A stretch of DNA of 64,000 nucleotides, taken from the NCBI GenBank assembly GCA_017858255.1, contig JAFMBV010000009.1, positions 1 through 64,000 of the forward strand. Direction: 5' to 3'. The translations under genes were made by a program, and so were the position numbers. Below the pieces are notes generated by a model, which searched no databases, was not told the origin of the DNA, and saw only the letters and a list, made by a program, of their open reading frames with translations. How positions within the stretch are numbered: the stretch's first letter is position 1; the number at the start of each line of letters is the position of its first letter. The DNA is from Bacteriovoracaceae bacterium. GTDB taxonomy: Bacteria > Bdellovibrionota > Bacteriovoracia > Bacteriovoracales > Bacteriovoracaceae. Shown here piece by piece: positions 1 through 64,000 of this stretch.

Positions 1-24
1 GCAAGATGCACCAATTATATAAAA

Positions 25-50
25 AGCCACCTTCGGGTGGCTTTTTTTTT
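25..50 (+). terminator. Rho-independent terminator upstream of rimM
   Basis: A 7-bp stem (25-31 with 36-42) closed by a TTCG tetraloop is followed by a run of nine T to position 50. It probably ends a transcript whose gene lies left of the window. rimM starts only 24 bases after the T run, so either rimM has its own promoter overlapping this element or the terminator is leaky. Confidence 0.85.
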
Positions 51-73
51 GCCTACAACCAGTAGAATAACTA

Positions 74-595
74 ATGGAAACAAATAATTTAATAGAGTTA
101 GGTCATTGTCGAAAGCCTCATGGGATAAAAGGAGCTTTCACATTAAGCTTATTTAATCGTGAAGATAGTATTTTAAAAAATGGCTCTCTTGTTTCTATAT
201 TCCCGCTATCAAAAGAAAGTGAAGTTCCCGAAGAGGGAATGAATCAAGAAATTAAAACAATCTCTTTTGGTAATAAAGTAATTTGTGAGTTTACTTCTGT
301 TAAAGATCGCAACTTCTTGGAGACGCTAATACCTTTCTCCGTATTTTATCCAAGAGAAAACTTTCCGTCCTTAGACGATGGAGAAATCTATTTAAATGAT
401 TTAATCGGTATGGATGTGTTTAACGAAGCCGGCGACTCGATTGGGTCAGTCGACTCCTTAAGCTCAAATGGCGTCCAGGATATTTTACATATTAAAGGCA
501 ATCAAGAGTTAGATGTGCTTTTTATAGACAAATTTGTAATTTCAATCGATTTAAAAGAAAGAAGTATCATTATAAATGTTCCGGAGCTTATTTGA
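74..595 (+). CDS. rimM: Ribosome maturation factor RimM
   Basis: RimM binds ribosomal protein S19 and helps mature the head of the 30S subunit in the cytoplasm. The 173-residue product has the family's usual length. Its N-terminus carries the RimM signature (IELGHCRKPHGIKGAF, residues 6-21), and the C-terminal PRC-barrel half has the GVQDILHIKG motif near residue 132. It is the first gene of a translation cluster and overlaps trmD by four bases, which implies translational coupling. The ATG at 74 is chosen because the conserved glycine-rich start follows directly; no strong Shine-Dalgarno is visible. Confidence 0.95.
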   Translation: METNNLIELGHCRKPHGIKGAFTLSLFNREDSILKNGSLVSIFPLSKESEVPEEGMNQEIKTISFGNKVICEFTSVKDRNFLETLIPFSVFYPRENFPSLDDGEIYLNDLIGMDVFNEAGDSIGSVDSLSSNGVQDILHIKGNQELDVLFIDKFVISIDLKERSIIINVPELI

Positions 596-1335
596 AAAAG
601 ATTTGGGTAATTTCTCTTTTTCCTGAGTTTTTTAAACCTTTTTTCGAAACTGGGGTAGTTGGCGCGGGTCTTCGAGGTGAAAGGGGAAGTCTTCCTGAAC
701 TTAGATTTGTAAACCCTAGTGAGTTTAGTAGAAAAGGTTTTAAAGGGGTCGATGCCAGTCCTTATGGGGGCGGTGCTGGTCAAGTGATGAGGGCCGATGT
801 TTTGGAGGAGGCCTTAATAAAGGGAGTTTTTGCTAATGGTGGTTATCAAGGTTTTCTAAAAGAGCAGCTAAGAGTCATTTACCTAGGTCCTAGGGGAGAG
901 AGGTTTGATCAATCTGTTGCTAAGAAATACCAAGCGAACCTCTGCGATGTTAATGAAAGAGATTTAATCTTTATTTGCGGACGATATGAAGGCATTGATG
1001 AAAGGTTTATTGAAAAGTATGTGGATGATCATCTAAGCGTAGGTGATTTTGTTTTATCTGGTGGTGAGTTAGCGTTACTTCCTATTCTTGATTCAATATT
1101 TAGGCTTTTTCCAGGTATATTAAGCAATGAGGAAAGTCCTTTGGAAGAGTCATTTGACGGGTTTGGACTTGAGTTCCCCCAATATACAAAACCTCAAGTT
1201 ATTTGTGACGAGGGCGTTCCGGATGTCCTATTGAGTGGTCATCATAAAAATATTAAAATATGGCGAGATAAAGAAAGGCTTAAAATGACCAAAAAGTTTC
1301 GTCCAGATTTATTAAAAAGAGAGGCTTCTAAATGA
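592..1335 (+). CDS. trmD: tRNA (guanine-N1)-methyltransferase TrmD
   Basis: TrmD is a SPOUT-class enzyme that methylates G37 of tRNAs to m1G, using S-adenosylmethionine, and protects against +1 frameshifting. The 247 residues match the family length. Visible motifs are the N-terminal ISLFPEFF, the GGGAGQVM segment (residues 62-69), the knot elements LGPRGERF and FICGRYEGIDERF, and DFVLSGGELALL. The start is a TTG at 592 overlapping the rimM stop; this begins the protein at KKIWVISLFPEFF, as in homologues. It overlaps the next gene by four bases (ATGA), so the three genes form one operon. Confidence 0.96.
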   Translation: MKKIWVISLFPEFFKPFFETGVVGAGLRGERGSLPELRFVNPSEFSRKGFKGVDASPYGGGAGQVMRADVLEEALIKGVFANGGYQGFLKEQLRVIYLGPRGERFDQSVAKKYQANLCDVNERDLIFICGRYEGIDERFIEKYVDDHLSVGDFVLSGGELALLPILDSIFRLFPGILSNEESPLEESFDGFGLEFPQYTKPQVICDEGVPDVLLSGHHKNIKIWRDKERLKMTKKFRPDLLKREASK

Positions 1336-1892
1336 AACTCTATTTAGGCTTGGTGCATCATCCTATCATTAATAAGCGGGATGAAGTCGTTACCACTTCA
1401 GTTACTAATATGGATATCCACGATATTAGTCGAAGTTGTAGGACTTTTGGTGTAGCTGAGTACCATATAATTACGCCTCTTGAGGCCCAGCATGGGCTTA
1501 TCCAGCGTATTTTGGGGCACTGGGAGCAGGATAAGAATGGTGCCTATAATCCAGACCGTCAGGACGCCTTAAGCATAGCTAAACTTAGCTCTAGTTTGGA
1601 AGAAAGTATTAGTGCCATTGAAGCGAAAGAGGGAGTGAAACCTCTCGTTTGTGCTACTGGTGCAAATTTTAAAAAATATCAATTAACGCCTGTACAGGTA
1701 AAAGAGAAGGCATTTATTGACAAGGTGCCTATATTCTTGATATTTGGTACAGGGTGGGGACTACACGCGCAAGCTTTAGAACTTGCTGATTACTTGGTTG
1801 AACCTATTTTTGGCGGAAGCTTAGATGGGTATAATCATTTATCAGTAAGGTCGGCTGTGGCCATTTACTTGGACCGGTTTAACCGCTCTTAA
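1332..1892 (+). CDS. SPOUT RNA methyltransferase, PF09936-like
   Basis: This 186-residue protein matches the SAM-dependent RNA methyltransferase family (PF09936, TM1570-like) often found beside trmD in deltaproteobacteria-like lineages and Thermotogales. The start MKLYLGLVHHPIINKRDE and the knot-like stretch PIFLIFGTGWGLHAQ (residues 135-149) followed by PIFGGSLDGYNHLSVRSAVAIYLDR fit a SPOUT fold. The RNA target is not known for the family. It is translationally coupled to trmD by an ATGA overlap, which suggests a tRNA or rRNA modification role. The assignment comes from motif recall, not a search. Confidence 0.85.
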   Translation: MKLYLGLVHHPIINKRDEVVTTSVTNMDIHDISRSCRTFGVAEYHIITPLEAQHGLIQRILGHWEQDKNGAYNPDRQDALSIAKLSSSLEESISAIEAKEGVKPLVCATGANFKKYQLTPVQVKEKAFIDKVPIFLIFGTGWGLHAQALELADYLVEPIFGGSLDGYNHLSVRSAVAIYLDRFNRS

Positions 1893-1939
1893 GGTCATGA
1901 TAGCGCCTCTGTAGTCTGTAAACTTTTGTTGGTTAAGAA

Positions 1940-1997
1940 TCCCTTTTCGGGAGTCCTCTGAGTAGCAATATTTTATCCTTAATAAATAGGATAGGAG
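1940..1997 (+). promoter_or_regulatory. rplS leader with hairpins before the ribosome binding site
   Basis: Between the SPOUT gene and rplS are two inverted repeats. One is a short hairpin (TCCC at 1940-1943 with GGGA at 1949-1952). The other has six bp (TATCCT 1974-1979 with AGGATA 1988-1993), and its 3' arm touches the Shine-Dalgarno AGGAG at 1993-1997. Folding the second hairpin could hinder ribosome entry, the kind of arrangement used for autogenous control of ribosomal protein genes. Regulation is inferred only. Confidence 0.35.
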
Positions 1998-2006
1998 TAA
2001 TTAATT

Positions 2007-2372
2007 ATGAACATTTTGGACGTTGTAAAAGCTGATCATCAGAACCCAAATGCTTCAACACACCCAAACTTTAAATCAGGTGACACAGTAAGTGTTCATA
2101 CTAGAATTAAAGAAGGTGACAAGAGTCGTATTCAGATTTTCAAAGGAACTGTAATTTCTGTAAAGAAACGCGGTGATCTTGAAGGTCACTTTCGTGTGAG
2201 AAAAACTTCTTCAGGTATTGGAGTTGAAAGAGTATTTCCTTTCCATTGCCCTAACGTTGAAAAAATTGAAATTGTTCAAAGAGGTAAAAGTAGAAGATCT
2301 AAACTTTACTACCTTCGTGACCGTTCTGGTAAATCTGCACGTATCGCAATTGATTACGATAAAAAAGATTAA
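2007..2372 (+). CDS. rplS: 50S ribosomal protein L19
   Basis: L19 is a structural protein of the large subunit at the interface with the 30S subunit. The 121-residue product has the family's typical length and hallmarks: [29 protein letters not shown] (residues 23-51), [20 protein letters not shown], and the basic [18 protein letters not shown] tail. The ATG follows AGGAG at 1993-1997 with a good spacing of nine. It completes the usual rimM-trmD-rplS order and is followed by its own strong terminator. Confidence 0.97.
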
Positions 2373-2394
2373 AACCAACAAAAATGTAATTGCT

Positions 2395-2422
2395 AGGCCC
2401 TCTTTTGAGGGCCTTTTTTTTT
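2395..2422 (+). terminator. Rho-independent terminator after rplS, abutting the rnhB start
   Basis: An 8-bp stem (AGGCCCTC 2395-2402 with GAGGGCCT 2407-2414), a four-T loop and a nine-T tract form a strong terminator. The T tract ends one base before the rnhB start codon at 2423. Confidence 0.9.
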
Positions 2423-3109
2423 ATGGAAATACTAGAAAAGAAAATTAAAGACAAGTTTGTTTCATTAATAGGAATCGATGAAGTGGGCAGAGGTCCATTA
2501 GCAGGGCCTGTTGTTAGCTGTGCTTGTTTATTCGTTGGATCTAAAGTGGAGCTCACTAAAATATGTAAAGTTTTTGCTGGTTTAGGAGTCACTGACAGTA
2601 AAAAGGTCAACTCAAAAAAAAGGCGAGAAATTTTAAATCAGTTAAAAATTGATTATGCTTCTCCAGATTGGAAGAAAAAACAGAAGTTCTCGGTTCAAGG
2701 TGTCACTCTACAATTTGCAATTTCGGCCACAAATTCCAAAGTCATTGATAAAATTAATATTTTACAAGCTTCATTACTCTCAATGGAGAACTCATACTTC
2801 TTACTCAAGGTTAAAGATAACCCTCATATATGGATTGATGGAAATAAAATACCTATGAGATTGAAGGAGTATCCTCTAGTTCAGGCACTAGTAAAAGGTG
2901 ATAGTCGGTCAATTATGATTGCAGTGGCCTCTATTATTGCAAAGGAAGTTAGAGATGAGTTAATGAATTCTTATTCATTAAAATATCCTCATTACGGATT
3001 TGAAAAACATTCTGGATATCCTACAAAACTTCATAAAGAGGCCTTAAAAGAATATGGTCCATGTGCTATTCATCGACGAACTTTTAAAGGAGTGAGTGAG
3101 TTAATTTAA
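2423..3109 (+). CDS. rnhB: Ribonuclease HII
   Basis: RNase HII removes RNA from RNA/DNA hybrids and single ribonucleotides from DNA. The 228-residue product shows the DEDD catalytic set: IGIDEVGRGPLAGP near the N-terminus, IDGNKIP in the middle, and SIIAKEVRDELM with the conserved Asp. An open frame extends back to a TTG at 2390, but that extension would encode the rplS terminator, so the ATG at 2423 is preferred. No Shine-Dalgarno precedes it, because the upstream bases are the terminator T tract; initiation may be weak or leaderless. A second RNase H (type I) lies at 44345. Confidence 0.93.
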   Translation: MEILEKKIKDKFVSLIGIDEVGRGPLAGPVVSCACLFVGSKVELTKICKVFAGLGVTDSKKVNSKKRREILNQLKIDYASPDWKKKQKFSVQGVTLQFAISATNSKVIDKINILQASLLSMENSYFLLKVKDNPHIWIDGNKIPMRLKEYPLVQALVKGDSRSIMIAVASIIAKEVRDELMNSYSLKYPHYGFEKHSGYPTKLHKEALKEYGPCAIHRRTFKGVSELI

Positions 3110-3438
3110 AACAACGTGGCCTTGATTATGAATTAGAAGTTTCCAAGTATCTACATGCTGAGGGCGTACCTTTTCTCATATCCTCTGAGTATCAGCATCG
3201 GTTGAATTTGGGCCAAATTGATATTTGTGTTTTGTTAAATAATAAAGTTATTGTTGCGGAGTGTAAGACTAAGAGCTCCTTTTTGGCCAAAACTCAGTTG
3301 ATTCGTTTACGAAATGCCTTAAAGCATCTTTGTACGATTCTAAGTTGTGAGGGGCAGCTAATTCTGGTTTATGGATTTGCCAAATCTAATGTGTCGGCTT
3401 ACCCTTTTAATATTAAGAAAATTGGGGAGTTAAGGTGA
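3100..3438 (+). CDS. YraN/UPF0102-like nuclease fold, start codon unclear
   Basis: The frame opening after the stop at 3097-3099 encodes about 112 residues resembling the YraN (UPF0102) family, an endonuclease-like PD-(D/E)XK fold of uncertain function that often follows rnhB. KQRGLDYELEVSKYL matches the family's N-terminus, and GQIDICVLL with VIVAECKTK gives the D...ExK site. No ATG, GTG or TTG precedes these conserved residues. The first TTG (3202) would remove the N-terminal helix. Possible explanations are a non-standard start, a -1 frameshift from the end of rnhB (which overlaps this frame), decay, or a sequence error. Its stop overlaps the next GTG start. Confidence 0.6.
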   Translation, partial: VNLKQRGLDYELEVSKYLHAEGVPFLISSEYQHRLNLGQIDICVLLNNKVIVAECKTKSSFLAKTQLIRLRNALKHLCTILSCEGQLILVYGFAKSNVSAYPFNIKKIGELR

Positions 3439-3932
3439 CTTTTAAGAAAGTTATAACCATATTTAGCTTAGTTTTGTTGTCCTTTAGGCCTGTTCATGCA
3501 CAAATGGATCCTAGAATTAAGGCATTAGGGGCAATGGCACTCTACGGAACAGTTGGTGGCACCCTATTAGGTACTGCTTCCCTGGCCTTTGGCGCTGATG
3601 GCCGCTCTGTTGCAAAAGGTGCAAGTTTAGGTCTTTACGCTGGAATACTTTTTGGTTCCTATGTTGTGGTTTCCCACGCTTATAAAAAACATCGTAGTGA
3701 GAATCCTGTTCCTCAAGATAATTATTATCCAGGGGTCGAAAGCCCTTATGAAAATGGAGCTGGTGGTGGTAGTGGATATGGTGACGATCCGAACTCGGGT
3801 TACCTATGGCAGCCAACTCAAGAGTTGTATCTGCAACGCTTAAGAGAGCTTAAACCTAAGTTTGAATGGACTTTGAAAAATAAAAAGACCCCTGTTGAGG
3901 TCTTTTTACCATTATTAAATTTACAGTTTTAA
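3435..3932 (+). CDS. Secreted glycine-rich protein with hydrophobic segments, unknown function
   Basis: I do not recognise this 165-residue protein. Residues 1-22 form a signal peptide (hydrophobic stretch, cleavage near VHAQ). Residues 30-80 are rich in Gly and Ala with two hydrophobic segments that could span or associate with a membrane. The middle is a low-complexity Gly/Asp/Pro linker, and the end is basic. The GTG start at 3435 overlaps the stop of the YraN-like gene, so the genes are probably co-transcribed. Its last codons contain an inverted repeat that may act as a terminator. Confidence 0.65.
   Translation: MTFKKVITIFSLVLLSFRPVHAQMDPRIKALGAMALYGTVGGTLLGTASLAFGADGRSVAKGASLGLYAGILFGSYVVVSHAYKKHRSENPVPQDNYYPGVESPYENGAGGGSGYGDDPNSGYLWQPTQELYLQRLRELKPKFEWTLKNKKTPVEVFLPLLNLQF
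3882..3907. terminator. Bidirectional terminator-like inverted repeat inside a gene end
   Basis: A perfect 9-bp stem (AAAAAGACC 3882-3890 with GGTCTTTTT 3899-3907) with an 8-base loop lies within the last codons of the plus-strand gene ending at 3932 and just beyond the stop of the convergent STAS gene. Each strand gives a stem ending in U residues, so it can serve both genes. Confidence 0.6.
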
Positions 3933-4319
3933 TTAGTTTTCAAATGTTCTTTTTCTTCCTGTGAAGGTTTGGGATAGATTTTCAGTATCATCACTATCAA
4001 ATTGATCTTCAATTACAGACATTAAATCGAGATCATATAGTTTAAATACTTTAAGAAACTCAATCTTTACGTTACTAATTTTAATTCTATCCTTATCTTC
4101 ATTAATGGCCTTGATTGTATCCACAAATAAACCAATTCCACTTGAACCAACAAAGTCTAATCCATTCATATCAAGGGTGATATTGCTTGTTGGGTTTTCT
4201 TTTGTAAGCGACTCCAATTCTGATTTTAGCGGTGAAGAGTTATCATAATTTAAATCCCCCTCCATATGAACGGTAATATTTCCATGAGCATCTGTTCTTA
4301 CTCTGGCTTTCATTGTCAT
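3933..4319 (-). CDS. STAS-domain protein (anti-sigma factor antagonist type)
   Basis: A single STAS domain of 128 residues. The signature LDMNGLDFVGSSGIGLFV (residues 50-67) contains the serine that partner-switching kinases phosphorylate in SpoIIAA/RsbV-type antagonists. An acidic C-terminal extension (residues 103-120) follows. The ATG at 4319 has AAGGAG seven bases upstream; a second ATG two codons later is less well placed. No anti-sigma factor or kinase is nearby, so the partner is unknown. It is transcribed divergently from rsmI and convergently with the preceding gene. Confidence 0.85.
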   Translation of the reverse strand: MTMKARVRTDAHGNITVHMEGDLNYDNSSPLKSELESLTKENPTSNITLDMNGLDFVGSSGIGLFVDTIKAINEDKDRIKISNVKIEFLKVFKLYDLDLMSVIEDQFDSDDTENLSQTFTGRKRTFEN

Positions 4320-4423
4320 TGGCAGACTCCTTTAAAAGTAATATGACTACAGGCACAGAAAATTATAGCAAGATTTGTGCGGCGCGTTTTCGTTGGGCCA
4401 AATTTTCCTTAAGGAGACTAATA

Positions 4424-5248
4424 TTGTCAGTTTGTCAGGTATCGTTAGTTTCAACCCCAATTGGTAATTTAGGGGACTTAAGTACTCGAGCGAAAAGGTC
4501 TCTAGTTGAAAGTGATTTAATTATTGCGGAAGATACACGTTCAACCAAATCACTTTTGCAACTTATAGAGGTTGATTATAGTGAAAAAAAATTCTTAACA
4601 TTTCATGAACATAATCAAGATAATATTGATTTTCTTATACAAACTATTGAGTCATTTAAAAACGTTATTATCGTAAGCGATGCTGGCAGTCCGCTGTTGA
4701 GTGATCCCGGCTTTCCTTTGGTTGAAAAGTGCAGAGAGAAGGGCTTTGTCGTCACCTCGATTCCAGGTCCTAGTGCTGTCATTTGCGCATTAGAAGTATC
4801 TGGGTTGCCCCCTGTTCCTTTTATGTTTATGGGTTTCTTGCCTCGTAAAAAAGAGGCGAGACAAAACTTATTTTCTAAATCTAACCCAGGTATTACATAC
4901 ATAGGGTTTGAGTCTCCCAATCGGGTTATAAGTCTTGTTGAGGATTTATTAGAAATTGAGGGGGACTTTGATATCGTCCTAGCAAGAGAGCTTACTAAAA
5001 AATTCGAGGAAACTTACAGATTCAATAGAGACTCTTGGCCTGCCATTAAGGATAGGATAAAAGTGAAAGGTGAGTTTGTTGTCCTATTTAGATTAATTAG
5101 TGAAAAACCGATTGAAGATGTTGGTAATAAAAAACTTGAGTCACTGGCCGATGCATACTTAGAAAAACCCACTCCAAAGGCCCTCGCAAGGCTTTTAGCG
5201 CCTATAAAAGGCTTAAGCGTAAAGGAATGTTACGATTTGTTAAAGTAA
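4424..5248 (+). CDS. rsmI: 16S rRNA (cytidine-1402 2'-O)-methyltransferase RsmI
   Basis: RsmI methylates the 2'-OH of C1402 in the 16S rRNA decoding centre. The tetrapyrrole-methylase fold motifs are clear: VSTPIGNLGDLSTRA at the start, IIAEDTRSTKSLL, VSDAGSPLLSDPGFPLV, IPGPSAV and LARELTKKFEE. A short helical C-terminal extension ends the protein. The open frame reaches back to 4313, but the TTG at 4424 is preferred: AAGGAG at 4411-4416 lies seven bases upstream, and the resulting 274 residues match the family length and N-terminus. It appears to be a single-gene unit. Confidence 0.94.
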   Translation: MSVCQVSLVSTPIGNLGDLSTRAKRSLVESDLIIAEDTRSTKSLLQLIEVDYSEKKFLTFHEHNQDNIDFLIQTIESFKNVIIVSDAGSPLLSDPGFPLVEKCREKGFVVTSIPGPSAVICALEVSGLPPVPFMFMGFLPRKKEARQNLFSKSNPGITYIGFESPNRVISLVEDLLEIEGDFDIVLARELTKKFEETYRFNRDSWPAIKDRIKVKGEFVVLFRLISEKPIEDVGNKKLESLADAYLEKPTPKALARLLAPIKGLSVKECYDLLK

Positions 5249-5297
5249 TTTACGACCTAAATAAATTGTAGTTTCTTTTGATTTTGACTTAACTCTC

Positions 5298-5324
5298 TAT
5301 AGTTTACTCCTAACTAGCCGATAA
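5298..5324 (+). promoter_or_regulatory. Sigma-28 (FliA)-type promoter
   Basis: TATAGTTT (5298-5305), an 11-base spacer and GCCGATAA (5317-5324) match the classical FliA consensus TAAAGTTT-N11-GCCGATAA at 15 of 16 positions with exact spacing. It points toward the phosphodiesterase gene at 5485, leaving a leader of roughly 150 bases. A TATAAT box at 5397-5402 without a clear -35 could be a second start. Confidence 0.7.
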
Positions 5325-5484
5325 GTAGGAAAATAATAGTTTTGTTTTTATGCTCAAGCTCTTCAATAGAAGGGGCAAAGTCTGAAAACGATTAACTATA
5401 ATAGATGCATGCTTAGTTAGCTTGTATTTTAAAGATGTGATCCCTGATTGTGTTTGATGTTATGGGGATTAAGGGTAGTTTTAA

Positions 5485-6249
5485 ATGATAGTGCGAATTG
5501 TTGGGGGCCACGGTGGTGTTTCTCCTGGATTTAAAAACACATCATACCTAATCGACGGTAAGTTACTTATTGATGCTGGTTCTGTTGCTTCAGGTATGCA
5601 AATCGATGAACAGGCGCTTATTGATAATATTTTAATTTCTCACAGTCACCTAGATCACATTTCTGATTTAGCCTTTCTTGCTGATAACTGTTTTGGTATG
5701 AAGAGTAATCCATTTGAAATTTATACAAGCTCCGTCGTTAAAGAGAATGTAATGAAACACCTTTTGAATGATGAGATATGGCCTGACTTTACAAAACTTC
5801 CAAATAGTAAAAACCCAACGCTTAGGTTTCATACCGTAAATTCGTATGAAACAGTTCAGCTGGGACCTTATAGCGTTACTATGATTCCTGTTAATCATCC
5901 GGCAGGTGGGCATGGTTTTATAATCAAAAAAGGGGAGACTTCTCTGGTTTTTACCCAAGATACTGGTCCCACTGAAGATATTTGGAAAGAAGCAAAAAAG
6001 TTAAAATGTTTAAAAGCGATTTTTACGGAAGTTTCATTTCCTAATGAACTTCAAGGTGTTGCTACGGCAAGTTTTCACCATACTCCACAAACGATGGTAC
6101 ATGAGATCAAGAAAATGCCAGATTCGGTACCGATCTTTCTAGGCCATATCAAACCCAACTATCAAGGAAAGTTGTCTCAGGAAGTCGATGCTATTGGTAA
6201 CGATAGAATTAGTCTTTTATCCTCTGATGATGTTTCATTTGTGTTCTAA
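5485..6249 (+). CDS. Class II cyclic-nucleotide phosphodiesterase (metallo-beta-lactamase fold)
   Basis: This 254-residue protein resembles class II 3',5'-cAMP phosphodiesterases (yeast PDE1, bacterial CpdP; PF02112). The metal site motif is LISHSHLDHISDL (residues 52-64); further ligands are likely in PVNHPAGGHGF (His), VFTQDTGPTED (Asp) and LGHIKPNYQG (His). There is no signal peptide, so it is probably cytoplasmic and would convert cAMP (or cGMP) to the 5'-monophosphate. The sigma-28-type promoter upstream suggests expression with motility genes. A related MBL hydrolase with another substrate cannot be excluded. Confidence 0.75.
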   Translation: MIVRIVGGHGGVSPGFKNTSYLIDGKLLIDAGSVASGMQIDEQALIDNILISHSHLDHISDLAFLADNCFGMKSNPFEIYTSSVVKENVMKHLLNDEIWPDFTKLPNSKNPTLRFHTVNSYETVQLGPYSVTMIPVNHPAGGHGFIIKKGETSLVFTQDTGPTEDIWKEAKKLKCLKAIFTEVSFPNELQGVATASFHHTPQTMVHEIKKMPDSVPIFLGHIKPNYQGKLSQEVDAIGNDRISLLSSDDVSFVF

Positions 6250-6352
6250 TATTAGATACTTATATCTTCACACTATTAAGAAAACTGTTGTCAGCTCTTG
6301 ATATATCTCGCATCATGGTTTTGTTTACATAGATTTAGATGCGGAGATTCCT

Positions 6353-7204
6353 ATGGGTTGGTTTGAAGGCGTAAAAAGTCCCAAGCTTAAAAGTTCGAAG
6401 AAAACAGTAACAAGTACTCCTAGCGGTCTATGGAAAAAGTGTAATAGTTGCGGAGAAATTCTTCAGACCAATAAGTTAAAAGATACTTTTCAGGTTTGTC
6501 CTTATTGTGATCACCACTTCAGACTTTCGGCAGTAGAAAGGGTGGACCTAATTATTGACCCAGGTTCATTTGTTTTAACTGGTCAAAATCTAACAACAAC
6601 AGATCCTTTAAATTTTCACGATAAAAAATCATACAAAGATCGTCTTGATCAAGCGTTAGAGAAAACAGGTCTTAATGACGGAACTCTCTGTGGTCTTGGA
6701 AAAGTTGAGGGGCAAGAGGTTTCTCTTGCCGTCATGAATTTTCAATTCATGGGTGGCTCAATGGGTGTTGTTACGGGCGAGAAGATCGCGTGGGTAATGG
6801 ATCAAGCCTATGAAAGAAAAATTCCGGCCATCGTTGTTTGCTGTTCCGGTGGCGCAAGGATGCAAGAAGGTATTCTCTCCTTAATGCAAATGGGGAAAAC
6901 TTCTGCTTCACGCCAAAGACTTAGAAATGCAGGTATTCCCTTTATTAGTATACTCACTGATCCGACAACAGGTGGAGTTGCAGCTTCTTTTGCTATGTTA
7001 GGAGATGTTAACATTGCTGAGCCAAAAGCGCTTATTGGCTTTGCCGGTCCTCGCGTAATAGAACAATCTATTCGTCAGACCTTGCCAGAGGGTTTTCAGC
7101 GTAGTGAATTTCTAAAGGACCATGGTTTCGTTGATAGAATCGCTCACAGACATGTATTAAAAAGTGAGATCTCATTCTTTATTAGTATGTTTCAAAAACA
7201 CTAG
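6353..7204 (+). CDS. accD: Acetyl-CoA carboxylase carboxyltransferase subunit beta
   Basis: AccD pairs with AccA to transfer the carboxyl group from biotin to acetyl-CoA in the first step of fatty acid synthesis. The 283-residue protein has the N-terminal four-cysteine zinc ribbon (CNSCGE ... CPYCDHH, residues 30-55) and the crotonase-like core with GARMQEG, a marker of the family, followed by SILTDPTTGGVAASFAMLGD. GCGGAG precedes the ATG. folC follows after eleven bases, giving the accD-folC pairing common in Proteobacteria. accA is not in the window. Confidence 0.96.
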   Translation: MGWFEGVKSPKLKSSKKTVTSTPSGLWKKCNSCGEILQTNKLKDTFQVCPYCDHHFRLSAVERVDLIIDPGSFVLTGQNLTTTDPLNFHDKKSYKDRLDQALEKTGLNDGTLCGLGKVEGQEVSLAVMNFQFMGGSMGVVTGEKIAWVMDQAYERKIPAIVVCCSGGARMQEGILSLMQMGKTSASRQRLRNAGIPFISILTDPTTGGVAASFAMLGDVNIAEPKALIGFAGPRVIEQSIRQTLPEGFQRSEFLKDHGFVDRIAHRHVLKSEISFFISMFQKH

Positions 7205-7215
7205 AATAAGTAGAG

Positions 7216-8463
7216 ATGATCCCTGAAGAGTTTTCCTATAGCGAGAATGATCCAATCTTAGAGAAGTGGCTAGAGAGCCACTTTGGCAATGAAGTCTTTA
7301 CTCCAGATCAAAACCGTCTAAAAAAATATTTTTCCTCTTTTAAAGAAAAGTTTAATAAGGCCAAGGTTCCCATTATTACCATTGCTGGAACAAATGGAAA
7401 GGGAGAGGTCGCTCTTTTACTTGAGTCACTGTTGTTAGAGAATGGGCTTCAACCCTTACTTTGGACATCTCCCCATGTAATGACTGTTAGAGAGAGGTTT
7501 TCATTTTCTGGAAAACTGGTCGAAAACTCGAGATTACTCAAATTATTTGAATCTCTTGGTGAATCTGAGCTTAGTTATTATGAATTCTTATTCTATTGTT
7601 TTTGCCACCTTTCACTCGAAGAGGTGAAAAAACTCTCTAAACCTATCTTAATTCTCGAGGTAGGCCTTGGAGGTCGTCTGGATGCCACCAACTTTTTTGA
7701 TGCTGATTTAGCTGTCCTCACTTCCATTGGGCGGGATCATATGGAATTACTCGGTCCAACTTTGTCCGATGTACTAAGGGAGAAGCTTGGAATCACTAGG
7801 GCCAACAAACCGCTAATTTGTGCTGTCCAGCAAAATTACCTCAAGAAACTCACTAAGAATTTTTGTACAGAGAATTCTGTTAATCTTCAGCAAATAGAAA
7901 ATGAGGATTCATTAAGCTTCAAAGAAATAAATAGAATGACGGCCCTTACGGCCTTTAAGACTTTTATAAAAAGCATGGATATTTCTGCATATAGTCTAAG
8001 TATTCCAAATAAGTTGTGGGCCCGTCCCTTTGAGGTGACATATAAATCCTGTCAGTTTATCTTAATAGGGTCTCATAATTTAGATGGTTTACGGCACTTG
8101 GCCAAGTGGGTCAACAACACAGATCAATTTGTTGATGAAGCTTGTTTTAAGTTCGATGAATTGTGGATTGGCCTAAGTCGAAAGCCTGGAAAGGATTTGG
8201 ATCAATGCTTATCCTTGATCCACAAAAGTCCTTGCTTGGGAGAGCTAATCTCTTTTGCAGGATTTGATCATCCGAGAGCAACTCCTTTAAAAGCGATTAA
8301 AGAGAGCTGGAGTAAACTAGATCAAGGAAGAAAGGTTCGCTTTGAAGAAAGTTGGAGAACTTATTTACAAAATTTATCTTCTGAACAAAGAGTTCTTGTG
8401 TGCGGAAGCAACTATTTTATCGGTGAAATTCTCAAGAGTTCTGATCTTAAGCTGTATCTTTAA
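7216..8463 (+). CDS. folC: Folylpolyglutamate/dihydrofolate synthase
   Basis: FolC, of the Mur ligase superfamily, adds glutamate to dihydropteroate and folates, with ATP. The 415-residue product shows the P-loop region TIAGTNGKGEVALLLE, TSPHVMTVRERF (folate site), LEVGLGGRLDATN and SIGRDHMELLG. The usual GTNGKGS P-loop serine is a glutamate here (GKGE), an odd change close to the ATP phosphates. The C-terminal domain is divergent. It is in an operon with accD, and lptD starts inside its 3' end. Confidence 0.9.
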   Translation: MIPEEFSYSENDPILEKWLESHFGNEVFTPDQNRLKKYFSSFKEKFNKAKVPIITIAGTNGKGEVALLLESLLLENGLQPLLWTSPHVMTVRERFSFSGKLVENSRLLKLFESLGESELSYYEFLFYCFCHLSLEEVKKLSKPILILEVGLGGRLDATNFFDADLAVLTSIGRDHMELLGPTLSDVLREKLGITRANKPLICAVQQNYLKKLTKNFCTENSVNLQQIENEDSLSFKEINRMTALTAFKTFIKSMDISAYSLSIPNKLWARPFEVTYKSCQFILIGSHNLDGLRHLAKWVNNTDQFVDEACFKFDELWIGLSRKPGKDLDQCLSLIHKSPCLGELISFAGFDHPRATPLKAIKESWSKLDQGRKVRFEESWRTYLQNLSSEQRVLVCGSNYFIGEILKSSDLKLYL

Positions 8464-10822
8464 TCTTTTCTTATCTAGTTCCTACGCAAGACAAACATTT
8501 GAATTTACTGCTGGCGAAAATGTACAGGTTCTCTCTGATAAGGCCTATCGTAAAACTGTCGAAAATCGTTTCGAAGCTGTAGGTAATGTCATTATTACCC
8601 AAGGTACTAATTCTATCTATGGTGAGAAAGCGACATTATCTTTTCAAAGTGGTGATACGGAAGTCGTTGGTAATGTCCGTTACGTAGGCGACCAAATGAC
8701 GATGTATGGCTCTCGTCTTCTCTATAATTTTAACAGTCAAAAACTAGATGTTTATAATGCCAGGATTCTCTCTGATAATTATGTTGTTTTAGGTAAGCAG
8801 CTCTCTCGTCTAGGCCCTAACGAAATTTATGGCGTTGATGCAGAATACACTACCTGTAGAGACTGTCCTGAATCTTGGAGTATATTTGGCAAAGAGGTTA
8901 GGATCACCATTGGTGAATACGTTCGTATAAAGCATGCCTATATTAAAGTTAAAGGCGTGGTTGTTATGTATGTTCCTTACATAATCCTACCTATCAAGAA
9001 AAAGAGAGAGTCAGGACTTTTATTTCCAAGTTTTGGACTAAATTTAGAAGAAGGTGCGCGTTTTCAGCAACCCTTATATTGGGCCATAAGTGATCAGGCA
9101 GACTTAACCTTTACTCCTAGTTACTTTGGAAATAGAGGGTACGGAAGTCAGGTAGAATTTAGGCATACTCCACGAGACGGCATTCGATATCAAGTTGATG
9201 GTCTTTTCACTAATGATGGCATTTATTTACCGGGAAAGGAAAATAGAGAAACTAGTGGAGTAAAAGAATTTAGATATTTAGGTCAATGGGAACACCACAT
9301 TTTTAGCGGCCTAGATTATAATCACCATTTAACTTATACCAACAATAGAGACTTCGACTTTATTCGTGACTATCAATTTTATGCAAATGATAAAATATTT
9401 GGACCAGATACAGGGCTAGAGACTTTTTTTGAAGTAAGGAAAGATCTCTTTTATATGGGAATTGAAGGGGGACTAAGGGAGAATCAGCTCTTTAGTGAAG
9501 CACGTGACTTTGATGATCGTTATGTCCAGGTTCTTCCGAAAGTCAGTTTGGGATTAAACCCTATCCAGTTAATTCAGACATCGATCCCTGGTTTTAATAA
9601 AATCACAATCGGTGGTGATTTTGACTATACGGTCTTTAAACAAAATAAAGTTCAAGAAGATCAATTCATTCGTAATGCTCATAGGATAAATGCGGTTCCT
9701 TTTGTTCAGTGGAATTTTGGTCAGTTAGGACCAGTATCTGCCATGACAACTGCAAGACTCGATTATCAATATTATGATTTTCCTTACCTTGATAATAAAA
9801 ATTGGTTTAGAAAAAGTGGATTGATTTATGAAACGGAATTCTCTCTAGTTTTAGACAAAATTTTTGGTCTTGCTTATGAGGAAGATATTCCAAGTGAGTA
9901 CATTAAAACTGAGGATGAAACAAAGAAAAGAAAAGAGAAAAAAACGATTAAAAAAGGTGAGATTATAGGCCAATTACCCACTCTTGGTGGTGTTAATAAA
10001 GAATCTTTTAGGGTCAATCATAATAGTTATCGTCACCGACAAAACTTTAAATTGAAGCACTATTTCTTGTCAGATCAAGACTCAGCTGGAAACCAAAACT
10101 TCTTTAATCAAATTCAGGATGATAATGGTCAATTTGACCCAACTGATACTATTCGTTCGAGAGAATTTTTGGCGAATAATGAAACCTCCAAAACTACTTT
10201 ACCTTTGAACAATACTTTGGAGATACAATGGAATAACTCATTAATAAAAAAGGTTACTAGAAACTCTGACCTTTTGTCCGATCAAAGAACTCTTAGAGAT
10301 AACTTTAGTTACGGCCTTGTGGGATACTTCAATGTTAGTCAGGGTTATGATTTCTATAGAAAAACAGACTCTTTAGGAAGAGAGCTGGAGTTAGAGGACA
10401 AGCTAACTAGAACTCTAATTGACACCGGAATGACCCTTCATCGAACCAATCTAAACTTTCAGGAGTATTACTTTTACAAAACACAGGAGCATATTTTTAG
10501 GGCCTCTATTACCCAAAGTTTTGATAGGGGACAATTTGGAGCTGCTCTACGTTATAACTCTTTCCGTGTCCCTGTTGATAAGTTTTTCTCTACTCAAGGT
10601 AATATACGTTTAACTGATCTTTTTACAATTCAAGGTGGTTGGGAGTATGACTTAGAAGGAAAGAGAACAAATCAAAGTCGTTATGGAGTTCTTTATACTC
10701 CTTATAATAACTGTTGGCGGCTCCAGCTTGATTTCTTAAAAACGATAGCTGAAAAAAGATTTAGTTTTAATTTTTTGATTAACTTTAACGACAATAGTTT
10801 TACTGGTCTTAAGCAACAATGA
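8423..10822 (+). CDS. lptD: LPS-assembly outer membrane protein LptD
   Basis: LptD is the outer-membrane barrel that inserts lipopolysaccharide into the outer leaflet. Starting at the GTG at 8423, the 799-residue protein begins with a signal peptide (hydrophobic core ending at SSSYA), followed by an OstA/LptA-like jellyroll (VENRFEAVGNVIITQGT ... SIYGEKATL) and the barrel. A CRDC motif precedes the barrel and could take part in disulphides, as in E. coli LptD. The frame extends back to 8342 inside folC, but that places extra polar residues before the signal peptide. The stop overlaps the next ATG (ATGA). It shows that the organism makes LPS. Confidence 0.88.
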   Translation: MKFSRVLILSCIFNLFLSSSYARQTFEFTAGENVQVLSDKAYRKTVENRFEAVGNVIITQGTNSIYGEKATLSFQSGDTEVVGNVRYVGDQMTMYGSRLLYNFNSQKLDVYNARILSDNYVVLGKQLSRLGPNEIYGVDAEYTTCRDCPESWSIFGKEVRITIGEYVRIKHAYIKVKGVVVMYVPYIILPIKKKRESGLLFPSFGLNLEEGARFQQPLYWAISDQADLTFTPSYFGNRGYGSQVEFRHTPRDGIRYQVDGLFTNDGIYLPGKENRETSGVKEFRYLGQWEHHIFSGLDYNHHLTYTNNRDFDFIRDYQFYANDKIFGPDTGLETFFEVRKDLFYMGIEGGLRENQLFSEARDFDDRYVQVLPKVSLGLNPIQLIQTSIPGFNKITIGGDFDYTVFKQNKVQEDQFIRNAHRINAVPFVQWNFGQLGPVSAMTTARLDYQYYDFPYLDNKNWFRKSGLIYETEFSLVLDKIFGLAYEEDIPSEYIKTEDETKKRKEKKTIKKGEIIGQLPTLGGVNKESFRVNHNSYRHRQNFKLKHYFLSDQDSAGNQNFFNQIQDDNGQFDPTDTIRSREFLANNETSKTTLPLNNTLEIQWNNSLIKKVTRNSDLLSDQRTLRDNFSYGLVGYFNVSQGYDFYRKTDSLGRELELEDKLTRTLIDTGMTLHRTNLNFQEYYFYKTQEHIFRASITQSFDRGQFGAALRYNSFRVPVDKFFSTQGNIRLTDLFTIQGGWEYDLEGKRTNQSRYGVLYTPYNNCWRLQLDFLKTIAEKRFSFNFLINFNDNSFTGLKQQ

Positions 10823-11415
10823 TGAATAAAGTTTTGTTGATTGATTTCGATGATAGCTTTACCTATAATTTAGTAGGTCTTCTAGAATCACTTAATATCA
10901 AAGTTATTGTAAAACATTGGACTCAAGTCAGTCATAAGTTGATCGATGAATATGACAACTTCATTCTTGGACCTGGGCCTGGTCACCCAAATGATTACGC
11001 ACTACTTAATCCTTTAATGCCCCTTCTTGTTGAGAAAAAGGTCATCGGCATTTGTCTGGGTCATCAAATACTAGGTATTTTTCTTGGTTTAAAATTAAGG
11101 AGACTGGAAAGTCCGCTACACGGTAAATCACTTCCTCTATCTGAACTCGGGAAAGAGATCGTGGGAAATAAAATTTATGCACAATTTTATAATAGTTGGT
11201 CGTTAACGTCGGATATTGGTTCTCGTGTATCTGGTGACGCTATATATTCATATATGGATATGATTTATTATTTTCAACACTTTAATTGGCAGGGAGTTCA
11301 GTTTCATCCTGAGTCAGTGGGTACAACTTGCCCAAGACCTATAATGGAATGGCTCATCAAAAATATGTATAATGTTAATTATGAAAAGCTCCCATCGCAT
11401 CTCTGGGATTTATGA
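10819..11415 (+). CDS. Glutamine amidotransferase of anthranilate/aminodeoxychorismate synthase
   Basis: This class I glutamine amidotransferase of 198 residues supplies ammonia from glutamine to a chorismate-using partner (PabB or TrpE). The start LLIDFDDSFTYNL, the oxyanion segment LGPGPGHP, the nucleophile motif GICLGHQILG and the His/Glu pair in VQFHPESVGT are all intact. No synthase component I gene is in the window, so PabA and TrpG cannot be separated. Its neighbour folC suggests folate synthesis, while the TrpF-like gene downstream suggests tryptophan. It is coupled to lptD by an ATGA overlap. Confidence 0.88.
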   Translation: MMNKVLLIDFDDSFTYNLVGLLESLNIKVIVKHWTQVSHKLIDEYDNFILGPGPGHPNDYALLNPLMPLLVEKKVIGICLGHQILGIFLGLKLRRLESPLHGKSLPLSELGKEIVGNKIYAQFYNSWSLTSDIGSRVSGDAIYSYMDMIYYFQHFNWQGVQFHPESVGTTCPRPIMEWLIKNMYNVNYEKLPSHLWDL

Positions 11416-12013
11416 TTACCGGACTATTCAACATCTGAATGAGCATAAAATCAATCATTTCTCCTTTGATTTAAGGCCCAGATCTCTCAATTTTATTCAA
11501 GAATATAGATTATTAGAGATATTAGAAAAAACTCAACTTGGAACTGTTTACCTTCATTTTCAAAACGAAAAGCCTTATGTCGTCGAAAGGTTATATAACA
11601 ATTGTTTAAAGGTTTTTAGTGGCAATATTCTTGTTGAATACTCAGGCCATATCGATAAAGAGCTTGTTATAGAGAGTAAGATTCCTTTTCTTGCTCATGT
11701 CGAAAATAAAGAGCTTGGAAAGGTTTATAGTAATGACTTGTGTCAGGGACATGTATTCTCGTACGAATTTTTAAAAGACCTTCAAATGAGAGGTGAGTTT
11801 CTGAATTGGGTCACTTCTTATTACCAGATATTTAATTCTAAAAGTTTTAATTTACTGCAAATTTTAAATTTGGATTGGGATAGCGATGTCTTTCCGACAT
11901 TATTTGAATACTTCGATTTTGATTTAATAAGCTTGCCCATTAATAATAAAATTGAGGTTTGTTATAGAAATGTAGATTTAAATAAGGTAAGCACACATCT
12001 AAAAACAATTTGA
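11381..12013 (+). CDS. TrpF-like barrel protein, probably divergent
   Basis: No confident family match. The N-terminus (HRISGIYDYRTIQHL, then INHFSFDLRPRSLNF) recalls phosphoribosylanthranilate isomerase TrpF, where KICGIT and a GFIF...SPR segment occupy these places. The length (210 residues) suits a beta/alpha barrel. The catalytic cysteine position (CGI in TrpF) is serine here (SGI), so the enzyme may be inactive or altered. It overlaps the amidotransferase gene by 35 bases, so co-expression is likely. ATG codons at 11372 and 11381 are both possible; the latter puts the conserved lysine next to the start. Confidence 0.5.
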   Translation: MKSSHRISGIYDYRTIQHLNEHKINHFSFDLRPRSLNFIQEYRLLEILEKTQLGTVYLHFQNEKPYVVERLYNNCLKVFSGNILVEYSGHIDKELVIESKIPFLAHVENKELGKVYSNDLCQGHVFSYEFLKDLQMRGEFLNWVTSYYQIFNSKSFNLLQILNLDWDSDVFPTLFEYFDFDLISLPINNKIEVCYRNVDLNKVSTHLKTI

Positions 12014-12038
12014 TACTGCTCATTTTTTAAGGACCCTA

Positions 12039-12818
12039 ATGAAAATTCTAATTTCCAATGATGATGGAGTTCATGCTCCAGGAATAAAAAGCTTATATAA
12101 GGGATTAGGGGAAGACCATGATGTATTTGTTGTGGCACCACTTGAGGAGAGGTCAACGACTGGTCATACTTTATCCTTAGATAACCCATTACGTATCGTA
12201 GCGATTGACGAAGAAAAAAATATCTATGGTTGCTCAGGATATCCAGCTGATTGTACTTTAATGGGTTTTGGAAAACTAATGGACTCAAGGCCAGATATTA
12301 TCGTTAGTGGGATTAATCGAGGGGCTAACTTAGGCCAGGACATTTACTACTCTGGTACGGTAGCAGCGGCTAGAGAAGGTGTGTTCCATGGCTTTGCAGC
12401 AATTTCTATATCCTCTGTTTGTGATTTCATTTCCATAAAAGATAAGACGATCCATTTTGATAGCGCAACGAAGTTTCTTCGAAAAGTCTTAAAAGATAAT
12501 GAAGTTTTAAAGCTTATTAGTCCTTTCCATCTGGTTAATATCAATGTCCCTGATGTTTCTTACGAAGAAATTAAGGGGGTTAAAATAACCGAGTTAGGAT
12601 ATAGAAAATACTCTGAAGAAATTTCAGAAAGAGAAGACTTCCGAGGACGTAGTTATTATTGGGTAGGCGGTATTTATCAAGGCTTTGATGGAAACGATAA
12701 AACCGACTGTTTTGCTGTGGAAAAAGGGTTTATTTCTATAACTATTCTCAATCTTTTAGGTGGTAAAGCCGAAAAGCTAGATGAGTGGCATAAGATAGCA
12801 GATAATTTTATCTTGTAA
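12039..12818 (+). CDS. surE: 5'/3'-nucleotidase SurE
   Basis: SurE is a metal-dependent phosphatase acting on nucleoside 5'- and 3'-monophosphates and exopolyphosphate, often linked to survival under stress. The 259 residues carry the diagnostic N-terminal ILISNDDGVHAPGI with the metal-binding Asp pair, the ERSTTGH segment, and SGINRGANLGQDIYYSGTVAAAREG. AAGGA lies before the ATG. A short hairpin follows the stop, before the M23 lipoprotein gene. Confidence 0.95.
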   Translation: MKILISNDDGVHAPGIKSLYKGLGEDHDVFVVAPLEERSTTGHTLSLDNPLRIVAIDEEKNIYGCSGYPADCTLMGFGKLMDSRPDIIVSGINRGANLGQDIYYSGTVAAAREGVFHGFAAISISSVCDFISIKDKTIHFDSATKFLRKVLKDNEVLKLISPFHLVNINVPDVSYEEIKGVKITELGYRKYSEEISEREDFRGRSYYWVGGIYQGFDGNDKTDCFAVEKGFISITILNLLGGKAEKLDEWHKIADNFIL

Positions 12819-12822
12819 ATTA

Positions 12823-12839
12823 GGCCACTTCTGGTGGCC
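12823..12839 (+). other. Hairpin between surE and the M23 gene
   Basis: GGCCAC (12823-12828) pairs with GTGGCC (12834-12839) around a five-base loop, ending three bases before the TTG start of the next gene. There is no immediate T tract, so it is a poor intrinsic terminator, but it covers the place where a Shine-Dalgarno should be. Confidence 0.5.
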
Positions 12840-12841
12840 AT

Positions 12842-13483
12842 TTGAAACTTTTTTTAATTACTTTCTTAACATCGATTCTTTTAGTGAGCTGTAGTTCCAT
12901 AGAAAGTGGGCATTACATTATGCTTAAAGACGGTGAATCTCTTAAAAGCTTGGCAAAAGAGTTTAAAGTTCCTGAGTGGAAACTAAAGGCCCATAATAAA
13001 GGTCGAAAAGTTGCTAGTGGTAAGTGGGTTTTTATCCCATTAAAACGTGGCATTCTTGCTGGAACAAAAAATGTTGAGAGTCATTATTACTTTCAACATG
13101 GTCGTCTTGCGTGGCCTGTACCATCATCAAAAAAGCTTACATCACGTTTTGGTAAACGATGGGGAAGAGCACATGAGGGGATCGATATATCCGCAAGAAA
13201 TGGAACTTCGATAATTTCAGTTGAAAGTGGAGTGGTCATATACTCTGGTAATGACCTTGGTGGTTACGGTAACTTAACCGTTATTTCTCATAAAGGTGGG
13301 CTTTTTAGTATCTATGCCCATGCACGGAAAAATTACACGAAAAAAGGTGATAAAGTATTCAGAGGACAAGTTATAGCAGAAGTCGGTGAAACTGGTAGAA
13401 CTACTGGGCCACACCTTCATTTTGAAGTACGTTATGACTCAAAGGCCTTAGATCCATTAAAGTTTTTGGCCTACGAAGAATGA
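12842..13483 (+). CDS. LysM/M23 (LytM) family lipoprotein
   Basis: A 213-residue envelope lipoprotein with a lipobox (LVSC, Cys near residue 17), a LysM-like segment (HYIMLKDGESLKSLAKEF, residues 24-41) that would bind peptidoglycan, and a LytM/M23 domain (residues 85-205). The zinc motifs HEGIDISA and GPHLHFEV are intact, so it could be an active endopeptidase rather than a degenerate NlpD/EnvC-type activator. The TTG at 12842 is chosen because it starts directly at the lipoprotein signal peptide. The 3' end overlaps the convergent exonuclease gene by 13 bases. Confidence 0.87.
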   Translation: MKLFLITFLTSILLVSCSSIESGHYIMLKDGESLKSLAKEFKVPEWKLKAHNKGRKVASGKWVFIPLKRGILAGTKNVESHYYFQHGRLAWPVPSSKKLTSRFGKRWGRAHEGIDISARNGTSIISVESGVVIYSGNDLGGYGNLTVISHKGGLFSIYAHARKNYTKKGDKVFRGQVIAEVGETGRTTGPHLHFEVRYDSKALDPLKFLAYEE

Positions 13484-14058
13484 TATCTCTTTATAGCTTC
13501 TAAATACATTTTTGCGGTGTTAACAGCATCCTCAAGGGCCGTGTGAGCAACATCCCCAAAGCCTAGTTCTTTCATAAGCTCAGATCCACTTTTACACTTT
13601 TCAGGTAAAAAGCCTAAGTCGATCATACTATAAGCAACAGAACTCATATCTAATTGTCGGTGCTCAAAATATTTACGCATCCAGTTCCAACCTAAATCAC
13701 GGTTGAGAAAAGGTAAGTCTATTGCGGCCATACTTTTACCAAAGAGTGTAATTTTTTGATTATCAAAGAGATCAACTATTTCTGTTGATTCTAGATAGGC
13801 CGCTAAAGCTACTTGGAATTCTTTTATGGTAAGCCCTTCAGAGTGGGCCTTCTTTATAAGACCTTCATTATTCTCTATTACCCAAGGGTCAAGTGTAGGC
13901 TTTAATTCATCAAAGCTGGGGCACTTAATAAATGAATGAAACGTATGTTCATTATGAATTACTTTCTCTGAAATACAAAAAGGCACACAGGCAAATTCAA
14001 TGATAAGGTCATTTTCTCTAAGGCCAGTTGCTTCCAAGTCAAAAGATAAGTATTTCAT
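13471..14058 (-). CDS. DnaQ-like DEDDh 3'-5' exonuclease
   Basis: A 195-residue exonuclease domain alone. The DEDDh residues are visible: FDLEATG (residues 6-12; Asp and Glu), the Asp in AIDLPFLNRD, and HTALEDA near the C-terminus. Relatives include RNase T, oligoribonuclease and the DNA polymerase III epsilon subunit; I cannot separate DNA from RNA substrates. The next gene on the same strand ends eleven bases upstream, so it is probably the last gene of a four-gene minus-strand operon (15940 to 13471). Confidence 0.85.
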   Translation of the reverse strand: MKYLSFDLEATGLRENDLIIEFACVPFCISEKVIHNEHTFHSFIKCPSFDELKPTLDPWVIENNEGLIKKAHSEGLTIKEFQVALAAYLESTEIVDLFDNQKITLFGKSMAAIDLPFLNRDLGWNWMRKYFEHRQLDMSSVAYSMIDLGFLPEKCKSGSELMKELGFGDVAHTALEDAVNTAKMYLEAIKRYHSS

Positions 14059-14068
14059 TTAATTTCCT

Positions 14069-14329
14069 TTATAAATAGTCTACTTCTATGAATATATCAT
14101 CGTTTTCTATCTCTGAAACCATGACTTGGCATGAGAGAACCTTTTTTTTATTTAAATGGACAAGGCATTTTTGACAAACACCTTCTCCTAAACAGGAAGA
14201 AGCAATAGGTAGAGAGTTGTTTCTTAGGTAATCCATAAGACAAATGCCGGTGTTCTTAACTTTGGGGATGGTTTGATTTAAAAGTTCCTTTCCAGAGGCC
14301 TTACCTTTTACTGTTATTTTTCTAAACAT
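14069..14329 (-). CDS. 2Fe-2S ferredoxin
   Basis: A small (86 residues) plant-type ferredoxin domain. The cluster ligands are in SSCLGEGVCQKCL (spacing C-x5-C-x2-C) with the fourth in VLSCQV. This spacing is seen in some bacterial 2Fe-2S domains such as NqrF. The redox partner is unknown. The gene overlaps the preceding lipoprotein gene by 16 bases. Confidence 0.85.
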   Translation of the reverse strand: MFRKITVKGKASGKELLNQTIPKVKNTGICLMDYLRNNSLPIASSCLGEGVCQKCLVHLNKKKVLSCQVMVSEIENDDIFIEVDYL

Positions 14330-15537
14330 GTCTGAAATACATCCACCCTTTGGTCACCAATAAAGCTAGTTCTATTGTTACTGTCTTGCCAGAGACCAAA
14401 GACTGCGCCCAGCTTTTCAGCATGATAAACAGGAAAATCTAAAGATAAGAAGTAACGTAATTGCTCTTCACTTCCTTTATTTGATTCGTATAACAATCTA
14501 CTTGGATTTGTCAGAAATTGATGTCTTGGGAAATTGAAATAGTTTAGAACTTCAGTCTTGTTGTTTACCTCTTGAATTTTATAATTATAAAGATGGTAGA
14601 GAAGTTGTCCTGGATCACGAGAGTTTAAGGCCATTAAGGAGAGTCTTTTTTCTTTGTCCTGAAAAACACAATAAGGGCTTAAAGCGGGGGAAGGCATTCC
14701 CGCGAATGTTTGTGTGTCATACAACTTATTAACGCTTTCTACTTTCTTGGTAATGATGAAAATATAATCCCCGTCTTTATCGAAAAGACCGAAGTAGTTC
14801 TCGTATTCTCTTTTATTATTAATTAAAAAGATTCCTTTCTTGTAAAGATTAGCATCAAAACTACAAGTGAAATTCTTATCCAGAGTAAATGTTTGAAAGC
14901 TAATATCTTCTTTAACCTTAGCTCTTGGTAACCTAATGTTTGAACGTAAGTAGGTTTCACCTTTTTGAAGCGGTTTATCTAATTTAAAGAATTTATCTAC
15001 AATTTCCTGGTTTTTTAAAAATGTTTGTTTGTGTTCTTCTAAGTATTGATTCAATTGATTCTGTATAAGAATCTTCTTTGGTAAATATTTATTAGCAATA
15101 TGAATATAGTGGCTTAGGTTTTTTGGAATGAGTTTATCCTCTTTAAGCTTTAATAAAGCTCTATAAAGAGGGAACTTGTAATTTGCACCAAAGTCATAAT
15201 TAAAAACTTTATCACCACTCCTAATATGAAGTTGAGTTCTTGAACCCCAATCGGTTGAGTCTGGTCTCGCTTGAAATTGATAAAAGGTTAAGAGTAGAGC
15301 TTTTTCAATAAAAGTAAAATTGTTGTACTTTTTAAAAAGGCGATTGAAATCATTGATTGTGAAAAGGCTGGAGTGAATGATGTTATCTTTATCGCTTCTT
15401 TTGCAGATTGATGGTTTAGAGGCCGGTAGTTCAAATCTCAGTTTAGGTTTAGTGGTCGTTTCCAAATAGGCCACATACCGGGAACAACTGGTTAGTAAGA
15501 TGGTGATGAAAATGAGTTGAAGGATAAATTTAATCAA
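14314..15537 (-). CDS. Lipoprotein of unknown function
   Basis: I do not recognise this 407-residue protein. It begins with a lipoprotein signal (ILLTSCS, Cys near residue 18). The rest is mostly charged and aromatic with no repeats or catalytic motif that I can name. Cysteines at about 45, 229, 297 and near the C-terminus could form periplasmic disulphides. It overlaps genes on both sides by a few bases, so it belongs to an operon with a small cytoplasmic protein, a ferredoxin and an exonuclease. Confidence 0.7.
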   Translation of the reverse strand: MIKFILQLIFITILLTSCSRYVAYLETTTKPKLRFELPASKPSICKRSDKDNIIHSSLFTINDFNRLFKKYNNFTFIEKALLLTFYQFQARPDSTDWGSRTQLHIRSGDKVFNYDFGANYKFPLYRALLKLKEDKLIPKNLSHYIHIANKYLPKKILIQNQLNQYLEEHKQTFLKNQEIVDKFFKLDKPLQKGETYLRSNIRLPRAKVKEDISFQTFTLDKNFTCSFDANLYKKGIFLINNKREYENYFGLFDKDGDYIFIITKKVESVNKLYDTQTFAGMPSPALSPYCVFQDKEKRLSLMALNSRDPGQLLYHLYNYKIQEVNNKTEVLNYFNFPRHQFLTNPSRLLYESNKGSEEQLRYFLSLDFPVYHAEKLGAVFGLWQDSNNRTSFIGDQRVDVFQTCLEK

Positions 15538-15940
15538 TGTAATAGATACCTTTTACATCTTCACCATCTTCATCTAACGGAAGATCAATTGATTTTGAAT
15601 TATCGGTATTAGCTAGTACTTCATCTTTCATAGTAGCTGTTTGTATAACATTACTAAACTCTTTAGGAAATTCACTTGGACTTAATAAACTTGATTCTTT
15701 TGTTAAGGGTCGCAAGGTTAAAATTACCCACATGCCTGATTGATCTTGGGCCGAAATAGACTGAGTTATTATGTCGACTATATCAAATCCCATTTTGGAG
15801 AGTTCATTGATCATGTTATCAAAGTTTTTTTCTCTGTAACCCGTTTTACGGGCCGGTGGAGCAGGTATAAAGTACGTAAAGGTCTGTAAATTGTTGGAAC
15901 CGACACCTAATATCTTTTTTAATTTATTTAAGACAGTCAT
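15530..15940 (-). CDS. Small cytoplasmic protein of unknown function
   Basis: This 136-residue protein has no recognised family. It starts with a basic helix (LNKLKKILG), has an aromatic/proline stretch (FTYFIPAPPARKTGY), then a compact alpha/beta-like segment (MINELSKMGFDIVDIITQSI ... MWVILTLRPL) that recalls DUF4177-type domains, and a long acidic tail rich in Asp. It is probably the first gene of the four-gene minus-strand unit and overlaps the lipoprotein gene by eight bases. Confidence 0.65.
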   Translation of the reverse strand: MTVLNKLKKILGVGSNNLQTFTYFIPAPPARKTGYREKNFDNMINELSKMGFDIVDIITQSISAQDQSGMWVILTLRPLTKESSLLSPSEFPKEFSNVIQTATMKDEVLANTDNSKSIDLPLDEDGEDVKGIYYID

Positions 15941-16060
15941 TTAAGCCTCTAATTATTCATTTGCTGTTAAATACCATTTTAACCTCGCTGGCCTCCAATT
16001 TTGAGTAAGGTAATTATCAGGCAAAGATTTCCTGGAAAAACTTTCCTCTTTTATTTATGC

Positions 16061-16088
16061 TTTGTGCCATGGAAAAATTGAGTATAAT
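16061..16088 (+). promoter_or_regulatory. Promoter for a short transcript
   Basis: A perfect TATAAT lies at 16083-16088, with a weaker -35 candidate TTTGTG at 16061-16066 (spacer 16). Expected transcription start is near 16095, about 70 bases before a strong terminator. Confidence 0.5.
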
Positions 16089-16094
16089 AAACAT

Positions 16095-16170
16095 GTAGGC
16101 AACAGGATGTAGCTTATAAAGTAGGCAGGAAGCCGAAAAGAAGGGGCCTTTGCAGGGGGCCCCTTTTTTT
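16095..16170 (+). ncRNA. Putative small RNA or terminated leader
   Basis: A stretch of about 76 bases between a TATAAT promoter and a strong intrinsic terminator contains no plausible protein gene. It has the seven-base word GTAGGCA twice (16096-16102 and 16121-16127) and a short GCTT/AAGC pairing. It does not match a small RNA or riboswitch consensus known to me. It may be an independent small RNA, or an attenuator leader for the nucleotidase gene at 16204. Confidence 0.45.
16141..16170 (+). terminator. Rho-independent terminator of the short transcript
   Basis: An 8-bp GC-rich stem (AAGGGGCC 16141-16148 with GGCCCCTT 16158-16165), a nine-base loop and a seven-T tract lie 34 bases before the nucleotidase start and point in the same direction. 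Confidence 0.85.
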
Positions 16171-16203
16171 ATTATTTTTAAGCAAGATTTTTGGTTTTAA
16201 ATA

Positions 16204-17808
16204 ATGATTAAAAAATTACTATTCTTATTTCTGCTACTTAATTCCAACCATAGTAAAGAGCTCACCATCCTTCATACGAATGATTTACATAGTTATTTTA
16301 AAGGTTCACTTGAAAAAAATGAGAGTGGAGTTTTACGTTCAGGTGGTTATGAATTATTAGGTCAATTAATAAATAATACAAAATCGAGTGAAAAAGAAAA
16401 GGGTCGTTTCGTTTTGCTTGTCGATGCAGGTGACTTTTATTCGGGAACTTTGTTCCATTCTATTGCCATGAGAGCAGACATACCACTATTTCCAGAATAT
16501 GAGTTTTTCAATACTCTTGACTACCACGCTATCACTCTTGGTAATCATGAATTTGATGGCAAGGATGATGGGTTTGCCTTATTAATGAAAAAGGTTAAAT
16601 TATTGGGCGCCAAAGTTCCAATTATCTCTACTAATTACAAAACTCTTAAAAGTAAAAAATATCCAATATTTAATTCAAAGATTATTACTTTAAAGAATGG
16701 TTTAGATGAATTGAAAGTGGGGGTTCTGGGTGCACTGGGGCCAGATGGATGTTCTGTAAGTACTGGAAGTCGGAATGAAAACTCTTTTGTTGGTTACAAA
16801 GATAAAGAAAGGCGTGAGAACTGGAGTGAGCTCATAGCTATACTCTCAAAGGAATCGTTAAAGTTAAAAAAAATGGGCTCCGAGGTTAATATTCTTTTAC
16901 TTCATGGTGGCGGTGAAGAGGATGAATTACTTGCTAAGAAGGTTCGCCAAATAGATTCGATTATCTCGGGTCACACGCATCAAGTTTACATCAAGGAGTT
17001 TGGACGTACCGTTGTTTCTCAAGCTGGTCATTATGGTAAGTATCTAGGTCGTATGCCTTTGGTCATTAGCAAAGAGGGAGTGACGCTTTCTAAGGAAGGT
17101 CCTTATCATATCAAGATTCAGGAAGGTAGTGACAAAAGTATTGCCATTGAAAATCGAATTAAAGTGTATGAAAGAATGACAAAAAAAATATTAGAGGAAG
17201 AGAAAATATATTTAAATGGGGTGAGAAAATTTGATAAGAATTATACGAAAACTACTATCCCGCCTGTTGGGACTTTTATTGCTGATAGAGTTTTAAAGGA
17301 AATAAAGAGGCGTAATAAGAACGTCGATATATATTTCTTACCAAATGGTCACATTAGAAACCCAATATTTAAGGATTACAATTATCAAGTAGATGATTTA
17401 TTTAATGTTCTTCCTCTTGGGTTTCATGAAGGTCATCACCTAGGATATAAAGTTGTTTCCTTTTACTTAAGTTATGGTGACTTGGTTTCTTTAGTTGATT
17501 TTTTAGATATCTATTCAAAATTTAATAAAAAGGCATTTCCATCTTATAGCTCCAATCTAAAATACAAGATTAGAGAATGGGGGATACCTTTTATTAATAG
17601 AGTTAAAGGGCTATCAATTGAGAAAAAACAAAAAAGCGACTTCATTAAAGTTGCTACAAACAGTTTTCTATTTAGCTATCTTGACCTGATTAAGAAAAAA
17701 ACCTTCGGAGTAATAAAAATTGTACCTCGTGGGGAAAATGGTGAACCAATAGAGAAACCAACCAATCTAGATTCAGAAGTCAGCTATTTCCTAAATAGTT
17801 TCAATTAG
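16204..17808 (+). CDS. 5'-nucleotidase/cyclic phosphodiesterase, UshA-like, exported
   Basis: A 534-residue secreted phosphoesterase. Residues 1-18 look like a signal peptide. The N-terminal metallophosphatase domain has all dimetal motifs: LHTNDLHSYF, VDAGDFYSGT, TLGNHEFDG, LLLHGG and SGHTHQVY. The C-terminal half fits the 5'-nucleotidase substrate domain (FNVLPLGFHEGHHLGY). Likely substrates are nucleotides or 2',3'-cyclic nucleotides in the periplasm or outside the cell, useful for salvaging nucleic acid breakdown products. Its 3' end overlaps the convergent scoB gene by eight bases. Confidence 0.88.
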   Translation: MIKKLLFLFLLLNSNHSKELTILHTNDLHSYFKGSLEKNESGVLRSGGYELLGQLINNTKSSEKEKGRFVLLVDAGDFYSGTLFHSIAMRADIPLFPEYEFFNTLDYHAITLGNHEFDGKDDGFALLMKKVKLLGAKVPIISTNYKTLKSKKYPIFNSKIITLKNGLDELKVGVLGALGPDGCSVSTGSRNENSFVGYKDKERRENWSELIAILSKESLKLKKMGSEVNILLLHGGGEEDELLAKKVRQIDSIISGHTHQVYIKEFGRTVVSQAGHYGKYLGRMPLVISKEGVTLSKEGPYHIKIQEGSDKSIAIENRIKVYERMTKKILEEEKIYLNGVRKFDKNYTKTTIPPVGTFIADRVLKEIKRRNKNVDIYFLPNGHIRNPIFKDYNYQVDDLFNVLPLGFHEGHHLGYKVVSFYLSYGDLVSLVDFLDIYSKFNKKAFPSYSSNLKYKIREWGIPFINRVKGLSIEKKQKSDFIKVATNSFLFSYLDLIKKKTFGVIKIVPRGENGEPIEKPTNLDSEVSYFLNSFN

Positions 17809-18412
17809 GTAGTTTGCATTGAGCTTCAGTTACTCCAGGGGCCAGTGTTATTATCCTGAATTGTTTATTTTCTGGTCTAAAATGACCTAGGTTGGTAACG
17901 ATTTCATGAACGACAGACTTTCCTGTTAGTGGGAGATTTGTCTCTTTTAGTAATTTTGGTGCTCCAGACTTTGTGAAATGAGACATCATGATAACTACCT
18001 TTTTAGCGCCATTTACAAGGTCCATAGCACCACCCATGCCTGTTATTTTCTTTCCTGGTATCATCCAGTTGGCCAAATTTCCATAAACATCAACTTCCAT
18101 TGCCCCGAGGACACAATAGTCAATGTGTCCACCTCTTATCATCCCAAAAGACAGGGAAGAGTCAAAAAAACTAGCTCCCTTTTTAATGGATATAGTTTCT
18201 TTTCCGGCATTTATTAAGGTGGGGCTTACTGAATCTTTATTTGGTCTGCCCATTACGCCTAGAACCCCATTTTCAGAATGAATCATTATTGATTTTTCAT
18301 GCGGAATCTCTTGGGCTACTAAGCTAGGTAGTCCGATACCAAGGTTAACGCTGGAGAATTCAGGAAATAGTGAGGCAACATATTTTGCCATCTCTTCATT
18401 AGACCAGCTCAT
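17801..18412 (-). CDS. scoB: 3-oxoacid CoA-transferase subunit B
   Basis: The B subunit of a family I CoA-transferase, which moves CoA between succinyl-CoA and a 3-oxoacid such as acetoacetate. The catalytic glutamate is in IMIHSENGVLGV, the nucleotide-like loop is VNLGIGLPSLVA, and GGAMDLVNGAKKVVIMM is typical. The ATG at 18412 (203 residues) has GAGG a few bases upstream and is preferred over the TTG at 18424. It overlaps scoA by 14 bases and is the last gene of the six-gene operon. The true acid substrate may differ in this context. Confidence 0.9.
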   Translation of the reverse strand: MSWSNEEMAKYVASLFPEFSSVNLGIGLPSLVAQEIPHEKSIMIHSENGVLGVMGRPNKDSVSPTLINAGKETISIKKGASFFDSSLSFGMIRGGHIDYCVLGAMEVDVYGNLANWMIPGKKITGMGGAMDLVNGAKKVVIMMSHFTKSGAPKLLKETNLPLTGKSVVHEIVTNLGHFRPENKQFRIITLAPGVTEAQCKLPN

Positions 18413-19112
18413 TTTTACCCTCAACTTTCAAGAATTCAATATCATTCTTATAGTCTTTCCCTTGATATATTCGTTGAACAAAAAGCCCTGGTAGATGAAT
18501 ATCCTCTGGTTTGATATCCCCAACCTTTACAAGTTTTTCCACTTCAACAATTGTAGTTTTTGCGGCCATCGCCATTAGGGGAGAAAAGTTTCTAGCTGAT
18601 TCTTTAAACCAGAGGTTGCCATAATCATCGCCAATTTCTGCTTTTATAATTGCGTAATCGGCATGTAGGGCCTCTTCTAAGATGCATGGTCGATCAAAAT
18701 CTTTAGTTTCCTTACCTTCCGCGACTAATGTTCCGTGGCCTGTCGGTGTGTAGAAAGCACGAATACCCATTCCAGCAGCTCTTATTCTCTCTGAAAATGT
18801 ACCTTGAGGAATCAGTTCAATTTCGATTAGTTTATTTATTATTTGCTCTTCTAGATCTGGGTTTCCCCCTACGTAAGAGCAGTAGGCCTTAGATATCATA
18901 TGTTTTTTAAGCCAACTAACTAAACCTCTTCCACTATTTCCAATGTTATTTGAAATAACACTCAAATCTTTCAAATTAAGTTCAGATATAGCTTCAATAG
19001 AATTTTCAGGTATGCCACAAAGTCCAAAACCACCAGACATTATGTGGGAGCCATTTTTAATATCTTTTACTGCCTCTTTGGCATTATTAAAGACTTTAGG
19101 AGAGTTTTTCAT
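18399..19112 (-). CDS. scoA: 3-oxoacid CoA-transferase subunit A
   Basis: The 237-residue A subunit, with IMSGGFGLCGIPENSIEA near the N-terminus (CoA-binding glycine loop) and IRAAGMGIRAFYTPTGHGT in the middle. It is expected to form a heterotetramer with the B subunit encoded immediately downstream. It overlaps the upstream aminotransferase gene by 17 bases, so the CoA-transferase is part of the same pathway unit and would activate, or recover CoA from, a keto or oxo acid produced there. Confidence 0.9.
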   Translation of the reverse strand: MKNSPKVFNNAKEAVKDIKNGSHIMSGGFGLCGIPENSIEAISELNLKDLSVISNNIGNSGRGLVSWLKKHMISKAYCSYVGGNPDLEEQIINKLIEIELIPQGTFSERIRAAGMGIRAFYTPTGHGTLVAEGKETKDFDRPCILEEALHADYAIIKAEIGDDYGNLWFKESARNFSPLMAMAAKTTIVEVEKLVKVGDIKPEDIHLPGLFVQRIYQGKDYKNDIEFLKVEGKNELV

Positions 19113-20286
19113 TTAATAATAATCCTACTTTATTTAGGCCTTTTTTTAAGGTACTTGAGCTCATCGTTAAATTAGGTGCAAGTATTAATCTTTGATTTTG
19201 AATTGAGGCGTATATCCCATTATCGATTAAGTCTTTAGTAACTAGTTTATCATTTACTTCTACAGCTCCTAGCAGGCCAATTGATCTGGATACTATCCCT
19301 TTATCTTTTAAAAGTTCAAAGAAATTAGCAAAAGACTCTATGTTTTTATATAATTGAGTTTTAAATTTATCTTCTTCTGTTAGGTCCAATACTGCTTTCA
19401 ATGCTGCTAGTCCTAATGGATGTCCATAGTTTGTAAGTCCACAGGAAAGAATATGCTTATCATAATAGTTTGATAGCTTTTGGGAGACAAGGACTACGCC
19501 TAGTGGGAAGTAGCCACCTGTTAATGCTTTTGCGGCCACAATTAGGTCTGGTTTTAGAAATGGATAGTTCTGGAAACCGAAGAAGGGTCCTGTCCTGTGA
19601 CCGGCGCATACAACCTCATCGAGAATCAACAAAATTTTATGCTTCTTTAAAATTCTATTTAGTGCTTTATACCATTTCTGAGTAGGTATAAAAACTCCAT
19701 TTCCACCAGTAATAGTTTCTAAGCAAATTGCAGCGATTTTATCTGTACCTATTGAAACGATTAAAGCATCTAGCTTTTCACCATTCGGATCATCTTGTGG
19801 ATTGGGTATAGTTTTTGTCCACTGTTTTGGAAGTAGATGGTCTTTGTTTCTCCAATCTCCTGTAATGGAAAGTGCGCCCATAGTAGCACCATGGTAAGAA
19901 TTCTTTTGAGATAAAATAATTTTTCTTCCCGTGATTTGGCGGGCTATTTTTAATGCGTTCTCAATTCCTTCACTTCCACTTAAAGTAAAGAAACATTTAT
20001 ATTTTGAACCTGTCTTTTCTATTAACCTTGTTGATACTTCTTGTTTTAAGTGAAAGGTTTGTTTTGGAGAAGCTAGCGAGAATTCACCCATCTGCTTTTT
20101 TATCGCATTTAAGATTTTAGAATTTTTTAGTCCAAATGATGCTTGGTAACTAATGGACGATAGATTTAGCCACTTGTTATTTTTTTCAAAAAAGTAATCG
20201 TTGCTGACCCTCTCTAACGGAATAGTTAAGGCCTCATTTTGTGAGGTCCAAGTTATAAAATAGGGAAGGGACTTATCTTCTTTCAT
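19096..20286 (-). CDS. Class III PLP-dependent aminotransferase
   Basis: A complete 396-residue fold-type I aminotransferase. FTLSGSEGIENALKIAR binds the cofactor phosphate, SYHGATMGALS follows, LILDEVVCAGHRTGPFFG holds the cofactor-ring aspartate, and the Schiff-base lysine is in VAAKALTGGYFPLG. Class III enzymes act on omega- or beta-amino groups (GABA, beta-alanine, acetylornithine, 3-aminobutyryl-CoA) and on adenosylmethionine/DAPA; the substrate cannot be read from sequence. The adjacent CoA-transferase makes a beta-amino or omega-amino acid substrate plausible. Overlaps on both sides show an operon. Confidence 0.88.
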   Translation of the reverse strand: MKEDKSLPYFITWTSQNEALTIPLERVSNDYFFEKNNKWLNLSSISYQASFGLKNSKILNAIKKQMGEFSLASPKQTFHLKQEVSTRLIEKTGSKYKCFFTLSGSEGIENALKIARQITGRKIILSQKNSYHGATMGALSITGDWRNKDHLLPKQWTKTIPNPQDDPNGEKLDALIVSIGTDKIAAICLETITGGNGVFIPTQKWYKALNRILKKHKILLILDEVVCAGHRTGPFFGFQNYPFLKPDLIVAAKALTGGYFPLGVVLVSQKLSNYYDKHILSCGLTNYGHPLGLAALKAVLDLTEEDKFKTQLYKNIESFANFFELLKDKGIVSRSIGLLGAVEVNDKLVTKDLIDNGIYASIQNQRLILAPNLTMSSSTLKKGLNKVGLLLNEKLS

Positions 20287-21329
20287 GACAACTTAATCTT
20301 TATTTCTTTATAAGTAGAATCTTCCTTTGGGCAGCCTCTCCAAAAGAAAAAGTCTTTTGTTTCGTGGTTAAATACACCACCTCCACAAGTAATAGATGGA
20401 TCCTGGGCCCCTGATTGAAAATGACCGCATATGGACTTAGGGTATCCTTCGTGACTTTGAAGTAACTCTATCAACTCCATCTCTGTATTAATTTTTGGAA
20501 CTGCTGATTCAAGTAACTTAAACCTTTCTTTGCTCGTTGAATTAACAGACAATTTCTCTTCTATTTCGATGAGCCCTGCAGTTAAACAGTGGTTTGTATG
20601 AAAGATTGTTCCTTTATTTTTGAATTCACTGGCAGTTTCATTTCTGGTAGGACTTATTTCTTGATGCCTTGAACCTAAAAGGTCGCTAAAAAGATAATTA
20701 TGGGCACCTGTAAATGAAGTGCTCTTTGCCAGAATCATTACTTCTTCTACATTTTTCTTTTGAAGCGATTTTCTAACAAATGCTGGCCATACTATTCCCG
20801 GTTTCGCATCAGTTGTGTTCATATTATTTACACCGACGAAAAGCGAGTCCTTGTTAGCCCCCATCATGCCTAAGCAACCGACAAGTGAGAAGACAGTCCA
20901 TTTACCAGGGTTTTCAATAATGCATACGTAGTTCTTAGCTGTTGAGTGCATGTCCCACGTCTGACCGGATAATCTTTGTTCTGTATTTACACCTATCGTA
21001 CTGCAGCCTTCTTCTGGTAAATTGATGTCCCTGAAATCAGTATAGTTATTTATTATGATGATATCCTCTATAGGACATCCTGATCCGTCTGATATACCAC
21101 GTAATTCTTCAGACAATTCGTTATCAAAAGCTTTTGTTTCGTTAAACTGGTCTTGCGCTAAAGAATTTATATTTTCTTTAAGATGAGGGGACCTTTGAAT
21201 CAGAAGACCTCTTCTTATTTGAGATAGTTCTGCTATTGCCTGTGAAAACTCTCGGCCATGATTGAATCCATTTTTGTATGATGAAAGTGTCTCATTAAAA
21301 ATAATGTGTGGAAATTCTACATCAATCAT
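20283..21329 (-). CDS. C45-family Ntn hydrolase (acyl-CoA:6-APA acyltransferase-like)
   Basis: This 348-residue protein resembles peptidase family C45, autoprocessing N-terminal nucleophile amidohydrolases that include isopenicillin N acyltransferase and insect beta-alanyl-dopamine hydrolase. The probable nucleophile is the cysteine in EEGCSTIGV (about residue 108), preceded by the NNYTDFRD segment; WDMHSTAKNY follows. Self-cleavage before this cysteine would give the active enzyme. The expected reaction is hydrolysis or acyl transfer at an amide. It overlaps the genes on both sides by four bases. No signal peptide is visible. Confidence 0.78.
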   Translation of the reverse strand: MIDVEFPHIIFNETLSSYKNGFNHGREFSQAIAELSQIRRGLLIQRSPHLKENINSLAQDQFNETKAFDNELSEELRGISDGSGCPIEDIIIINNYTDFRDINLPEEGCSTIGVNTEQRLSGQTWDMHSTAKNYVCIIENPGKWTVFSLVGCLGMMGANKDSLFVGVNNMNTTDAKPGIVWPAFVRKSLQKKNVEEVMILAKSTSFTGAHNYLFSDLLGSRHQEISPTRNETASEFKNKGTIFHTNHCLTAGLIEIEEKLSVNSTSKERFKLLESAVPKINTEMELIELLQSHEGYPKSICGHFQSGAQDPSITCGGGVFNHETKDFFFWRGCPKEDSTYKEIKIKLS

Positions 21330-24300
21330 TTGGCCTCTAGGTAGCTTTTCATTGCACAGTAGCTTGGATCAATTAAATGACCATCTATTGTTTTTCTAAA
21401 CTTATGTCTTAAAGAATATGGTACGGGTCCAACGGTGATTCCACGGCCGTTAATGATTGTGTGGCATAGACTTGGAAAATTCTCTAATTCTTCAATTATC
21501 TTTAAATGAAAGTCATGTCTTGTTTTGAGATAATCCGCTTTATTCTCTATGATCTTCTTCGCCCCGAGGTGATAGGAGGCAAATGCATGCTCATCTCCAT
21601 CCCACGTGGATATCATCATCAGTGGTTTAGAGACAAATAAAGCTTCTTTTAAGAATACAATTCCAGCTTGGCCACCAAGGAAAGAAAAACCAGCATCTGG
21701 AGTGATACTTTTGTCATTTGAGGCGAAGTAGAAGTCTTCACTGTAAGTGTATTGCTGAGAAGCTGTCTCATTATAAATAAGGGGAACATTGAACTGGTTT
21801 GCTAAAGCCTTTAGCTCTACCAAAAAGCTTAGAGGTGTTTTTTCATAGGTATTTTGAAGAATAGGCTCTAACCATATTGAGTTTATTTCGTTTTTTTCAA
21901 GTAGCATTTTCACGCTTTCGATTACTTCTTTAGAGTTTTCTTCATTAGGCCTTTGAAGTTTGATAGTTGGAAAGTAGGTGTGCTCTTCGTCCCCTGATAA
22001 AGATCTGCTTAAAAAACTACCAGAGCCAAAGAAATGACCATCAAATGTTAGTAATTTGCTTTCGGAATTAAATTTTTGGGAATTATAAATTATTGATTTA
22101 AATACTTTATCAACACATTCAGACTGACCAGAAGTCGTGTAGCCATGTTGAAGTTCTAAAGGTGCTAGTTCAAGTATAAATTTAACATGGGTTAAAAACT
22201 GTTCACTAACAAAATTGGACAGGCAAACTTTATTTGTTAAGTATGGTAATTGAGTTTTTATATAATTGAGGTCGATATCTGGACCATCAATTGATGAGTT
22301 TATTCTATTTCCAAGATTGGGTTCTTTTTGTTCCCATTCTAGAGGTGTCTCATAATAAATTACATCCCTATATTTTTCGAAATCTGGATAATCTTCTCTC
22401 AAGTGAATTTGCTCATAACTACCTAGAGAGAGGTTTATGTTAAGCATCTTTGCAGCGAGTTTATCTCTATTTCGACCCTTTATAGATTTATAATTACGGT
22501 TAATAGAAATATAGGAAAGTGCATATTTTAAGAACCTACCTAGTCCTAGGTTTTGGTGCTTTTCTCTTACCGTAGCATCAATCATGTAAAGGCATAATGG
22601 ATTGATAAAATCTGGATCTTGGCGAATACCTCTTTCAAGAGGGTGGTCCTCAAGACTGCTGGAAAATACGATAGCAGATAATTTTTCGCCATCGTGCATA
22701 CCAAGGCATATCCCATGATTTGAATTGGCACATATTCTAAACCTCTCTATTGAAGTTTGTCTGGTAGGTTCGTAAATCTCTTTTTGCATCTCTTCAATAT
22801 CGTCTTTGTATATATCGAAGTTCTCTTTATTAATGACGATAAGGTTCTGAGTTTTCTTTCCAATTTTATAATGTTTTTCAAAAAGGTTTTTTATATTTGC
22901 TATGCTCTCTGTTTCGTTGGTAGATAACCCATTAAGTCTATTTAGTCTTGCTTCAAGAATGAGATGTTGCCAAGCTTCGGTTTTGTTTATTCCTCTTGCA
23001 TTTGTAATCACCTTACCGGAAAAAGGTTCATTTTTATCGTTGAATATAAACTCGCCGATAGCTGTTAAACGCTCAAAAAGAAAATCGATGTCTTTATTTG
23101 AATAACTTGTATTTAATCTGAATCTGAGCGTTTTTTCACCTGCAGGGTAGTAAAGTAGGCCATGCTTAAACCTTTCACTTATAAACTTCATTGCGATTTC
23201 ACTCTTATCTAGATCGAAGGCAAAACTAAGCCCCATGGCCCTCGGCCGAGTGATGTTAGGAGAAAATATTTCTTGGAATTCTTTTAACTTTTTTGCAGAA
23301 TATTCTTCAATTTCTTGAATTTTCAATTTCGACTGGTCTAGCGCTAATCCATGATAATAGCCCCTTATTAGTGAAGCTGCTTGGAACTGTTCTCTACGTT
23401 CAAGAGAGTCCTTTCTTAATTCGTGTGGGCTGAGAACAAGACCTACCTGTGCTTTCTTTGCACAAATTAAGTAGTCGGGCATTAGTTGCTCATCATTTTG
23501 GTCCCTTAGACAAAATTGTCTATGCCAGAAAAAATCACGTCCTAAATGGAAACCTGTTTGCACTTCATCGTGAATTACAGCAACGTTGAATGATCTTGCC
23601 ATAAGAAGTAGTGCCGTGTGAAAACGATCTGTTGAATAACGATCGCCGCCTTCACACTGCATTGGCTCGACGATGATAGAGAATATATCCCCAACTTCAA
23701 GTTTCTTCTTTATTTTTAAAAGACAATCAATTTCCTTAACAAGCATTTCATCTTTTGGCCAATCCTTTGGTAGTACATGATTTTTGGCCGGTGAATTATC
23801 CCAAACTTCTCTCCAGTTTTTGGGATATTCTTGGTGAATTTCAGAACCTGGTAGTTCTGGGTAATCTGTATATTCGGTTTCAAAACCTTTCCATTGAAAT
23901 GGCTCTCTTTTTGATTTATTCCATGTAGAAAATAAACTTACTAACATTCTTCCATGAAAACTACCTTCAAAGGCCAATACCTTCTTGGCACTTTTGTTGA
24001 TACGTCGTTTAAAGGCATAGCCAAGAGCGATCTCATTACTTTCAGCTCCGCTATTACAAACTGTCATATCTAAATGTTTCCACCCCGTTTTTCTGAGTAG
24101 AAATGAATGGAATACATTTTTAACTTTAATAAAATTAGGATCGCTTAAGTCATTAGTCCAACTTGCCATATGATGAGCAGTACCCATAAATACGCTTGGG
24201 CTAAAACCGAGTCCCAATGTTGCAATTTGGCTAGCAGCATCCATTATGTAATGGGTCTCATTTGTGCCAGTCTCTATCCCCATGAAAGGACCATGGTTGT

Positions 24301-24418
24301 TTGTGAGCTCTGTAAGGTAAGCTTTCTTTTCGGCAGGAATTAGACCGTCTTTATAAAATTTTGATAGCTTTTCCTCTGCATACTTTTGATCGTTATCATT
24401 TATAAGTGTAATTTCCAT
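21326..24418 (-). CDS. Fusion: class III aminotransferase - GNAT - pseudo-aminotransferase
   Basis: A 1030-residue protein in three parts. Residues about 1-460 are a class III aminotransferase resembling L-lysine 6-transaminase: VCNSGAESNEIALGYAF, SFHGRMLVS, IHDEVQTGF (residues 282-290) and the lysine motif ICAKKAQVG (318-326). Residues about 530-690 are a GNAT acetyltransferase with DATVREKHQNLGLGRFL. Residues about 710-1030 again resemble an aminotransferase (TSGQSECVDKVF, GHFFGSGSF), but TPDAGFSFLGGQAG (906-919) lacks the Schiff-base lysine and NETASQQ replaces DEVQTG, so this part is probably inactive. Only ten bases separate it from ddl. Confidence 0.82.
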   Translation of the reverse strand: MEITLINDNDQKYAEEKLSKFYKDGLIPAEKKAYLTELTNNHGPFMGIETGTNETHYIMDAASQIATLGLGFSPSVFMGTAHHMASWTNDLSDPNFIKVKNVFHSFLLRKTGWKHLDMTVCNSGAESNEIALGYAFKRRINKSAKKVLAFEGSFHGRMLVSLFSTWNKSKREPFQWKGFETEYTDYPELPGSEIHQEYPKNWREVWDNSPAKNHVLPKDWPKDEMLVKEIDCLLKIKKKLEVGDIFSIIVEPMQCEGGDRYSTDRFHTALLLMARSFNVAVIHDEVQTGFHLGRDFFWHRQFCLRDQNDEQLMPDYLICAKKAQVGLVLSPHELRKDSLERREQFQAASLIRGYYHGLALDQSKLKIQEIEEYSAKKLKEFQEIFSPNITRPRAMGLSFAFDLDKSEIAMKFISERFKHGLLYYPAGEKTLRFRLNTSYSNKDIDFLFERLTAIGEFIFNDKNEPFSGKVITNARGINKTEAWQHLILEARLNRLNGLSTNETESIANIKNLFEKHYKIGKKTQNLIVINKENFDIYKDDIEEMQKEIYEPTRQTSIERFRICANSNHGICLGMHDGEKLSAIVFSSSLEDHPLERGIRQDPDFINPLCLYMIDATVREKHQNLGLGRFLKYALSYISINRNYKSIKGRNRDKLAAKMLNINLSLGSYEQIHLREDYPDFEKYRDVIYYETPLEWEQKEPNLGNRINSSIDGPDIDLNYIKTQLPYLTNKVCLSNFVSEQFLTHVKFILELAPLELQHGYTTSGQSECVDKVFKSIIYNSQKFNSESKLLTFDGHFFGSGSFLSRSLSGDEEHTYFPTIKLQRPNEENSKEVIESVKMLLEKNEINSIWLEPILQNTYEKTPLSFLVELKALANQFNVPLIYNETASQQYTYSEDFYFASNDKSITPDAGFSFLGGQAGIVFLKEALFVSKPLMMISTWDGDEHAFASYHLGAKKIIENKADYLKTRHDFHLKIIEELENFPSLCHTIINGRGITVGPVPYSLRHKFRKTIDGHLIDPSYCAMKSYLEAK

Positions 24419-24427
24419 TTTTTATCC

Positions 24428-25426
24428 TTAACTATTAAATATTCTATTTCTTAAATACTCTTCATATTTAACACCAGAGTTCTCCATCATTAGTGGAAAC
24501 ATTGATATAGGTGTATGACCAGGGAATGTATTGATCTCATTAATAAGTGGGGTATTATCTTCGAGAAGAAAAAAATCAATCCTAGCAAGATCTTTTAAAC
24601 CAAGTCCAATAAAGGCGTTTGATGCCATCTCTGAGATCTTTGCTATTGTCTGGTTATCAATATTTTTAGCTATCGCTCTCGTCTCCGTTTTACTGTCGGA
24701 ATTGTATTTTTCTTTGTAGCTGTAAAAGCTCTCTGGACAATCAATTTCACCAGGAGGCGTAATGATGAGTTCATTTTGGTATTCAAAAGCTGCAACTTCC
24801 AACTCTCTACCAATATTCGTCTTTTCTGCTAAAACAATAGGGCTTAATTCTAAGGCCTTATGTAACTTCTCTTTAATCTGATTCTCTTCGGTAATGTGGT
24901 AGCAACCTACGGAAGATCCTTGATGGGTTGCTTTTAGAAAAATATCCTTTTTATTCTTCTCAAAAAAGTTAAATATTTTTTCTACGCTTGAGTCTGTTGA
25001 GTCTCTAACAAATACATATTCAGTATTTTTGATACCCAGTTTATCGAGCCATAATTTCGTGGAAACTTTATTAAAACAATTGATACTTGCTTCTGGGCCT
25101 GCTCCTAAATAGGGGAGACCCATGAGTTCAAAAACCGCTTGTATTTGGCCATTTTCACCTGGGGGTCCATGAATACAAGGAATAGCATAATCAAGGCTTA
25201 TTGTTTCTTGTGTCTCCCTGTTGAAGACTTCACCGGCTTTTCTTAACTCACACTCTTGATTTATTTCATTTGTTCTTCTTCCATTTTTCTCAATACATAA
25301 ATATATTATCTTAACTTCAGGAATGAGAGAGAGCTTACTTGTTATATATTTGGCCGAGATAAGAGAAATCTCATGTTCTGTTCCTCCACCACCGCAAATG
25401 AGAAGGACATTTTTAGATTGGCCCAT
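24428..25426 (-). CDS. ddl: D-alanine--D-alanine ligase (Ddl-type ATP-grasp)
   Basis: An ATP-grasp ligase of 332 residues. It has the full Ddl motif set: GGGGTEHEISLISA, IHGPPGENGQIQAVFELM, KATHQGSSVG, GRELEVA, SYKEKY, DLARIDFF and the metal-binding NEINTFPGHTPISMFP. The normal product is D-Ala-D-Ala for peptidoglycan. The setting is unusual: it heads an operon of amino-acid-modifying enzymes rather than lying among mur genes, so it could instead ligate another amino acid. The frame opens at 25450, but the ATG at 25426 is preceded by AAGGAAG with a six-base spacer. Confidence 0.88.
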   Translation of the reverse strand: MGQSKNVLLICGGGGTEHEISLISAKYITSKLSLIPEVKIIYLCIEKNGRRTNEINQECELRKAGEVFNRETQETISLDYAIPCIHGPPGENGQIQAVFELMGLPYLGAGPEASINCFNKVSTKLWLDKLGIKNTEYVFVRDSTDSSVEKIFNFFEKNKKDIFLKATHQGSSVGCYHITEENQIKEKLHKALELSPIVLAEKTNIGRELEVAAFEYQNELIITPPGEIDCPESFYSYKEKYNSDSKTETRAIAKNIDNQTIAKISEMASNAFIGLGLKDLARIDFFLLEDNTPLINEINTFPGHTPISMFPLMMENSGVKYEEYLRNRIFNS

Positions 25427-25474
25427 GGTTATCTTCCTTAATAGAAACAAGGCGTGGTATTAACGTGATCAATG

Positions 25475-25491
25475 ATACCAATAATTGGTAT
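25475..25491. promoter_or_regulatory. Perfect 17-bp dyad upstream of the ddl operon
   Basis: ATACCAAT-A-ATTGGTAT forms 8-bp arms around a single base, centred at 25483, 57 bases before the ddl start and after the thrS stop. The octamer GGTATTAA occurs at its right edge (25487-25494) and again at 25456-25463. A one-base loop rules out an RNA hairpin role, so a dimeric repressor or activator site is the natural reading. Confidence 0.55.
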
Positions 25492-25535
25492 TAATCTGCC
25501 ACAAATAACTACCGTTGCCTAAAAGGATTTTGAGG

Positions 25536-27293
25536 TTATTCCCCCTTTCTAAGGGCCTCTGGAATCCTTTCTTTATTAAGCGTATGAAACTTTTCTATAA
25601 GCTCTAAGGTGCTAATCGTTGTGGCGAATTTAGCTCCATACGAGCGAATACTCACACTGTCATTTTCAATCTCTTTGTCACCAATCACTAACATGAATGG
25701 AGCTTTAGATTTTTGAATTTGGCGTGTTTTATAACCCATTGATTCGTTTCTATCATCTACTCTTACGCGGTAGCCCAAGTCGTGAAGTCTTTCATTTAGT
25801 TTTTGGGCATACTCTAGATGGGTTGCATTGTTTACAGGTACAATGATGACCTGTTCTGGTGCTAGCCAGAATGGAAATGCACCCCCGACATGTTCAAGAT
25901 AGACCCCAATAAACCTTTCTAGAGAACCTAGAAGCGCCCTGTGGATTACGACTGGTCTTGATTCACTGCCTTCAGAGTTGGTGTAACTTAAATTAAATCT
26001 TTCAGGTAATTGAAAGTCTAACTGGATTGTACCTAATTGATGATAGCGATTAAGTGCGTCCGATATTTCTACGTCAATTTTTGGGCCATAGAAAGCACCG
26101 TCGCCCTCTTTAATAGAATACTCATATCCGCTGGAATCAAGTGCATGCTTCAGAGCATCTTCTGCTTTGTCCCATGTAGAGTCATCACCAGCTTTCTTTT
26201 CCGGTCTTGTCGAAAGGTTAACTTTTATATTTTTAAAATCAAAATGCTTGTAACAGATGAAAAACATCTCCATAAGCTTTTGAATTTCTTTTTGTATGCC
26301 ATCCATTTCTATAAAGATATGAGCATCATCTTGGCAGAAAGTCCTTACTCTCGTTAGGCCAGCTACAGCTCCCGCTTTTTCATAACGATGAAGACGACCA
26401 AAATCAGCATATCTTAGCGGAAGATCTCTGTAAGAATACTTGTAGTGGGCAAACATAAGCATGTGGCATGGGCAATTCATTGGCTTAACTGCATACTCTT
26501 TCTCATCAATTTTTGAGAAATACATATTTTCTTTGTAATGATCATAGTGGCCAGATGTTTGCCATAGATCTGAGTCTAGAATCTGAGGTGTGATTACTTC
26601 ATCATAGCCGTATTCCCGATAAACTCTTCTCATAAAGTCTACGAGTTCATTATAAACTCTGGCACCTTTAGGCATAAAAAATGGAGATGCAGGAGCTACT
26701 CTTTCGAAGTGAAAAAGTTCTAACTCTTTACCCAGTTTTCTATGGTCACGTTTTTTGGCTTCTTCTAAAAAGTGAAGGTGCTCTTTTAATTCTTTTCTAT
26801 CCTTAAAACAGGCAGCGTAGACTCTTTGTAGCATTTGTCGTTTTTCATCACCACGCCAATAGGCACCTGCCACATGCAATAACTTAAAGGCCATTGGAAT
26901 GTCTGATGTCTTTTCCACGTGGGGTCCACGGCAGAGATCTATGAAATCGCCTTGTTGATAGCAGGATATTTCCTCATTTTCAGGAAAAGAATTAATTAAC
27001 TCTATTTTTAATTCTTGGCCTTCTTTTTTAAAGAAAGTCAGGGCTTCATTTTTTTCTAAAACTTTTTTTTCTATCGGAAGCTTCTCTTTAATGATTTTCT
27101 TCATCTCATTTTCTATATTTTTGAGATCTTCTTCCGTGAGTCTGTGCTCCATTTCGACATCATAATAGAAACCATTCTCTATAACTGGACCTACTCCAAA
27201 CTGAATATTGTTATCCGGCCAAATACGAGAGATGGCCTGGGCCATTAAGTGTGCGCCTGAGTGACGTATAGTGTCTAAGTCAAATGTGGCCAT
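25536..27293 (-). CDS. thrS: Threonyl-tRNA synthetase lacking the TGS domain
   Basis: A class II synthetase that charges tRNA-Thr. The 585 residues begin directly with the editing domain (IRHSGAHLMAQAI, residues 9-21; its HxxxH zinc/editing motif is complete and CRGPHV follows), then the catalytic core (MNCPCHMLMF, RVRTFCQDDAHIF, VVIHRALLGSLERF) and the anticodon-binding domain. The roughly 60-residue N-terminal TGS domain of most bacterial enzymes is absent; an in-frame TAG 18 bases before the ATG excludes a longer protein. GGAG precedes the start. It lies upstream of the ddl operon on the same strand. Confidence 0.94.
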   Translation of the reverse strand: MATFDLDTIRHSGAHLMAQAISRIWPDNNIQFGVGPVIENGFYYDVEMEHRLTEEDLKNIENEMKKIIKEKLPIEKKVLEKNEALTFFKKEGQELKIELINSFPENEEISCYQQGDFIDLCRGPHVEKTSDIPMAFKLLHVAGAYWRGDEKRQMLQRVYAACFKDRKELKEHLHFLEEAKKRDHRKLGKELELFHFERVAPASPFFMPKGARVYNELVDFMRRVYREYGYDEVITPQILDSDLWQTSGHYDHYKENMYFSKIDEKEYAVKPMNCPCHMLMFAHYKYSYRDLPLRYADFGRLHRYEKAGAVAGLTRVRTFCQDDAHIFIEMDGIQKEIQKLMEMFFICYKHFDFKNIKVNLSTRPEKKAGDDSTWDKAEDALKHALDSSGYEYSIKEGDGAFYGPKIDVEISDALNRYHQLGTIQLDFQLPERFNLSYTNSEGSESRPVVIHRALLGSLERFIGVYLEHVGGAFPFWLAPEQVIIVPVNNATHLEYAQKLNERLHDLGYRVRVDDRNESMGYKTRQIQKSKAPFMLVIGDKEIENDSVSIRSYGAKFATTISTLELIEKFHTLNKERIPEALRKGE

Positions 27294-27399
27294 TAGGGCT
27301 CCAAACTAGTGAAATTAGGTTAATTTAACCGTCTAACATATCAATTAAACCGAGCGAAATCAATGTCTTATGGGTTAAATTTTACACTGTATTAGCAAA

Positions 27400-27449
27400 C
27401 TTTTGACCAATTTGCTTTTGACATGGTATGACGTATACGTTGGTCCAAC
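27400..27449. promoter_or_regulatory. Cluster of repeats and dyads upstream of the TPR regulator
   Basis: CTTTTGAC is repeated directly at 27400-27407 and 27415-27422. It is followed by a perfect 10-bp palindrome ACGTATACGT (27431-27440) and an overlapping dyad GTTGG-T-CCAAC (27439-27449). TTGACC at 27403 with TATGAC at 27427 (spacer 18) is a possible promoter. The density of symmetric elements suggests a control region, perhaps for the divergent thrS as well. Confidence 0.4.
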
Positions 27450-27497
27450 AATCAGGTGTTCGGGAGAGGACCTATTTGGGCAAATGGAGACAATCAT

Positions 27498-28778
27498 ATG
27501 AATGAAAATTATGAGGCCATTACAGGTTTAAGTTCATCGAGTGAGAAACCGTGGACGGAGTTAGGTTACCTTGCTGGGGATGACCTTAATATACCTCCAG
27601 ATAAAATCAATCAATATGAAATTGGTAGAGCTTTTTATCAGCTAGGTAAACTCCACTACGACAAGTCTGATCTTGTTAAGGCAGAGAAGAAGTTTATAAA
27701 GGCATATCAATGTACAGAGAGGCCTCGTGATACATTCAGTATTCTTAAAATACTTGGTTTCTTGATCAGAATTGCTTCTGAAAAACTAGAAGATGACAAA
27801 GCAAATACTTATATAAGTGAAGCTGAGGTTATAGTTGAAGAATTAACTTCTATCCTAGGTAGTCTTAACGCAGAATATTTTTATAATGTAGGTACATTAA
27901 AGACATATAAAGGTGATTTTGAAGATGCTCGCATCAATTATGAATTGTCTTACAAGAAGTCAAAAGAAGAAAATGAGCCAGAATTACTTGCTAAGACTTT
28001 ATTAGCATTGGCAGTGAACGGATATAATCTTAAGGATTTTGAAAAATCTTTAGATTATCTTAATCAGTTAAACCAACTTTTAAAAATTATCAAAAAGAAC
28101 TATCTCTCGGGTGCTATGTTTCTATTTTCTGCAAAAGTGTTAACTGAAATGGAAATGTACGACAAGGCCTTAGAGCACTTTAGTTTGGCAAATCAAATCC
28201 TCCAAGAGAAGAAATGTTGGAACCTTTATGGTTATGTTTTACTCGGTAAAGGTATCGTTTATAAGCGCTCTGGTAACTACGATAAAGCACTTGATTACTT
28301 TCTACTCGCCAGAGAATCAATTGATAAAATTACTTTTAGAAGACTTAGCGAAATGATTGAACGTGAAGTCGAAGATGTTAATGATAATTCTGTAGATCTT
28401 TATCTTGATAAGACAAATAGGAAGATTAAAGAAAGGGCCCTAGGGACAATTGACTTCAAACATCGTTTTGTTTTACTTGAAATTCTCTTCCTTTTGGCCA
28501 GAAACACTGGCAGTTATTATGATAAGGAAGAGCTCGCAAAGCAGATTTGGAAAGATGAATATAATCCCTTAATCCATGATAAACTTATTTACACCTCTGT
28601 TAGTAGATTAAGAAAGCTCATTGAGCCAAAGAATGATCGAGGTGATAAGAGAAAGTATATAATTCGTGGAAAAGACGGTTATACTTTTAATCCTCACGCG
28701 AAAATCAGGTTTCACATGGAAAGTAAGGGTGAAAGTCAAAGAACTATTGGGAATATTGAGCTTAGCTCTCCTGTTTAA
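27498..28778 (+). CDS. TPR protein with C-terminal winged-helix DNA-binding domain
   Basis: Residues about 40-320 are TPR-like helical repeats (for example YNVGTLKTYKGDFEDARINYELSYK and YVLLGKGIVYKRSGNYDKALDYF). Residues about 340-410 resemble the OmpR/PhoB-type DNA-binding domain (EILFLLARNTGSYYDKEELAKQIW, then SVSRLRKLIEP ... YIIRGKDGYTF). It is thus probably a transcription regulator whose TPR region senses a peptide or protein, as in SARP or AfsR-like relatives, without an ATPase. The ATG at 27498 has GGAG with an eight-base spacer; the open frame also allows a GTG at 27456. Confidence 0.8.
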   Translation: MNENYEAITGLSSSSEKPWTELGYLAGDDLNIPPDKINQYEIGRAFYQLGKLHYDKSDLVKAEKKFIKAYQCTERPRDTFSILKILGFLIRIASEKLEDDKANTYISEAEVIVEELTSILGSLNAEYFYNVGTLKTYKGDFEDARINYELSYKKSKEENEPELLAKTLLALAVNGYNLKDFEKSLDYLNQLNQLLKIIKKNYLSGAMFLFSAKVLTEMEMYDKALEHFSLANQILQEKKCWNLYGYVLLGKGIVYKRSGNYDKALDYFLLARESIDKITFRRLSEMIEREVEDVNDNSVDLYLDKTNRKIKERALGTIDFKHRFVLLEILFLLARNTGSYYDKEELAKQIWKDEYNPLIHDKLIYTSVSRLRKLIEPKNDRGDKRKYIIRGKDGYTFNPHAKIRFHMESKGESQRTIGNIELSSPV

Positions 28779-29397
28779 TTTTCTATTCGGTTTGAGCTCT
28801 TCTTGGGCCGAAGTAGAATTAAAGACCTCGAAGGTTGATCAAGCCCTTTTTCGTTTATCAGGCCAAGTCTTCTTTCTTTCAGATGTATTGAGCGTCCAGA
28901 GAAACTTTAAGATTTTAAAGTGCTTAGAGAAAAAATCCTATTTAAGTATTTATCTTGATAGATCTATTGATGATTTATTAAAAGTGAAAATTCCTGAAGA
29001 TGCTCCAGGTTTTAATTCATTTAGTCCCTCCAATCTGTTGCCCTATATTGAATTAGAAAAGTTAAAGATTTCTTCTCTAGGTAGAGGTAGGGATCAGTTG
29101 CAGGTTCAAGAACTATTAGGTCTTGGAAAGAAGTGTGGAAAGGTCATTTGGAAGACGCTTCAAACTGGTGAAAAAGCCCTTTTTCTAACAGAGGTTTATC
29201 TTCGTGATCGATTTAAAAAGAATGAAGATTTAGGGGGCTCATTGAAGGAGCTTAAAAATGGTCTCAATGTTAAAGAAAATCATGAAGTTCTATCTTTTAA
29301 AATGTCCCCTCGCTTGAAAAAAAAGTTTAATAAAGTGATGACAGAGGGAATGAACAAAGATGTCAAACAATCCGTAAGACCTGATGAAAGCAATTAA
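28729..29397 (+). CDS. Exported protein of unknown function
   Basis: No family recognised. The protein starts with a signal peptide (KELLGILSLALLFNFLFGLSSSWAE), so it acts in the periplasm or beyond. The mature part is about 195 residues, basic, with two cysteines and no catalytic motif that I can name. The frame is open from 28666, but the GTG at 28729 puts a short basic N-terminus before the hydrophobic core. It overlaps the end of the TPR regulator gene by 50 bases and the next gene by 14, so the three form one operon. Confidence 0.65.
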   Translation: MKVKELLGILSLALLFNFLFGLSSSWAEVELKTSKVDQALFRLSGQVFFLSDVLSVQRNFKILKCLEKKSYLSIYLDRSIDDLLKVKIPEDAPGFNSFSPSNLLPYIELEKLKISSLGRGRDQLQVQELLGLGKKCGKVIWKTLQTGEKALFLTEVYLRDRFKKNEDLGGSLKELKNGLNVKENHEVLSFKMSPRLKKKFNKVMTEGMNKDVKQSVRPDESN

Positions 29398-29833
29398 TAA
29401 AGTTAGTTCTTTAAATAAATCTGAGCTTTCTAAGTTAATTGATTTGGATAAACATTACTTTCCTTACCCCTGGTCTCTGGATAGTTGGAAAACCCTAGAT
29501 TTAAACCACAACTCATTGTTTCTTCTTAAATTTAATGCTGAAATTGTTGGTTTTGGACTTTTCTATGCGGTAGATGGTCTGGATACTGCACACTTGTTAA
29601 AAATTTGCCTTCGACCTGAATTCCGTGGAAAGGGTATGGCCAATACGTTTTTGTTTGAAATGTTGAAGGATATTTCTTCGCATGGTTTTAAAGAGGCCTA
29701 TTTGGAGGTAAATTCTCTAAATCTAGCTGCTATTAATTTATATAATCGTAATGGATTTCAGAAGGTTCACTTCCAGAAAAACTTTTATGGCGCTGGGCAG
29801 CATGCCCTTAAAATGGTTTCTTCATTAATTTAG
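29384..29833 (+). CDS. GNAT acetyltransferase, RimI-like
   Basis: A single GNAT domain of 149 residues. LKICLRPEFRGKGMANTFLFEML contains motif A for acetyl-CoA binding, and EAYLEVNSLNLAAINLYNRNGFQKVHFQKNFY matches the C-terminal RimI signature for N-terminal acetylation of ribosomal protein S18. Other GNAT substrates remain possible. It overlaps the exported protein gene by 14 bases and precedes the rimP leader. Confidence 0.8.
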   Translation: MKAINKVSSLNKSELSKLIDLDKHYFPYPWSLDSWKTLDLNHNSLFLLKFNAEIVGFGLFYAVDGLDTAHLLKICLRPEFRGKGMANTFLFEMLKDISSHGFKEAYLEVNSLNLAAINLYNRNGFQKVHFQKNFYGAGQHALKMVSSLI

Positions 29834-29918
29834 TGTTTTGATTTGGGAGTTGCATAAGGTCGCAATTTTTGATAAAAATACCACGTCTTAAATGACATAA
29901 ATACTCGAATGTAGGTTA

Positions 29919-29949
29919 GGGTGGATATTTGGTTCCGCCCTTTTTTTTT
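29919..29949 (+). terminator. Terminator or attenuator before rimP
   Basis: GGGTGGA (29919-29925) pairs with TCCGCCC (29934-29940, one G-T pair) around an eight-base loop, and nine T residues follow. It lies 22 bases before the rimP start and points toward it. It may end the rimI transcript or attenuate the rimP-nusA-infB operon. Confidence 0.75.
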
Positions 29950-29971
29950 ATATATAGGGGTTTTTTAGTAA

Positions 29972-30526
29972 GTGGACCTTAAACTTGATCGCCAAGGTTT
30001 GGAAAAAAAGTTTTTCGATCTCTGTACGGAGATAGTAAAAAATGAGGGTTTAGATCTCTATGGTCTAGACTATCTTAAGGGGCAGTGCCTCTTGCGACTT
30101 TTTGTCCAAAATCCTGAAACGAAAACAGCACAACTTGAAGATTGCGCCAAGGTAGACCGTGCTCTTACTCCTTTTGTAGAGGAACTAGAGTGGATGCCTG
30201 CAGAGTTAACTTTGGAAGTTTCTAGCCCTGGTGTTTATAGGGATATAAAGGAAGCTTTTTATTTTCAAGATTTAGTCGGTGAGCGTATTGCCCTTGGTCT
30301 CTTTGAAAAACTAAGTGAGAAAGACCTTGTTGTGGATAGTAAGTTATCTAAAAGTGGTAAAAAGTTATTGAATGATAAAAAAGTAACCGTTTATTTGAAT
30401 GAGTTTAGTGAGGAATACCTAGTTGTTTCTCCTGAAAAGAATGACATGACGAGAGTTAAAATAAATATCGGAAATATTAAAAAAGCTAATGTTGAGCCAC
30501 TATGGTCAGACATTAGTGAGAATTAA
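29972..30526 (+). CDS. rimP: Ribosome maturation factor RimP
   Basis: RimP assists early assembly of the 30S subunit. The 184-residue protein has the family signature LTLEVSSPGVYRDI (around residue 82-95) and the typical N-terminal ferredoxin-like half (LFDLCTEIVKNEGLDLYGLDYL-type sequence). It begins at a GTG after GGGG/TTTT-rich leader sequence with no strong Shine-Dalgarno. It is the first gene of the classic rimP-nusA-infB-rbfA-truB operon. Confidence 0.92.
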   Translation: MDLKLDRQGLEKKFFDLCTEIVKNEGLDLYGLDYLKGQCLLRLFVQNPETKTAQLEDCAKVDRALTPFVEELEWMPAELTLEVSSPGVYRDIKEAFYFQDLVGERIALGLFEKLSEKDLVVDSKLSKSGKKLLNDKKVTVYLNEFSEEYLVVSPEKNDMTRVKINIGNIKKANVEPLWSDISEN

Positions 30527-30538
30527 AAGGAAGGGAAT

Positions 30539-31948
30539 ATGAACTTTTCTGAAATTGGAAGAGTGATAGAGGCCTTAGGTAAAGACCGTGGTATTGAAAA
30601 AGATATCGTTGTCAAAGCTATTGAACAGGCATTTCTAGTTACTGCCAGAAAGAAATATGGAATACAAGGGGAATACGAAACTCGTTATAACCCTGAAGAA
30701 GACGAGATAGAGATCTATCAATACAAAAATGTAGTTGATGAGGTTAGAGACAACATCGTTGAAATAAACTTGAATGATGCTCGTCAACTTGATGAAGATG
30801 TTGAGATTGGTGATCAGTTAGGGATTCGTATTGAAAATCCTAATTTTACGAGAGTTGATGTTCAAACGGCTCGTCAGATAATTTTCCAAAAAGTCCGTGA
30901 TGCAGAGAGAGAAATTCTCTTTTCTGAATTCAAGGATAAGGTTGGCGAATTAATTACTGGTATCGCAAGAAGATATGAAAGAGGGAATATTATTGTCGAC
31001 CTTGGTAAAGCGGACGCCGTTTTATCTAGAAGGGAAGTGATTCCTGGTGAAGCTTTTAAAACTGGCGACAGAATACAAGCGTACCTTTCAGATGTTGTCA
31101 TGACGAATAGAGGTCCTGAAATAAGATTAACAAGAACTTCACCAATGTTTCTAGTTAAGCTTTTCGAGATTGAAGTACCTGAAATTCAAGATGGGACAAT
31201 AATCATTAAGTCTGCTGCACGTGAACCAGGGCAGAGGGCAAAAATTGCGGTTATATCTGTTGATAAAGACATTGATCCTGTTGGTGCCTGTGTCGGTATG
31301 AAAGGTAGTCGAGTCCAAAACGTAGTCAATGAACTCCAAGGTGAGAAAATTGATATTGTTAAGTGGTCAGACGACTTAGATACCTTTGCACGCTCAGCTT
31401 TGGCTCCTGCTGATATTGGTAATATAATGATTGATCACGAAGCGAAGCAACTTGATGTTGTTGTCGAAGAGGATCAACTCTCTCTTGCAATTGGTAGAAG
31501 AGGTCAAAATGTTCGTCTTGCGGCCATGCTTTCAGGCTATAAAGTTAACATTATTTCCAAGTCTAAGTTACAAGAGAAAATTAATAAGTCTGTTCAGAAT
31601 CTATTGCAAGTTGACGGCATAACAGAATCAACAGCACAGGTTCTTGTACAAACTGGTGTTACAGCTATTGGTGATATTAGTGTCATGGAAGCTACTCAAT
31701 TGGCTGAGATGCTAGAAATTGAAGAAGCTGCGGCACAAGTGATTATTGATAGTACTCTTAAGGCCATTGAGTCTGATGAGATAATTCTCCAACCAGAAGA
31801 GGAAGAAGAGCTGGTTTCAGCTTCTGCGACTCCTCAATATGTTGGAATTCTTACTCAGGATGAAGGTCTTGACGAAAATGACCCAGATAAGTTTAGTGAT
31901 GCAGAAAGACGTCTTAGAGAAGAGCTTGCTGCATTTAAATTGAAATAA
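30539..31948 (+). CDS. nusA: Transcription termination/antitermination factor NusA
   Basis: NusA binds RNA polymerase and nascent RNA, affecting pausing, termination and rRNA antitermination. The 469 residues include the N-terminal RNAP-binding domain (residues 1-130), S1 domain (VGELITGIARRYERGNIIVDL), KH1 and KH2 (DPVGACVGMKGSRVQNVVNEL; LSLAIGRRGQNVRLAAML) and a C-terminal helix-hairpin-helix/acidic-repeat-like region. AAGGAAGGG lies a few bases upstream of the ATG. Confidence 0.97.
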   Translation: MNFSEIGRVIEALGKDRGIEKDIVVKAIEQAFLVTARKKYGIQGEYETRYNPEEDEIEIYQYKNVVDEVRDNIVEINLNDARQLDEDVEIGDQLGIRIENPNFTRVDVQTARQIIFQKVRDAEREILFSEFKDKVGELITGIARRYERGNIIVDLGKADAVLSRREVIPGEAFKTGDRIQAYLSDVVMTNRGPEIRLTRTSPMFLVKLFEIEVPEIQDGTIIIKSAAREPGQRAKIAVISVDKDIDPVGACVGMKGSRVQNVVNELQGEKIDIVKWSDDLDTFARSALAPADIGNIMIDHEAKQLDVVVEEDQLSLAIGRRGQNVRLAAMLSGYKVNIISKSKLQEKINKSVQNLLQVDGITESTAQVLVQTGVTAIGDISVMEATQLAEMLEIEEAAAQVIIDSTLKAIESDEIILQPEEEEELVSASATPQYVGILTQDEGLDENDPDKFSDAERRLREELAAFKLK

Positions 31949-31978
31949 TTTGTTTAATGATTTAATAAGAGGTTATTG

Positions 31979-34729
31979 ATGCCTAAGAAAATTTTTGAAC
32001 TTGCCAAAGAATTAGACATGAACTCTTTGGACTTGGTTGAGAAACTCAAGAACGAGGGCTTTAATGTCCGAAACCACATGAACTCCTTAACCGAAGAAGA
32101 GGTTGAGAAGTTCATGGCGTCTTTTGCAAAACAGACAGAGGTTACTGGCACTAAAAAGAAGGTAACTAAGAAGAAGACGGCAAAAAAGAAAGTTGTTAAA
32201 AAAGCAACTAAGGCCGGAGACTCTAAAAAGGTAACAACTACCAAGAAGAAACCAACTGTTCTTAGAAGAAAAGCTGATGAGAAAGATGGTGAAGTGGTTT
32301 TAGATTCCCCTATCGAAGAGGAAGTTTTAGAAGCAGCACCTGTTAAGAAAAAGGTCTTAAAGAAAAAGGCCACTTCTTCAACAGAAGAAGCCAGCGAGGA
32401 AGTTACTGCAGGCAACAAATCAGAGACTTTAGGTGAAGCCTTTGGATTAAGAGTTGTTTCAAGACCAGAAGCTGCAGCTAAAGAATCAGCTGAAGCAACT
32501 GGCAAAGAGGGTAGGTCCGAACCAGAAGAAGAAGAGGACTTATATAAAGAAAAAGTTCATAAGTTCACTCCAGTGTTTATTCCTGAGAAGAAAGAAGCTG
32601 TTGCCGAAGTAAAGACTACTGAAAAAACCGCTGAAAGTGGTGGTGATGCTGAATCTTCAACAGACCAAAAAGAAAAAGATTCCAAAAAACGTCTAGGTGG
32701 TTTAGCGACGCTTATGTCAGGTAAAAAAGTTGGCACTAAAAGCCAAGTTTTGAACCAAGTAAGGGCCGATACTGAGCTTAAGTCTTATGCGGCTTTAAGC
32801 GGTACGGGTAGACCAATATATACTCAAGTAAAAAGAAAGAAGTCTTATTCTGGTCCAACAAAGGGAACAGAACTTACAGAGCTTAAAGAGTCTAAGAGAG
32901 TGGTTAAAGTACACAACGGTGCAACTGCCTTGGAATTAGCAAAGAAATTAAATGTTAAATTTAAAGATCTTGTTAACGATTGTTTAAAGCTAAACCTCCT
33001 TATTAAACAAGAAGATTACTTAGGTAACGAATTAGCTGCCGAAATTGCTAGTATGTACGATTTTAGGTTGGAAGATGTCAGCTTTAACGAGGATGAAGTT
33101 TTTGGTATTGGAGATCTTTCTGATGAGGCCATCGAAAAATTGCCTTTAAGAGACCCTGTTATCACTATAATGGGTCACGTCGATCACGGAAAAACTACTC
33201 TTCTCGACTATATTAGAAATGCTAAAGTTGCAGCAGGTGAAGCTGGTGGTATTACTCAGCATATTGGCGCTTATTCTGTAAAAACAAAAAGTGGTAAACA
33301 ATTAACATTCTTGGATACTCCTGGTCACGCAGCGTTTGCCTCTATGAGGCAAAGAGGGGCAACGGTAACTGATGTTGTGATTCTAGTTGTCGCTGCAGAC
33401 GATGGTGTAATGCCACAGACAAAAGAGTCGGTACGATTTGTTCAAGAAGCAGGCGTTCCGTTAATTGTTGCGATTAATAAAATGGATAAAGAAGGGGTTA
33501 ACCCTGATCGTATAAAGAATGAGTTATCTGAATTTAGTATTACTCCTGAAGAATGGGGTGGTGAAACACAGATGGTTCCGATTTCTGCTTTAAAAGGTGA
33601 TGGGATAGATGACCTTTTGGAAGCCGTTGCCCTTCAAGCCGAAATATTAGAGCTTCGTGCTGATCCTAAGGGGAAGGTAGAGGGTGTGACTATTGAATCT
33701 AAGGTAGAGCCTGGTCGAGGACCTGTTGCTACTATTTTAGTTCAAACAGGTACGCTCAAGAAAGGTGACACTATCGTTGTCGGTGAAACTTTTGGTAGAG
33801 CTAGAAGTCTTGTTGATCACCTTGGTAAAGAACTTAAATCTGCTGGTCCAAGTATGCCTGTTCAAGTTTTAGGTCTAAATGAAGCTCCAAGTCCTGGTGA
33901 TAATCTAAATATTGTTAAAAATGAAAGAGAAGCCAAAAGAATTATTCAAAATAGAGTAGATGAGAGGAAGAGGCTTGAGTCTCTACCTAAGAAGTCTACT
34001 GTAAGCCTTGAGGATTTCTTTGCTCAAGCTCCTAGTGAAGCTGGGGAGGTTAAGCCTCTAAATATTATTGCCAGAGCGGATGTACAGGGGAGTTTTGAAG
34101 CAATCAAGTCATCCCTTGAAACCCTATCAAACTCCGAAGTTGAAGTTCGGGTTCTCGGTGGTGGTGTAGGCCCCATTAGTGAATCTGATGTTCAATTGGC
34201 CGATGCTTCTGGTGCGATCATTATGGGCTTTAATATGAGACCTGTGACCTCGGCCAGAAGGCTTGCTGAGGAAAAAGGCATTGATGTTAGAACTTATTCT
34301 ATTATTTATCAGCTAATCGATGAGGTGAAAGCCGCTCTTGAAGGGATGCTTGATCCTGAGTTTATAGAGAAATACATTGGTCGAGTTGAGGTTAAAGAGA
34401 CGTTTGTAGTGCCTAAAGTTGGTACTATTGCCGGTTCTGTGGTCATTGACGGGGCAATTAAGGTTGGTTGCCAGGTCAGGCTCCTCAGAGATGGGAAAAT
34501 AGTATTCGATGGTAAAATGTCTAGTTTGAAACGATTCAAAGATGATGTAAAAGAAGTGAAGAGTGGCTACGAATGTGGTGTCGGTCTTGAGGGTTATAAC
34601 GATGTTAAAGTCGGTGACCTTTTTGAGGCCTATATTATGGAAGAGAAAAAACGCTCACTTGAAGACGTCACTAAAATGGATGCTCAAAAGGCTGCCAGCA
34701 GTAGTGAAGTAACAGAGAATCATCTCTAA
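31979..34729 (+). CDS. infB: Translation initiation factor IF-2
   Basis: IF-2 is the GTPase that places fMet-tRNA on the 30S subunit and promotes subunit joining. The 916-residue protein has an IF2_N motif at the start, a long Lys/Glu-rich linker (about residues 55-270), a second IF2_N-like segment (ALELAKKLNVKFKDLVNDCL), and the G domain with GHVDHGKTT, DTPGHAAF and NKMD, followed by the beta-barrel and C2 domains. AAGAGG six bases before the ATG at 31979 sets the start; the TTG three bases earlier is not needed. Confidence 0.97.
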   Translation: MPKKIFELAKELDMNSLDLVEKLKNEGFNVRNHMNSLTEEEVEKFMASFAKQTEVTGTKKKVTKKKTAKKKVVKKATKAGDSKKVTTTKKKPTVLRRKADEKDGEVVLDSPIEEEVLEAAPVKKKVLKKKATSSTEEASEEVTAGNKSETLGEAFGLRVVSRPEAAAKESAEATGKEGRSEPEEEEDLYKEKVHKFTPVFIPEKKEAVAEVKTTEKTAESGGDAESSTDQKEKDSKKRLGGLATLMSGKKVGTKSQVLNQVRADTELKSYAALSGTGRPIYTQVKRKKSYSGPTKGTELTELKESKRVVKVHNGATALELAKKLNVKFKDLVNDCLKLNLLIKQEDYLGNELAAEIASMYDFRLEDVSFNEDEVFGIGDLSDEAIEKLPLRDPVITIMGHVDHGKTTLLDYIRNAKVAAGEAGGITQHIGAYSVKTKSGKQLTFLDTPGHAAFASMRQRGATVTDVVILVVAADDGVMPQTKESVRFVQEAGVPLIVAINKMDKEGVNPDRIKNELSEFSITPEEWGGETQMVPISALKGDGIDDLLEAVALQAEILELRADPKGKVEGVTIESKVEPGRGPVATILVQTGTLKKGDTIVVGETFGRARSLVDHLGKELKSAGPSMPVQVLGLNEAPSPGDNLNIVKNEREAKRIIQNRVDERKRLESLPKKSTVSLEDFFAQAPSEAGEVKPLNIIARADVQGSFEAIKSSLETLSNSEVEVRVLGGGVGPISESDVQLADASGAIIMGFNMRPVTSARRLAEEKGIDVRTYSIIYQLIDEVKAALEGMLDPEFIEKYIGRVEVKETFVVPKVGTIAGSVVIDGAIKVGCQVRLLRDGKIVFDGKMSSLKRFKDDVKEVKSGYECGVGLEGYNDVKVGDLFEAYIMEEKKRSLEDVTKMDAQKAASSSEVTENHL

Positions 34730-34747
34730 AAATTTAAGAGTAGTTTT

Positions 34748-35113
34748 ATGGCGAAAGTTGAAAAAGGTATTAAAAAGGCAAAATTTGAGGATAGGATTCT
34801 TAATGAATTGAATCTTATTCTCAGAAAAAACTTAAATGATACTAGGCTTCAGTTCGCCAGTTTAACAAAAGTAGATCTCTCTAGTGATTATAGTGTTGCT
34901 ACTGTTTATTGGGACACATTCAATACTGAAAAGCGGCAAGATATAAAAAGTGCACTTGACGCCTGTGAGTCTAAATTGCGAAGTACTCTTTCCCAAGTCA
35001 TCAACGTCAGACATACCCCAGAAATTAAGCTTGTTTACGATAATCAGTTTGAAAGTGAGCAACATATAGCCAACCTATTAGGTAATGAAGCTAAAAACGG
35101 TAAAAGTTTCTAG
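34748..35113 (+). CDS. rbfA: Ribosome-binding factor A
   Basis: RbfA binds the 30S subunit near helix 1 of 16S rRNA and aids late maturation. The 121-residue protein has the expected KH-like fold pattern: FEDRILNELNLILRKNLND at the start, LTKVDLSSDYSVATVYW in the middle, and VRHTPEIKLVYDN at the end. It lies between infB and truB, as in most bacteria. Confidence 0.92.
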   Translation: MAKVEKGIKKAKFEDRILNELNLILRKNLNDTRLQFASLTKVDLSSDYSVATVYWDTFNTEKRQDIKSALDACESKLRSTLSQVINVRHTPEIKLVYDNQFESEQHIANLLGNEAKNGKSF

Positions 35114-35119
35114 CAATAT

Positions 35120-36046
35120 ATGTCTGAAGATCTCCCCTTTGATAATTCTCCATGGTTGATTCCCATTTATAAGCCTGCAGGTATTACCTCTTATGACGTC
35201 ATAAGGGAGTTAAAACCTATTGTTTTTGATTTGTTAGGAAAGGGCAAAGGACGTAGAAAGCTCAAAATTGGTCATTTTGGTACGCTTGATCCATTTGCTG
35301 AAGGAGTTCTGCTTGTAGGTACTGGCAAGGCCCTTAAGTTGGTTCAGTATTTTCAAACAAAAATGTCTAAGACCTACTTTGGGGTTGGTTCACTGGAGTT
35401 TGCTACAGACACTGGAGACTGTGATGGTCAAAGCTTAAAGGTTAGTGAAGAGTCGTCGGTCATTAGTTTGGAAGAAATCTCAAATCAATCTAAAAAGTTT
35501 CTAGGCGAATATGAACAGGTGCCGCCATTCTTTAGTGCAGTAAAACATGAGGGACGTCCTCTCTACGAATGGGCAAGAGAAGGTGTCTTCATTACCAAGC
35601 CGCCTGTAAAGAGAAACATCATTGATTTTAAAGTGATAGAAGCTATGGGTGGAAAAGACTTTAGCTTTGAGTGCGTCGTCAGTAGTGGCACTTACGTAAG
35701 AGGTTTATGGAGTGATCTTGCCCAAGAAGTTGGTATGTGGGGCCACCTTAAAGAGTTGAAAAGAATTGCGTGGGGAGACTTTCCTCTTGATTCTTGCTTA
35801 ACATTACCAATGAGTGATGTATCAATAGATAAATTTTTAAGACCGAATCAATTTTGGAAACTTCCCGAAATAACTTTAAATGATGAACAAGTTAAAATGT
35901 TTATACAAGGTCAATATGTTGGAGTGGAGCAAGCCTTATCTCCATTTCAGTGGATTCTGGATCAAAGTGGTCAGTCATGTGGTCTTGGTGTTGGTGTTTT
36001 AGAAGATGGTAAAGAAAAGTTGAAGGTTGAGGTTAATTTTTATTAA
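35120..36046 (+). CDS. truB: tRNA pseudouridine(55) synthase TruB
   Basis: TruB forms pseudouridine at U55 of the tRNA T loop. The 308 residues contain the start IPIYKPAGITSYDVIRELK, the catalytic aspartate in HFGTLDPFAEGVLLVGTGKALK, the KTYFGVGSLEFATDTGDCDG strand and VVSSGTYVRGLWSDLA. The ATG follows the rbfA stop by six bases. A short insert (LLGKGKGRRKLK) in the N-terminal region is lysine/arginine-rich. No further gene of this operon follows; the next unit has its own promoters. Confidence 0.94.
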   Translation: MSEDLPFDNSPWLIPIYKPAGITSYDVIRELKPIVFDLLGKGKGRRKLKIGHFGTLDPFAEGVLLVGTGKALKLVQYFQTKMSKTYFGVGSLEFATDTGDCDGQSLKVSEESSVISLEEISNQSKKFLGEYEQVPPFFSAVKHEGRPLYEWAREGVFITKPPVKRNIIDFKVIEAMGGKDFSFECVVSSGTYVRGLWSDLAQEVGMWGHLKELKRIAWGDFPLDSCLTLPMSDVSIDKFLRPNQFWKLPEITLNDEQVKMFIQGQYVGVEQALSPFQWILDQSGQSCGLGVGVLEDGKEKLKVEVNFY

Positions 36047-36054
36047 CACCACTT

Positions 36055-36083
36055 TAGACAATTGCTGACTCGCGCTATATAAT
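36055..36083 (+). promoter_or_regulatory. Promoter P1 upstream of the membrane ferredoxin
   Basis: TAGACA (36055-36060), a 17-base spacer and a perfect TATAAT (36078-36083) make a strong sigma-70-type promoter directed at the gene starting at 36200. Confidence 0.65.
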
Positions 36084-36123
36084 ATTAAACAAATAAAGAA
36101 AATAGTTTAACATCTTGAAATAC

Positions 36124-36152
36124 TTGGCTAATTGCTGGGCATAATCTATAAA
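36124..36152 (+). promoter_or_regulatory. Promoter P2 upstream of the membrane ferredoxin
   Basis: TTGGCT (36124-36129), a 17-base spacer and TATAAA (36147-36152) form a second, weaker promoter in tandem with P1. The two share the word AATTGCTG just after the -35 box. Confidence 0.5.
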
Positions 36153-36199
36153 TGATAGGGACAGTTTTCTAAATACAATTAAAAAGCGAGGGAGCTTTC

Positions 36200-37039
36200 G
36201 TGAATACAACTCTTATTGCAATGGGGATTGCCGCTCTTTTGGCCATTGGTTTGGTTCTAAATGTGGCCATAATTAGCCTACTTTCTGGTGCCTTTCATTT
36301 TCTATTCGCGAGACCACGTTTAGATATTTTAAAGTCTGAATTTGGTGAGCATGGTTTTGCCTTTTCATTCAGTTGGAATAGCGCTCGTGAGCCAGGTAAA
36401 TTTGATAAAGTTAAGGTCCGTTTGTTTAACCCTTTCGGAACACCTACTCAAGTTGAAGTCATTAAAGCTTTTGATGGAGCTTCTTCAGATTTTGCCCGTG
36501 ATGTTTATATGGGTATAGGTATGAAAAAGTTGCTGGCGGCAAATGGTCTTGGCAATGCAACTATTGAGGTCGAGGTTAGCTCATCAACTGATAGCCTTAC
36601 ACAATCTTTTTCTTATAAGGCCCAAAAGTTTATGGAAATGCTTGGGCAAGCAAATAGTACTGTTAAGAAGTTTGAAGGTGAGCTACCTGCTCCTTCTGCA
36701 AAACCTCTATTTCAAACAGTTCAAAGAAGCTTTATTTCCGAACCTCTTCCAGAGGGTGGGAAAACAATCAAGCTTTCAACTAATCCCGAATTTGCAGGAG
36801 ATTTTGCTAGTGGTGGTTCTACTGAAGCCGCTGAAGAAAATTTTTCTGTTAGTAAAGTATGGATCGATCCAGGTTGCATTGTATGTAATGCCTGCGAGGC
36901 CATCTTTCCTGAAGTTTTTGAAGTGACTGATGACTCCTGCTTAATCCGACCTGGAGCTCCACTTGATAATGGACTCCTCATTCAGGAAGCTGCAGAAGCA
37001 TGTCCAGTTGAAGTCATAAAGTTTGTAAAAGTAGGTTAA
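36200..37039 (+). CDS. Membrane-anchored protein with C-terminal 4Fe-4S ferredoxin domain
   Basis: A 279-residue protein with an N-terminal transmembrane helix (about residues 5-35), a central region of about 170 residues that I cannot assign, and a ferredoxin domain (residues about 218-279) with CIVCNAC and CPVEV, enough for a single 4Fe-4S cluster (C-x2-C-x2-C ... CP). Such ferredoxins resemble those found in myxobacteria and actinomycetes. The GTG start is set by GGGAG with a six-base spacer. Tandem promoters upstream and a terminator after it make it a single-gene unit. Confidence 0.82.
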   Translation: MNTTLIAMGIAALLAIGLVLNVAIISLLSGAFHFLFARPRLDILKSEFGEHGFAFSFSWNSAREPGKFDKVKVRLFNPFGTPTQVEVIKAFDGASSDFARDVYMGIGMKKLLAANGLGNATIEVEVSSSTDSLTQSFSYKAQKFMEMLGQANSTVKKFEGELPAPSAKPLFQTVQRSFISEPLPEGGKTIKLSTNPEFAGDFASGGSTEAAEENFSVSKVWIDPGCIVCNACEAIFPEVFEVTDDSCLIRPGAPLDNGLLIQEAAEACPVEVIKFVKVG

Positions 37040-37041
37040 AA

Positions 37042-37066
37042 AAAAGCCCCTTCCGGGGCTTTTCTT
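37042..37066. terminator. Bidirectional rho-independent terminator
   Basis: AAAAGCCCC (37042-37050) pairs with GGGGCTTTT (37055-37063) around TTCC. Both strands give a T-rich end, so it serves the ferredoxin gene and the convergent metalloprotease gene. Confidence 0.85.
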
Positions 37067-40000
37067 ATATCGCTAAAAGTATTTCTGTTAAAAGATCTAG
37101 CTGGCTTTCAGCTTCATCCCTAAAAGGTAGAAGACTGTCTTTCTTCTTCTTGATTTCTTTGAGTTCTGCCATGATGGTTAAGAGGTTGTCTCTTATTCCT
37201 TCTTTTGAAAAGCCGCTTAAGAACTTTTCTACATTTGGCACCTGGCCTTCTATAAAGGTCTTGATCGGAGCATTCAAAACAGTTTCAGCGTTCTCTCCTG
37301 CTCTTATTTGACCTTCTATATCTTGAAATGTCAGCGCCAAAGGTGTCGCAAGGTTTCTTATAAGGAAAGCAACATCTTCGTTTCCGACTTCTTCTTGGAA
37401 GTCAGCGGACTCTAACATTGCTTTCAAGTATTCTACGAAACCTTTAAAGCTAAATTCATCAGAAAGCATCTCTGTAATAGTTTTTAGCTTATTGTCGTTC
37501 TTTAAAGAAAAGTAGGTCTTAATTTCTAATCCATCAACCATTTCTGGAGTTTTAGATTCAAGTGCTAACAGAGAGGACTTTAGTTGTTCTCTTTTTTCGA
37601 TTAACATCTGGGCAGGTGTCTCTTGTCCTGCAGGAAACTTTTGAGCGAAAATATAGATGTATCGAAATTGAGTTAAAGTTACACCCTCTTTAGGGATTTG
37701 ATTTGGGTTTGTCGTCTTGTTTGGAGAGAAAGGGTTTTCTCTGCGATCTGACTCCTCAAGATTGTTTGGAATTAGAATTCCTTTTACGACTGAGATGGCA
37801 AGATCCTTTAAGAATCCTTTTTCTCTTGTAAAAATAGTCTTTTGAAGAGCACTTTTATTGTCATACCCAAATGGCTTGCCATCAAGACCAATTAGGATTC
37901 TATCAAAAGACATCTTTAGAATTTCTTCACGGTAGATAGGGTTGTCAAGAAAGTTTGGTCTAAAGTTCTTTTGGGCCAAATGCTCCATCATCGGTACACG
38001 CATTGTTAGCGCTGCTAGTGCCATTCTTCTTGTTGCTTCAAAACCAACAACATTAGTTAAGCGATGATCGACATCTTCGATATTCAAAGTCTCTTTTTGA
38101 TCTTCGTGAAAGAGGCCAAAGTTACCTTGGTAATCTAAACTTTGGGCCTTCAAGTCTTCAACGGCGGCCACATGATCACATGAGTCAATAGTTAGACCAG
38201 TATTAGCAAATACATTCTCTTTTACCTTTTCAAAGTCTAAAAAGATTATAGTTGCGTTAGGTGATTCAGATACCTTACCTACACAGACCATTGCTGGTTT
38301 ATAAACAATATTTTTAAGGAAGTTATAGGCCAGTTCACTTGCCTCATAATAACGATTGTAGAGATCAGCATATTTACCGACACTACTTTTCATGTCATTT
38401 AATGCTTCCTTGTACTCTTTAATATCTAGATTTTCTAGGTATTGATCTCTTTCACCTAAGTACTCTCTTAAATGAAATCTCCACTGATCGTAAATCTGTT
38501 TTAGAGGGATGAAAGTACGAGAGAGGTGAGACATCCCAAAACGGTTGCCTGTAGGCCCCACTGCACGGTCATATCTATGACCGTATACAGTATAACTAGA
38601 GTAAAAAGATTCAATAGTATTCTCTACAATTTCTTTTGGGTTTGTTCCTACATCGTGCCTTTGACAAAGTGGATCAGTTCTTTGAACGTCTTCATCCGTA
38701 CAGAATTTGTATTTAACAACATCGTAAGACTTATTGTTAATCTGCTCAGCAAGACTTGTCTTAATTTCAATTGGTTGTACTTCACCATTTTCAAGTAAGA
38801 CCTTGTTCGCATATCCAAATCTAATAGCAGCAATATCGTACGGACCTGGCAATAGAAGTTCCTTTACTGTATCTGGTTGGTAGTCCATTACAGATGAAGT
38901 CGTAGAAGTGAATGTTCCATCTTCATTTTTAAAGAAGTTTTTCGTATCAGTTGAGGCAATGAAGTTATGTCTCAAACCAAAATTATGTCCTAACTCATGG
39001 ATAAGAGTCGCTATAACAGATTTTTCTAAGAGTTTGTCTGCACAACCATTAAGGATCTCCATTTCATTTTCTGTATGAGTTATCTTTAACTCTTTGAGAG
39101 TGTCAATATAGCTATCCATTTCTGTGCCACAAAGTTCTTTAATTTCTTTAATCGTCTCTTTGTATGTCTTATCAAAGCTATTGTTGTGAAAGATACCTTC
39201 CTTTTGACCATGGTCCACAAGAGTAAGCTTGTTCTCTTTCACTAATTCTTCTTTCATACTTCTTATTTTATCAAGATTAGAAGAATTGCTTATTCCTAGA
39301 TCAGCTAGTAGGGAATTGTTACGAGTATTCTGTTCCTCTAGTTGGAAATCTTGTGATTGATTATTGATAAAACCATCAATAAAGTTCTTGTAGTAAGTCA
39401 TCTTCTCAGGCATTGGTACACCAATTTCTCCTGCCTTAAAAACTCCCGTTTCACTTCGGATGTAATTTCTTAAGTTTCTAATCCATGACTCTCTAAACGG
39501 ATTGGCGTAGATATTCGATGTTGCAGAAATAATTTCACCTGATTCAGAATCCACAATACTTGGTCCATACCCAAGAAGTCTCGCACCGTCTTTTGTATCA
39601 ACAATGTTGATAATATTGTAACGAATGTCTCCAAGATTAACGGTTTTGCTTTCATCTAGAACGATACGGATATTCGTACCTGCTTTTCTAAAGGCTTCAT
39701 CCCAAACTTTAATGGAAGCACGCCCTGCTTCTTTCATATGCTCTGGTGTTGTTTTAGAGAAGTAATAAACGATTTTTCCATCTTCTGGGTAAAATCTGTT
39801 TACGCTTGTTAGTTTTTCTCTCGCATCTTGTCTTGATAAACTTTCGTTATTAATAGCAAATTTTGTTGTACCAAAGAAGCCGTAAGTCTTTCTGTCGTCT
39901 TTAAAGTAGACTCTTCCCTCTATTGGGCTGTGGGCCTTTTTAAATGCATAACGAATTTTCACTTTTTCAAGTTCGTGATAAACGACAAAGGCCATGAAAT

Positions 40001-41129
40001 CATTGCCGATTTCAATACTATCTAAAGTAGACTTCTCCATGTCAAGGCCTGCTTTTGTCGCTCTTCTACAGATCTCAATCGTTTTTTGTGTGCCACCTTC
40101 ATTAACAGTTACAAATTCGCAAGATACTGTTTCTTGTGGCTTTGTCATGGCGGAAAGAACCTTCTTAAAGTCTAGCTCCATTAATGAACGCTTGTTGTAA
40201 GGGACTCTTTCTTTTCGATTATCATTATCATCTACTATTGACTCTGTAGATCTAACTGTATTTCCATACTTATCAATTTTTATATCAAAATAAGTAGCTG
40301 GAATATTAATAGCTTCCTTTAAGTTAATGCCGTCTTCTACGTTAATGTTGTCATCAGTATTTAAGTTGTAGCCAACGATTCCTTTTGGACGTTTTTCAAA
40401 CTTTATCCTTGATACAGATCTGGCCATGAAGTCCATACTTACATCTCGACCAATAGAATTTGCCTTTTCTGGTGATGCCGATACAACTGTAGCAGCATAA
40501 AACCATTCTCCAGCGAAGATGTCCGAAGTGAAAACGTTATTCTTTGAAACAGCATCTAGGTCTATTCTTGAGTTTGGATTGATGACCATATGAGTTGCTT
40601 CATTTATGTTTGATACTACAACTGGTGCTAATTCATGAGTTGCTTCATTATTAACATTTAATACTCTTTTTAATTTATATAGAGTTATGTTGTATGAAAT
40701 GAGTGGAATTTTGTAAGTTCCATTTGAAAGCTTTTCCGCAATTGTCTTCTCTGTGTATGGAATACTTTCTTCTTCCGATATTTTGGATATAATTAGAAGA
40801 TTATTCGTTACTTCATACTTAAGTTTATATTTGGAGTTTTCTTTCCCGATCAAAGGAACATCTTCAAATAGGGGAGCATTTGTTGAATAGGCAACTCGTC
40901 GATAATCCCTTATCCCGATGTTTTGTCCCTCAACTTCAGCATTATTCGCCGTACTAAATTGCGAAGCGCCATTAATACTACTCAAGGTTACCAATTCAAA
41001 TTCTTTGTCCTGGTAATTTGCAATCTCAGTAAATCCGTCGGGTGTCGATTGAACTAATTGAGTTTCTCTTTCTTTAGCACAGCTAAAAAAGAGGAGAAAT
41101 CCTAAAAAGATGGTTAATAGCTTCGTCAT
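37065..41129 (-). CDS. Large zinc-dependent metalloprotease lipoprotein
   Basis: A 1354-residue lipoprotein with the signal MTKLLTIFLGFLLFFSC (lipobox FFSC). The zinc motif is in LIHELGHNFGLRHNFIAS, an extended HExxHxxGxxH site followed by Asn, as in the DUF5117/DUF4953-type metalloproteases of Bacteroidetes and Proteobacteria. It probably acts on the cell surface or in the periplasm. The frame allows an ATG at 41156, but the ATG at 41129 begins directly at the lipoprotein signal and has AAAGG upstream. A barrel gene lies just before it, suggesting a shared role, possibly surface display. Confidence 0.85.
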   Translation of the reverse strand: MTKLLTIFLGFLLFFSCAKERETQLVQSTPDGFTEIANYQDKEFELVTLSSINGASQFSTANNAEVEGQNIGIRDYRRVAYSTNAPLFEDVPLIGKENSKYKLKYEVTNNLLIISKISEEESIPYTEKTIAEKLSNGTYKIPLISYNITLYKLKRVLNVNNEATHELAPVVVSNINEATHMVINPNSRIDLDAVSKNNVFTSDIFAGEWFYAATVVSASPEKANSIGRDVSMDFMARSVSRIKFEKRPKGIVGYNLNTDDNINVEDGINLKEAINIPATYFDIKIDKYGNTVRSTESIVDDNDNRKERVPYNKRSLMELDFKKVLSAMTKPQETVSCEFVTVNEGGTQKTIEICRRATKAGLDMEKSTLDSIEIGNDFMAFVVYHELEKVKIRYAFKKAHSPIEGRVYFKDDRKTYGFFGTTKFAINNESLSRQDAREKLTSVNRFYPEDGKIVYYFSKTTPEHMKEAGRASIKVWDEAFRKAGTNIRIVLDESKTVNLGDIRYNIINIVDTKDGARLLGYGPSIVDSESGEIISATSNIYANPFRESWIRNLRNYIRSETGVFKAGEIGVPMPEKMTYYKNFIDGFINNQSQDFQLEEQNTRNNSLLADLGISNSSNLDKIRSMKEELVKENKLTLVDHGQKEGIFHNNSFDKTYKETIKEIKELCGTEMDSYIDTLKELKITHTENEMEILNGCADKLLEKSVIATLIHELGHNFGLRHNFIASTDTKNFFKNEDGTFTSTTSSVMDYQPDTVKELLLPGPYDIAAIRFGYANKVLLENGEVQPIEIKTSLAEQINNKSYDVVKYKFCTDEDVQRTDPLCQRHDVGTNPKEIVENTIESFYSSYTVYGHRYDRAVGPTGNRFGMSHLSRTFIPLKQIYDQWRFHLREYLGERDQYLENLDIKEYKEALNDMKSSVGKYADLYNRYYEASELAYNFLKNIVYKPAMVCVGKVSESPNATIIFLDFEKVKENVFANTGLTIDSCDHVAAVEDLKAQSLDYQGNFGLFHEDQKETLNIEDVDHRLTNVVGFEATRRMALAALTMRVPMMEHLAQKNFRPNFLDNPIYREEILKMSFDRILIGLDGKPFGYDNKSALQKTIFTREKGFLKDLAISVVKGILIPNNLEESDRRENPFSPNKTTNPNQIPKEGVTLTQFRYIYIFAQKFPAGQETPAQMLIEKREQLKSSLLALESKTPEMVDGLEIKTYFSLKNDNKLKTITEMLSDEFSFKGFVEYLKAMLESADFQEEVGNEDVAFLIRNLATPLALTFQDIEGQIRAGENAETVLNAPIKTFIEGQVPNVEKFLSGFSKEGIRDNLLTIMAELKEIKKKKDSLLPFRDEAESQLDLLTEILLAI

Positions 41130-41176
41130 TTTGTTTGTCCTTTCTTTAAGGTTCATTTCTTTCCTTTTATATATTT

Positions 41177-42019
41177 TTAAAACTGGTAACTAATTCCTAA
41201 ATAATATGAAGATGCTCTGGTATCAAAAATTCTAATATCCGATTCTTGGCCATTTACATTTAGAGCATTTCCGCCAATTGAATGACCCAAAAAGCCGCTA
41301 AAGTTTCTTGTGAAGTTTGTACTTAATGATTGATCAAGGCTGTAAAAATCATTTGTATTGCCCTGATAGGTCCATGAACGGATGTAAGTGGTATCTAAAC
41401 TTAGATAGAGGTTTTTTAGTAGGGGATAGAGAATCGTTAGCCTCTGATTCATTGTGTATTCATGATTTGATCTACCCGTTAAAGAGGTTTCATAGTCATG
41501 AACATTGAAAATAAATGAAGGCCTAAAAATGAGGCTTAATCCTTCCAATAGACTGTTAGCATTTACTATAAAGAGTGGGTTCACTCTCAAGGCAGTAATA
41601 AGACCATTTGTCTCATTAGAGGCCTTAGATAAAGGAATTGTCATTCCTGCCCGGCCAATTACGTTTATATTTGCACTTAACTTTCCTAAGGGCTTTGTTA
41701 GTGTCAGCACACTGTCTCTAATAAGTAGCTTTCTCTCATTGTTATAGTCTTGATTTAGCCACAAGCTTGTAGAGAGCAAGTACTTGCCTGGAAGATGAAG
41801 ACGGCCTGTAAGTATATGGTCTTGCCCAGACTGATGTTCAGCTCTGTCCGGTAAATAGGCGTTGGCCGACACAAAGGAAGTGTAGGTTGCGTCTATCGAA
41901 TAAGTGTCCTGTGTGCTCTTAGTGTTCTCTAATTCGACAAGTGTATTCTGAGCTGACACTTTGAGTGGGATACTTAATCCTAGTAAAAACAGTAATAAAT
42001 ACAAATACTTGTGTCTCAT
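41177..42019 (-). CDS. Outer membrane beta-barrel protein, unknown function
   Basis: The 280-residue product has a signal peptide (LLLFLLGLSIPLKVSAQ) and alternating polar/hydrophobic strands typical of a barrel (LSTSLWLNQDY, LYLSLDTTYIRSW, YYLGISYQF). The last residue is phenylalanine, as required for BAM-dependent insertion. It lies immediately upstream of the giant metalloprotease gene (gap under 50 bases), so the two are probably co-transcribed. No ligand or family could be assigned. Confidence 0.75.
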   Translation of the reverse strand: MRHKYLYLLLFLLGLSIPLKVSAQNTLVELENTKSTQDTYSIDATYTSFVSANAYLPDRAEHQSGQDHILTGRLHLPGKYLLSTSLWLNQDYNNERKLLIRDSVLTLTKPLGKLSANINVIGRAGMTIPLSKASNETNGLITALRVNPLFIVNANSLLEGLSLIFRPSFIFNVHDYETSLTGRSNHEYTMNQRLTILYPLLKNLYLSLDTTYIRSWTYQGNTNDFYSLDQSLSTNFTRNFSGFLGHSIGGNALNVNGQESDIRIFDTRASSYYLGISYQF

Positions 42020-42108
42020 ATAGACCTTTTTTAAAGGGTTCAGTTCGCTTTATGAGTTATATAATTGCAATTAAAAGGCCAAGTATGGCGGTCTTTGATG
42101 TGGGAAAT

Positions 42109-43029
42109 TTATTTAGGACTGTATGTTGAAGCGATCGCTTTATAAGTATTAAGGTGGGCCTCTACTGTATGTTCTATAGGTTGAGAATATCCTCCCCCTA
42201 ATCCAAGGGCGATAGGGATATTTCGTTGTTTGGCGAAATTCAGGACTCTAAAGTCTCGTTGATAAAGGCCTACGTGAGATAAAGAAAGGCGGCCAAGCTT
42301 ATCTTTATCAAGCGGGTCTACACCTGCCTGATAAAGGATGATATCCCAGGGCCTGTGGGAGAGTTTATTTAAAACTAGGTCTAATGCCTCTAAGTAAGTT
42401 TTATCATTTGTATTGTCTTCTAACGGAATATCCCAGTCTGAAGCTGGTTTAATATAAGGGTAGTTGGCCGAACCATGCATACTTACAACATATACTTCTT
42501 CTAGTGGTGTTAGAATCGCAGCATTGCCATTGCCTTGGTGGACATCCAAGTCCAACACCAAAATATTCTTAAAATTTCTTTGTTTGATGAGTTTTTTTGA
42601 AGCAATGGCGAAATCATTGAAAACACAAAAGCCTTCTCCACGATCAGGGAAACTGTGGTGAGTACCTCCTGATAAATTTCCTGAGACTCCATGTTTCAGT
42701 GCCATTTCTACAGCGGCGAGAAATCCTCCAACAGAGGCCCTCGATCTATTAAGCATGACATCTGACCAGGGAAATCCTATTTTCTTTTGGTCGCGAGGTT
42801 CGAGAGTTCCAAACTCTATAGAATCGTAATAGTCCTCGGTGTGAACAATTAGGATATCATTCTTGTCAGCGAGAGGAGCCTTGAAAATATTGTCAGGCTT
42901 AATCAAACCAAAGTTTATTAAGGCCTCTCTTACTAATTTATATTTATTCATGGGGAAGCGATGACCATCGGGAAGAGGGAGGTCATAGTGATCTGAATGA
43001 AAAACTTTTACAAAGTCTGGGAGGATCAC
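42109..43029 (-). CDS. Histone-deacetylase-family amidohydrolase
   Basis: A 306-residue member of the arginase/HDAC-like family, including acetoin-utilization and acetylpolyamine deacetylases. The active-site parts are visible: SGGTHHSFPDRGEGFCVFND (tandem His and tyrosine-like region), DLDVHQGNG with two zinc ligands, QAGVDPLDKDKLGRLSLS with the third, and LGLGGGY. Substrates may be acetyl-lysine, acetylpolyamines or other acyl amides. It starts at a GTG overlapping the M14 peptidase stop by four bases. Confidence 0.9.
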   Translation of the reverse strand: MILPDFVKVFHSDHYDLPLPDGHRFPMNKYKLVREALINFGLIKPDNIFKAPLADKNDILIVHTEDYYDSIEFGTLEPRDQKKIGFPWSDVMLNRSRASVGGFLAAVEMALKHGVSGNLSGGTHHSFPDRGEGFCVFNDFAIASKKLIKQRNFKNILVLDLDVHQGNGNAAILTPLEEVYVVSMHGSANYPYIKPASDWDIPLEDNTNDKTYLEALDLVLNKLSHRPWDIILYQAGVDPLDKDKLGRLSLSHVGLYQRDFRVLNFAKQRNIPIALGLGGGYSQPIEHTVEAHLNTYKAIASTYSPK

Positions 43030-43715
43030 TTTGAAGGTGGGCTGACATACTCCGACAAAAGTAGTTCTTTAAAAGCTGTCTCGTTCTCGTTCCAGATATC
43101 TTTAAGTGTGATCTCATCCGATATCACAGGACATTCAAAAGTTAGGACTGGAGAATTGTATTTTTGAGGTCCATATTCACCTAGACTTCCTGGCGTAGGG
43201 TGGCCTTCGATATCACCCATAACTTCATATGAGTTAAACTTAGATATAAAGTTAGCTGCTTCTTCACAATCTCCATTGAAATTGATGAATGGTTTCCAGG
43301 AATGAAAAGAGACAATCAGATGAGGAGGGAATTTTTGAAATAACTTATCGAGGAAGACATTTTCTGGTTCGCTTAAGGGCGCTGCTCCTGGAAAGTATTT
43401 AGCCTCCCTTACTTCACTAGTCCAACATTCAGTTGGGTAGTTTCTATTGAGGTCAACTCCGTGAGCGTTCACTCTTGTACTTGCTCTGTAACCATCAACA
43501 TTTAAAATTGGTAAGACAACAAATGAACAGGGTGCTTCTTCCACATCATTCTTAAGCCACTTGTAAAGTTGTTGCAGCAGGTAGACTCCTTCTACTTCAT
43601 CCCCATGAGTACCGGCCATAAGGTAGGTGTATGTAGGAGCTTTCTTTTCACTACGAAAAGCTTTTAGCTCATCACCTTCTACACTTGTTCCTGATTTTAT
43701 TTTTAAGAAATTCAT
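43026..43715 (-). CDS. M14-family zinc carboxypeptidase/amidase
   Basis: This 229-residue M14 peptidase resembles the MpaA group that trims murein peptides. The zinc motif HxxE is in MAGTHGDEVEG, the third ligand is the His of IVSFHSW, the substrate arginine/asparagine segment is GVDLNRNYPT, and the catalytic glutamate is in LTFECPV. There is no signal peptide, so it should work in the cytoplasm, for example on recycled or imported peptides. It sits between a PTPS-like gene and an HDAC-like gene in one operon. Confidence 0.87.
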   Translation of the reverse strand: MNFLKIKSGTSVEGDELKAFRSEKKAPTYTYLMAGTHGDEVEGVYLLQQLYKWLKNDVEEAPCSFVVLPILNVDGYRASTRVNAHGVDLNRNYPTECWTSEVREAKYFPGAAPLSEPENVFLDKLFQKFPPHLIVSFHSWKPFINFNGDCEEAANFISKFNSYEVMGDIEGHPTPGSLGEYGPQKYNSPVLTFECPVISDEITLKDIWNENETAFKELLLSEYVSPPSK

Positions 43716-43739
43716 AGTCTTATGTTGCCTGGGTTTAGA

Positions 43740-44231
43740 TTAACTTTCAAATCGGTAAACAGCACATTGTCCTGGGGTTTCTTCAACCTCAACTTCGAGT
43801 TTAGGGAAGTTAAAGTTGAAACGCTCGCGGACCAATCTGTGGATTTCATGGGTAATATAAATAGCTAGTCTCTCAGCACTAGTATTCTTAATTGGTAAAA
43901 GTAATACGTCTCTTTTGGGAAATAAGAATTCATCACCATCTGGTGTTTGAACATATAAGCTCTTGCCTCTTTCTTCCCATGTTAATTGGTCATTCTCTTT
44001 TGGAAGGAGTAGGCGATGGTCGAGACTGTCGCATACTTCTCTAACAATGGGTTTAATGTCCAAGAAGTCGAAAACCATATCTCCTTCAAGCTGGCAGGCC
44101 TCTCCTTTTAATTGTACCCGATAGTTATGTCCATGAAGTGGTTCTCTTGTTCCATCCTTAAAAATAAGAAAGTGCGATGATGCAAAATTAAAGTACTGTT
44201 TATAAACTCTTATCGAATATTCTGGATTCAC
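43740..44231 (-). CDS. 6-pyruvoyl-tetrahydropterin synthase family, PTPS-III-like
   Basis: The 163-residue T-fold protein has the zinc ligands in FNFASSHFL and PLHGHNYRV, plus DHRLLLP and a C-terminal VEETPGQCAVY. In QueD and classical PTPS a catalytic cysteine precedes LHGH. Here that stretch is TREPLHGH: no cysteine, but a glutamate, the hallmark of PTPS-III enzymes that form 6-hydroxymethyl-dihydropterin and can replace dihydroneopterin aldolase in folate synthesis. The frame opens at 44276, but the GTG at 44231 has GAGG eight bases upstream. QueD-like activity is not excluded. Confidence 0.72.
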   Translation of the reverse strand: MNPEYSIRVYKQYFNFASSHFLIFKDGTREPLHGHNYRVQLKGEACQLEGDMVFDFLDIKPIVREVCDSLDHRLLLPKENDQLTWEERGKSLYVQTPDGDEFLFPKRDVLLLPIKNTSAERLAIYITHEIHRLVRERFNFNFPKLEVEVEETPGQCAVYRFES

Positions 44232-44344
44232 TTTAAAGACCTCGCTCAAAATCACATAAGACAAAATTCTATTCAAATCACTGTCGATCGTCTAATATAC
44301 TCAAGCATTTAGTGCGTCTGCAAACATTCTTATAGAAGCTAACA

Positions 44345-44989
44345 ATGAGCGTTACAAAGAAACAGAAAAATGAAGCGAATAAGGCCTTGAGGCTTTTGAA
44401 GTCTTTACTTAGTGGCCAGAATATTGATTCGTCTATTGAAACGCTGCAAAATAATCTCGATGAGTTACCGATATCAGAAAGTAGCAATATTGGTGATGGA
44501 TTTAGCTTAACCCCTGACTTGTTAAAGTTTGATTTTATAGCCTTTAGTGACGGCGCTTGCCGTGGAAATCCTGGCCCTGGAGCTTGGGGATCTCTCGTTC
44601 AAAGAGTTGATGAATCAGTAATTTATGAGGGTAGTGGCGTTGAATTTAATACAACAAATAATAGGATGGAGCTTCAGGGTGCTATTGAGGCGCTAAAGTT
44701 TATCTGTTCTTTTTCTGAGTTTAATAAAGGCCAGTCAGTCGTATTAGTTAGTGACTCAAAATATGTCGTTGATGGGATGAATCAATGGGTCGTGGGTTGG
44801 AAAAAACGCGGTTGGAAGAAAGCGGATAAAAAAACGCCAGAAAATATAGAACAGTGGCAAGAGCTAGACAGTTTAAAAGAAAGCTTTGATTCCCTCATTT
44901 TTCAATGGGTGAAGGGACATGCAGGCCATCCCCAGAACGAGCATTGTGATCAACTTGCTAATGTCGCCTTAGACGAGGCCGGTTTCTAG
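44345..44989 (+). CDS. rnhA: Ribonuclease HI with N-terminal extension
   Basis: RNase HI cleaves RNA in RNA/DNA hybrids. The catalytic core starts near residue 64: AFSDGACRGNPGPGAWG (Asp), NNRMELQGAIEAL (Glu), VSDSKYVVDGMNQWV (Asp) and GHAGHPQNEHCDQLAN (His/Asp). About 60 charged residues precede it, which do not look like the hybrid-binding domain of eukaryotic RNase H1. The genome thus has both type I and type II RNases H. The stop overlaps the GTG of the lipoprotein gene. Confidence 0.92.
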   Translation: MSVTKKQKNEANKALRLLKSLLSGQNIDSSIETLQNNLDELPISESSNIGDGFSLTPDLLKFDFIAFSDGACRGNPGPGAWGSLVQRVDESVIYEGSGVEFNTTNNRMELQGAIEALKFICSFSEFNKGQSVVLVSDSKYVVDGMNQWVVGWKKRGWKKADKKTPENIEQWQELDSLKESFDSLIFQWVKGHAGHPQNEHCDQLANVALDEAGF

Positions 44990-45630
44990 TGAAGTTCCTA
45001 TTGTTAAGCCTAATTCTCTTATCAGCTTGCTCCCATTTTCAAAGGGAGGCCTTGGTTGTAAGAGTAGATAAAAGTTCGACGCCTTTAGTTAAGGCAATAA
45101 AGACAGCAAGACATCAACTTTTACAAAATAAGAATTCACTAAGAATTGCGATATTAAAGTTGGGCCTTAAATCAAAGAAAGAGCTGAGGGGAGGTGTTAT
45201 TGTAATGAGCACCGAAATGATGTCCTTTCTCGACAACCCAGGTTATGACTGGGAGTTACTCTCACTGGCCCGCCTACATCAACAACTTATACCAGAGCTC
45301 TACCAGTTATTAAGCTTAGCTAGAGAGAAGAGTTTACCCCTCTATGTAATTTGTGGGACGAATCATTCTTGTGATTTGTTGCGACAAAATATGGTCCTTA
45401 AAAATCAAAGAAAAATACATTTTCTCAAAAAGAAAAATTATGAAAAATTGGCAAAAGTTAAGCCACTCCTAGTTCTGTCCACTAGCGCTAATCTATTTGA
45501 TGATTTAAAGGATAAAGTTCTATGGCATCACTGGAAAACTAATTGGGTTCTTCTTTCTAAAATAGACCAAAGTCGTCACCTATTTCCTAGAGATTGGGCA
45601 AGAGTAGTTCCAACAATACATGAATTCTAA
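44989..45630 (+). CDS. Lipoprotein of unknown function
   Basis: I do not recognise this 213-residue protein. It has a lipoprotein signal (LILLSACS, Cys near residue 14) and a mature part with basic helices and a segment (LPLYVICGTNHSCDLL ... KPLLVLSTSANLFDDL) that suggests an alpha/beta fold. The GTG start overlaps the rnhA stop by one base, so the two are co-translated. There is no catalytic motif that I can name. Confidence 0.65.
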   Translation: MKFLLLSLILLSACSHFQREALVVRVDKSSTPLVKAIKTARHQLLQNKNSLRIAILKLGLKSKKELRGGVIVMSTEMMSFLDNPGYDWELLSLARLHQQLIPELYQLLSLAREKSLPLYVICGTNHSCDLLRQNMVLKNQRKIHFLKKKNYEKLAKVKPLLVLSTSANLFDDLKDKVLWHHWKTNWVLLSKIDQSRHLFPRDWARVVPTIHEF

Positions 45631-45701
45631 TAGTTAGGGCTTGAATATACCCTTGTCTGTAGGTACCCTATTGAAAAATTAAAAACCAAAAAGGAAGGTT
45701 T

Positions 45702-46388
45702 ATGAAAACACTAGCTTTAATCCTTATTGCTTCCGCGCTCTTCTCTTGCAACAAGCAGGCGAAAGTTAGTCTAAGCAACGATGAACTAAAAACATTTTAC
45801 ACTGTTGGTCATACTATGGGCCAAAGAATGAAAAACCTTAGCTTAACAGATGACGAAATTGCAGCTGTTAATATGGGTTTAACTGATGCAGCCAAAGGTA
45901 CTGAGGCGCAGGTTAATCCTGATGAATTTCGCGTAAAGATTCAGGAGCTTTTTAAAGGGCGAATGACGAAAGCGGCTGTATCTGAAAAAGAAAAGGGAAA
46001 GGCCTACTTAGAAAAATTTGTTAAAGAAGAAAAAGATGTAGTTAAAACAGAGTCTGGACTAGCTTTTAAAATTCTTTCTGAAGGTAAAGGGAATAATCCT
46101 AAGCCAACAGACACTGTGAAAGTCCATTACCATGGGAAACTTATCGACGGAACAGTTTTTGATTCATCTAAAGATCGTGGCCAGCCAATAACCTTTCCTC
46201 TTAATAGAGTTATCAAGGGTTGGACTGAAGGTGTTCAAAAAGTTAAAGAAGGTGGGAAAATTAAATTGGTAATCCCAAGTGACTTGGCCTACCAAGACTC
46301 TGGTGCTCCTCCAAAAATACCTGGTGGTGCAACACTTATTTTTGATGTTGAGCTTATTGAAATCGTAAAAGAGCCAAAGAAAAAATAA
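45702..46388 (+). CDS. FKBP-type peptidyl-prolyl isomerase lipoprotein
   Basis: A 228-residue Mip/FkpA-like protein. A lipoprotein signal (ASALFSC) is followed by an N-terminal FKBP dimerisation-like domain (YTVGHTMGQRMKNL ... VNMGLTDAAKG) and the isomerase domain (residues about 120-222; VKVHYHGKLIDGTVFDSS, VIKGWTEGVQKVKEGGK, IPGGATLIFDVELIEI). It would assist folding of envelope proteins in the periplasm. AAGGAAGG precedes the ATG and a strong terminator follows. Confidence 0.93.
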   Translation: MKTLALILIASALFSCNKQAKVSLSNDELKTFYTVGHTMGQRMKNLSLTDDEIAAVNMGLTDAAKGTEAQVNPDEFRVKIQELFKGRMTKAAVSEKEKGKAYLEKFVKEEKDVVKTESGLAFKILSEGKGNNPKPTDTVKVHYHGKLIDGTVFDSSKDRGQPITFPLNRVIKGWTEGVQKVKEGGKIKLVIPSDLAYQDSGAPPKIPGGATLIFDVELIEIVKEPKKK

Positions 46389-46419
46389 ATAAAGTAGTTA
46401 GTTAATTAATGAATAAATG

Positions 46420-46449
46420 GCCCTCTTTAAAAAGAGGGCTTTTTTTTTT
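46420..46449 (+). terminator. Rho-independent terminator after the FKBP gene
   Basis: A long AT/GC stem (GCCCTCTTT 46420-46428 with AAAGAGGGC 46431-46439) leads into a tract of ten T. The next start codon is 13 bases beyond the T tract. Confidence 0.88.
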
Positions 46450-46461
46450 AGGTGATGAGAC

Positions 46462-47472
46462 ATGAGTAAATTAATATTTGAAGAACATGATGGCTTTTAT
46501 AAATTCGAATTGAATAACCCTCGTAAGTTAAATGTTCTTGATGAAGAAATGGTCGATTCATTTAAAGAAGCTTTGTCAGTCTACGACCCAGAGGCAAATG
46601 GTTTGCCCTATATCATTAGTGGTTGTGGAGATAAGGGCTTTTGCGCTGGTGGCGATGTTGTCTCTGTTGTTAAAGGAATAAAGGAAGGAAAGGACTTCGA
46701 CTTCTTTTTTAAAAAAGAATATGAGCTAGATCTAAGAATTCACAACAATTCCAATAATTACGCGTTGGCACATGGGATTGTTATGGGGGGAGGACTCGGT
46801 CTTTTTATGGGGTGTGAAACTAAGCTTTTAGACCCAAACTCAACACTGGCGATGCCTGAGGTTACCATCGGGTTTCACCCTGATGTAGGGGCCAGCTATT
46901 TTCTTCAGAAAATTCCAAAGAGGTGGCGTCTTTTTATGACTTTAACGGGTGCCAGATTGAATGCCTATGATTTCTACCATTTAGGACTCTCTGATGGGTT
47001 TTGGAGTTATGAAAATGGTATAAATGAAAAGGCGCTGAATCATAAAAGTTTTACTGAAAAAATATTAAACGAAAATGGGCCTGAATATAGAGCTAGCTTT
47101 GAAGAAAAACATCTCTGTCTTGAACCTATTGAGAAAATCAATAGTATTGAAGAATTCGATCAGTGGTGTAAAAGTATATCTGGAAATATAGACTCAAACC
47201 CGTGGCTATTGAGTTCGATTTCTACTTATCAAAAGGGAAGTCCAGTATCAAAAGTGTTAATTTGGTGTCTCTTTGAATGGTGTGTGGGGAAGAGTATCGA
47301 GAGTTGCTTTGACATGGATCTACTAATTGCCAAAATTGAATGTGAGAAAGGTGATTTCCACGAAGGTGTAAGGGCCCTATTGATTGATAAAGATAAATTA
47401 CCCGTTTGGCCTGACTCTGATCTTGAGTCAGTAAAGGTCCGCCTAAGTGAAGAATTAAAAGTCTTTTCTTGA
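46462..47472 (+). CDS. Enoyl-CoA hydratase/isomerase family, 3-hydroxyisobutyryl-CoA hydrolase type
   Basis: A 336-residue crotonase-fold protein. The length and C-terminal DFHEGVRALLIDKDKLPVW match 3-hydroxyisobutyryl-CoA hydrolases (valine degradation) rather than short enoyl-CoA hydratases. The oxyanion-hole segments are GFCAGGDVVS and HGIVMGGGLGLFMGCETKL, with the catalytic glutamate region MPEVTIGFHPDVGASYFL. Related bacterial proteins hydrolyse other short acyl-CoA thioesters, so the substrate is tentative. It has its own AGGTGA ribosome-binding site just after a terminator. Confidence 0.85.
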   Translation: MSKLIFEEHDGFYKFELNNPRKLNVLDEEMVDSFKEALSVYDPEANGLPYIISGCGDKGFCAGGDVVSVVKGIKEGKDFDFFFKKEYELDLRIHNNSNNYALAHGIVMGGGLGLFMGCETKLLDPNSTLAMPEVTIGFHPDVGASYFLQKIPKRWRLFMTLTGARLNAYDFYHLGLSDGFWSYENGINEKALNHKSFTEKILNENGPEYRASFEEKHLCLEPIEKINSIEEFDQWCKSISGNIDSNPWLLSSISTYQKGSPVSKVLIWCLFEWCVGKSIESCFDMDLLIAKIECEKGDFHEGVRALLIDKDKLPVWPDSDLESVKVRLSEELKVFS

Positions 47473-47491
47473 TATCTGTTCAAACTATATT

Positions 47492-47520
47492 CAGTTACCT
47501 CTTCTAAGTAACTGGATTTT
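47492..47520 (+). terminator. Weak terminator-like hairpin
   Basis: CAGTTAC (47492-47498) pairs with GTAACTG (47508-47514) around a nine-base loop and is followed by GATTTT. It lies 20 bases after the hydrolase stop. The T tract is short, so termination would be partial. Confidence 0.35.
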
Positions 47521-47586
47521 GGACCCTCTCTAGGCACTAGAATTGCATGTATAACCTCAACTTATTTATTTCAGTTGGGAGCATCT

Positions 47587-49521
47587 ATGATTTTTCGTAT
47601 CGTTTTAAGTACATTCTTTATATTTATCTCCCCTCTAGCTTTATCAAAAATTGATGTCCTCTATTCAAACGGCAAAGAACTTCAAATTGAAGGAAAATTA
47701 AAAAATCTTCGTTTTGGTGGTGATAAGTATGATGGAGAGTCAGTTGGAAAAATTATTAGCTTCATTAATAAAAATCGAATGTCTTTAATAGAAAGTGATT
47801 CTGAAGTATCTAAACTTTATTTCAGACCAAACTTTAATGATAATGAAAATGAAGGACAGGCCAGAATTCTTGTCAATAAAGGTACTGCTTCAGTTAAGTT
47901 GCAACAAGTTTTATACAAAATAGAAAAGAATGGTAGTCGTGTTTATATTCCAATTGAAGGAGGAGACGTAAACGTTTACATTACCGGACTTAAAGAAATG
48001 ACTACTCACAATAAACCTGGATACTTTAATCAGGGAGAGGTTATTGAAATTTCCACTTCGCTTGTATCCATTGGTCGGGAACAGCTGAATCTTATTAATT
48101 TTGATGAAAATAATATTAATAATAAAACGTTCTTTTCAGAAAAAATGAAAATGTCACTTGAAGATAAGATAAATTTAATCGATTTGTTAGGTGAATACGG
48201 TTTAGATAATATTATTAATGTGATTTATCCTAATCAAAAAAGTTTTAAAAATGATAACCAAGCATTTAAATTTCTCGTAGAAGATAACTCTTTTGTTGGG
48301 AATTTTTTAAGAGACAATAAAAAGCACATGAAAAGAATGTTTCTTCTTAACAATAAGGATGAACATACCTTGGGGTGGCGTTTAGAAAATCCATATGACT
48401 TACCCATTTATGTTGATTTAACGATTTCTAAAAATGGAAAAGTACAAATTCTTAAGACTCACAATAAGACGAGAAATGTTACAGTTAATATTTATCGTGG
48501 ATCTACTTTTAACCTTAAGAAATCCAAAAAACGTAGTGGCCTCAGCCATATCTGGAAAGATAAGGAGGCCGATGGAGGTTTTTTCAAACAAGAGGATTAT
48601 GATATTGCCCTAATTAATCTTTCAAAAGTTGTTGAATACTTTAAATCTGCTTTTGGCTGGGATGGGTATGATAATAGAGGTTCTGATTTAGATGCTACGG
48701 TTAGATTTAAAGGTTCTCGTTTACTAGGGTCATCAGGTCTTAGGCAAAATGCTGCTTGGGCCGGAAGTCCATATAATCAATTCCTTTTCGGTAAAGGCGG
48801 CGATACTTTAGGTGATTTCTTAAATGCGTTTGATGTTATTGGACATGAATATTGTCACGCGATTGTTGCCCATACTGCGCAATTAGAAGGTGGTAATGAG
48901 ACCGGAGCTTTAAATGAACATGTATGTGATATCTTAGGTGTTGGCTTTGAAGGTGATTTATTAGGTAATGGGTTTGACTTTAAAATTGGTGAAACCGTAG
49001 TATTAGAATCCAAGAAAGGTCTGCGCGATTTCTTAAATCCTGAGCAATCCTTTTCAGAACAACCTTCTCACATGAGCCAAGTTAACGCTAAGTATGGTGC
49101 CAGCTGTGTTGCTTCTAGTCGTAATGATGAGTGTGGTGTTCATTACTCAAATGGTGTTTTAAATCGTGCTATTGGACTTTCAGTAAAAGAGCTTGGTTGG
49201 GCCAAAATGAAGGATTTGGTTTTTGAAGTTGTAACTAAGAAGCTTAACTCTCGTTCGGATTTTTTCGATTATAAGAAACAGATGGTTCGTACTTGTGGTC
49301 AAACCGGTAAATTTTTAGATGAAGATTGTAAGGTTATTGATAAAAACTTTAATCTTGTAGGGTTGAATGAAGCGATTTCTATAGAAGGTAATAGCTCTGG
49401 AGAGCTTAATACTGATAATACATTTGATACCCAACTTTGCTCTGTTGTTATGAAGGCCTGTAATTTATTTGAAGAGGGCGAAATATATGAAATGTGTAAG
49501 GGCTGTGGTTTTGAGTACTAG
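47587..49521 (+). CDS. Secreted M4 (thermolysin)-family metalloprotease
   Basis: A 644-residue secreted zinc protease. The signal peptide is residues 1-21 (IFISPLALSK). A long propeptide-like region (about 22-330) precedes the catalytic domain. VIGHEYCHAIVAHTAQLEGGNETGALNEHVCDILGVG supplies HExxH and the downstream glutamate ligand in the M4 arrangement, and CGVHYSNGVLNRAIG holds the transition-state histidine. A C-terminal stretch has four cysteines (CSVVMKAC ... CKGCG). The ATG at 47587 has GGGAG six bases upstream; the upstream TTG at 47575 is less likely. Its stop overlaps the convergent PIG-L gene. Confidence 0.9.
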   Translation: MIFRIVLSTFFIFISPLALSKIDVLYSNGKELQIEGKLKNLRFGGDKYDGESVGKIISFINKNRMSLIESDSEVSKLYFRPNFNDNENEGQARILVNKGTASVKLQQVLYKIEKNGSRVYIPIEGGDVNVYITGLKEMTTHNKPGYFNQGEVIEISTSLVSIGREQLNLINFDENNINNKTFFSEKMKMSLEDKINLIDLLGEYGLDNIINVIYPNQKSFKNDNQAFKFLVEDNSFVGNFLRDNKKHMKRMFLLNNKDEHTLGWRLENPYDLPIYVDLTISKNGKVQILKTHNKTRNVTVNIYRGSTFNLKKSKKRSGLSHIWKDKEADGGFFKQEDYDIALINLSKVVEYFKSAFGWDGYDNRGSDLDATVRFKGSRLLGSSGLRQNAAWAGSPYNQFLFGKGGDTLGDFLNAFDVIGHEYCHAIVAHTAQLEGGNETGALNEHVCDILGVGFEGDLLGNGFDFKIGETVVLESKKGLRDFLNPEQSFSEQPSHMSQVNAKYGASCVASSRNDECGVHYSNGVLNRAIGLSVKELGWAKMKDLVFEVVTKKLNSRSDFFDYKKQMVRTCGQTGKFLDEDCKVIDKNFNLVGLNEAISIEGNSSGELNTDNTFDTQLCSVVMKACNLFEEGEIYEMCKGCGFEY

Positions 49522-50207
49522 AACTTTCTTGTTAGGCCCGCTTCTTTGAATAGCTTAATGCTATGATGGAAGGGGGTATATGCACCGAGATTTTTATCGA
49601 GGTGATTCGTTCTTCCTGTTAAAAAGTTTAATATTTCTAAAGTTTCAACACCAGATTTCAAAAATTCTTCTTGGGCCTTCGCTGGGATAAGTGTCACGAA
49701 TCTTTGATATTCTTTTTTATAAATAGTGCACATTATTTCTAGCTTTAATTCCCACATTTTAATTTCATTTTCCTTAAAAGTAAGAGATTCTTCGTCTATT
49801 GATAGAATATTGGGATGGTAGATTGTGTATTTAGCCAAGTAGTTTTGGTGAATTAATTGGCCTACTTGAATGTGGTGGGGGTGTCCATACTCACCAAAAG
49901 GGCCGTGGGTAAAAAGAACAGTGTCTTCGTTTGCAAATTTTCTTAGTGATATTTTAATTTTTTCATTGAGCAAATCTTCATTTAAGGGAGAGTTATATTG
50001 ATCCGGCAAGGAATAGAAGTCGAAGGAAGTTATATTGAATTTATCCAACGCCGTTTCAAACTCTCTTTTTCTCTCCTCGCCCCTGCCGTCAGCATTGCCG
50101 TCGCTAATACATATAACGTGTATATCTTGACTGTTAGAATACAGTAATGATGAGAAAAATAGTGTTTCATCATCGGGGTGGGCACATATAAGGATAAATT
50201 TTTTCAT
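49518..50207 (-). CDS. PIG-L family N-acetylglucosaminyl deacetylase-like
   Basis: A 229-residue LmbE/PIG-L fold protein. The metal site is in ICAHPDDETLF (His, Asp, Asp) and GEYGHPHHIQVGQL (His). Family members remove the N-acetyl group from GlcNAc in sugar conjugates or chitobiose. It has no signal peptide, so it should be cytoplasmic. The start may be the ATG at 50207, which opens directly with the conserved strand, or the GTG at 50231. It is divergent from a NagB-like gene that would deaminate the resulting amino sugar phosphate. Confidence 0.85.
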   Translation of the reverse strand: MKKFILICAHPDDETLFFSSLLYSNSQDIHVICISDGNADGRGEERKREFETALDKFNITSFDFYSLPDQYNSPLNEDLLNEKIKISLRKFANEDTVLFTHGPFGEYGHPHHIQVGQLIHQNYLAKYTIYHPNILSIDEESLTFKENEIKMWELKLEIMCTIYKKEYQRFVTLIPAKAQEEFLKSGVETLEILNFLTGRTNHLDKNLGAYTPFHHSIKLFKEAGLTRKF

Positions 50208-50245
50208 CTTGTATAAAAGAATAAGCTTCACCTAAAATAGAAGCA

Positions 50246-50875
50246 ATGGAAATTATTAAAAATTCGAGCACTCATTTAGATACTTTTCTCTTAAATTCAT
50301 TCACGAATTTATATAAAAAAGGTATCCGCGACTTCTTAATGCCCGCCGGGGGGACACCTGAGTCCTTCTATCACCTCTTGAATGAGACTAGCTATAACGA
50401 GCTTGAGCATTCCCGCCTATGGCAAATAGATGATATATTGAATGGACATTCTCAAGGTCAGTTCTTGAACTTTTTTAATAAAAACTTGAATTCATTTCGT
50501 AAAAACCTAATACCTATCAAAGATATAGAAGAAGGACCATCTCAGCCCTTTGTTTCATTTCTTGGTTTAGGAGTAAATGGCCATGTAGCCTTTCATGAGC
50601 CTCATATTGATGCAGACTTTTCTTTTGGTTGTGTCGAGTTAGGAGAAGAAACATTAAAATATTTAAATTTAGATAAAGGAACATGGGGAGTAACTTTTGG
50701 ACTTGGAACATTTCTTAAAAGTGAAAAAATATATCTAATGGTTAAGGGGAGTCATAAGTCTGCTATCTTTACTAGGTTTATGAATGACGACCCAACCGTT
50801 CCTGCTGTCGCTCTTAAGAAACATCCTGGGCTTGTTGTTCTGATCGATGAGGCGGTTTCTGAGGCCGCTGCTTAA
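50246..50875 (+). CDS. Glucosamine-6-phosphate deaminase (NagB)-like
   Basis: A 209-residue member of the NagB/6-phosphogluconolactonase superfamily. LGLGVNGHVAFHEPHID matches the NagB active-site loop (His and Glu kept; Asn before Gly-His as in Bacillus enzymes), and TWGVTFGLGTFLKSEKIYLMVKG fits the C-terminal domain. It is shorter than E. coli NagB (266), lacking parts of the allosteric region. It likely turns GlcN-6-P into fructose-6-P and ammonia. A TATAAA box at 50212-50217 could drive it. The pairing with a PIG-L deacetylase suggests amino-sugar catabolism. Confidence 0.8.
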   Translation: MEIIKNSSTHLDTFLLNSFTNLYKKGIRDFLMPAGGTPESFYHLLNETSYNELEHSRLWQIDDILNGHSQGQFLNFFNKNLNSFRKNLIPIKDIEEGPSQPFVSFLGLGVNGHVAFHEPHIDADFSFGCVELGEETLKYLNLDKGTWGVTFGLGTFLKSEKIYLMVKGSHKSAIFTRFMNDDPTVPAVALKKHPGLVVLIDEAVSEAAA

Positions 50876-50886
50876 TGACTTATATC

Positions 50887-51342
50887 TTATAGGGGTAACT
50901 TAGGTAGTCTCTTACTCCAAGAGATCGCTATCTTGGACTGGAGCTCTTCCATTGTCCAAGGCTTAACGAGATAGTCTGAGGCACCTTTTTTCATCGCCAC
51001 GATCATGCCTGACACGTTGTCGTTAGCGGTGACCATAAGAAAGGGAGTGTTTTTATATCGATTCTCACTTTTTAAACTAATCAATAGATCTAATCCACTA
51101 AGTCCCAAAAGATTCCAATCACTAATAATAAAGTCGTAAGACGCATTTTCGAGATGTGATAGTTCGGTAGCCTTCTCTACACTTTCTGCCAGTGTTACTT
51201 GGCCGGTGAAGCCCATTTCTGAAAGAGTATCTTTCATTAACTCACTAATATCTTCCTCATCTTCTACAATGAGAAAACCAATGTCTTTTGGTACTTTAAC
51301 TTGGTCTATTTCGAGAAATTGAACTTCCTTGCTTACATCCAT
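50887..51342 (-). CDS. Single-domain response regulator (CheY-like receiver)
   Basis: A receiver domain occupies residues about 20-145 of 151, with no output domain. The acidic pocket (IVEDEED), phospho-acceptor aspartate in FIISDWNLLG, the Thr of LMVTAND and the lysine of YLVKPW are all present, so it should be phosphorylatable. About 18 extra residues precede the domain. The partner kinase is not in the window. It is transcribed divergently from the MotA/TolQ gene and may or may not be connected to it. Confidence 0.9.
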   Translation of the reverse strand: MDVSKEVQFLEIDQVKVPKDIGFLIVEDEEDISELMKDTLSEMGFTGQVTLAESVEKATELSHLENASYDFIISDWNLLGLSGLDLLISLKSENRYKNTPFLMVTANDNVSGMIVAMKKGASDYLVKPWTMEELQSKIAISWSKRLPKLPL

Positions 51343-51492
51343 TAGCTCATTCTAGGTAAGTCCACTTTTTATGCCATATGCTGCGTGTTATTTCTTGTTT
51401 ATTAATAATCTAAGTTACTTGAATTACTCAATTTTATTTATATCCTCTGTTATTCTCTGTAGTCTTGCCCAATTTAGTCCGAAAATATCCTA

Positions 51493-52296
51493 ATGAACTC
51501 TAAAGTAATGAGAAAACCTTATGCCTTTGCTGGACTACTTGCCTGTTGCTATCAGGTTCTAGTGTTTGGGCTTTTCGAAGCGACTGCCGGGACAATTTGG
51601 GAAAGGCTATTTATCCTATTAGGTGGAGACCTGTCTAATGGAGGTTTTATTCAGGGAATTATTGTTTTTACTGGCCTGTGGTCTTTTCTAGAAATTAAAA
51701 AATCAAGGGATGGTATTAAAAAAGAGTTTGGTGGACTTTGTTTAAGTATTTTACCAACTAGTGAAAAGCATGTTCTGTTACCAATGGATTTACCTAATAT
51801 TGAAAAAAGGTTGTCGCAATTAACGGGGTCTAAGAAAAACCTACTAGTAAAAAGACTTCTATTGGCAGCCATATCAAAGTTTAAGTCTACCTCTTCTATG
51901 GGGGAAACGATTGAGATTATCTCTATTCAAAGTGAGATTATTCGCGACTTACACGAATCAGCTCAAAGTAATATTCGCTACCTACTCTGGCTTATTCCTA
52001 GTATTGGTTTTATGGGAACAGTTATTGGGATATCCCAGTCTTTGGCCATCGCGCACACGGGGAAAATGGATGATATAACGGCCACCCTAGGGGTAGCATT
52101 TGATACGACACTCGTCTCTCTAGTTTTAGGGGCGATTGTGACGGGATTTTTTCATAAGCTTCAAGAAGAAACAGACCGTTTACATGCTTATCTAAAAGAG
52201 TATGTGATCGTAAATTTTGTTAATAGGTTAGAGCTTAAAAAGTTTCGTTCCGGTCCAGTCAAGACAAAGGTTGATCAAGATAAAAAGGCTGGCTAG
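51493..52296 (+). CDS. MotA/TolQ/ExbB family proton channel protein
   Basis: A 267-residue membrane protein with hydrophobic segments at about 10-30, 50-67, 163-187 and 200-222. The core SNIRYLLWLIPSIGFMGTVIGISQSLA and the following TLGVAFDTTLVSLVLGAIVTGFFH match the conserved helices of MotA, TolQ and ExbB, which form pentameric stators around a dimer of a plug-like partner. The next gene, two bases downstream, encodes a partner-like membrane protein with a VWA domain instead of the usual OmpA or ExbD periplasmic domain. No tonB, tolR or exbD is nearby. Confidence 0.85.
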   Translation: MNSKVMRKPYAFAGLLACCYQVLVFGLFEATAGTIWERLFILLGGDLSNGGFIQGIIVFTGLWSFLEIKKSRDGIKKEFGGLCLSILPTSEKHVLLPMDLPNIEKRLSQLTGSKKNLLVKRLLLAAISKFKSTSSMGETIEIISIQSEIIRDLHESAQSNIRYLLWLIPSIGFMGTVIGISQSLAIAHTGKMDDITATLGVAFDTTLVSLVLGAIVTGFFHKLQEETDRLHAYLKEYVIVNFVNRLELKKFRSGPVKTKVDQDKKAG

Positions 52297-52298
52297 GA

Positions 52299-53225
52299 AT
52301 GGCAAAAAGACGCGAAATTCCCGGCTTAAATATCGCACTCCTAGACATCCTCACTGGTGCACTCGGGGCGGTGATCATTCTTTATGTGGCCGTACCTAAA
52401 GGTTCTACTCAGAAGAAAGAAGTTGAGGCAAGGGCCACAATTGCTATCAAAGAAAATGAAATCACCAAACTCCATGCCGAAATAAAGAGTCGTGATGAAA
52501 AAGTCCTGGAACTACAAAAAATTGTATTAGAGCTAGAAGGGGACAATAAGAGGCTTAAGCAAAGAGGTGAGGACCAAGAGGTCAAAATTAAGGGGATGGA
52601 GAGTTTGGCCCAAGCAAAGTCTGGTCCTGAGCATGCCTTGAAACCTAATGAAAACTTTAAAGGAAAAGGTCTTCCTGTAGATGTTGGATTTAAATTTAAA
52701 GGAAAAAACATCGTCTTCATTATTGATGTCTCAGGCTCCATGGTGAGAGAGGATCGTATTGGACAGGTTAAGGCCGGTTTGAAAATGCTCATCACCTCAA
52801 TGCCATTGGAATATAAATTAGACGTTCTATATTTTCCGGGCAAATTGAGTAAGCCTTATCAGCCACTATGGAATGGCCTTAATCCACTAGATTCTTTTAG
52901 AAAAAATGAAATTTATCGTTTTTTACTAAACCTACGAGCACGTGGGTTTACACCTACTAGAAGTGCCTTAACTTATGCCCTAAATAATTACGCAGAGGCG
53001 AGTGATATAGTGCTTTTGTCAGATGGTGCGCCCACGGCGGGAAATAGTAATAAAGAAGCCGATATCTCACGTCTACTTCTTGATATTAGCAAATTGAATA
53101 AAAAGAATGTTAGAATTAACACCATTGGTGTAGGTTCGAGTTTTCTAAAAAATAAAGATTCCAAAGCCTATGTATTCCTGCAAGAATTGGCACGGGATCA
53201 TGGTGGATTTTTCTTTGGTTTCTAA
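52299..53225 (+). CDS. Membrane VWA-domain protein with MotB/ExbD-like helix
   Basis: The 308 residues fall into three parts. Residues 10-32 are one transmembrane helix (NIALLDILTGALGAVIILYV) with an aspartate at 16, resembling the proton-binding Asp of MotB, TolR and ExbD. Residues 40-105 are a charged coiled-coil. Residues about 135-305 are a von Willebrand A domain with an intact MIDAS: IIDVSGSM, GFTPTRSAL and LLSDGAP. Two bases separate it from the MotA/TolQ gene. The likely complex would use ion flow to act on something bound by the VWA domain. No OmpA peptidoglycan anchor is present. Confidence 0.85.
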   Translation: MAKRREIPGLNIALLDILTGALGAVIILYVAVPKGSTQKKEVEARATIAIKENEITKLHAEIKSRDEKVLELQKIVLELEGDNKRLKQRGEDQEVKIKGMESLAQAKSGPEHALKPNENFKGKGLPVDVGFKFKGKNIVFIIDVSGSMVREDRIGQVKAGLKMLITSMPLEYKLDVLYFPGKLSKPYQPLWNGLNPLDSFRKNEIYRFLLNLRARGFTPTRSALTYALNNYAEASDIVLLSDGAPTAGNSNKEADISRLLLDISKLNKKNVRINTIGVGSSFLKNKDSKAYVFLQELARDHGGFFFGF

Positions 53226-53235
53226 GGCTTAATTG

Positions 53236-53829
53236 GTGACCAAATTGACAGAAAATAATGCAGAAATTAAAAATGCTATTAAACTATGGGTAGATAACGT
53301 TGTGCTGGGGCTAAATCTTTGTCCCTTTGCTCATGACATTTGGAAAGAGGGACGCTGGGAAATTGCTGTCTCAAACGCTGAAGATAATGGCCAACGATTT
53401 AGAGACGCTCTGGTTGCTGTTGAGTCTTTTGTAAAAAATAAGAAAGAACGGGGGACAATGTTATACGTCTTCCCTGAGGCAAAAGAGAACTTTATCAAAT
53501 TTTATAATTTTTCGGCAATGGTTGAAGAAGAAATTAGGCAATTGGGTCTTCAAGATCAAGTTCAAATAGTGACCTTCCATCCAGAATTTCGCTTTGAGGG
53601 TGAAAAGAAGGAATCCCGTGGCAACTATGTTAATAGAAGTCCGTATCCATTGCTACATTTTCTATGGACCGAAGAGGTAACAAGAGTTATAGAAAAGAAG
53701 GGCGAAAAAATAGGCGAGAAAGTTGCTCATGATAATAATCAAAAACTACTTTCTCTTTCTGATTCTGAATTTGAAGATATGGTTTTAAAATTTATACGTT
53801 CATCTTGGCAGGTTAAAAATAATGATTAA
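53236..53829 (+). CDS. DUF1415 family protein
   Basis: A 197-residue protein of the DUF1415 family (PF07209), of unknown function. Characteristic stretches are VVLGLNLCPFAHD near the N-terminus, VTFHPEFRFEG in the middle, and NYVNRSPYPLLHFLWTEEV. The start is TTG 53233 or GTG 53236; AAGG at 53224 has the better spacing to the GTG. It follows the VWA gene closely and overlaps the next gene by eight bases, so the four genes from 51493 to 54565 are probably one operon. Confidence 0.85.
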   Translation: MTKLTENNAEIKNAIKLWVDNVVLGLNLCPFAHDIWKEGRWEIAVSNAEDNGQRFRDALVAVESFVKNKKERGTMLYVFPEAKENFIKFYNFSAMVEEEIRQLGLQDQVQIVTFHPEFRFEGEKKESRGNYVNRSPYPLLHFLWTEEVTRVIEKKGEKIGEKVAHDNNQKLLSLSDSEFEDMVLKFIRSSWQVKNND

Positions 53830-54565
53830 TTTAGTTCTTCGTTTGTTCATTTTAATTTCTGTAGCGAGTATAGGTAGTTGCTCTTCGCTTAATAAAAAAA
53901 ATCCGCAAGAAAAGTTCAAGATGGCGACGCTCTATTTTCAAAGGGCACCTGAGGTAAAGGCCCTGTACTATCAGGCTTATAATGGTGCCAAGAAGTATTT
54001 AAACGAAAGAATAGATCAAAGCAAAGGCAAGCAATGTGTTGTTCTTGATATTGATGAGACAGTACTTGATAATTCTCCCTATCAAGGTTGGCTCTATCAA
54101 AATAAGGCAACCTATTCTTCTCTTACATGGGAAAGCTGGGTTAATAGAGGTATTGCAGTTGCACTTCCAGGAGTTGTTGATTTTATCCATTACGCACAAA
54201 AACAAAAGGTTGCGATTTACCTGATTACAAACAGAAAGCATCACCTTGAAGATATAACTTTCAAAAATTTAATAAGTGTTGGCATTAAAGTGCCTCGCGA
54301 TCATTTGGTTGGGCGCCATAAGACCAGCTCTAAGGTCTTAAGGAGAAACAATATTGCTAAAAAATGTCAGATTGTCCTAATGGCAGGTGATAGTCTTGCA
54401 GATTTTCATGAAGACTTTGAGGGGAGTGTTGAGGCGCGCTCAGAAGCTGTCCATAAGTTTAAAGCGCTTTGGGGCAACAAGTATATTGTACTTCCTAACC
54501 CCATGTACGGAGATTGGGTGAGAAAGTCCGGACGACTTCCATTAAAAGGCATAAAAGTCCCCTAA
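53822..54565 (+). CDS. Lipoprotein e(P4)-family acid phosphatase
   Basis: A 247-residue class C HAD phosphatase anchored as a lipoprotein (signal VASIGSC). The aspartate signature VLDIDETVLDNSPYQG and the downstream MAGDSLADFHEDF give the DDDD catalytic set. In Haemophilus this enzyme dephosphorylates nicotinamide nucleotides outside the inner membrane for NAD salvage; here it may act on nucleotides in general. It overlaps the DUF1415 gene by eight bases. Confidence 0.9.
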   Translation: MINLVLRLFILISVASIGSCSSLNKKNPQEKFKMATLYFQRAPEVKALYYQAYNGAKKYLNERIDQSKGKQCVVLDIDETVLDNSPYQGWLYQNKATYSSLTWESWVNRGIAVALPGVVDFIHYAQKQKVAIYLITNRKHHLEDITFKNLISVGIKVPRDHLVGRHKTSSKVLRRNNIAKKCQIVLMAGDSLADFHEDFEGSVEARSEAVHKFKALWGNKYIVLPNPMYGDWVRKSGRLPLKGIKVP

Positions 54566-54713
54566 GTGGCCATCTTTTAAGGCACATAAGTATCCGATAA
54601 TATAGAAATCTTTTAGCTAATTTATCATTCAAGTGGTTAATTCTTCAGGTTTATGAAAAAAAGGCCTTAAAAACTCAAGCTAACACCCCCTACCAACCGA
54701 TAAAAATAGAGAT

Positions 54714-55967
54714 ATGAAAGAAAAAGGTACGGGGACTGACTTTTCTAGAGTTATTCCAAAAGGCGAAATTATTTTTAAAGAAGGTCAAACAGGCGATTGC
54801 GCTTATTTGATTGAAAGTGGTCAAGTAGAACTCTTTGTTACTAACAAAGAAGAAACAACGCCTCTCTCACTTCTTGGGTCTGGAGAAATCTTTGGCGAAA
54901 TGTCTTTGATTGATGGTTCGCGAAGAGAAGCATCGGCGAAGGCCGTTACGGAAGTTGTACTTTCTGTCGTTTCAAAAGAAGCATTGTCTGAGCGTATCGA
55001 TGAAGCAGATCCTATTGTTCGTCTGCTTATTACAATGATGGCAAAAAGAACTCGGGAAACGCTAAAAGTTAATAAAAGTATAACTCAAAATAAAAAGCTT
55101 AAAATCAAAGAATCATCTAATACCAATAGTGAAATTACAGATGTAAATCTTGGTTTAGATGTTATTCAAAAAATTCGTTATGAAAAAGAATTACATGAAG
55201 CGCTTGAAAATGGTGAGTTTATGATTCACTTTCAGCCGATTGTAAGTATTGAAAGTCAAAATGTTGTAGGCTTTGAAGCTTTAACAAGGTGGAATAGTCC
55301 AGAACATGGATTAGTTCGGCCAGACTTATTTATGGGTATTGCTGAAGAGACAAGTCTTATTGTCCCGTTAGGTCACTGGATCACTGAAACGGCCTGTCGT
55401 GAATTTGGTGATATTCAAAAGGCCCTAGTTGAAAACCTAGGTAAAATTCCTCGGCTGTTTTGTTCAATAAATGTGAGTGGCAGACAAATGCAGGATCCAA
55501 AGCTTTTCGAAATCCTACAAAAAGCGACTTGGCTTAATAAAATACATCCTAAACAAATTAAATTAGAAATTACTGAGAGAGTTTTTGTTGATGGCAGCTT
55601 TGTTTACGATTGGATATCGAAGTGTCGTAACAAGGGTTACTCCGTTGCTCTTGATGATTTTGGCACAGGCTATTCTTCTTTAAGCTCGCTTCATAAAATT
55701 GATGCGAATAACTTAAAAATAGATAAAAGTTTTGTTCAAGCGATGGAAGAGGATCACAATACTTATGTGATAGTGAAGTCTATTGTAGAGATGGCGCGTG
55801 GTTTAAATAAAACCGTTATTGCAGAAGGAATTGAGACCACTGAACAACTTAAGCTTCTCAAGAAAATGGGTTGTAAATATGCTCAGGGATATCTTTTTAG
55901 CAAGGCCATGAGTAAAGAAGATGTCATCGATTTTCTAACTAAAAAACCAAACAAAAAAGTCGCTTAA
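54714..55967 (+). CDS. cNMP-binding domain fused to EAL c-di-GMP phosphodiesterase
   Basis: Residues about 5-130 form a CRP/cNMP-binding domain (IPKGEIIFKEGQTGDCAYLIESG, LGSGEIFGEMSLIDGSRREASAKA). Residues about 155-405 form an EAL domain whose metal and catalytic residues are present: FEALTRW, SINVSGRQ, LEITERV, ALDDFGTGYSSL, LKIDKSFV and IAEGIET. The enzyme should hydrolyse c-di-GMP and be controlled by a bound cyclic nucleotide, linking cAMP/cGMP with c-di-GMP levels. CCGATAA words at 54594-54600 and 54697-54703 lie upstream, but no good FliA -35 accompanies them. Confidence 0.92.
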   Translation: MKEKGTGTDFSRVIPKGEIIFKEGQTGDCAYLIESGQVELFVTNKEETTPLSLLGSGEIFGEMSLIDGSRREASAKAVTEVVLSVVSKEALSERIDEADPIVRLLITMMAKRTRETLKVNKSITQNKKLKIKESSNTNSEITDVNLGLDVIQKIRYEKELHEALENGEFMIHFQPIVSIESQNVVGFEALTRWNSPEHGLVRPDLFMGIAEETSLIVPLGHWITETACREFGDIQKALVENLGKIPRLFCSINVSGRQMQDPKLFEILQKATWLNKIHPKQIKLEITERVFVDGSFVYDWISKCRNKGYSVALDDFGTGYSSLSSLHKIDANNLKIDKSFVQAMEEDHNTYVIVKSIVEMARGLNKTVIAEGIETTEQLKLLKKMGCKYAQGYLFSKAMSKEDVIDFLTKKPNKKVA

Positions 55968-56051
55968 TCATTTTCTGTACAAATTAAAATCATAGAGAGA
56001 ATCCCTAGACGAAGCGTTTATGGCCAGTTAGCATAGCTTTTTAATTACTTA

Positions 56052-56062
56052 AGGAGCCTCCT
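56052..56062 (+). promoter_or_regulatory. Shine-Dalgarno in a short palindrome
   Basis: AGGAG-C-CTCCT immediately precedes the ATG at 56063. The Shine-Dalgarno is followed by its own complement; the loop is too tight for full pairing, but partial pairing or dimer effects could modulate translation. Confidence 0.35.
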
Positions 56063-56857
56063 ATGCGAAATCTTTCGATTTACCTTTCTCTTTCAATTCT
56101 CTGTCTAATGGGATGCTCTTCCGGACAAAAAAATCTTGGTTATAAAGTCGATTACCAAAATGAAAACCTAACAATGAAAGGTTATTTCGCTAGTGTTGAT
56201 GACGGAAATACAAAGAAGCCTGGTATTTTGGTTGTTCACGAATGGTGGGGACATAATGAGTACGCACGTAAGCGTGCTGATATGCTTGCTAAGGAGGGCT
56301 ACGTAGCTCTTGCTGTTGATATGTATGGGGATGGACTACAGGCCAATCATCCTAGTAAGGCGATGGAGTTTTCATCTGCTGTTTTTAAAAATATTGATGA
56401 GGCCAAGAGTCGATTTTTAGCGGCCCTAGAGACTTTGAAGGCCCACCCTCATGTTGATAAGTCTAGAATAGCTGCTATTGGATATTGTTTTGGTGGGGGT
56501 GTCGTCCTAACTATGGCGAGAATGGGTATAGATCTTGATGGAGTTGTTAGTTACCACGGCAGTCTCAAGAGTCCTGTGAAGGCTAAAGTTGGCAGTGTCA
56601 AAGGCAATATTCTTGTTTTTAATGGTGCAGCTGATCCACTTGTTAGTAAGAAGGATATTTCGAACTTTAAAAAAGAGATGAAGAACGCCAAGGTCAAGCT
56701 AGAGTATACTGACTTACCTGGGGCCAAGCATGCTTTTACCAACCCTGATGCGACTGAACTTGGTAAAAAGTTTCCAAACCTTCCCTTGGCCTACAATAAA
56801 GAAGCAGATGACTTGTCTTGGGCAAGAACACTTAGCTTCTTTAAAGAAATATTTTAA
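56063..56857 (+). CDS. Dienelactone hydrolase family lipoprotein
   Basis: A 264-residue alpha/beta hydrolase with a lipoprotein signal (LCLMGCS). The DLH catalytic triad is visible: cysteine in IGYCFGGGVV, aspartate in NGAADPLVS and histidine in GAKHAFTNP. The HEWWGHNEYARKRADMLAKEGYVALAVDMYG segment is typical of the family. Natural substrates of exported DLH-like proteins are mostly unknown; esters or thioesters in the periplasm are likely. A nitroreductase gene overlaps its stop by one base. Confidence 0.88.
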   Translation: MRNLSIYLSLSILCLMGCSSGQKNLGYKVDYQNENLTMKGYFASVDDGNTKKPGILVVHEWWGHNEYARKRADMLAKEGYVALAVDMYGDGLQANHPSKAMEFSSAVFKNIDEAKSRFLAALETLKAHPHVDKSRIAAIGYCFGGGVVLTMARMGIDLDGVVSYHGSLKSPVKAKVGSVKGNILVFNGAADPLVSKKDISNFKKEMKNAKVKLEYTDLPGAKHAFTNPDATELGKKFPNLPLAYNKEADDLSWARTLSFFKEIF

Positions 56858-57420
56858 TGGATTTCGAATCTCTAAAAAGTACGATCCTGGCCACCCGAAC
56901 TGTTCATCAGTTTGAAAAAGGAGTGGTTATTGACCCTAATGATTTAGAAGCGGCCTTGGAGATTAGTCTTTTCGCTCCTAATCATAAACTAACTTTTCCA
57001 TGGAATATACTTCATGTCAGTGAGGCTACGAGGATTCGTTTGTCTTCTTTGGCACGTGAATTAGCGAGGGAAAAGGGCCATGATGAAGAGGGCCAGAAAA
57101 AGGCAATGGATAAGGTTATGGCGCCTTCTGCTCTTGTCGTTTACGCTCTTCCATTAAAAGGTGAAAATAAACTAGAGCAACGTGAAGATTATGCAACTTT
57201 AAGTTGCTCAATTCAGCTCTTGGCGCTCGCACTGCGAACAAAAGGCTTTTCATATAAATGGAGTACTGGTGGTTTGTCCTGTCATCCACAGAGTTACGAA
57301 CTTTTAGGAGTAGATGCCACTCTTTTTGAAATAATCGGCTTTATTTGGATTGGGAAGAGTTTGAAGGCCCCGACTTTGACAAAGAGACCAGATCTTAAAG
57401 AGGTTGTGCGTCATATTTAA
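56857..57420 (+). CDS. Nitroreductase-family flavoprotein
   Basis: A 187-residue member of the FMN-dependent nitroreductase superfamily. The N-terminal ILATRTVHQFEKGVV replaces the common SRRSxRxF motif, followed by ALEISLFAPNHKLTFPWNILHV, and the C-terminal IIGFIWIGKS fits the flavin-binding strand. The reductant and substrate cannot be deduced. Its start overlaps the hydrolase stop, so they form a two-gene unit. Confidence 0.83.
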   Translation: MDFESLKSTILATRTVHQFEKGVVIDPNDLEAALEISLFAPNHKLTFPWNILHVSEATRIRLSSLARELAREKGHDEEGQKKAMDKVMAPSALVVYALPLKGENKLEQREDYATLSCSIQLLALALRTKGFSYKWSTGGLSCHPQSYELLGVDATLFEIIGFIWIGKSLKAPTLTKRPDLKEVVRHI

Positions 57421-57477
57421 GTGTTAATTTCAACTTCCTTTTAATTGGGTTATAGTAAATTCTTTAAAGGGATGAAA

Positions 57478-58971
57478 TTGAATAAAAATGTTTTAAAATT
57501 TGTTTTAAGTCTAAAGATTAGGCGTCTTCGCCAAAAGAAGGGATTTTCTTTAAAAGATCTCTCTGAAAAGTCAGGTCTAAGTCACAGCTACTTAAACGAA
57601 ATTGAAAAAGGTAAGAAATATCCAAAGGTCGAAAAGCTATTGGACTTGGCCCATGCTTTAGATATTTCAATTGATGAACTTGTTAGTATCAAATTGGGTC
57701 GTCAGCTCCATCCTCTCCTTGAATTCTTAGAAAGTGATTTGGCCACATCCCTGCCTCTGAGCGCTTTTGGAATCGGTGAGCAAGACTTCTACGATTTAAT
57801 GAGTCACTCTCCAGAAAAATTCACGTCATTCTTAATGACCATTGCTGAATTGGCCAAAAGCTACGATATATCTCTTGATGATCTTAACAAGGCAGCTCTA
57901 AGGGCCTATTTAGAAGTTAATAGTAACTATTTTCCTTACTTGGAGGAGCTTGCGGGCTCTTTTTCACGGACTCTTAAAAAGGAATTATTGAACCTAGATT
58001 TCTCCAAATGGGGTTCTTTTTTAGAAAAAAAGCTATGGGATTTATACAAAGTTAAAGTTGACTACGAAACATTGGGAATTAAAGAAGGGACCTTTGGTTT
58101 AAGAGCGCTTTTTAAAGATGAAAATAAGGTTAGTGGTAAGACACTTTTTCTTAATAAAAACCTAGATGATAAACAAAGAGTTCATGCATTGGTGAAAGAG
58201 CTAGGTGCTCAGCAAATTCTTTCAGATGATAGCCTTAAGAAAAGAGACCCTTTGAGAAAAGAGTTTCCAGATCTGTTATTAGAAAATCAAACACTATATT
58301 TTGCCGGTGCTGCGTTGGTTCCGGAGGAGAGTATTGTCAAAGACCTTGAGCATATCTTTTCAAAAGAGGAATTTGATCAGGGTGAGTTTGAAAAAATATT
58401 AAGTAAATACCCTGCACCTCCTGAGGTTATTATGGGAAGACTTACCCAAGTTCTTCCCCATCATTTTGGCCTTAACCAGATGTTCTTTCTTTGCTGTAAT
58501 GAAAATGTTTTGGAAGTGCCGGGTAGCTACTATATTACTCAAGAGCTTCATCTTGGTAAGTTGCATCACCCTCATGGGGTAAGTCTACGAGAACACTACT
58601 GTCGCCGTTGGATTACTACAGAATTGCTTAAAAAAGTTAAAACAGAAAATAAACAACAATTTATTGGCGCCCAAATCTCTCAGATGGAAGAAGCTGGCAA
58701 TCCTTACTTTTGCCTGAGTTTTGCTAGAACAAGAGGGAGTGATCCCGGTGTAAATAGTTGTTTTACCCTAGGCTTAGCAATTAACGACAATTTTAAAGAA
58801 AAAGTGGGCTTTTATAGTAATAAATCTATTGAGAGCAGGGTCGTTGGGAGAACTTGTGAGCGTTGCTCAATAAGTGATTGTGAAGAGCGAGTGGCGCCTG
58901 CCACTATGCTGCAAAGAAAACGAATTCAAGAGCAAAAGAAGAAGGCAATCAATCATTTAATCAAGTTTTAG
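57478..58971 (+). CDS. XRE-family regulator with ScfR/DUF2083-like C-terminus
   Basis: A 497-residue regulator. Residues about 8-65 are an XRE helix-turn-helix (IRRLRQKKGFSLKDLSEKSG ... SYLNEIEKGKKYPKVEKLL). The long middle is IrrE/ImmA-like in layout, but the expected HExxH zinc site is absent (ALVKELGAQQ). The C-terminus has GRTCERCSISDCEERVAP, the cysteine motif of short-chain fatty-acid regulators (RamB, PrpC-type ScfR). It probably senses an acyl-CoA or redox state and controls carbon metabolism. The TTG at 57478 has AAAGGG six bases upstream, better placed than the ATG at 57472. Confidence 0.8.
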   Translation: MNKNVLKFVLSLKIRRLRQKKGFSLKDLSEKSGLSHSYLNEIEKGKKYPKVEKLLDLAHALDISIDELVSIKLGRQLHPLLEFLESDLATSLPLSAFGIGEQDFYDLMSHSPEKFTSFLMTIAELAKSYDISLDDLNKAALRAYLEVNSNYFPYLEELAGSFSRTLKKELLNLDFSKWGSFLEKKLWDLYKVKVDYETLGIKEGTFGLRALFKDENKVSGKTLFLNKNLDDKQRVHALVKELGAQQILSDDSLKKRDPLRKEFPDLLLENQTLYFAGAALVPEESIVKDLEHIFSKEEFDQGEFEKILSKYPAPPEVIMGRLTQVLPHHFGLNQMFFLCCNENVLEVPGSYYITQELHLGKLHHPHGVSLREHYCRRWITTELLKKVKTENKQQFIGAQISQMEEAGNPYFCLSFARTRGSDPGVNSCFTLGLAINDNFKEKVGFYSNKSIESRVVGRTCERCSISDCEERVAPATMLQRKRIQEQKKKAINHLIKF

Positions 58972-59034
58972 TTGATCCTTTTGGTTTGTTAAAAAAATCT
59001 CCTAATCTCTTCAATTTATTTTACAATAATCTTG

Positions 59035-59901
59035 ATGAAAAAGTTTTTGTTCTTTTTGACCATATTTTATATGTCGGCGGCCTTTTCAGCTCAGGTGGCC
59101 GTAGTAAGTAAATCAAAGGCCGTGATTTATTCAGATATTGATTTAAAAAGCCCCATTGGATTTGTTCGCAAAGGGAAGAGGCTTGCTGTCGGTGAAATAA
59201 AAAGAAGAAGAGGCGAAATCCTACCTGTCGTTGTAAATGGAAGAGTTGCCTGGATAAAGGTTCAGGATATCAATCTTCCAGAGGATGCTAAGGCCTTCGA
59301 CAAAAATAGAAAAATCACAGAACATGAAGTCTTAATTGATGATAATGCTAAAGACCCTCTAGGCCTAAATAACTATATGACTCTAAGAACTGGCCCTTCT
59401 AGTTTAGAAATTACTTCTACAACTGATGGTATAGGCGAGAGAACTTCTGAAATCACATCTGCTACAGAAACTTCCCTAATGTTTGATCATAAAAACCCCT
59501 ACCGAATGTTTCACTGGGGATTTGGTCTAGAGTATTTTCAAGGAGAAATAAGTTTTCTTCAATTTAAATCTCTTAACTTAAAGGGTGGCTTTTCATGGGT
59601 GCCTATTCGCTTAAGTCTTCTAAGTGTTGAAGCCTATGCAAATATTCTCTTATCAGGTGACTTTAGAGTGAACTCTCGAAATATTGGAGAATATAAAGGC
59701 AACATGTTTGGCGCTGATTACGGTGTTATGGTGCGTTTCTTTCCAGAGTACCTATTTGGTTTAGTCGCTGGCTTTGGTCTTACTGAGTACAGATTTAGTG
59801 GACTGAACTCTATTCAAAATGATATTTTTGATGGCCTGACTGAAGTAAAAAGTTTTAGAGGTTCAAAAGTTTTTGCTGGGATTTCTTATCGATTTAAATA
59901 A
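59035..59901 (+). CDS. Secreted SH3-like/beta-barrel protein, unknown function
   Basis: The 288-residue protein has a signal peptide (cleavage near SAAFSAQ), an SH3-like segment (residues about 20-80; AVVSKSKAVIYSDIDLKSPIG, then RVAWIKVQDI), a linker rich in Thr/Ser, and a C-terminal half of alternating strands ending in aromatic-basic residues (FAGISYRFK), which suggests a small outer-membrane barrel. I cannot name the family. The ATG at 59035 directly follows an in-frame TTG. A terminator follows the stop. Confidence 0.68.
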   Translation: MKKFLFFLTIFYMSAAFSAQVAVVSKSKAVIYSDIDLKSPIGFVRKGKRLAVGEIKRRRGEILPVVVNGRVAWIKVQDINLPEDAKAFDKNRKITEHEVLIDDNAKDPLGLNNYMTLRTGPSSLEITSTTDGIGERTSEITSATETSLMFDHKNPYRMFHWGFGLEYFQGEISFLQFKSLNLKGGFSWVPIRLSLLSVEAYANILLSGDFRVNSRNIGEYKGNMFGADYGVMVRFFPEYLFGLVAGFGLTEYRFSGLNSIQNDIFDGLTEVKSFRGSKVFAGISYRFK

Positions 59902-59931
59902 AAAGCCGCTCAATGAAAGAGCGGCTTTTAT
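59901..59931. terminator. Bidirectional rho-independent terminator
   Basis: AAAAGCCGCTC (59901-59911) pairs with GAGCGGCTTTT (59919-59929) around a seven-base loop. It ends the plus-strand gene and lies 30 bases beyond the stop of the convergent lipoprotein gene, giving U-rich ends on both strands. Confidence 0.85.
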
Positions 59932-59960
59932 ATTGGTAATGAATAAAACCGCGTACGGCC

Positions 59961-62810
59961 TTACTGAATGGTTCCGGGGAAAGAACCTTCAAAGTTATCA
60001 ATTAATAATTTATTTGCCACCGAAGGGGTAGGAGGGTCTTTTAAAAGGTGCCCCCAACTCTTATATAATTTAATATCAGGTGTTTCTGTATTGTTAGATC
60101 TTGTCGCCATGTAAACTTTGGTTTTATCTTCAAAGATTTTCTTTAGCTCTGCTAAGGTTGATTCCCCTCTAAATACTTTTATAAGCTTAATTTCCGTAGG
60201 GCCATACGCATCTCTAAGGAGTGTAGAAGAAGGAACATAGTCTTGGATGTAGTACCAGACTTCATCAATAGTCATTTTTTCAGGTGAGTCACATACGTAA
60301 TAGTTTTTATCAAGTTTTTTGTTGAATTGATTAAATTGTCTTGGAAGGAGTATTGGTGCACCACCAAGACCTGCTGCCATACCCATATTTCTTAGTGCCT
60401 CAGATGGGACATACTCTTTTCCTCTAGCAAGTAGACATTTTTCAAAGGTTCCTTCTACTTCTATCGTGAAAGATTCTCCAATAATTTCCTTTGAAAACCC
60501 AACATCATCTGTACTTGCCTGAGAATAAGATTCACTCTCACTCCAAGTATACGAAACATCGAATAGTTTGACGCCCATTCCAAAGAATTCACCAAAGGGG
60601 AGTTTTAGGCCAGCATCTGCACCGACTCTTTTCGATAAATACTCTGTTTCTGCAATTGATGCTTGAGTTGAAAACCTTGAACTCACGTGGATTCTAAGTC
60701 CATTTGAATTTTTTGTAGCACTTCTATCTACTTTTTGTGCATGTAGAAGAAACTTTGAATCAAAGAACTTTTCAGGTGCTTTTGTGCATCTTACGTATTC
60801 AGGATTTTCTGATTTACCAAATAGAGACTCCCAAAAACTATCTGACTTCTCAGGCAGAGGAAAAGCGTCTCGACATAAGATTACCAGTAATGCCTTCATG
60901 AGTTTGCTATCGTCTTTTAATGTTTTTGATTTATGTTCGTCGTAAAGTCTATTAACAAGATTCTGCTTGAATCTCATATTGTTATTGACGAATGATGAGG
61001 GTCCATCAAATTCTGTACGTGCGATCTGTATACCAGGATAGGCATGTTCTAGGTGTCTTACAAATATCCCCTTAGGAGAGTCATCCTGAAATATCTCGGG
61101 GTTTCCATAAATATTATTCTCTTTATAGTCTGTTATTTGGTTGAAAAGACCTTCAATGAATCTCTTGTACTCGAGTTTTTTAAGATCTTGATCGGATTCA
61201 TTTCCAAAAGCTAATACCTGTCCACTTTGAGGAGTAATTGCTTCTCTGTAGTCGGGAGTATTTCTTTCTTTTATCCTGTCAAACTCTTTTCGTGCGTTCT
61301 CATCAAGATGGCTAAGATATTTGTCCTCTAGTTCTGACTCTTGCGCCCTTAGTACATCAGACTGAAAAACGTTTGTCTTAATCCAAGCAATTTTTGCTTT
61401 AAAGAAACCTGTTACAAGCGTCTCTTGTAGTCCTACAGGCTCAATTGGTTCAAGTTTAAAGACTGTAACAGAGCGAACGGCCAATCGTGGTAGATCTGTT
61501 AGCCTGACTGGTATATTCATTCGGCTGTTGATAACACCGTCTTTTAAAGTAACGATTTTTTCAGCGCCTGTAATATAGCTAAAGTTACTAAAGTTATTTT
61601 CATCAATATCTATATCGGCCTTATTAGGTGCGAGTAGCATGAACTTAAGTCTGAATTGTCCATCATGCATTTTTACATAACGTGGTTTATCTTTCCCAAA
61701 ACGATGACCGAGATCTAAACGAGGGTTTAGTACGACTTGATAAGATTTCGAAACAGTAAGGCCTAAGAAATCATTAACTTTGAATTGATTTTGGTCGTTA
61801 CCAATTTGGATATACATAACGCCATCAATATGGATTCTGTTATTTTCTTTAACAGGATTTTCAGGTGGAAGATTATCCCATGCAGCATCTATCCCAAAGA
61901 GGAGTCTACTAGGTTCGTAAGGGTTTACATATAATATTGTACCAACTCTAACATTCTCTAATGGTCCTGACTTTATAGTGACGTTAAAGTCCTTTTTGAG
62001 CCAGTGGCTGTACTTAAATTGTTCATAAGGGCTATCGAATTGATTGCTAAAGCAGCCTGACTCGTCTGTTGTATCTTCTATAACAATGGGATCGTGAATA
62101 CCTTCAAAGTCCTTTACGGTTATTTGGATCGCTGTTCTTGCTATTGGAAAGTTCGTTACCCTAGATTTTATGCACGATTCAGCTGAAGTTCTGTATTTTA
62201 ACTTTCTTATGTCGGATCTCTTTAATTCTTGTTCGCCTATATAGTATAATTTTACCCTATCCAGGATAAGCTCGCCGCCATCATTCTTTATGTCTGCAGT
62301 AATGTTTTCTTCTTCATTAATAGTACAACCTTTCGCGCGCGATAGGTCGGTTACCTCATCAGTAAGAGTATCAATTGCATAATTTAAAGTGATGCCTAGT
62401 TGGGCACCCGGGATATTGATTTCCTGATTTAGGATTTTACATCGCTGCTTACCTGTATAGTCGAAGGGAATTGTAAGGTCCCAAAAAATACAACCTGATG
62501 TATCAGTCATATTACTTCTCAGGGGTGAACCTGTTGCATTTACTTTTCTACGATCTAGTTTTTGACCAAGAGCATTTTCAGCGAGACATGCTCTTATTGA
62601 ATAGTACTTTTTAGTAATGACTGATGTTAAGGAGTTGGTCTCTCTGATATTTTGTTTTGATTCAATGTTTAGGTTTTCAATAGTTAGTTGATTCTTGGCA
62701 CTTTCATTTGATTTGTCTTTTACATCACTTTTACATCCACCTAAAAAGGCAGTTGTGATCATTAGTCCGATCAATATCAATATAGATGAATAGAAAGTCT
62801 TGCTTTTCAT
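59961..62810 (-). CDS. Very large lipoprotein of unknown function
   Basis: A 949-residue lipoprotein with the signal ending AFLGGC. No known enzyme motif is visible. The N-terminal third contains at least two similar modules, each with a cysteine, a run of strands and a closing SGC motif: IRACLAENALGQ ... DTSGCIFWD, and ESCIKSRVTNFP ... TDESGCFSN; these resemble Ig-like or carboxypeptidase-regulatory-like folds held by disulphides. The middle is helical and charged, and the C-terminal part is strand-rich with more cysteines. The protein is probably exposed in the periplasm or on the surface. It forms a single-gene unit. Confidence 0.72.
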   Translation of the reverse strand: MKSKTFYSSILILIGLMITTAFLGGCKSDVKDKSNESAKNQLTIENLNIESKQNIRETNSLTSVITKKYYSIRACLAENALGQKLDRRKVNATGSPLRSNMTDTSGCIFWDLTIPFDYTGKQRCKILNQEINIPGAQLGITLNYAIDTLTDEVTDLSRAKGCTINEEENITADIKNDGGELILDRVKLYYIGEQELKRSDIRKLKYRTSAESCIKSRVTNFPIARTAIQITVKDFEGIHDPIVIEDTTDESGCFSNQFDSPYEQFKYSHWLKKDFNVTIKSGPLENVRVGTILYVNPYEPSRLLFGIDAAWDNLPPENPVKENNRIHIDGVMYIQIGNDQNQFKVNDFLGLTVSKSYQVVLNPRLDLGHRFGKDKPRYVKMHDGQFRLKFMLLAPNKADIDIDENNFSNFSYITGAEKIVTLKDGVINSRMNIPVRLTDLPRLAVRSVTVFKLEPIEPVGLQETLVTGFFKAKIAWIKTNVFQSDVLRAQESELEDKYLSHLDENARKEFDRIKERNTPDYREAITPQSGQVLAFGNESDQDLKKLEYKRFIEGLFNQITDYKENNIYGNPEIFQDDSPKGIFVRHLEHAYPGIQIARTEFDGPSSFVNNNMRFKQNLVNRLYDEHKSKTLKDDSKLMKALLVILCRDAFPLPEKSDSFWESLFGKSENPEYVRCTKAPEKFFDSKFLLHAQKVDRSATKNSNGLRIHVSSRFSTQASIAETEYLSKRVGADAGLKLPFGEFFGMGVKLFDVSYTWSESESYSQASTDDVGFSKEIIGESFTIEVEGTFEKCLLARGKEYVPSEALRNMGMAAGLGGAPILLPRQFNQFNKKLDKNYYVCDSPEKMTIDEVWYYIQDYVPSSTLLRDAYGPTEIKLIKVFRGESTLAELKKIFEDKTKVYMATRSNNTETPDIKLYKSWGHLLKDPPTPSVANKLLIDNFEGSFPGTIQ

Positions 62811-63146
62811 TTTTATGGCGATTCCCCAATCACTAATTCATTACCAATGAAGTATATAGAAGCAACAATCATGCCAATACTCTATTTAGCCGATTAGAGA
62901 TATATCGGACTAAGTGACTAGTTTTATTAATTAAGTTCATAGCTTAAGTTTGTTTAATTACGTCCAGTTTTGTTTAGTGGGGACATTTCGTGTCTGGTTT
63001 TTAACGACACTGTTTAAACTTTAGACAGTTTTGATCGCTATAATAAATTGGTTATTTATATGACACTCACGTAATTAATTCTTAGTAATTATCGTTGAAG
63101 CTGTTTTTAAGCTACTCTCTGGCCTTATGTTTCAAAAGGAGATTTT
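62811..63146. other. 336-base intergenic stretch with a dyad and a TATAAT box
   Basis: No gene is visible between the divergent genes. CCGAT (62889-62893) and ATCGG (62903-62907) form an inverted repeat nine bases apart, flanked by TAG/CTA, about 80 bases before the lipoprotein start. GACAT/GTGTC (62982-62994) forms a weak hairpin. TATAAT at 63039-63044 points to the small gene at 63147, but no good -35 accompanies it. An 8-bp palindrome GTTTAAAC lies at 63012-63019. Confidence 0.45.
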
Positions 63147-63446
63147 ATGCTTCAAAGATTTAATGTTTTAAACAATGAAAATGACCAAACTCTCGAAGGG
63201 ATTGATTATTCAATCCTTCTAAACGTGCAACAGATCGTCTCTGTTAAGACAATTAATATTATGTATAAAGATAATATTATAAAAGGGTTTTGGATTCGTA
63301 TGGTAAATGGCAAAAAATATAAAGCAACTCGTGTACCAAGTGATATTCGAAAGCTTCTAGATGATGAAGCCAGTTTAACAGACGTCGAAATTAATGGCAC
63401 GACCTTTACTGGTGACTCAAACTCTATGGAAAACTCTCTTCAATAA
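63147..63446 (+). CDS. Small protein of unknown function
   Basis: A 99-residue soluble protein preceded by AAAGGAG with a five-to-six-base spacer, which supports real translation. Its pattern (RFNVLNNE near the start, ILLNVQQIVSVK, then WIRMVNGKKYKATRVPSDIRKLL) faintly recalls FlbD-type small proteins of flagellar operons, but the similarity is too weak to name it. The C-terminal 25 residues are polar and probably disordered. truA begins nine bases after its stop, so both are likely on one transcript. Confidence 0.65.
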   Translation: MLQRFNVLNNENDQTLEGIDYSILLNVQQIVSVKTINIMYKDNIIKGFWIRMVNGKKYKATRVPSDIRKLLDDEASLTDVEINGTTFTGDSNSMENSLQ

Positions 63447-63454
63447 GTTTAATT

Positions 63455-64000
63455 ATGGGAAAGTTCTATCTAGGTCATGTCTCTTACAATGGTGAAGCCT
63501 ATTATGGCTGGCAAAAGCAAAAAGATGTACCTACTATTCAAGAAACAATCTTTGATTGCCTGAGGCGTATTTACCCTCTTGGTAGAATTGATGTGAAGGC
63601 CACAAGCCGTACAGATAGGGGAGTGCATGCATTTGCCCAAGTGGTTAAGTTTTTAGCTCCTAGGAGAGAGAACCCATTAGACGTTCTTGAGAAATTACAA
63701 GAAGAACTACCAGCAGATATTCAATTTACCCAAATGGAGAGAATTAATAAGAGTTTTAAAGTAACCTATCTGGCCCAGTTTAAAGAATATGTCTATTTCT
63801 TTAGTCCAAATAGAGATGTGCTCCCTTATGATTTTGTGGGCCACTATCAGGGCAAAGCGGATCTCGACCTTGACCTTATGAAACAGGCGGCTAAGTCATT
63901 TGAAGGTCTTCATGATTTTACTCATTTCCAACATCGTTCTGATGCTCGTTCTGATTTTAAGAGGTTGATAATGAATGCCGATGTTGTTGCTGCCAATAGT
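63455..64000 (+). CDS. truA: tRNA pseudouridine(38-40) synthase TruA, cut by the window end
   Basis: The first 182 codons of truA run to the window edge without a stop. TruA modifies U38-U40 in the anticodon stem-loop. The N-terminus (HVSYNGEAYYGWQKQKDVPTIQ) and the catalytic aspartate motif ATSRTDRGVHAFAQVV are clear, followed by KEYVYFFSPNRDVLPYD and SFEGLHDFTHF. The ATG at 63455 lies nine bases after the small gene; no strong Shine-Dalgarno is visible. Confidence 0.93.
   Translation, partial: MGKFYLGHVSYNGEAYYGWQKQKDVPTIQETIFDCLRRIYPLGRIDVKATSRTDRGVHAFAQVVKFLAPRRENPLDVLEKLQEELPADIQFTQMERINKSFKVTYLAQFKEYVYFFSPNRDVLPYDFVGHYQGKADLDLDLMKQAAKSFEGLHDFTHFQHRSDARSDFKRLIMNADVVAANS

Follow-up and report, generated by a model that had tools for sequence, protein, structure and literature searches.

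The described pathways closest to the locus reported here involve a lysine 2,3-aminomutase. In methanogens, AblA/AblB pairs produce the solute N6-acetyl-beta-lysine. In Bacillus, the kam/yod locus (kamA, yodP, yodQ, yodR, yodS, yodT) couples the aminomutase to the products of yodP-yodT: an N-acetyltransferase, a class III aminotransferase, a two-subunit CoA-transferase and an amide hydrolase/deacetylase, with YodQ being a metal-dependent deacetylase. The solute made by AblA/AblB in methanogens is the topic of PMC12776343. Bacillus kamA and its six neighboring genes serve lysine metabolism under sigma54/KamR (PMC4428206), the role of KamA being given as undetermined and YodT as uncharacterized (PMC6522883). 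Clostridial lysine fermentation proceeds through KamA-KamDE-Kdd-Kce-Kal/Kat (PMC3149608).

The locus considered here lies in a window of 64,000 nucleotides (positions 1 to 64,000 of contig JAFMBV010000009.1) from a Bacteriovoracaceae bacterium, and we read it as two joined things: a housekeeping thrS-ddl pair and, behind it, a five-gene catabolic cassette coding for a fusion protein, a C45 enzyme, a second aminotransferase (AT2) and ScoAB. Its enzyme classes resemble those of the kam/yod system, and a class III aminotransferase and ScoAB share one operon. However, kamA is clustered in Bacillus, whereas KamA here belongs to a divergent clade and is not linked to the cassette; the acetyltransferase is flanked in one chain by an active aminotransferase domain and a dead one and falls short of the AblB family threshold; there is an extra second aminotransferase; and the hydrolase is of the C45 Ntn type, in contrast to the metal-dependent YodQ type, of which the operon has none. 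The initial annotation knew of no pathway of this composition: the likeness to kam/yod qualifies this remark. We found no description of the cassette itself in open papers.

Organization and conservation of the locus

Table 1. Features of the locus (window coordinates)
Feature	Position	Strand	Evidence
thrS, threonyl-tRNA synthetase	25536..27293	-	ORF; thrS-ddl adjacency kept with and without cassette
ddl, D-alanine--D-alanine ligase	24428..25426	-	NF002527 329.8 bits, cut-off 310
Fusion, 1030 aa: class III aminotransferase + GNAT acetyltransferase + degenerate aminotransferase	21326..24418	-	
Fusion domain 1, class III aminotransferase, ~aa 1-470	23009..24418	-	PF00202; catalytic Lys321
Fusion domain 2, GNAT N-acetyltransferase, ~aa 505-703	22310..22906	-	Predicted fold; motif QNLGLG
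GNAT acetyl-CoA-binding motif Q-x-x-G-x-G, aa 622-627	22538..22555	-	
Fusion domain 3, aminotransferase-like, ~aa 704-1030	21329..22309	-	Without PLP lysine
C45 (Ntn) autoproteolytic acyltransferase/hydrolase	20283..21329	-	NF040521 145 bits, cut-off 85
AT2, second class III aminotransferase, catalytic Lys253	19096..20286	-	PF00202 177.6 bits
scoA, 3-oxoacid CoA-transferase subunit A	18399..19112	-	TIGR02429 245 bits, above cut-off
scoB, 3-oxoacid CoA-transferase subunit B, SENG motif, Glu51	17801..18424	-	TIGR02428 258 bits, above cut-off

All six minus-strand genes of the initial annotation were found in the ORF list of the window, with ddl starting at the ATG at 25426 (25450 is merely the start of the longest TTG ORF), and profile searches assigned them to Ddl (PF01820/PF07478), the PF00202 aminotransferases, C45 (PF03417/NF040521) and ScoBA (TIGR02428/TIGR02429). 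A gap of 9 bp between ddl and the fusion gene is followed by overlaps of 4 bp (fusion/C45), 4 bp (C45/AT2), 17 bp (AT2/scoA) and up to 26 bp (scoA/scoB, varying with the scoB start chosen). One Bacteriovoracaceae-type family keeps this order across 20 of its genera, and it is identical in all mapped fusion loci of that family whose contig spans the region, with short gaps and overlaps like those of the window. The run is not a chance one, because the identical order recurs across these neighborhoods; the single conserved unit first proposed is supported. Upstream, thrS precedes ddl by 85 bp in the same orientation. No terminator-like site was found on the minus strand between thrS and ddl or between ddl and the fusion gene; hence, the transcription unit may begin at or before thrS, which is probably its head and stands outside the pathway.

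The fusion has so far been seen in four families of the phylum. It adjoins C45 in all four fusion genomes from the three further families, where the rest of the block, ddl included, is absent next to the two genes. In one of these genomes (G365), genes for a CoA-transferase pair, a class III aminotransferase and a thiolase lie near them; another (G367) has dapF just upstream. A scan of genome contigs with exact patterns from the fusion matched only close relatives, and a plasmid search returned only ordinary aminotransferases.

The fusion protein and its partner enzymes

The first domain of the fusion has Lys321 and Asp284 invariant in 52/52 homologues, and its nearest solved structures are acetylornithine aminotransferase, GABA aminotransferase and lysine epsilon-aminotransferase. 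The second domain has no significant family in Pfam or NCBIfam, and matches the AblB profile weakly (hhalign probability 40%, E=3e-4; below the TIGR03827 threshold). Its AlphaFold model (pLDDT 71, pTM 0.72) nevertheless retrieved GNATs as all of the best 50 PDB matches, and in its acetyl-CoA-binding motif Gly627 is invariant in 52/52 homologues and Gly625 is kept in 48/52. On its predicted fold, the middle part is hence a GNAT acetyltransferase. The initial annotation described a three-part aminotransferase fusion without recognizing its middle part, the acetyltransferase on which the logic of the proposed pathway turns. The third domain matches the profile of the first (E=1.9e-10) and PF00202 (E=8.5e-4), with a conserved Gln917 at the motif matching the PLP lysine and no Lys there in 52 homologues. 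By these alignments it is an aminotransferase fold devoid of the PLP lysine, and it probably forms the inactive half of a same-chain aminotransferase dimer. A full-length model of the fusion was discarded (pLDDT 47 with a four-sequence alignment), as was a full-length fold search, whose matches were sequence-driven with TM ~0.1. We found no described family for the fusion.

The C45 protein has its Gly108-Cys109 autoprocessing site invariant in 23/23 sequences. The solved structures closest to it are entries for acyl-CoA:6-APA acyltransferase, a family with which it shares the domain and the Gly-Cys nucleophile, but from which it differs in being bacterial and part of a catabolic cassette. Amide cleavage, as first proposed, is retained as its likeliest role, and it may act as the deacetylase of the pathway. 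In AT2, whose closest solved structure is taurine:2-oxoglutarate aminotransferase, Lys253 and Asp223 are invariant in 19/19 sequences, as is Glu51 of ScoB (19/19).

Association with KamA and a putative route via beta-lysine

The genome of the window codes for a KamA (L008) on a contig (C2) other than that of the cassette (C26), and in no mapped neighborhood does KamA lie within the cassette. L008 reads as a lysine 2,3-aminomutase by its conserved residues; its NCBIfam equivalog score of 277 bits is below the cut-off of 525. This KamA keeps the CxxxCxxC cluster, and the equivalents of Asp293, Asp330 and Lys337 of a solved lysine 2,3-aminomutase (2A5H) are present in 48/48 aligned sequences, some genes being read twice from two loci. 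Among 129 genomes of the family, 58 have the fusion, 59 have KamA of the L008 type and 53 have both (20, 23 and 20 genera, respectively), counts that ignore shared ancestry, the 58 genomes representing far fewer independent events. The five fusion genomes without such a KamA are 68-88% complete. Of the six genomes with KamA only, four (G058, G059, G060 and G109) have the lysine 5,6-aminomutase KamD instead, and the remaining two have a completeness of 84% and 56%; every KamA-only genus of the family has KamD. Conversely, fusion and KamD occur together in 0/58 family genomes and in 0/4 fusion genomes outside the family, three of which have an AblA-like KamA, with no KamA-family match in the fourth (G367).

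In G058, G059 and G060, KamA (67-69% identical) lies divergent beside kdd, kamB and kamC, the run extending in G058 and G059 to kamD, kamE, an aminotransferase and kce; this adjacency ties the KamA clade to lysine. The same clade is thus paired there with the clostridial type of pathway, which resembles our proposal in its KamA and in ending in a CoA-transferase and a thiolase. It differs in that the genome of the window has no match to lysine 5,6-aminomutase (NF052384) or to BKACE/Kce (PF05853), the KamDE route and the cassette being mutually exclusive. Six thiolase loci are present in this genome, as are SSADH-like dehydrogenases, though none of the latter reaches the family cut-off.

We think it rather probable that the cassette and the unlinked KamA degrade lysine via beta-lysine, and infer the substrate, the order of steps and the assignment of the aminotransferases as follows. 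KamA would convert L-lysine to beta-lysine, which the GNAT domain would acetylate at N6, so that the later 3-oxo intermediate is kept from cyclizing onto a free amine. One aminotransferase (fusion domain 1 or AT2) would take off the 3-amino group, giving 6-acetamido-3-oxohexanoate; ScoAB would load this on CoA; and a thiolase encoded elsewhere would release acetyl-CoA, leaving 4-acetamidobutyryl-CoA. Once CoA is lost, the C45 Ntn hydrolase would deacetylate the product to 4-aminobutyrate, which the other aminotransferase would turn into succinate semialdehyde. The cassette would thereby stand in for the B12-dependent KamDE branch behind the same KamA. More tentatively, this B12-independent, acetyl-protected route, with aminotransferase, GNAT and built-in dead partner in one chain and C45 as deacetylase, may have taken the place of the lysine 5,6-aminomutase route in most of the Bacteriovoracaceae-type bacteria that have KamA. 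The earlier suggestions of a nutrient pathway, here of amino-acid degradation, and of deamination of a non-proteinogenic beta-amino acid with entry of the oxoacid into CoA metabolism thus gain support.

Alternative readings and the place of Ddl

The cassette could instead degrade another omega- or beta-amino compound (a polyamine, 5-aminovalerate or a DAP-derived product) by the same logic of acetylation, transamination, CoA loading and deacetylation, with the tie to KamA reflecting shared ecology or ancestry. PaiA, which we take to be a polyamine acetyltransferase, is among the fold matches of the GNAT domain; domain 1 is equally like GABA aminotransferase and lysine epsilon-aminotransferase; and G367, with dapF just upstream, has fusion and C45 without a KamA match. 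We nonetheless consider this unlikely, though worth keeping in mind, given KamA in 20/20 fusion genera of the family and KamD in every KamA-only genus, the KamA step being common to both the KamDE route and the cassette.

A poorer fit is a GNAT that supplies N6-acetyl-beta-lysine for use as a compatible solute, as AblA/AblB pairs do in methanogens, which likewise join a lysine 2,3-aminomutase to a GNAT acting, by hypothesis here, on beta-lysine, with the other genes recycling the product. A separate AblB above the family cut-off is present in eight fusion genomes and adjoins, at L154-L157, an ORF that looks like a transporter by sequence only. However, the genome of the window has no AblB match (TIGR03827), AblB sits elsewhere in the genome where it is present, and the synthase here is below the AblB threshold, fused to an aminotransferase and clustered with ScoAB and C45 in a degradative-looking cassette, which makes this explanation quite improbable.

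That Ddl forms an amide-linked, non-proteinogenic dipeptide of the cell wall or of storage, to be cleaved by C45, is largely refuted and very improbable: although ddl lies nine bases from the fusion gene and is co-directional with it in all mapped family loci, it is the sole canonical D-Ala-D-Ala ligase found in this genome (among PF07478 matches, the three weakest left out), has the true ligase residues (Glu25, Ser180, Tyr249, Arg290, Asp292, Glu305, Asn307 and Ser316 invariant in 19 sequences), is single-copy in nearly all family members, adjoins thrS in an unchanged context in relatives without the cassette and is not beside the fusion in other families. Five other PF07478 matches (L003-L007) were rejected as a second canonical Ddl on reading in full: they comprise a Ddl-like ATP-grasp protein whose neighbor is a metallopeptidase-like ORF, two enzymes of the biotin-carboxylase type, a purT-like one and another ATP-grasp protein. 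Ddl is therefore a hitchhiking housekeeping neighbor and not, as the initial annotation supposed, the amide ligase of the pathway; the finding agrees with one of the two patterns which that annotation had itself set against its proposal, that of no second ddl. Its ideas of a modified peptidoglycan or a storage peptide consequently lose their main support.

A false lead, a specialized Ddl amide ligase, is thereby removed, and the fusion, known to libraries merely as an aminotransferase, gains a testable function. Acetylated beta-lysine as a degradation intermediate would, if true, bear on the unexplained Bacillus kamA-yod locus. The KamDE module and the acetyl module behind the same KamA would offer a clean natural replacement in which to study the oxidation of amino acids by predatory-type bacteria.

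Gene order, distribution and boundary of the cassette

The window's contig, C26, belongs to a 4.08 Mb, 98% complete genome. In its six-ORF run, 9 bp separate ddl from the fusion gene, and the later genes overlap; the families proposed in the initial annotation, namely ddl, class III aminotransferases, a C45 enzyme and ScoAB, were borne out by family scans. A 5'-nucleotidase-like gene is convergent with scoB. When 369 genomes of the phylum were searched with a profile, the aminotransferase-GNAT fusion turned up in 58 of 129 members of the window's family and in four genomes outside it, which belong to three other families. The mapped family loci display a constant order: ddl, fusion, C45, second aminotransferase, scoA, scoB, with short gaps or overlaps and usually thrS preceding. 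The fusion and C45 alone remain together in the four distant genomes, and hence this pair makes up the core of the cassette. One distant fusion locus (L045) has a CoA-transferase pair nearby, together with a class III aminotransferase and, judging by sequence, a thiolase. In G367 a dapF gene closely precedes the fusion on its upstream side; in G365 the fusion shares a 16 kb contig with an ORF reading as dapB. This proximity is possibly chance, or possibly a link to DAP/lysine metabolism.

In all 14 cassette-free family neighbourhoods compared, the thrS-ddl pair occupies the same setting, ddl coming immediately after thrS but without the cassette to follow. An empty site in G055 (locus L127) marks the cassette boundary: there, ddl directly adjoins the genes that in the window lie on the far side of the cassette. 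This context, the single copy of Ddl in nearly all family members, with or without the cassette, and the invariance of its ligase residues in the homologues compared indicate that Ddl is a housekeeping enzyme, behind which the cassette was either inserted or lost. Elsewhere in the window's genome, the genes of a Ddl-like ATP-grasp protein and a metallopeptidase-like protein overlap: possibly a peptide-ligase pair unrelated to the cassette.

Coordinates of the gene run and of neighbouring or related features
Feature	Location	Position	Strand
Six-ORF run, ddl to scoB	window	17801-25426	-
5'-nucleotidase-like gene	window	16204-17808	+
8 bp coding overlap with scoB	window	17801-17808	
Ddl-like/metallopeptidase-like pair	L003 (contig C108)	1468-3563	
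dapF	L044 (G367)	11949-12728	
dapB-like ORF	L045 (G365)	416-1201	

Architecture of the fusion protein

Pfam recognises a single aminotransferase in the 1030 residues of the fusion; Lys321 and Asp284 of this first domain are invariant in 52/52 homologues. The middle segment scores weakly against the GNAT family (E=0.13); its domain model (pLDDT 71, pTM 0.72) has GNAT acetyltransferases as all 50 of its 50 best PDB matches, and its acetyl-CoA motif, QNLGLG, is largely conserved. The third segment is related to aminotransferases (profile comparison, E=1.9e-10), with the PLP lysine absent from all 52 homologues and replaced by Gln in 51. As class III aminotransferases act as dimers with shared active sites, it is a reasonable guess that this segment is a catalytically dead partner domain within the same chain.

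Association with lysine aminomutases

The window's genome codes for a divergent lysine 2,3-aminomutase (KamA; locus L008) and an EpmB-like relative (L009). KamA of the L008 type occurs in 59 family genomes, 53 of which also have the fusion; the five fusion genomes without it are all 68-88% complete. One distant genome with the core pair, G367, has no KamA match. KamD, from lysine 5,6-aminomutase, is present in four of the six family genomes with KamA but without the fusion, and in no genome together with the fusion among the family and distant fusion genomes searched. Fisher tests, descriptive figures that ignore phylogeny, yield 2e-23 (genomes) and 1e-10 (genera) for the association of KamA with the fusion, and 0.002 for the exclusion of KamD. 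In three fusion-less genomes of the family (G058-G060; L097, L094, L095) KamA is divergent from a kdd-kamB-kamC run of lysine fermentation genes, which extends to kamD-kamE-aminotransferase-kce in G058 and G059; this KamA belongs to the clade accompanying the cassette in other genomes. Aligned with the solved enzyme 2A5H, L008 keeps Asp293, Asp330 and Lys337, the residues that contact PLP and the side chain of lysine; their equivalents are kept in 48/48 aligned KamA sequences. The predicted substrate of the cassette rests on the co-occurrence with KamA.

At four loci of fusion-bearing genomes (L154, L155, L156, L157) a separate AblB, of the N6-acetyl-beta-lysine synthase type, adjoins a transporter-like ORF of ~470 aa, with a KamA-like ORF also nearby in L157; these may constitute an osmolyte system.

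A predicted acetyl-protected route and known lysine systems

The 3-amino group of beta-lysine must go before entry into CoA metabolism, and an unprotected 6-amino group would react with the 3-oxo group so formed, yielding a pyrroline. Hence, the GNAT domain would first acetylate N6, just as acetylation prevents such cyclisation in arginine biosynthesis. The aminotransferase would then remove the 3-amino group, followed by ScoAB and a thiolase encoded outside the cassette; deacetylation would fall to C45, and the second aminotransferase would handle 4-aminobutyrate. This scheme gives a putative role to every cassette gene. The window's genome has six thiolase loci; its candidate semialdehyde dehydrogenases all fall below the family cut-off, and it has no Kce, an enzyme of the clostridial lysine route.

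The list of enzymes resembles that of the Bacillus kam/yod locus, where kamA and six further genes constitute a lysine metabolism under sigma54/KamR control (PMC4428206), the physiological role of KamA being given as undetermined (PMC6522883). Unlike that type, the cassette has neither a linked kamA nor a YodQ-type deacetylase; it likewise lacks the tested features of the clostridial route (PMC3149608). Because of these differences from both types, we class it as a distinct, predicted form of beta-lysine degradation that would work like the Bacillus type.
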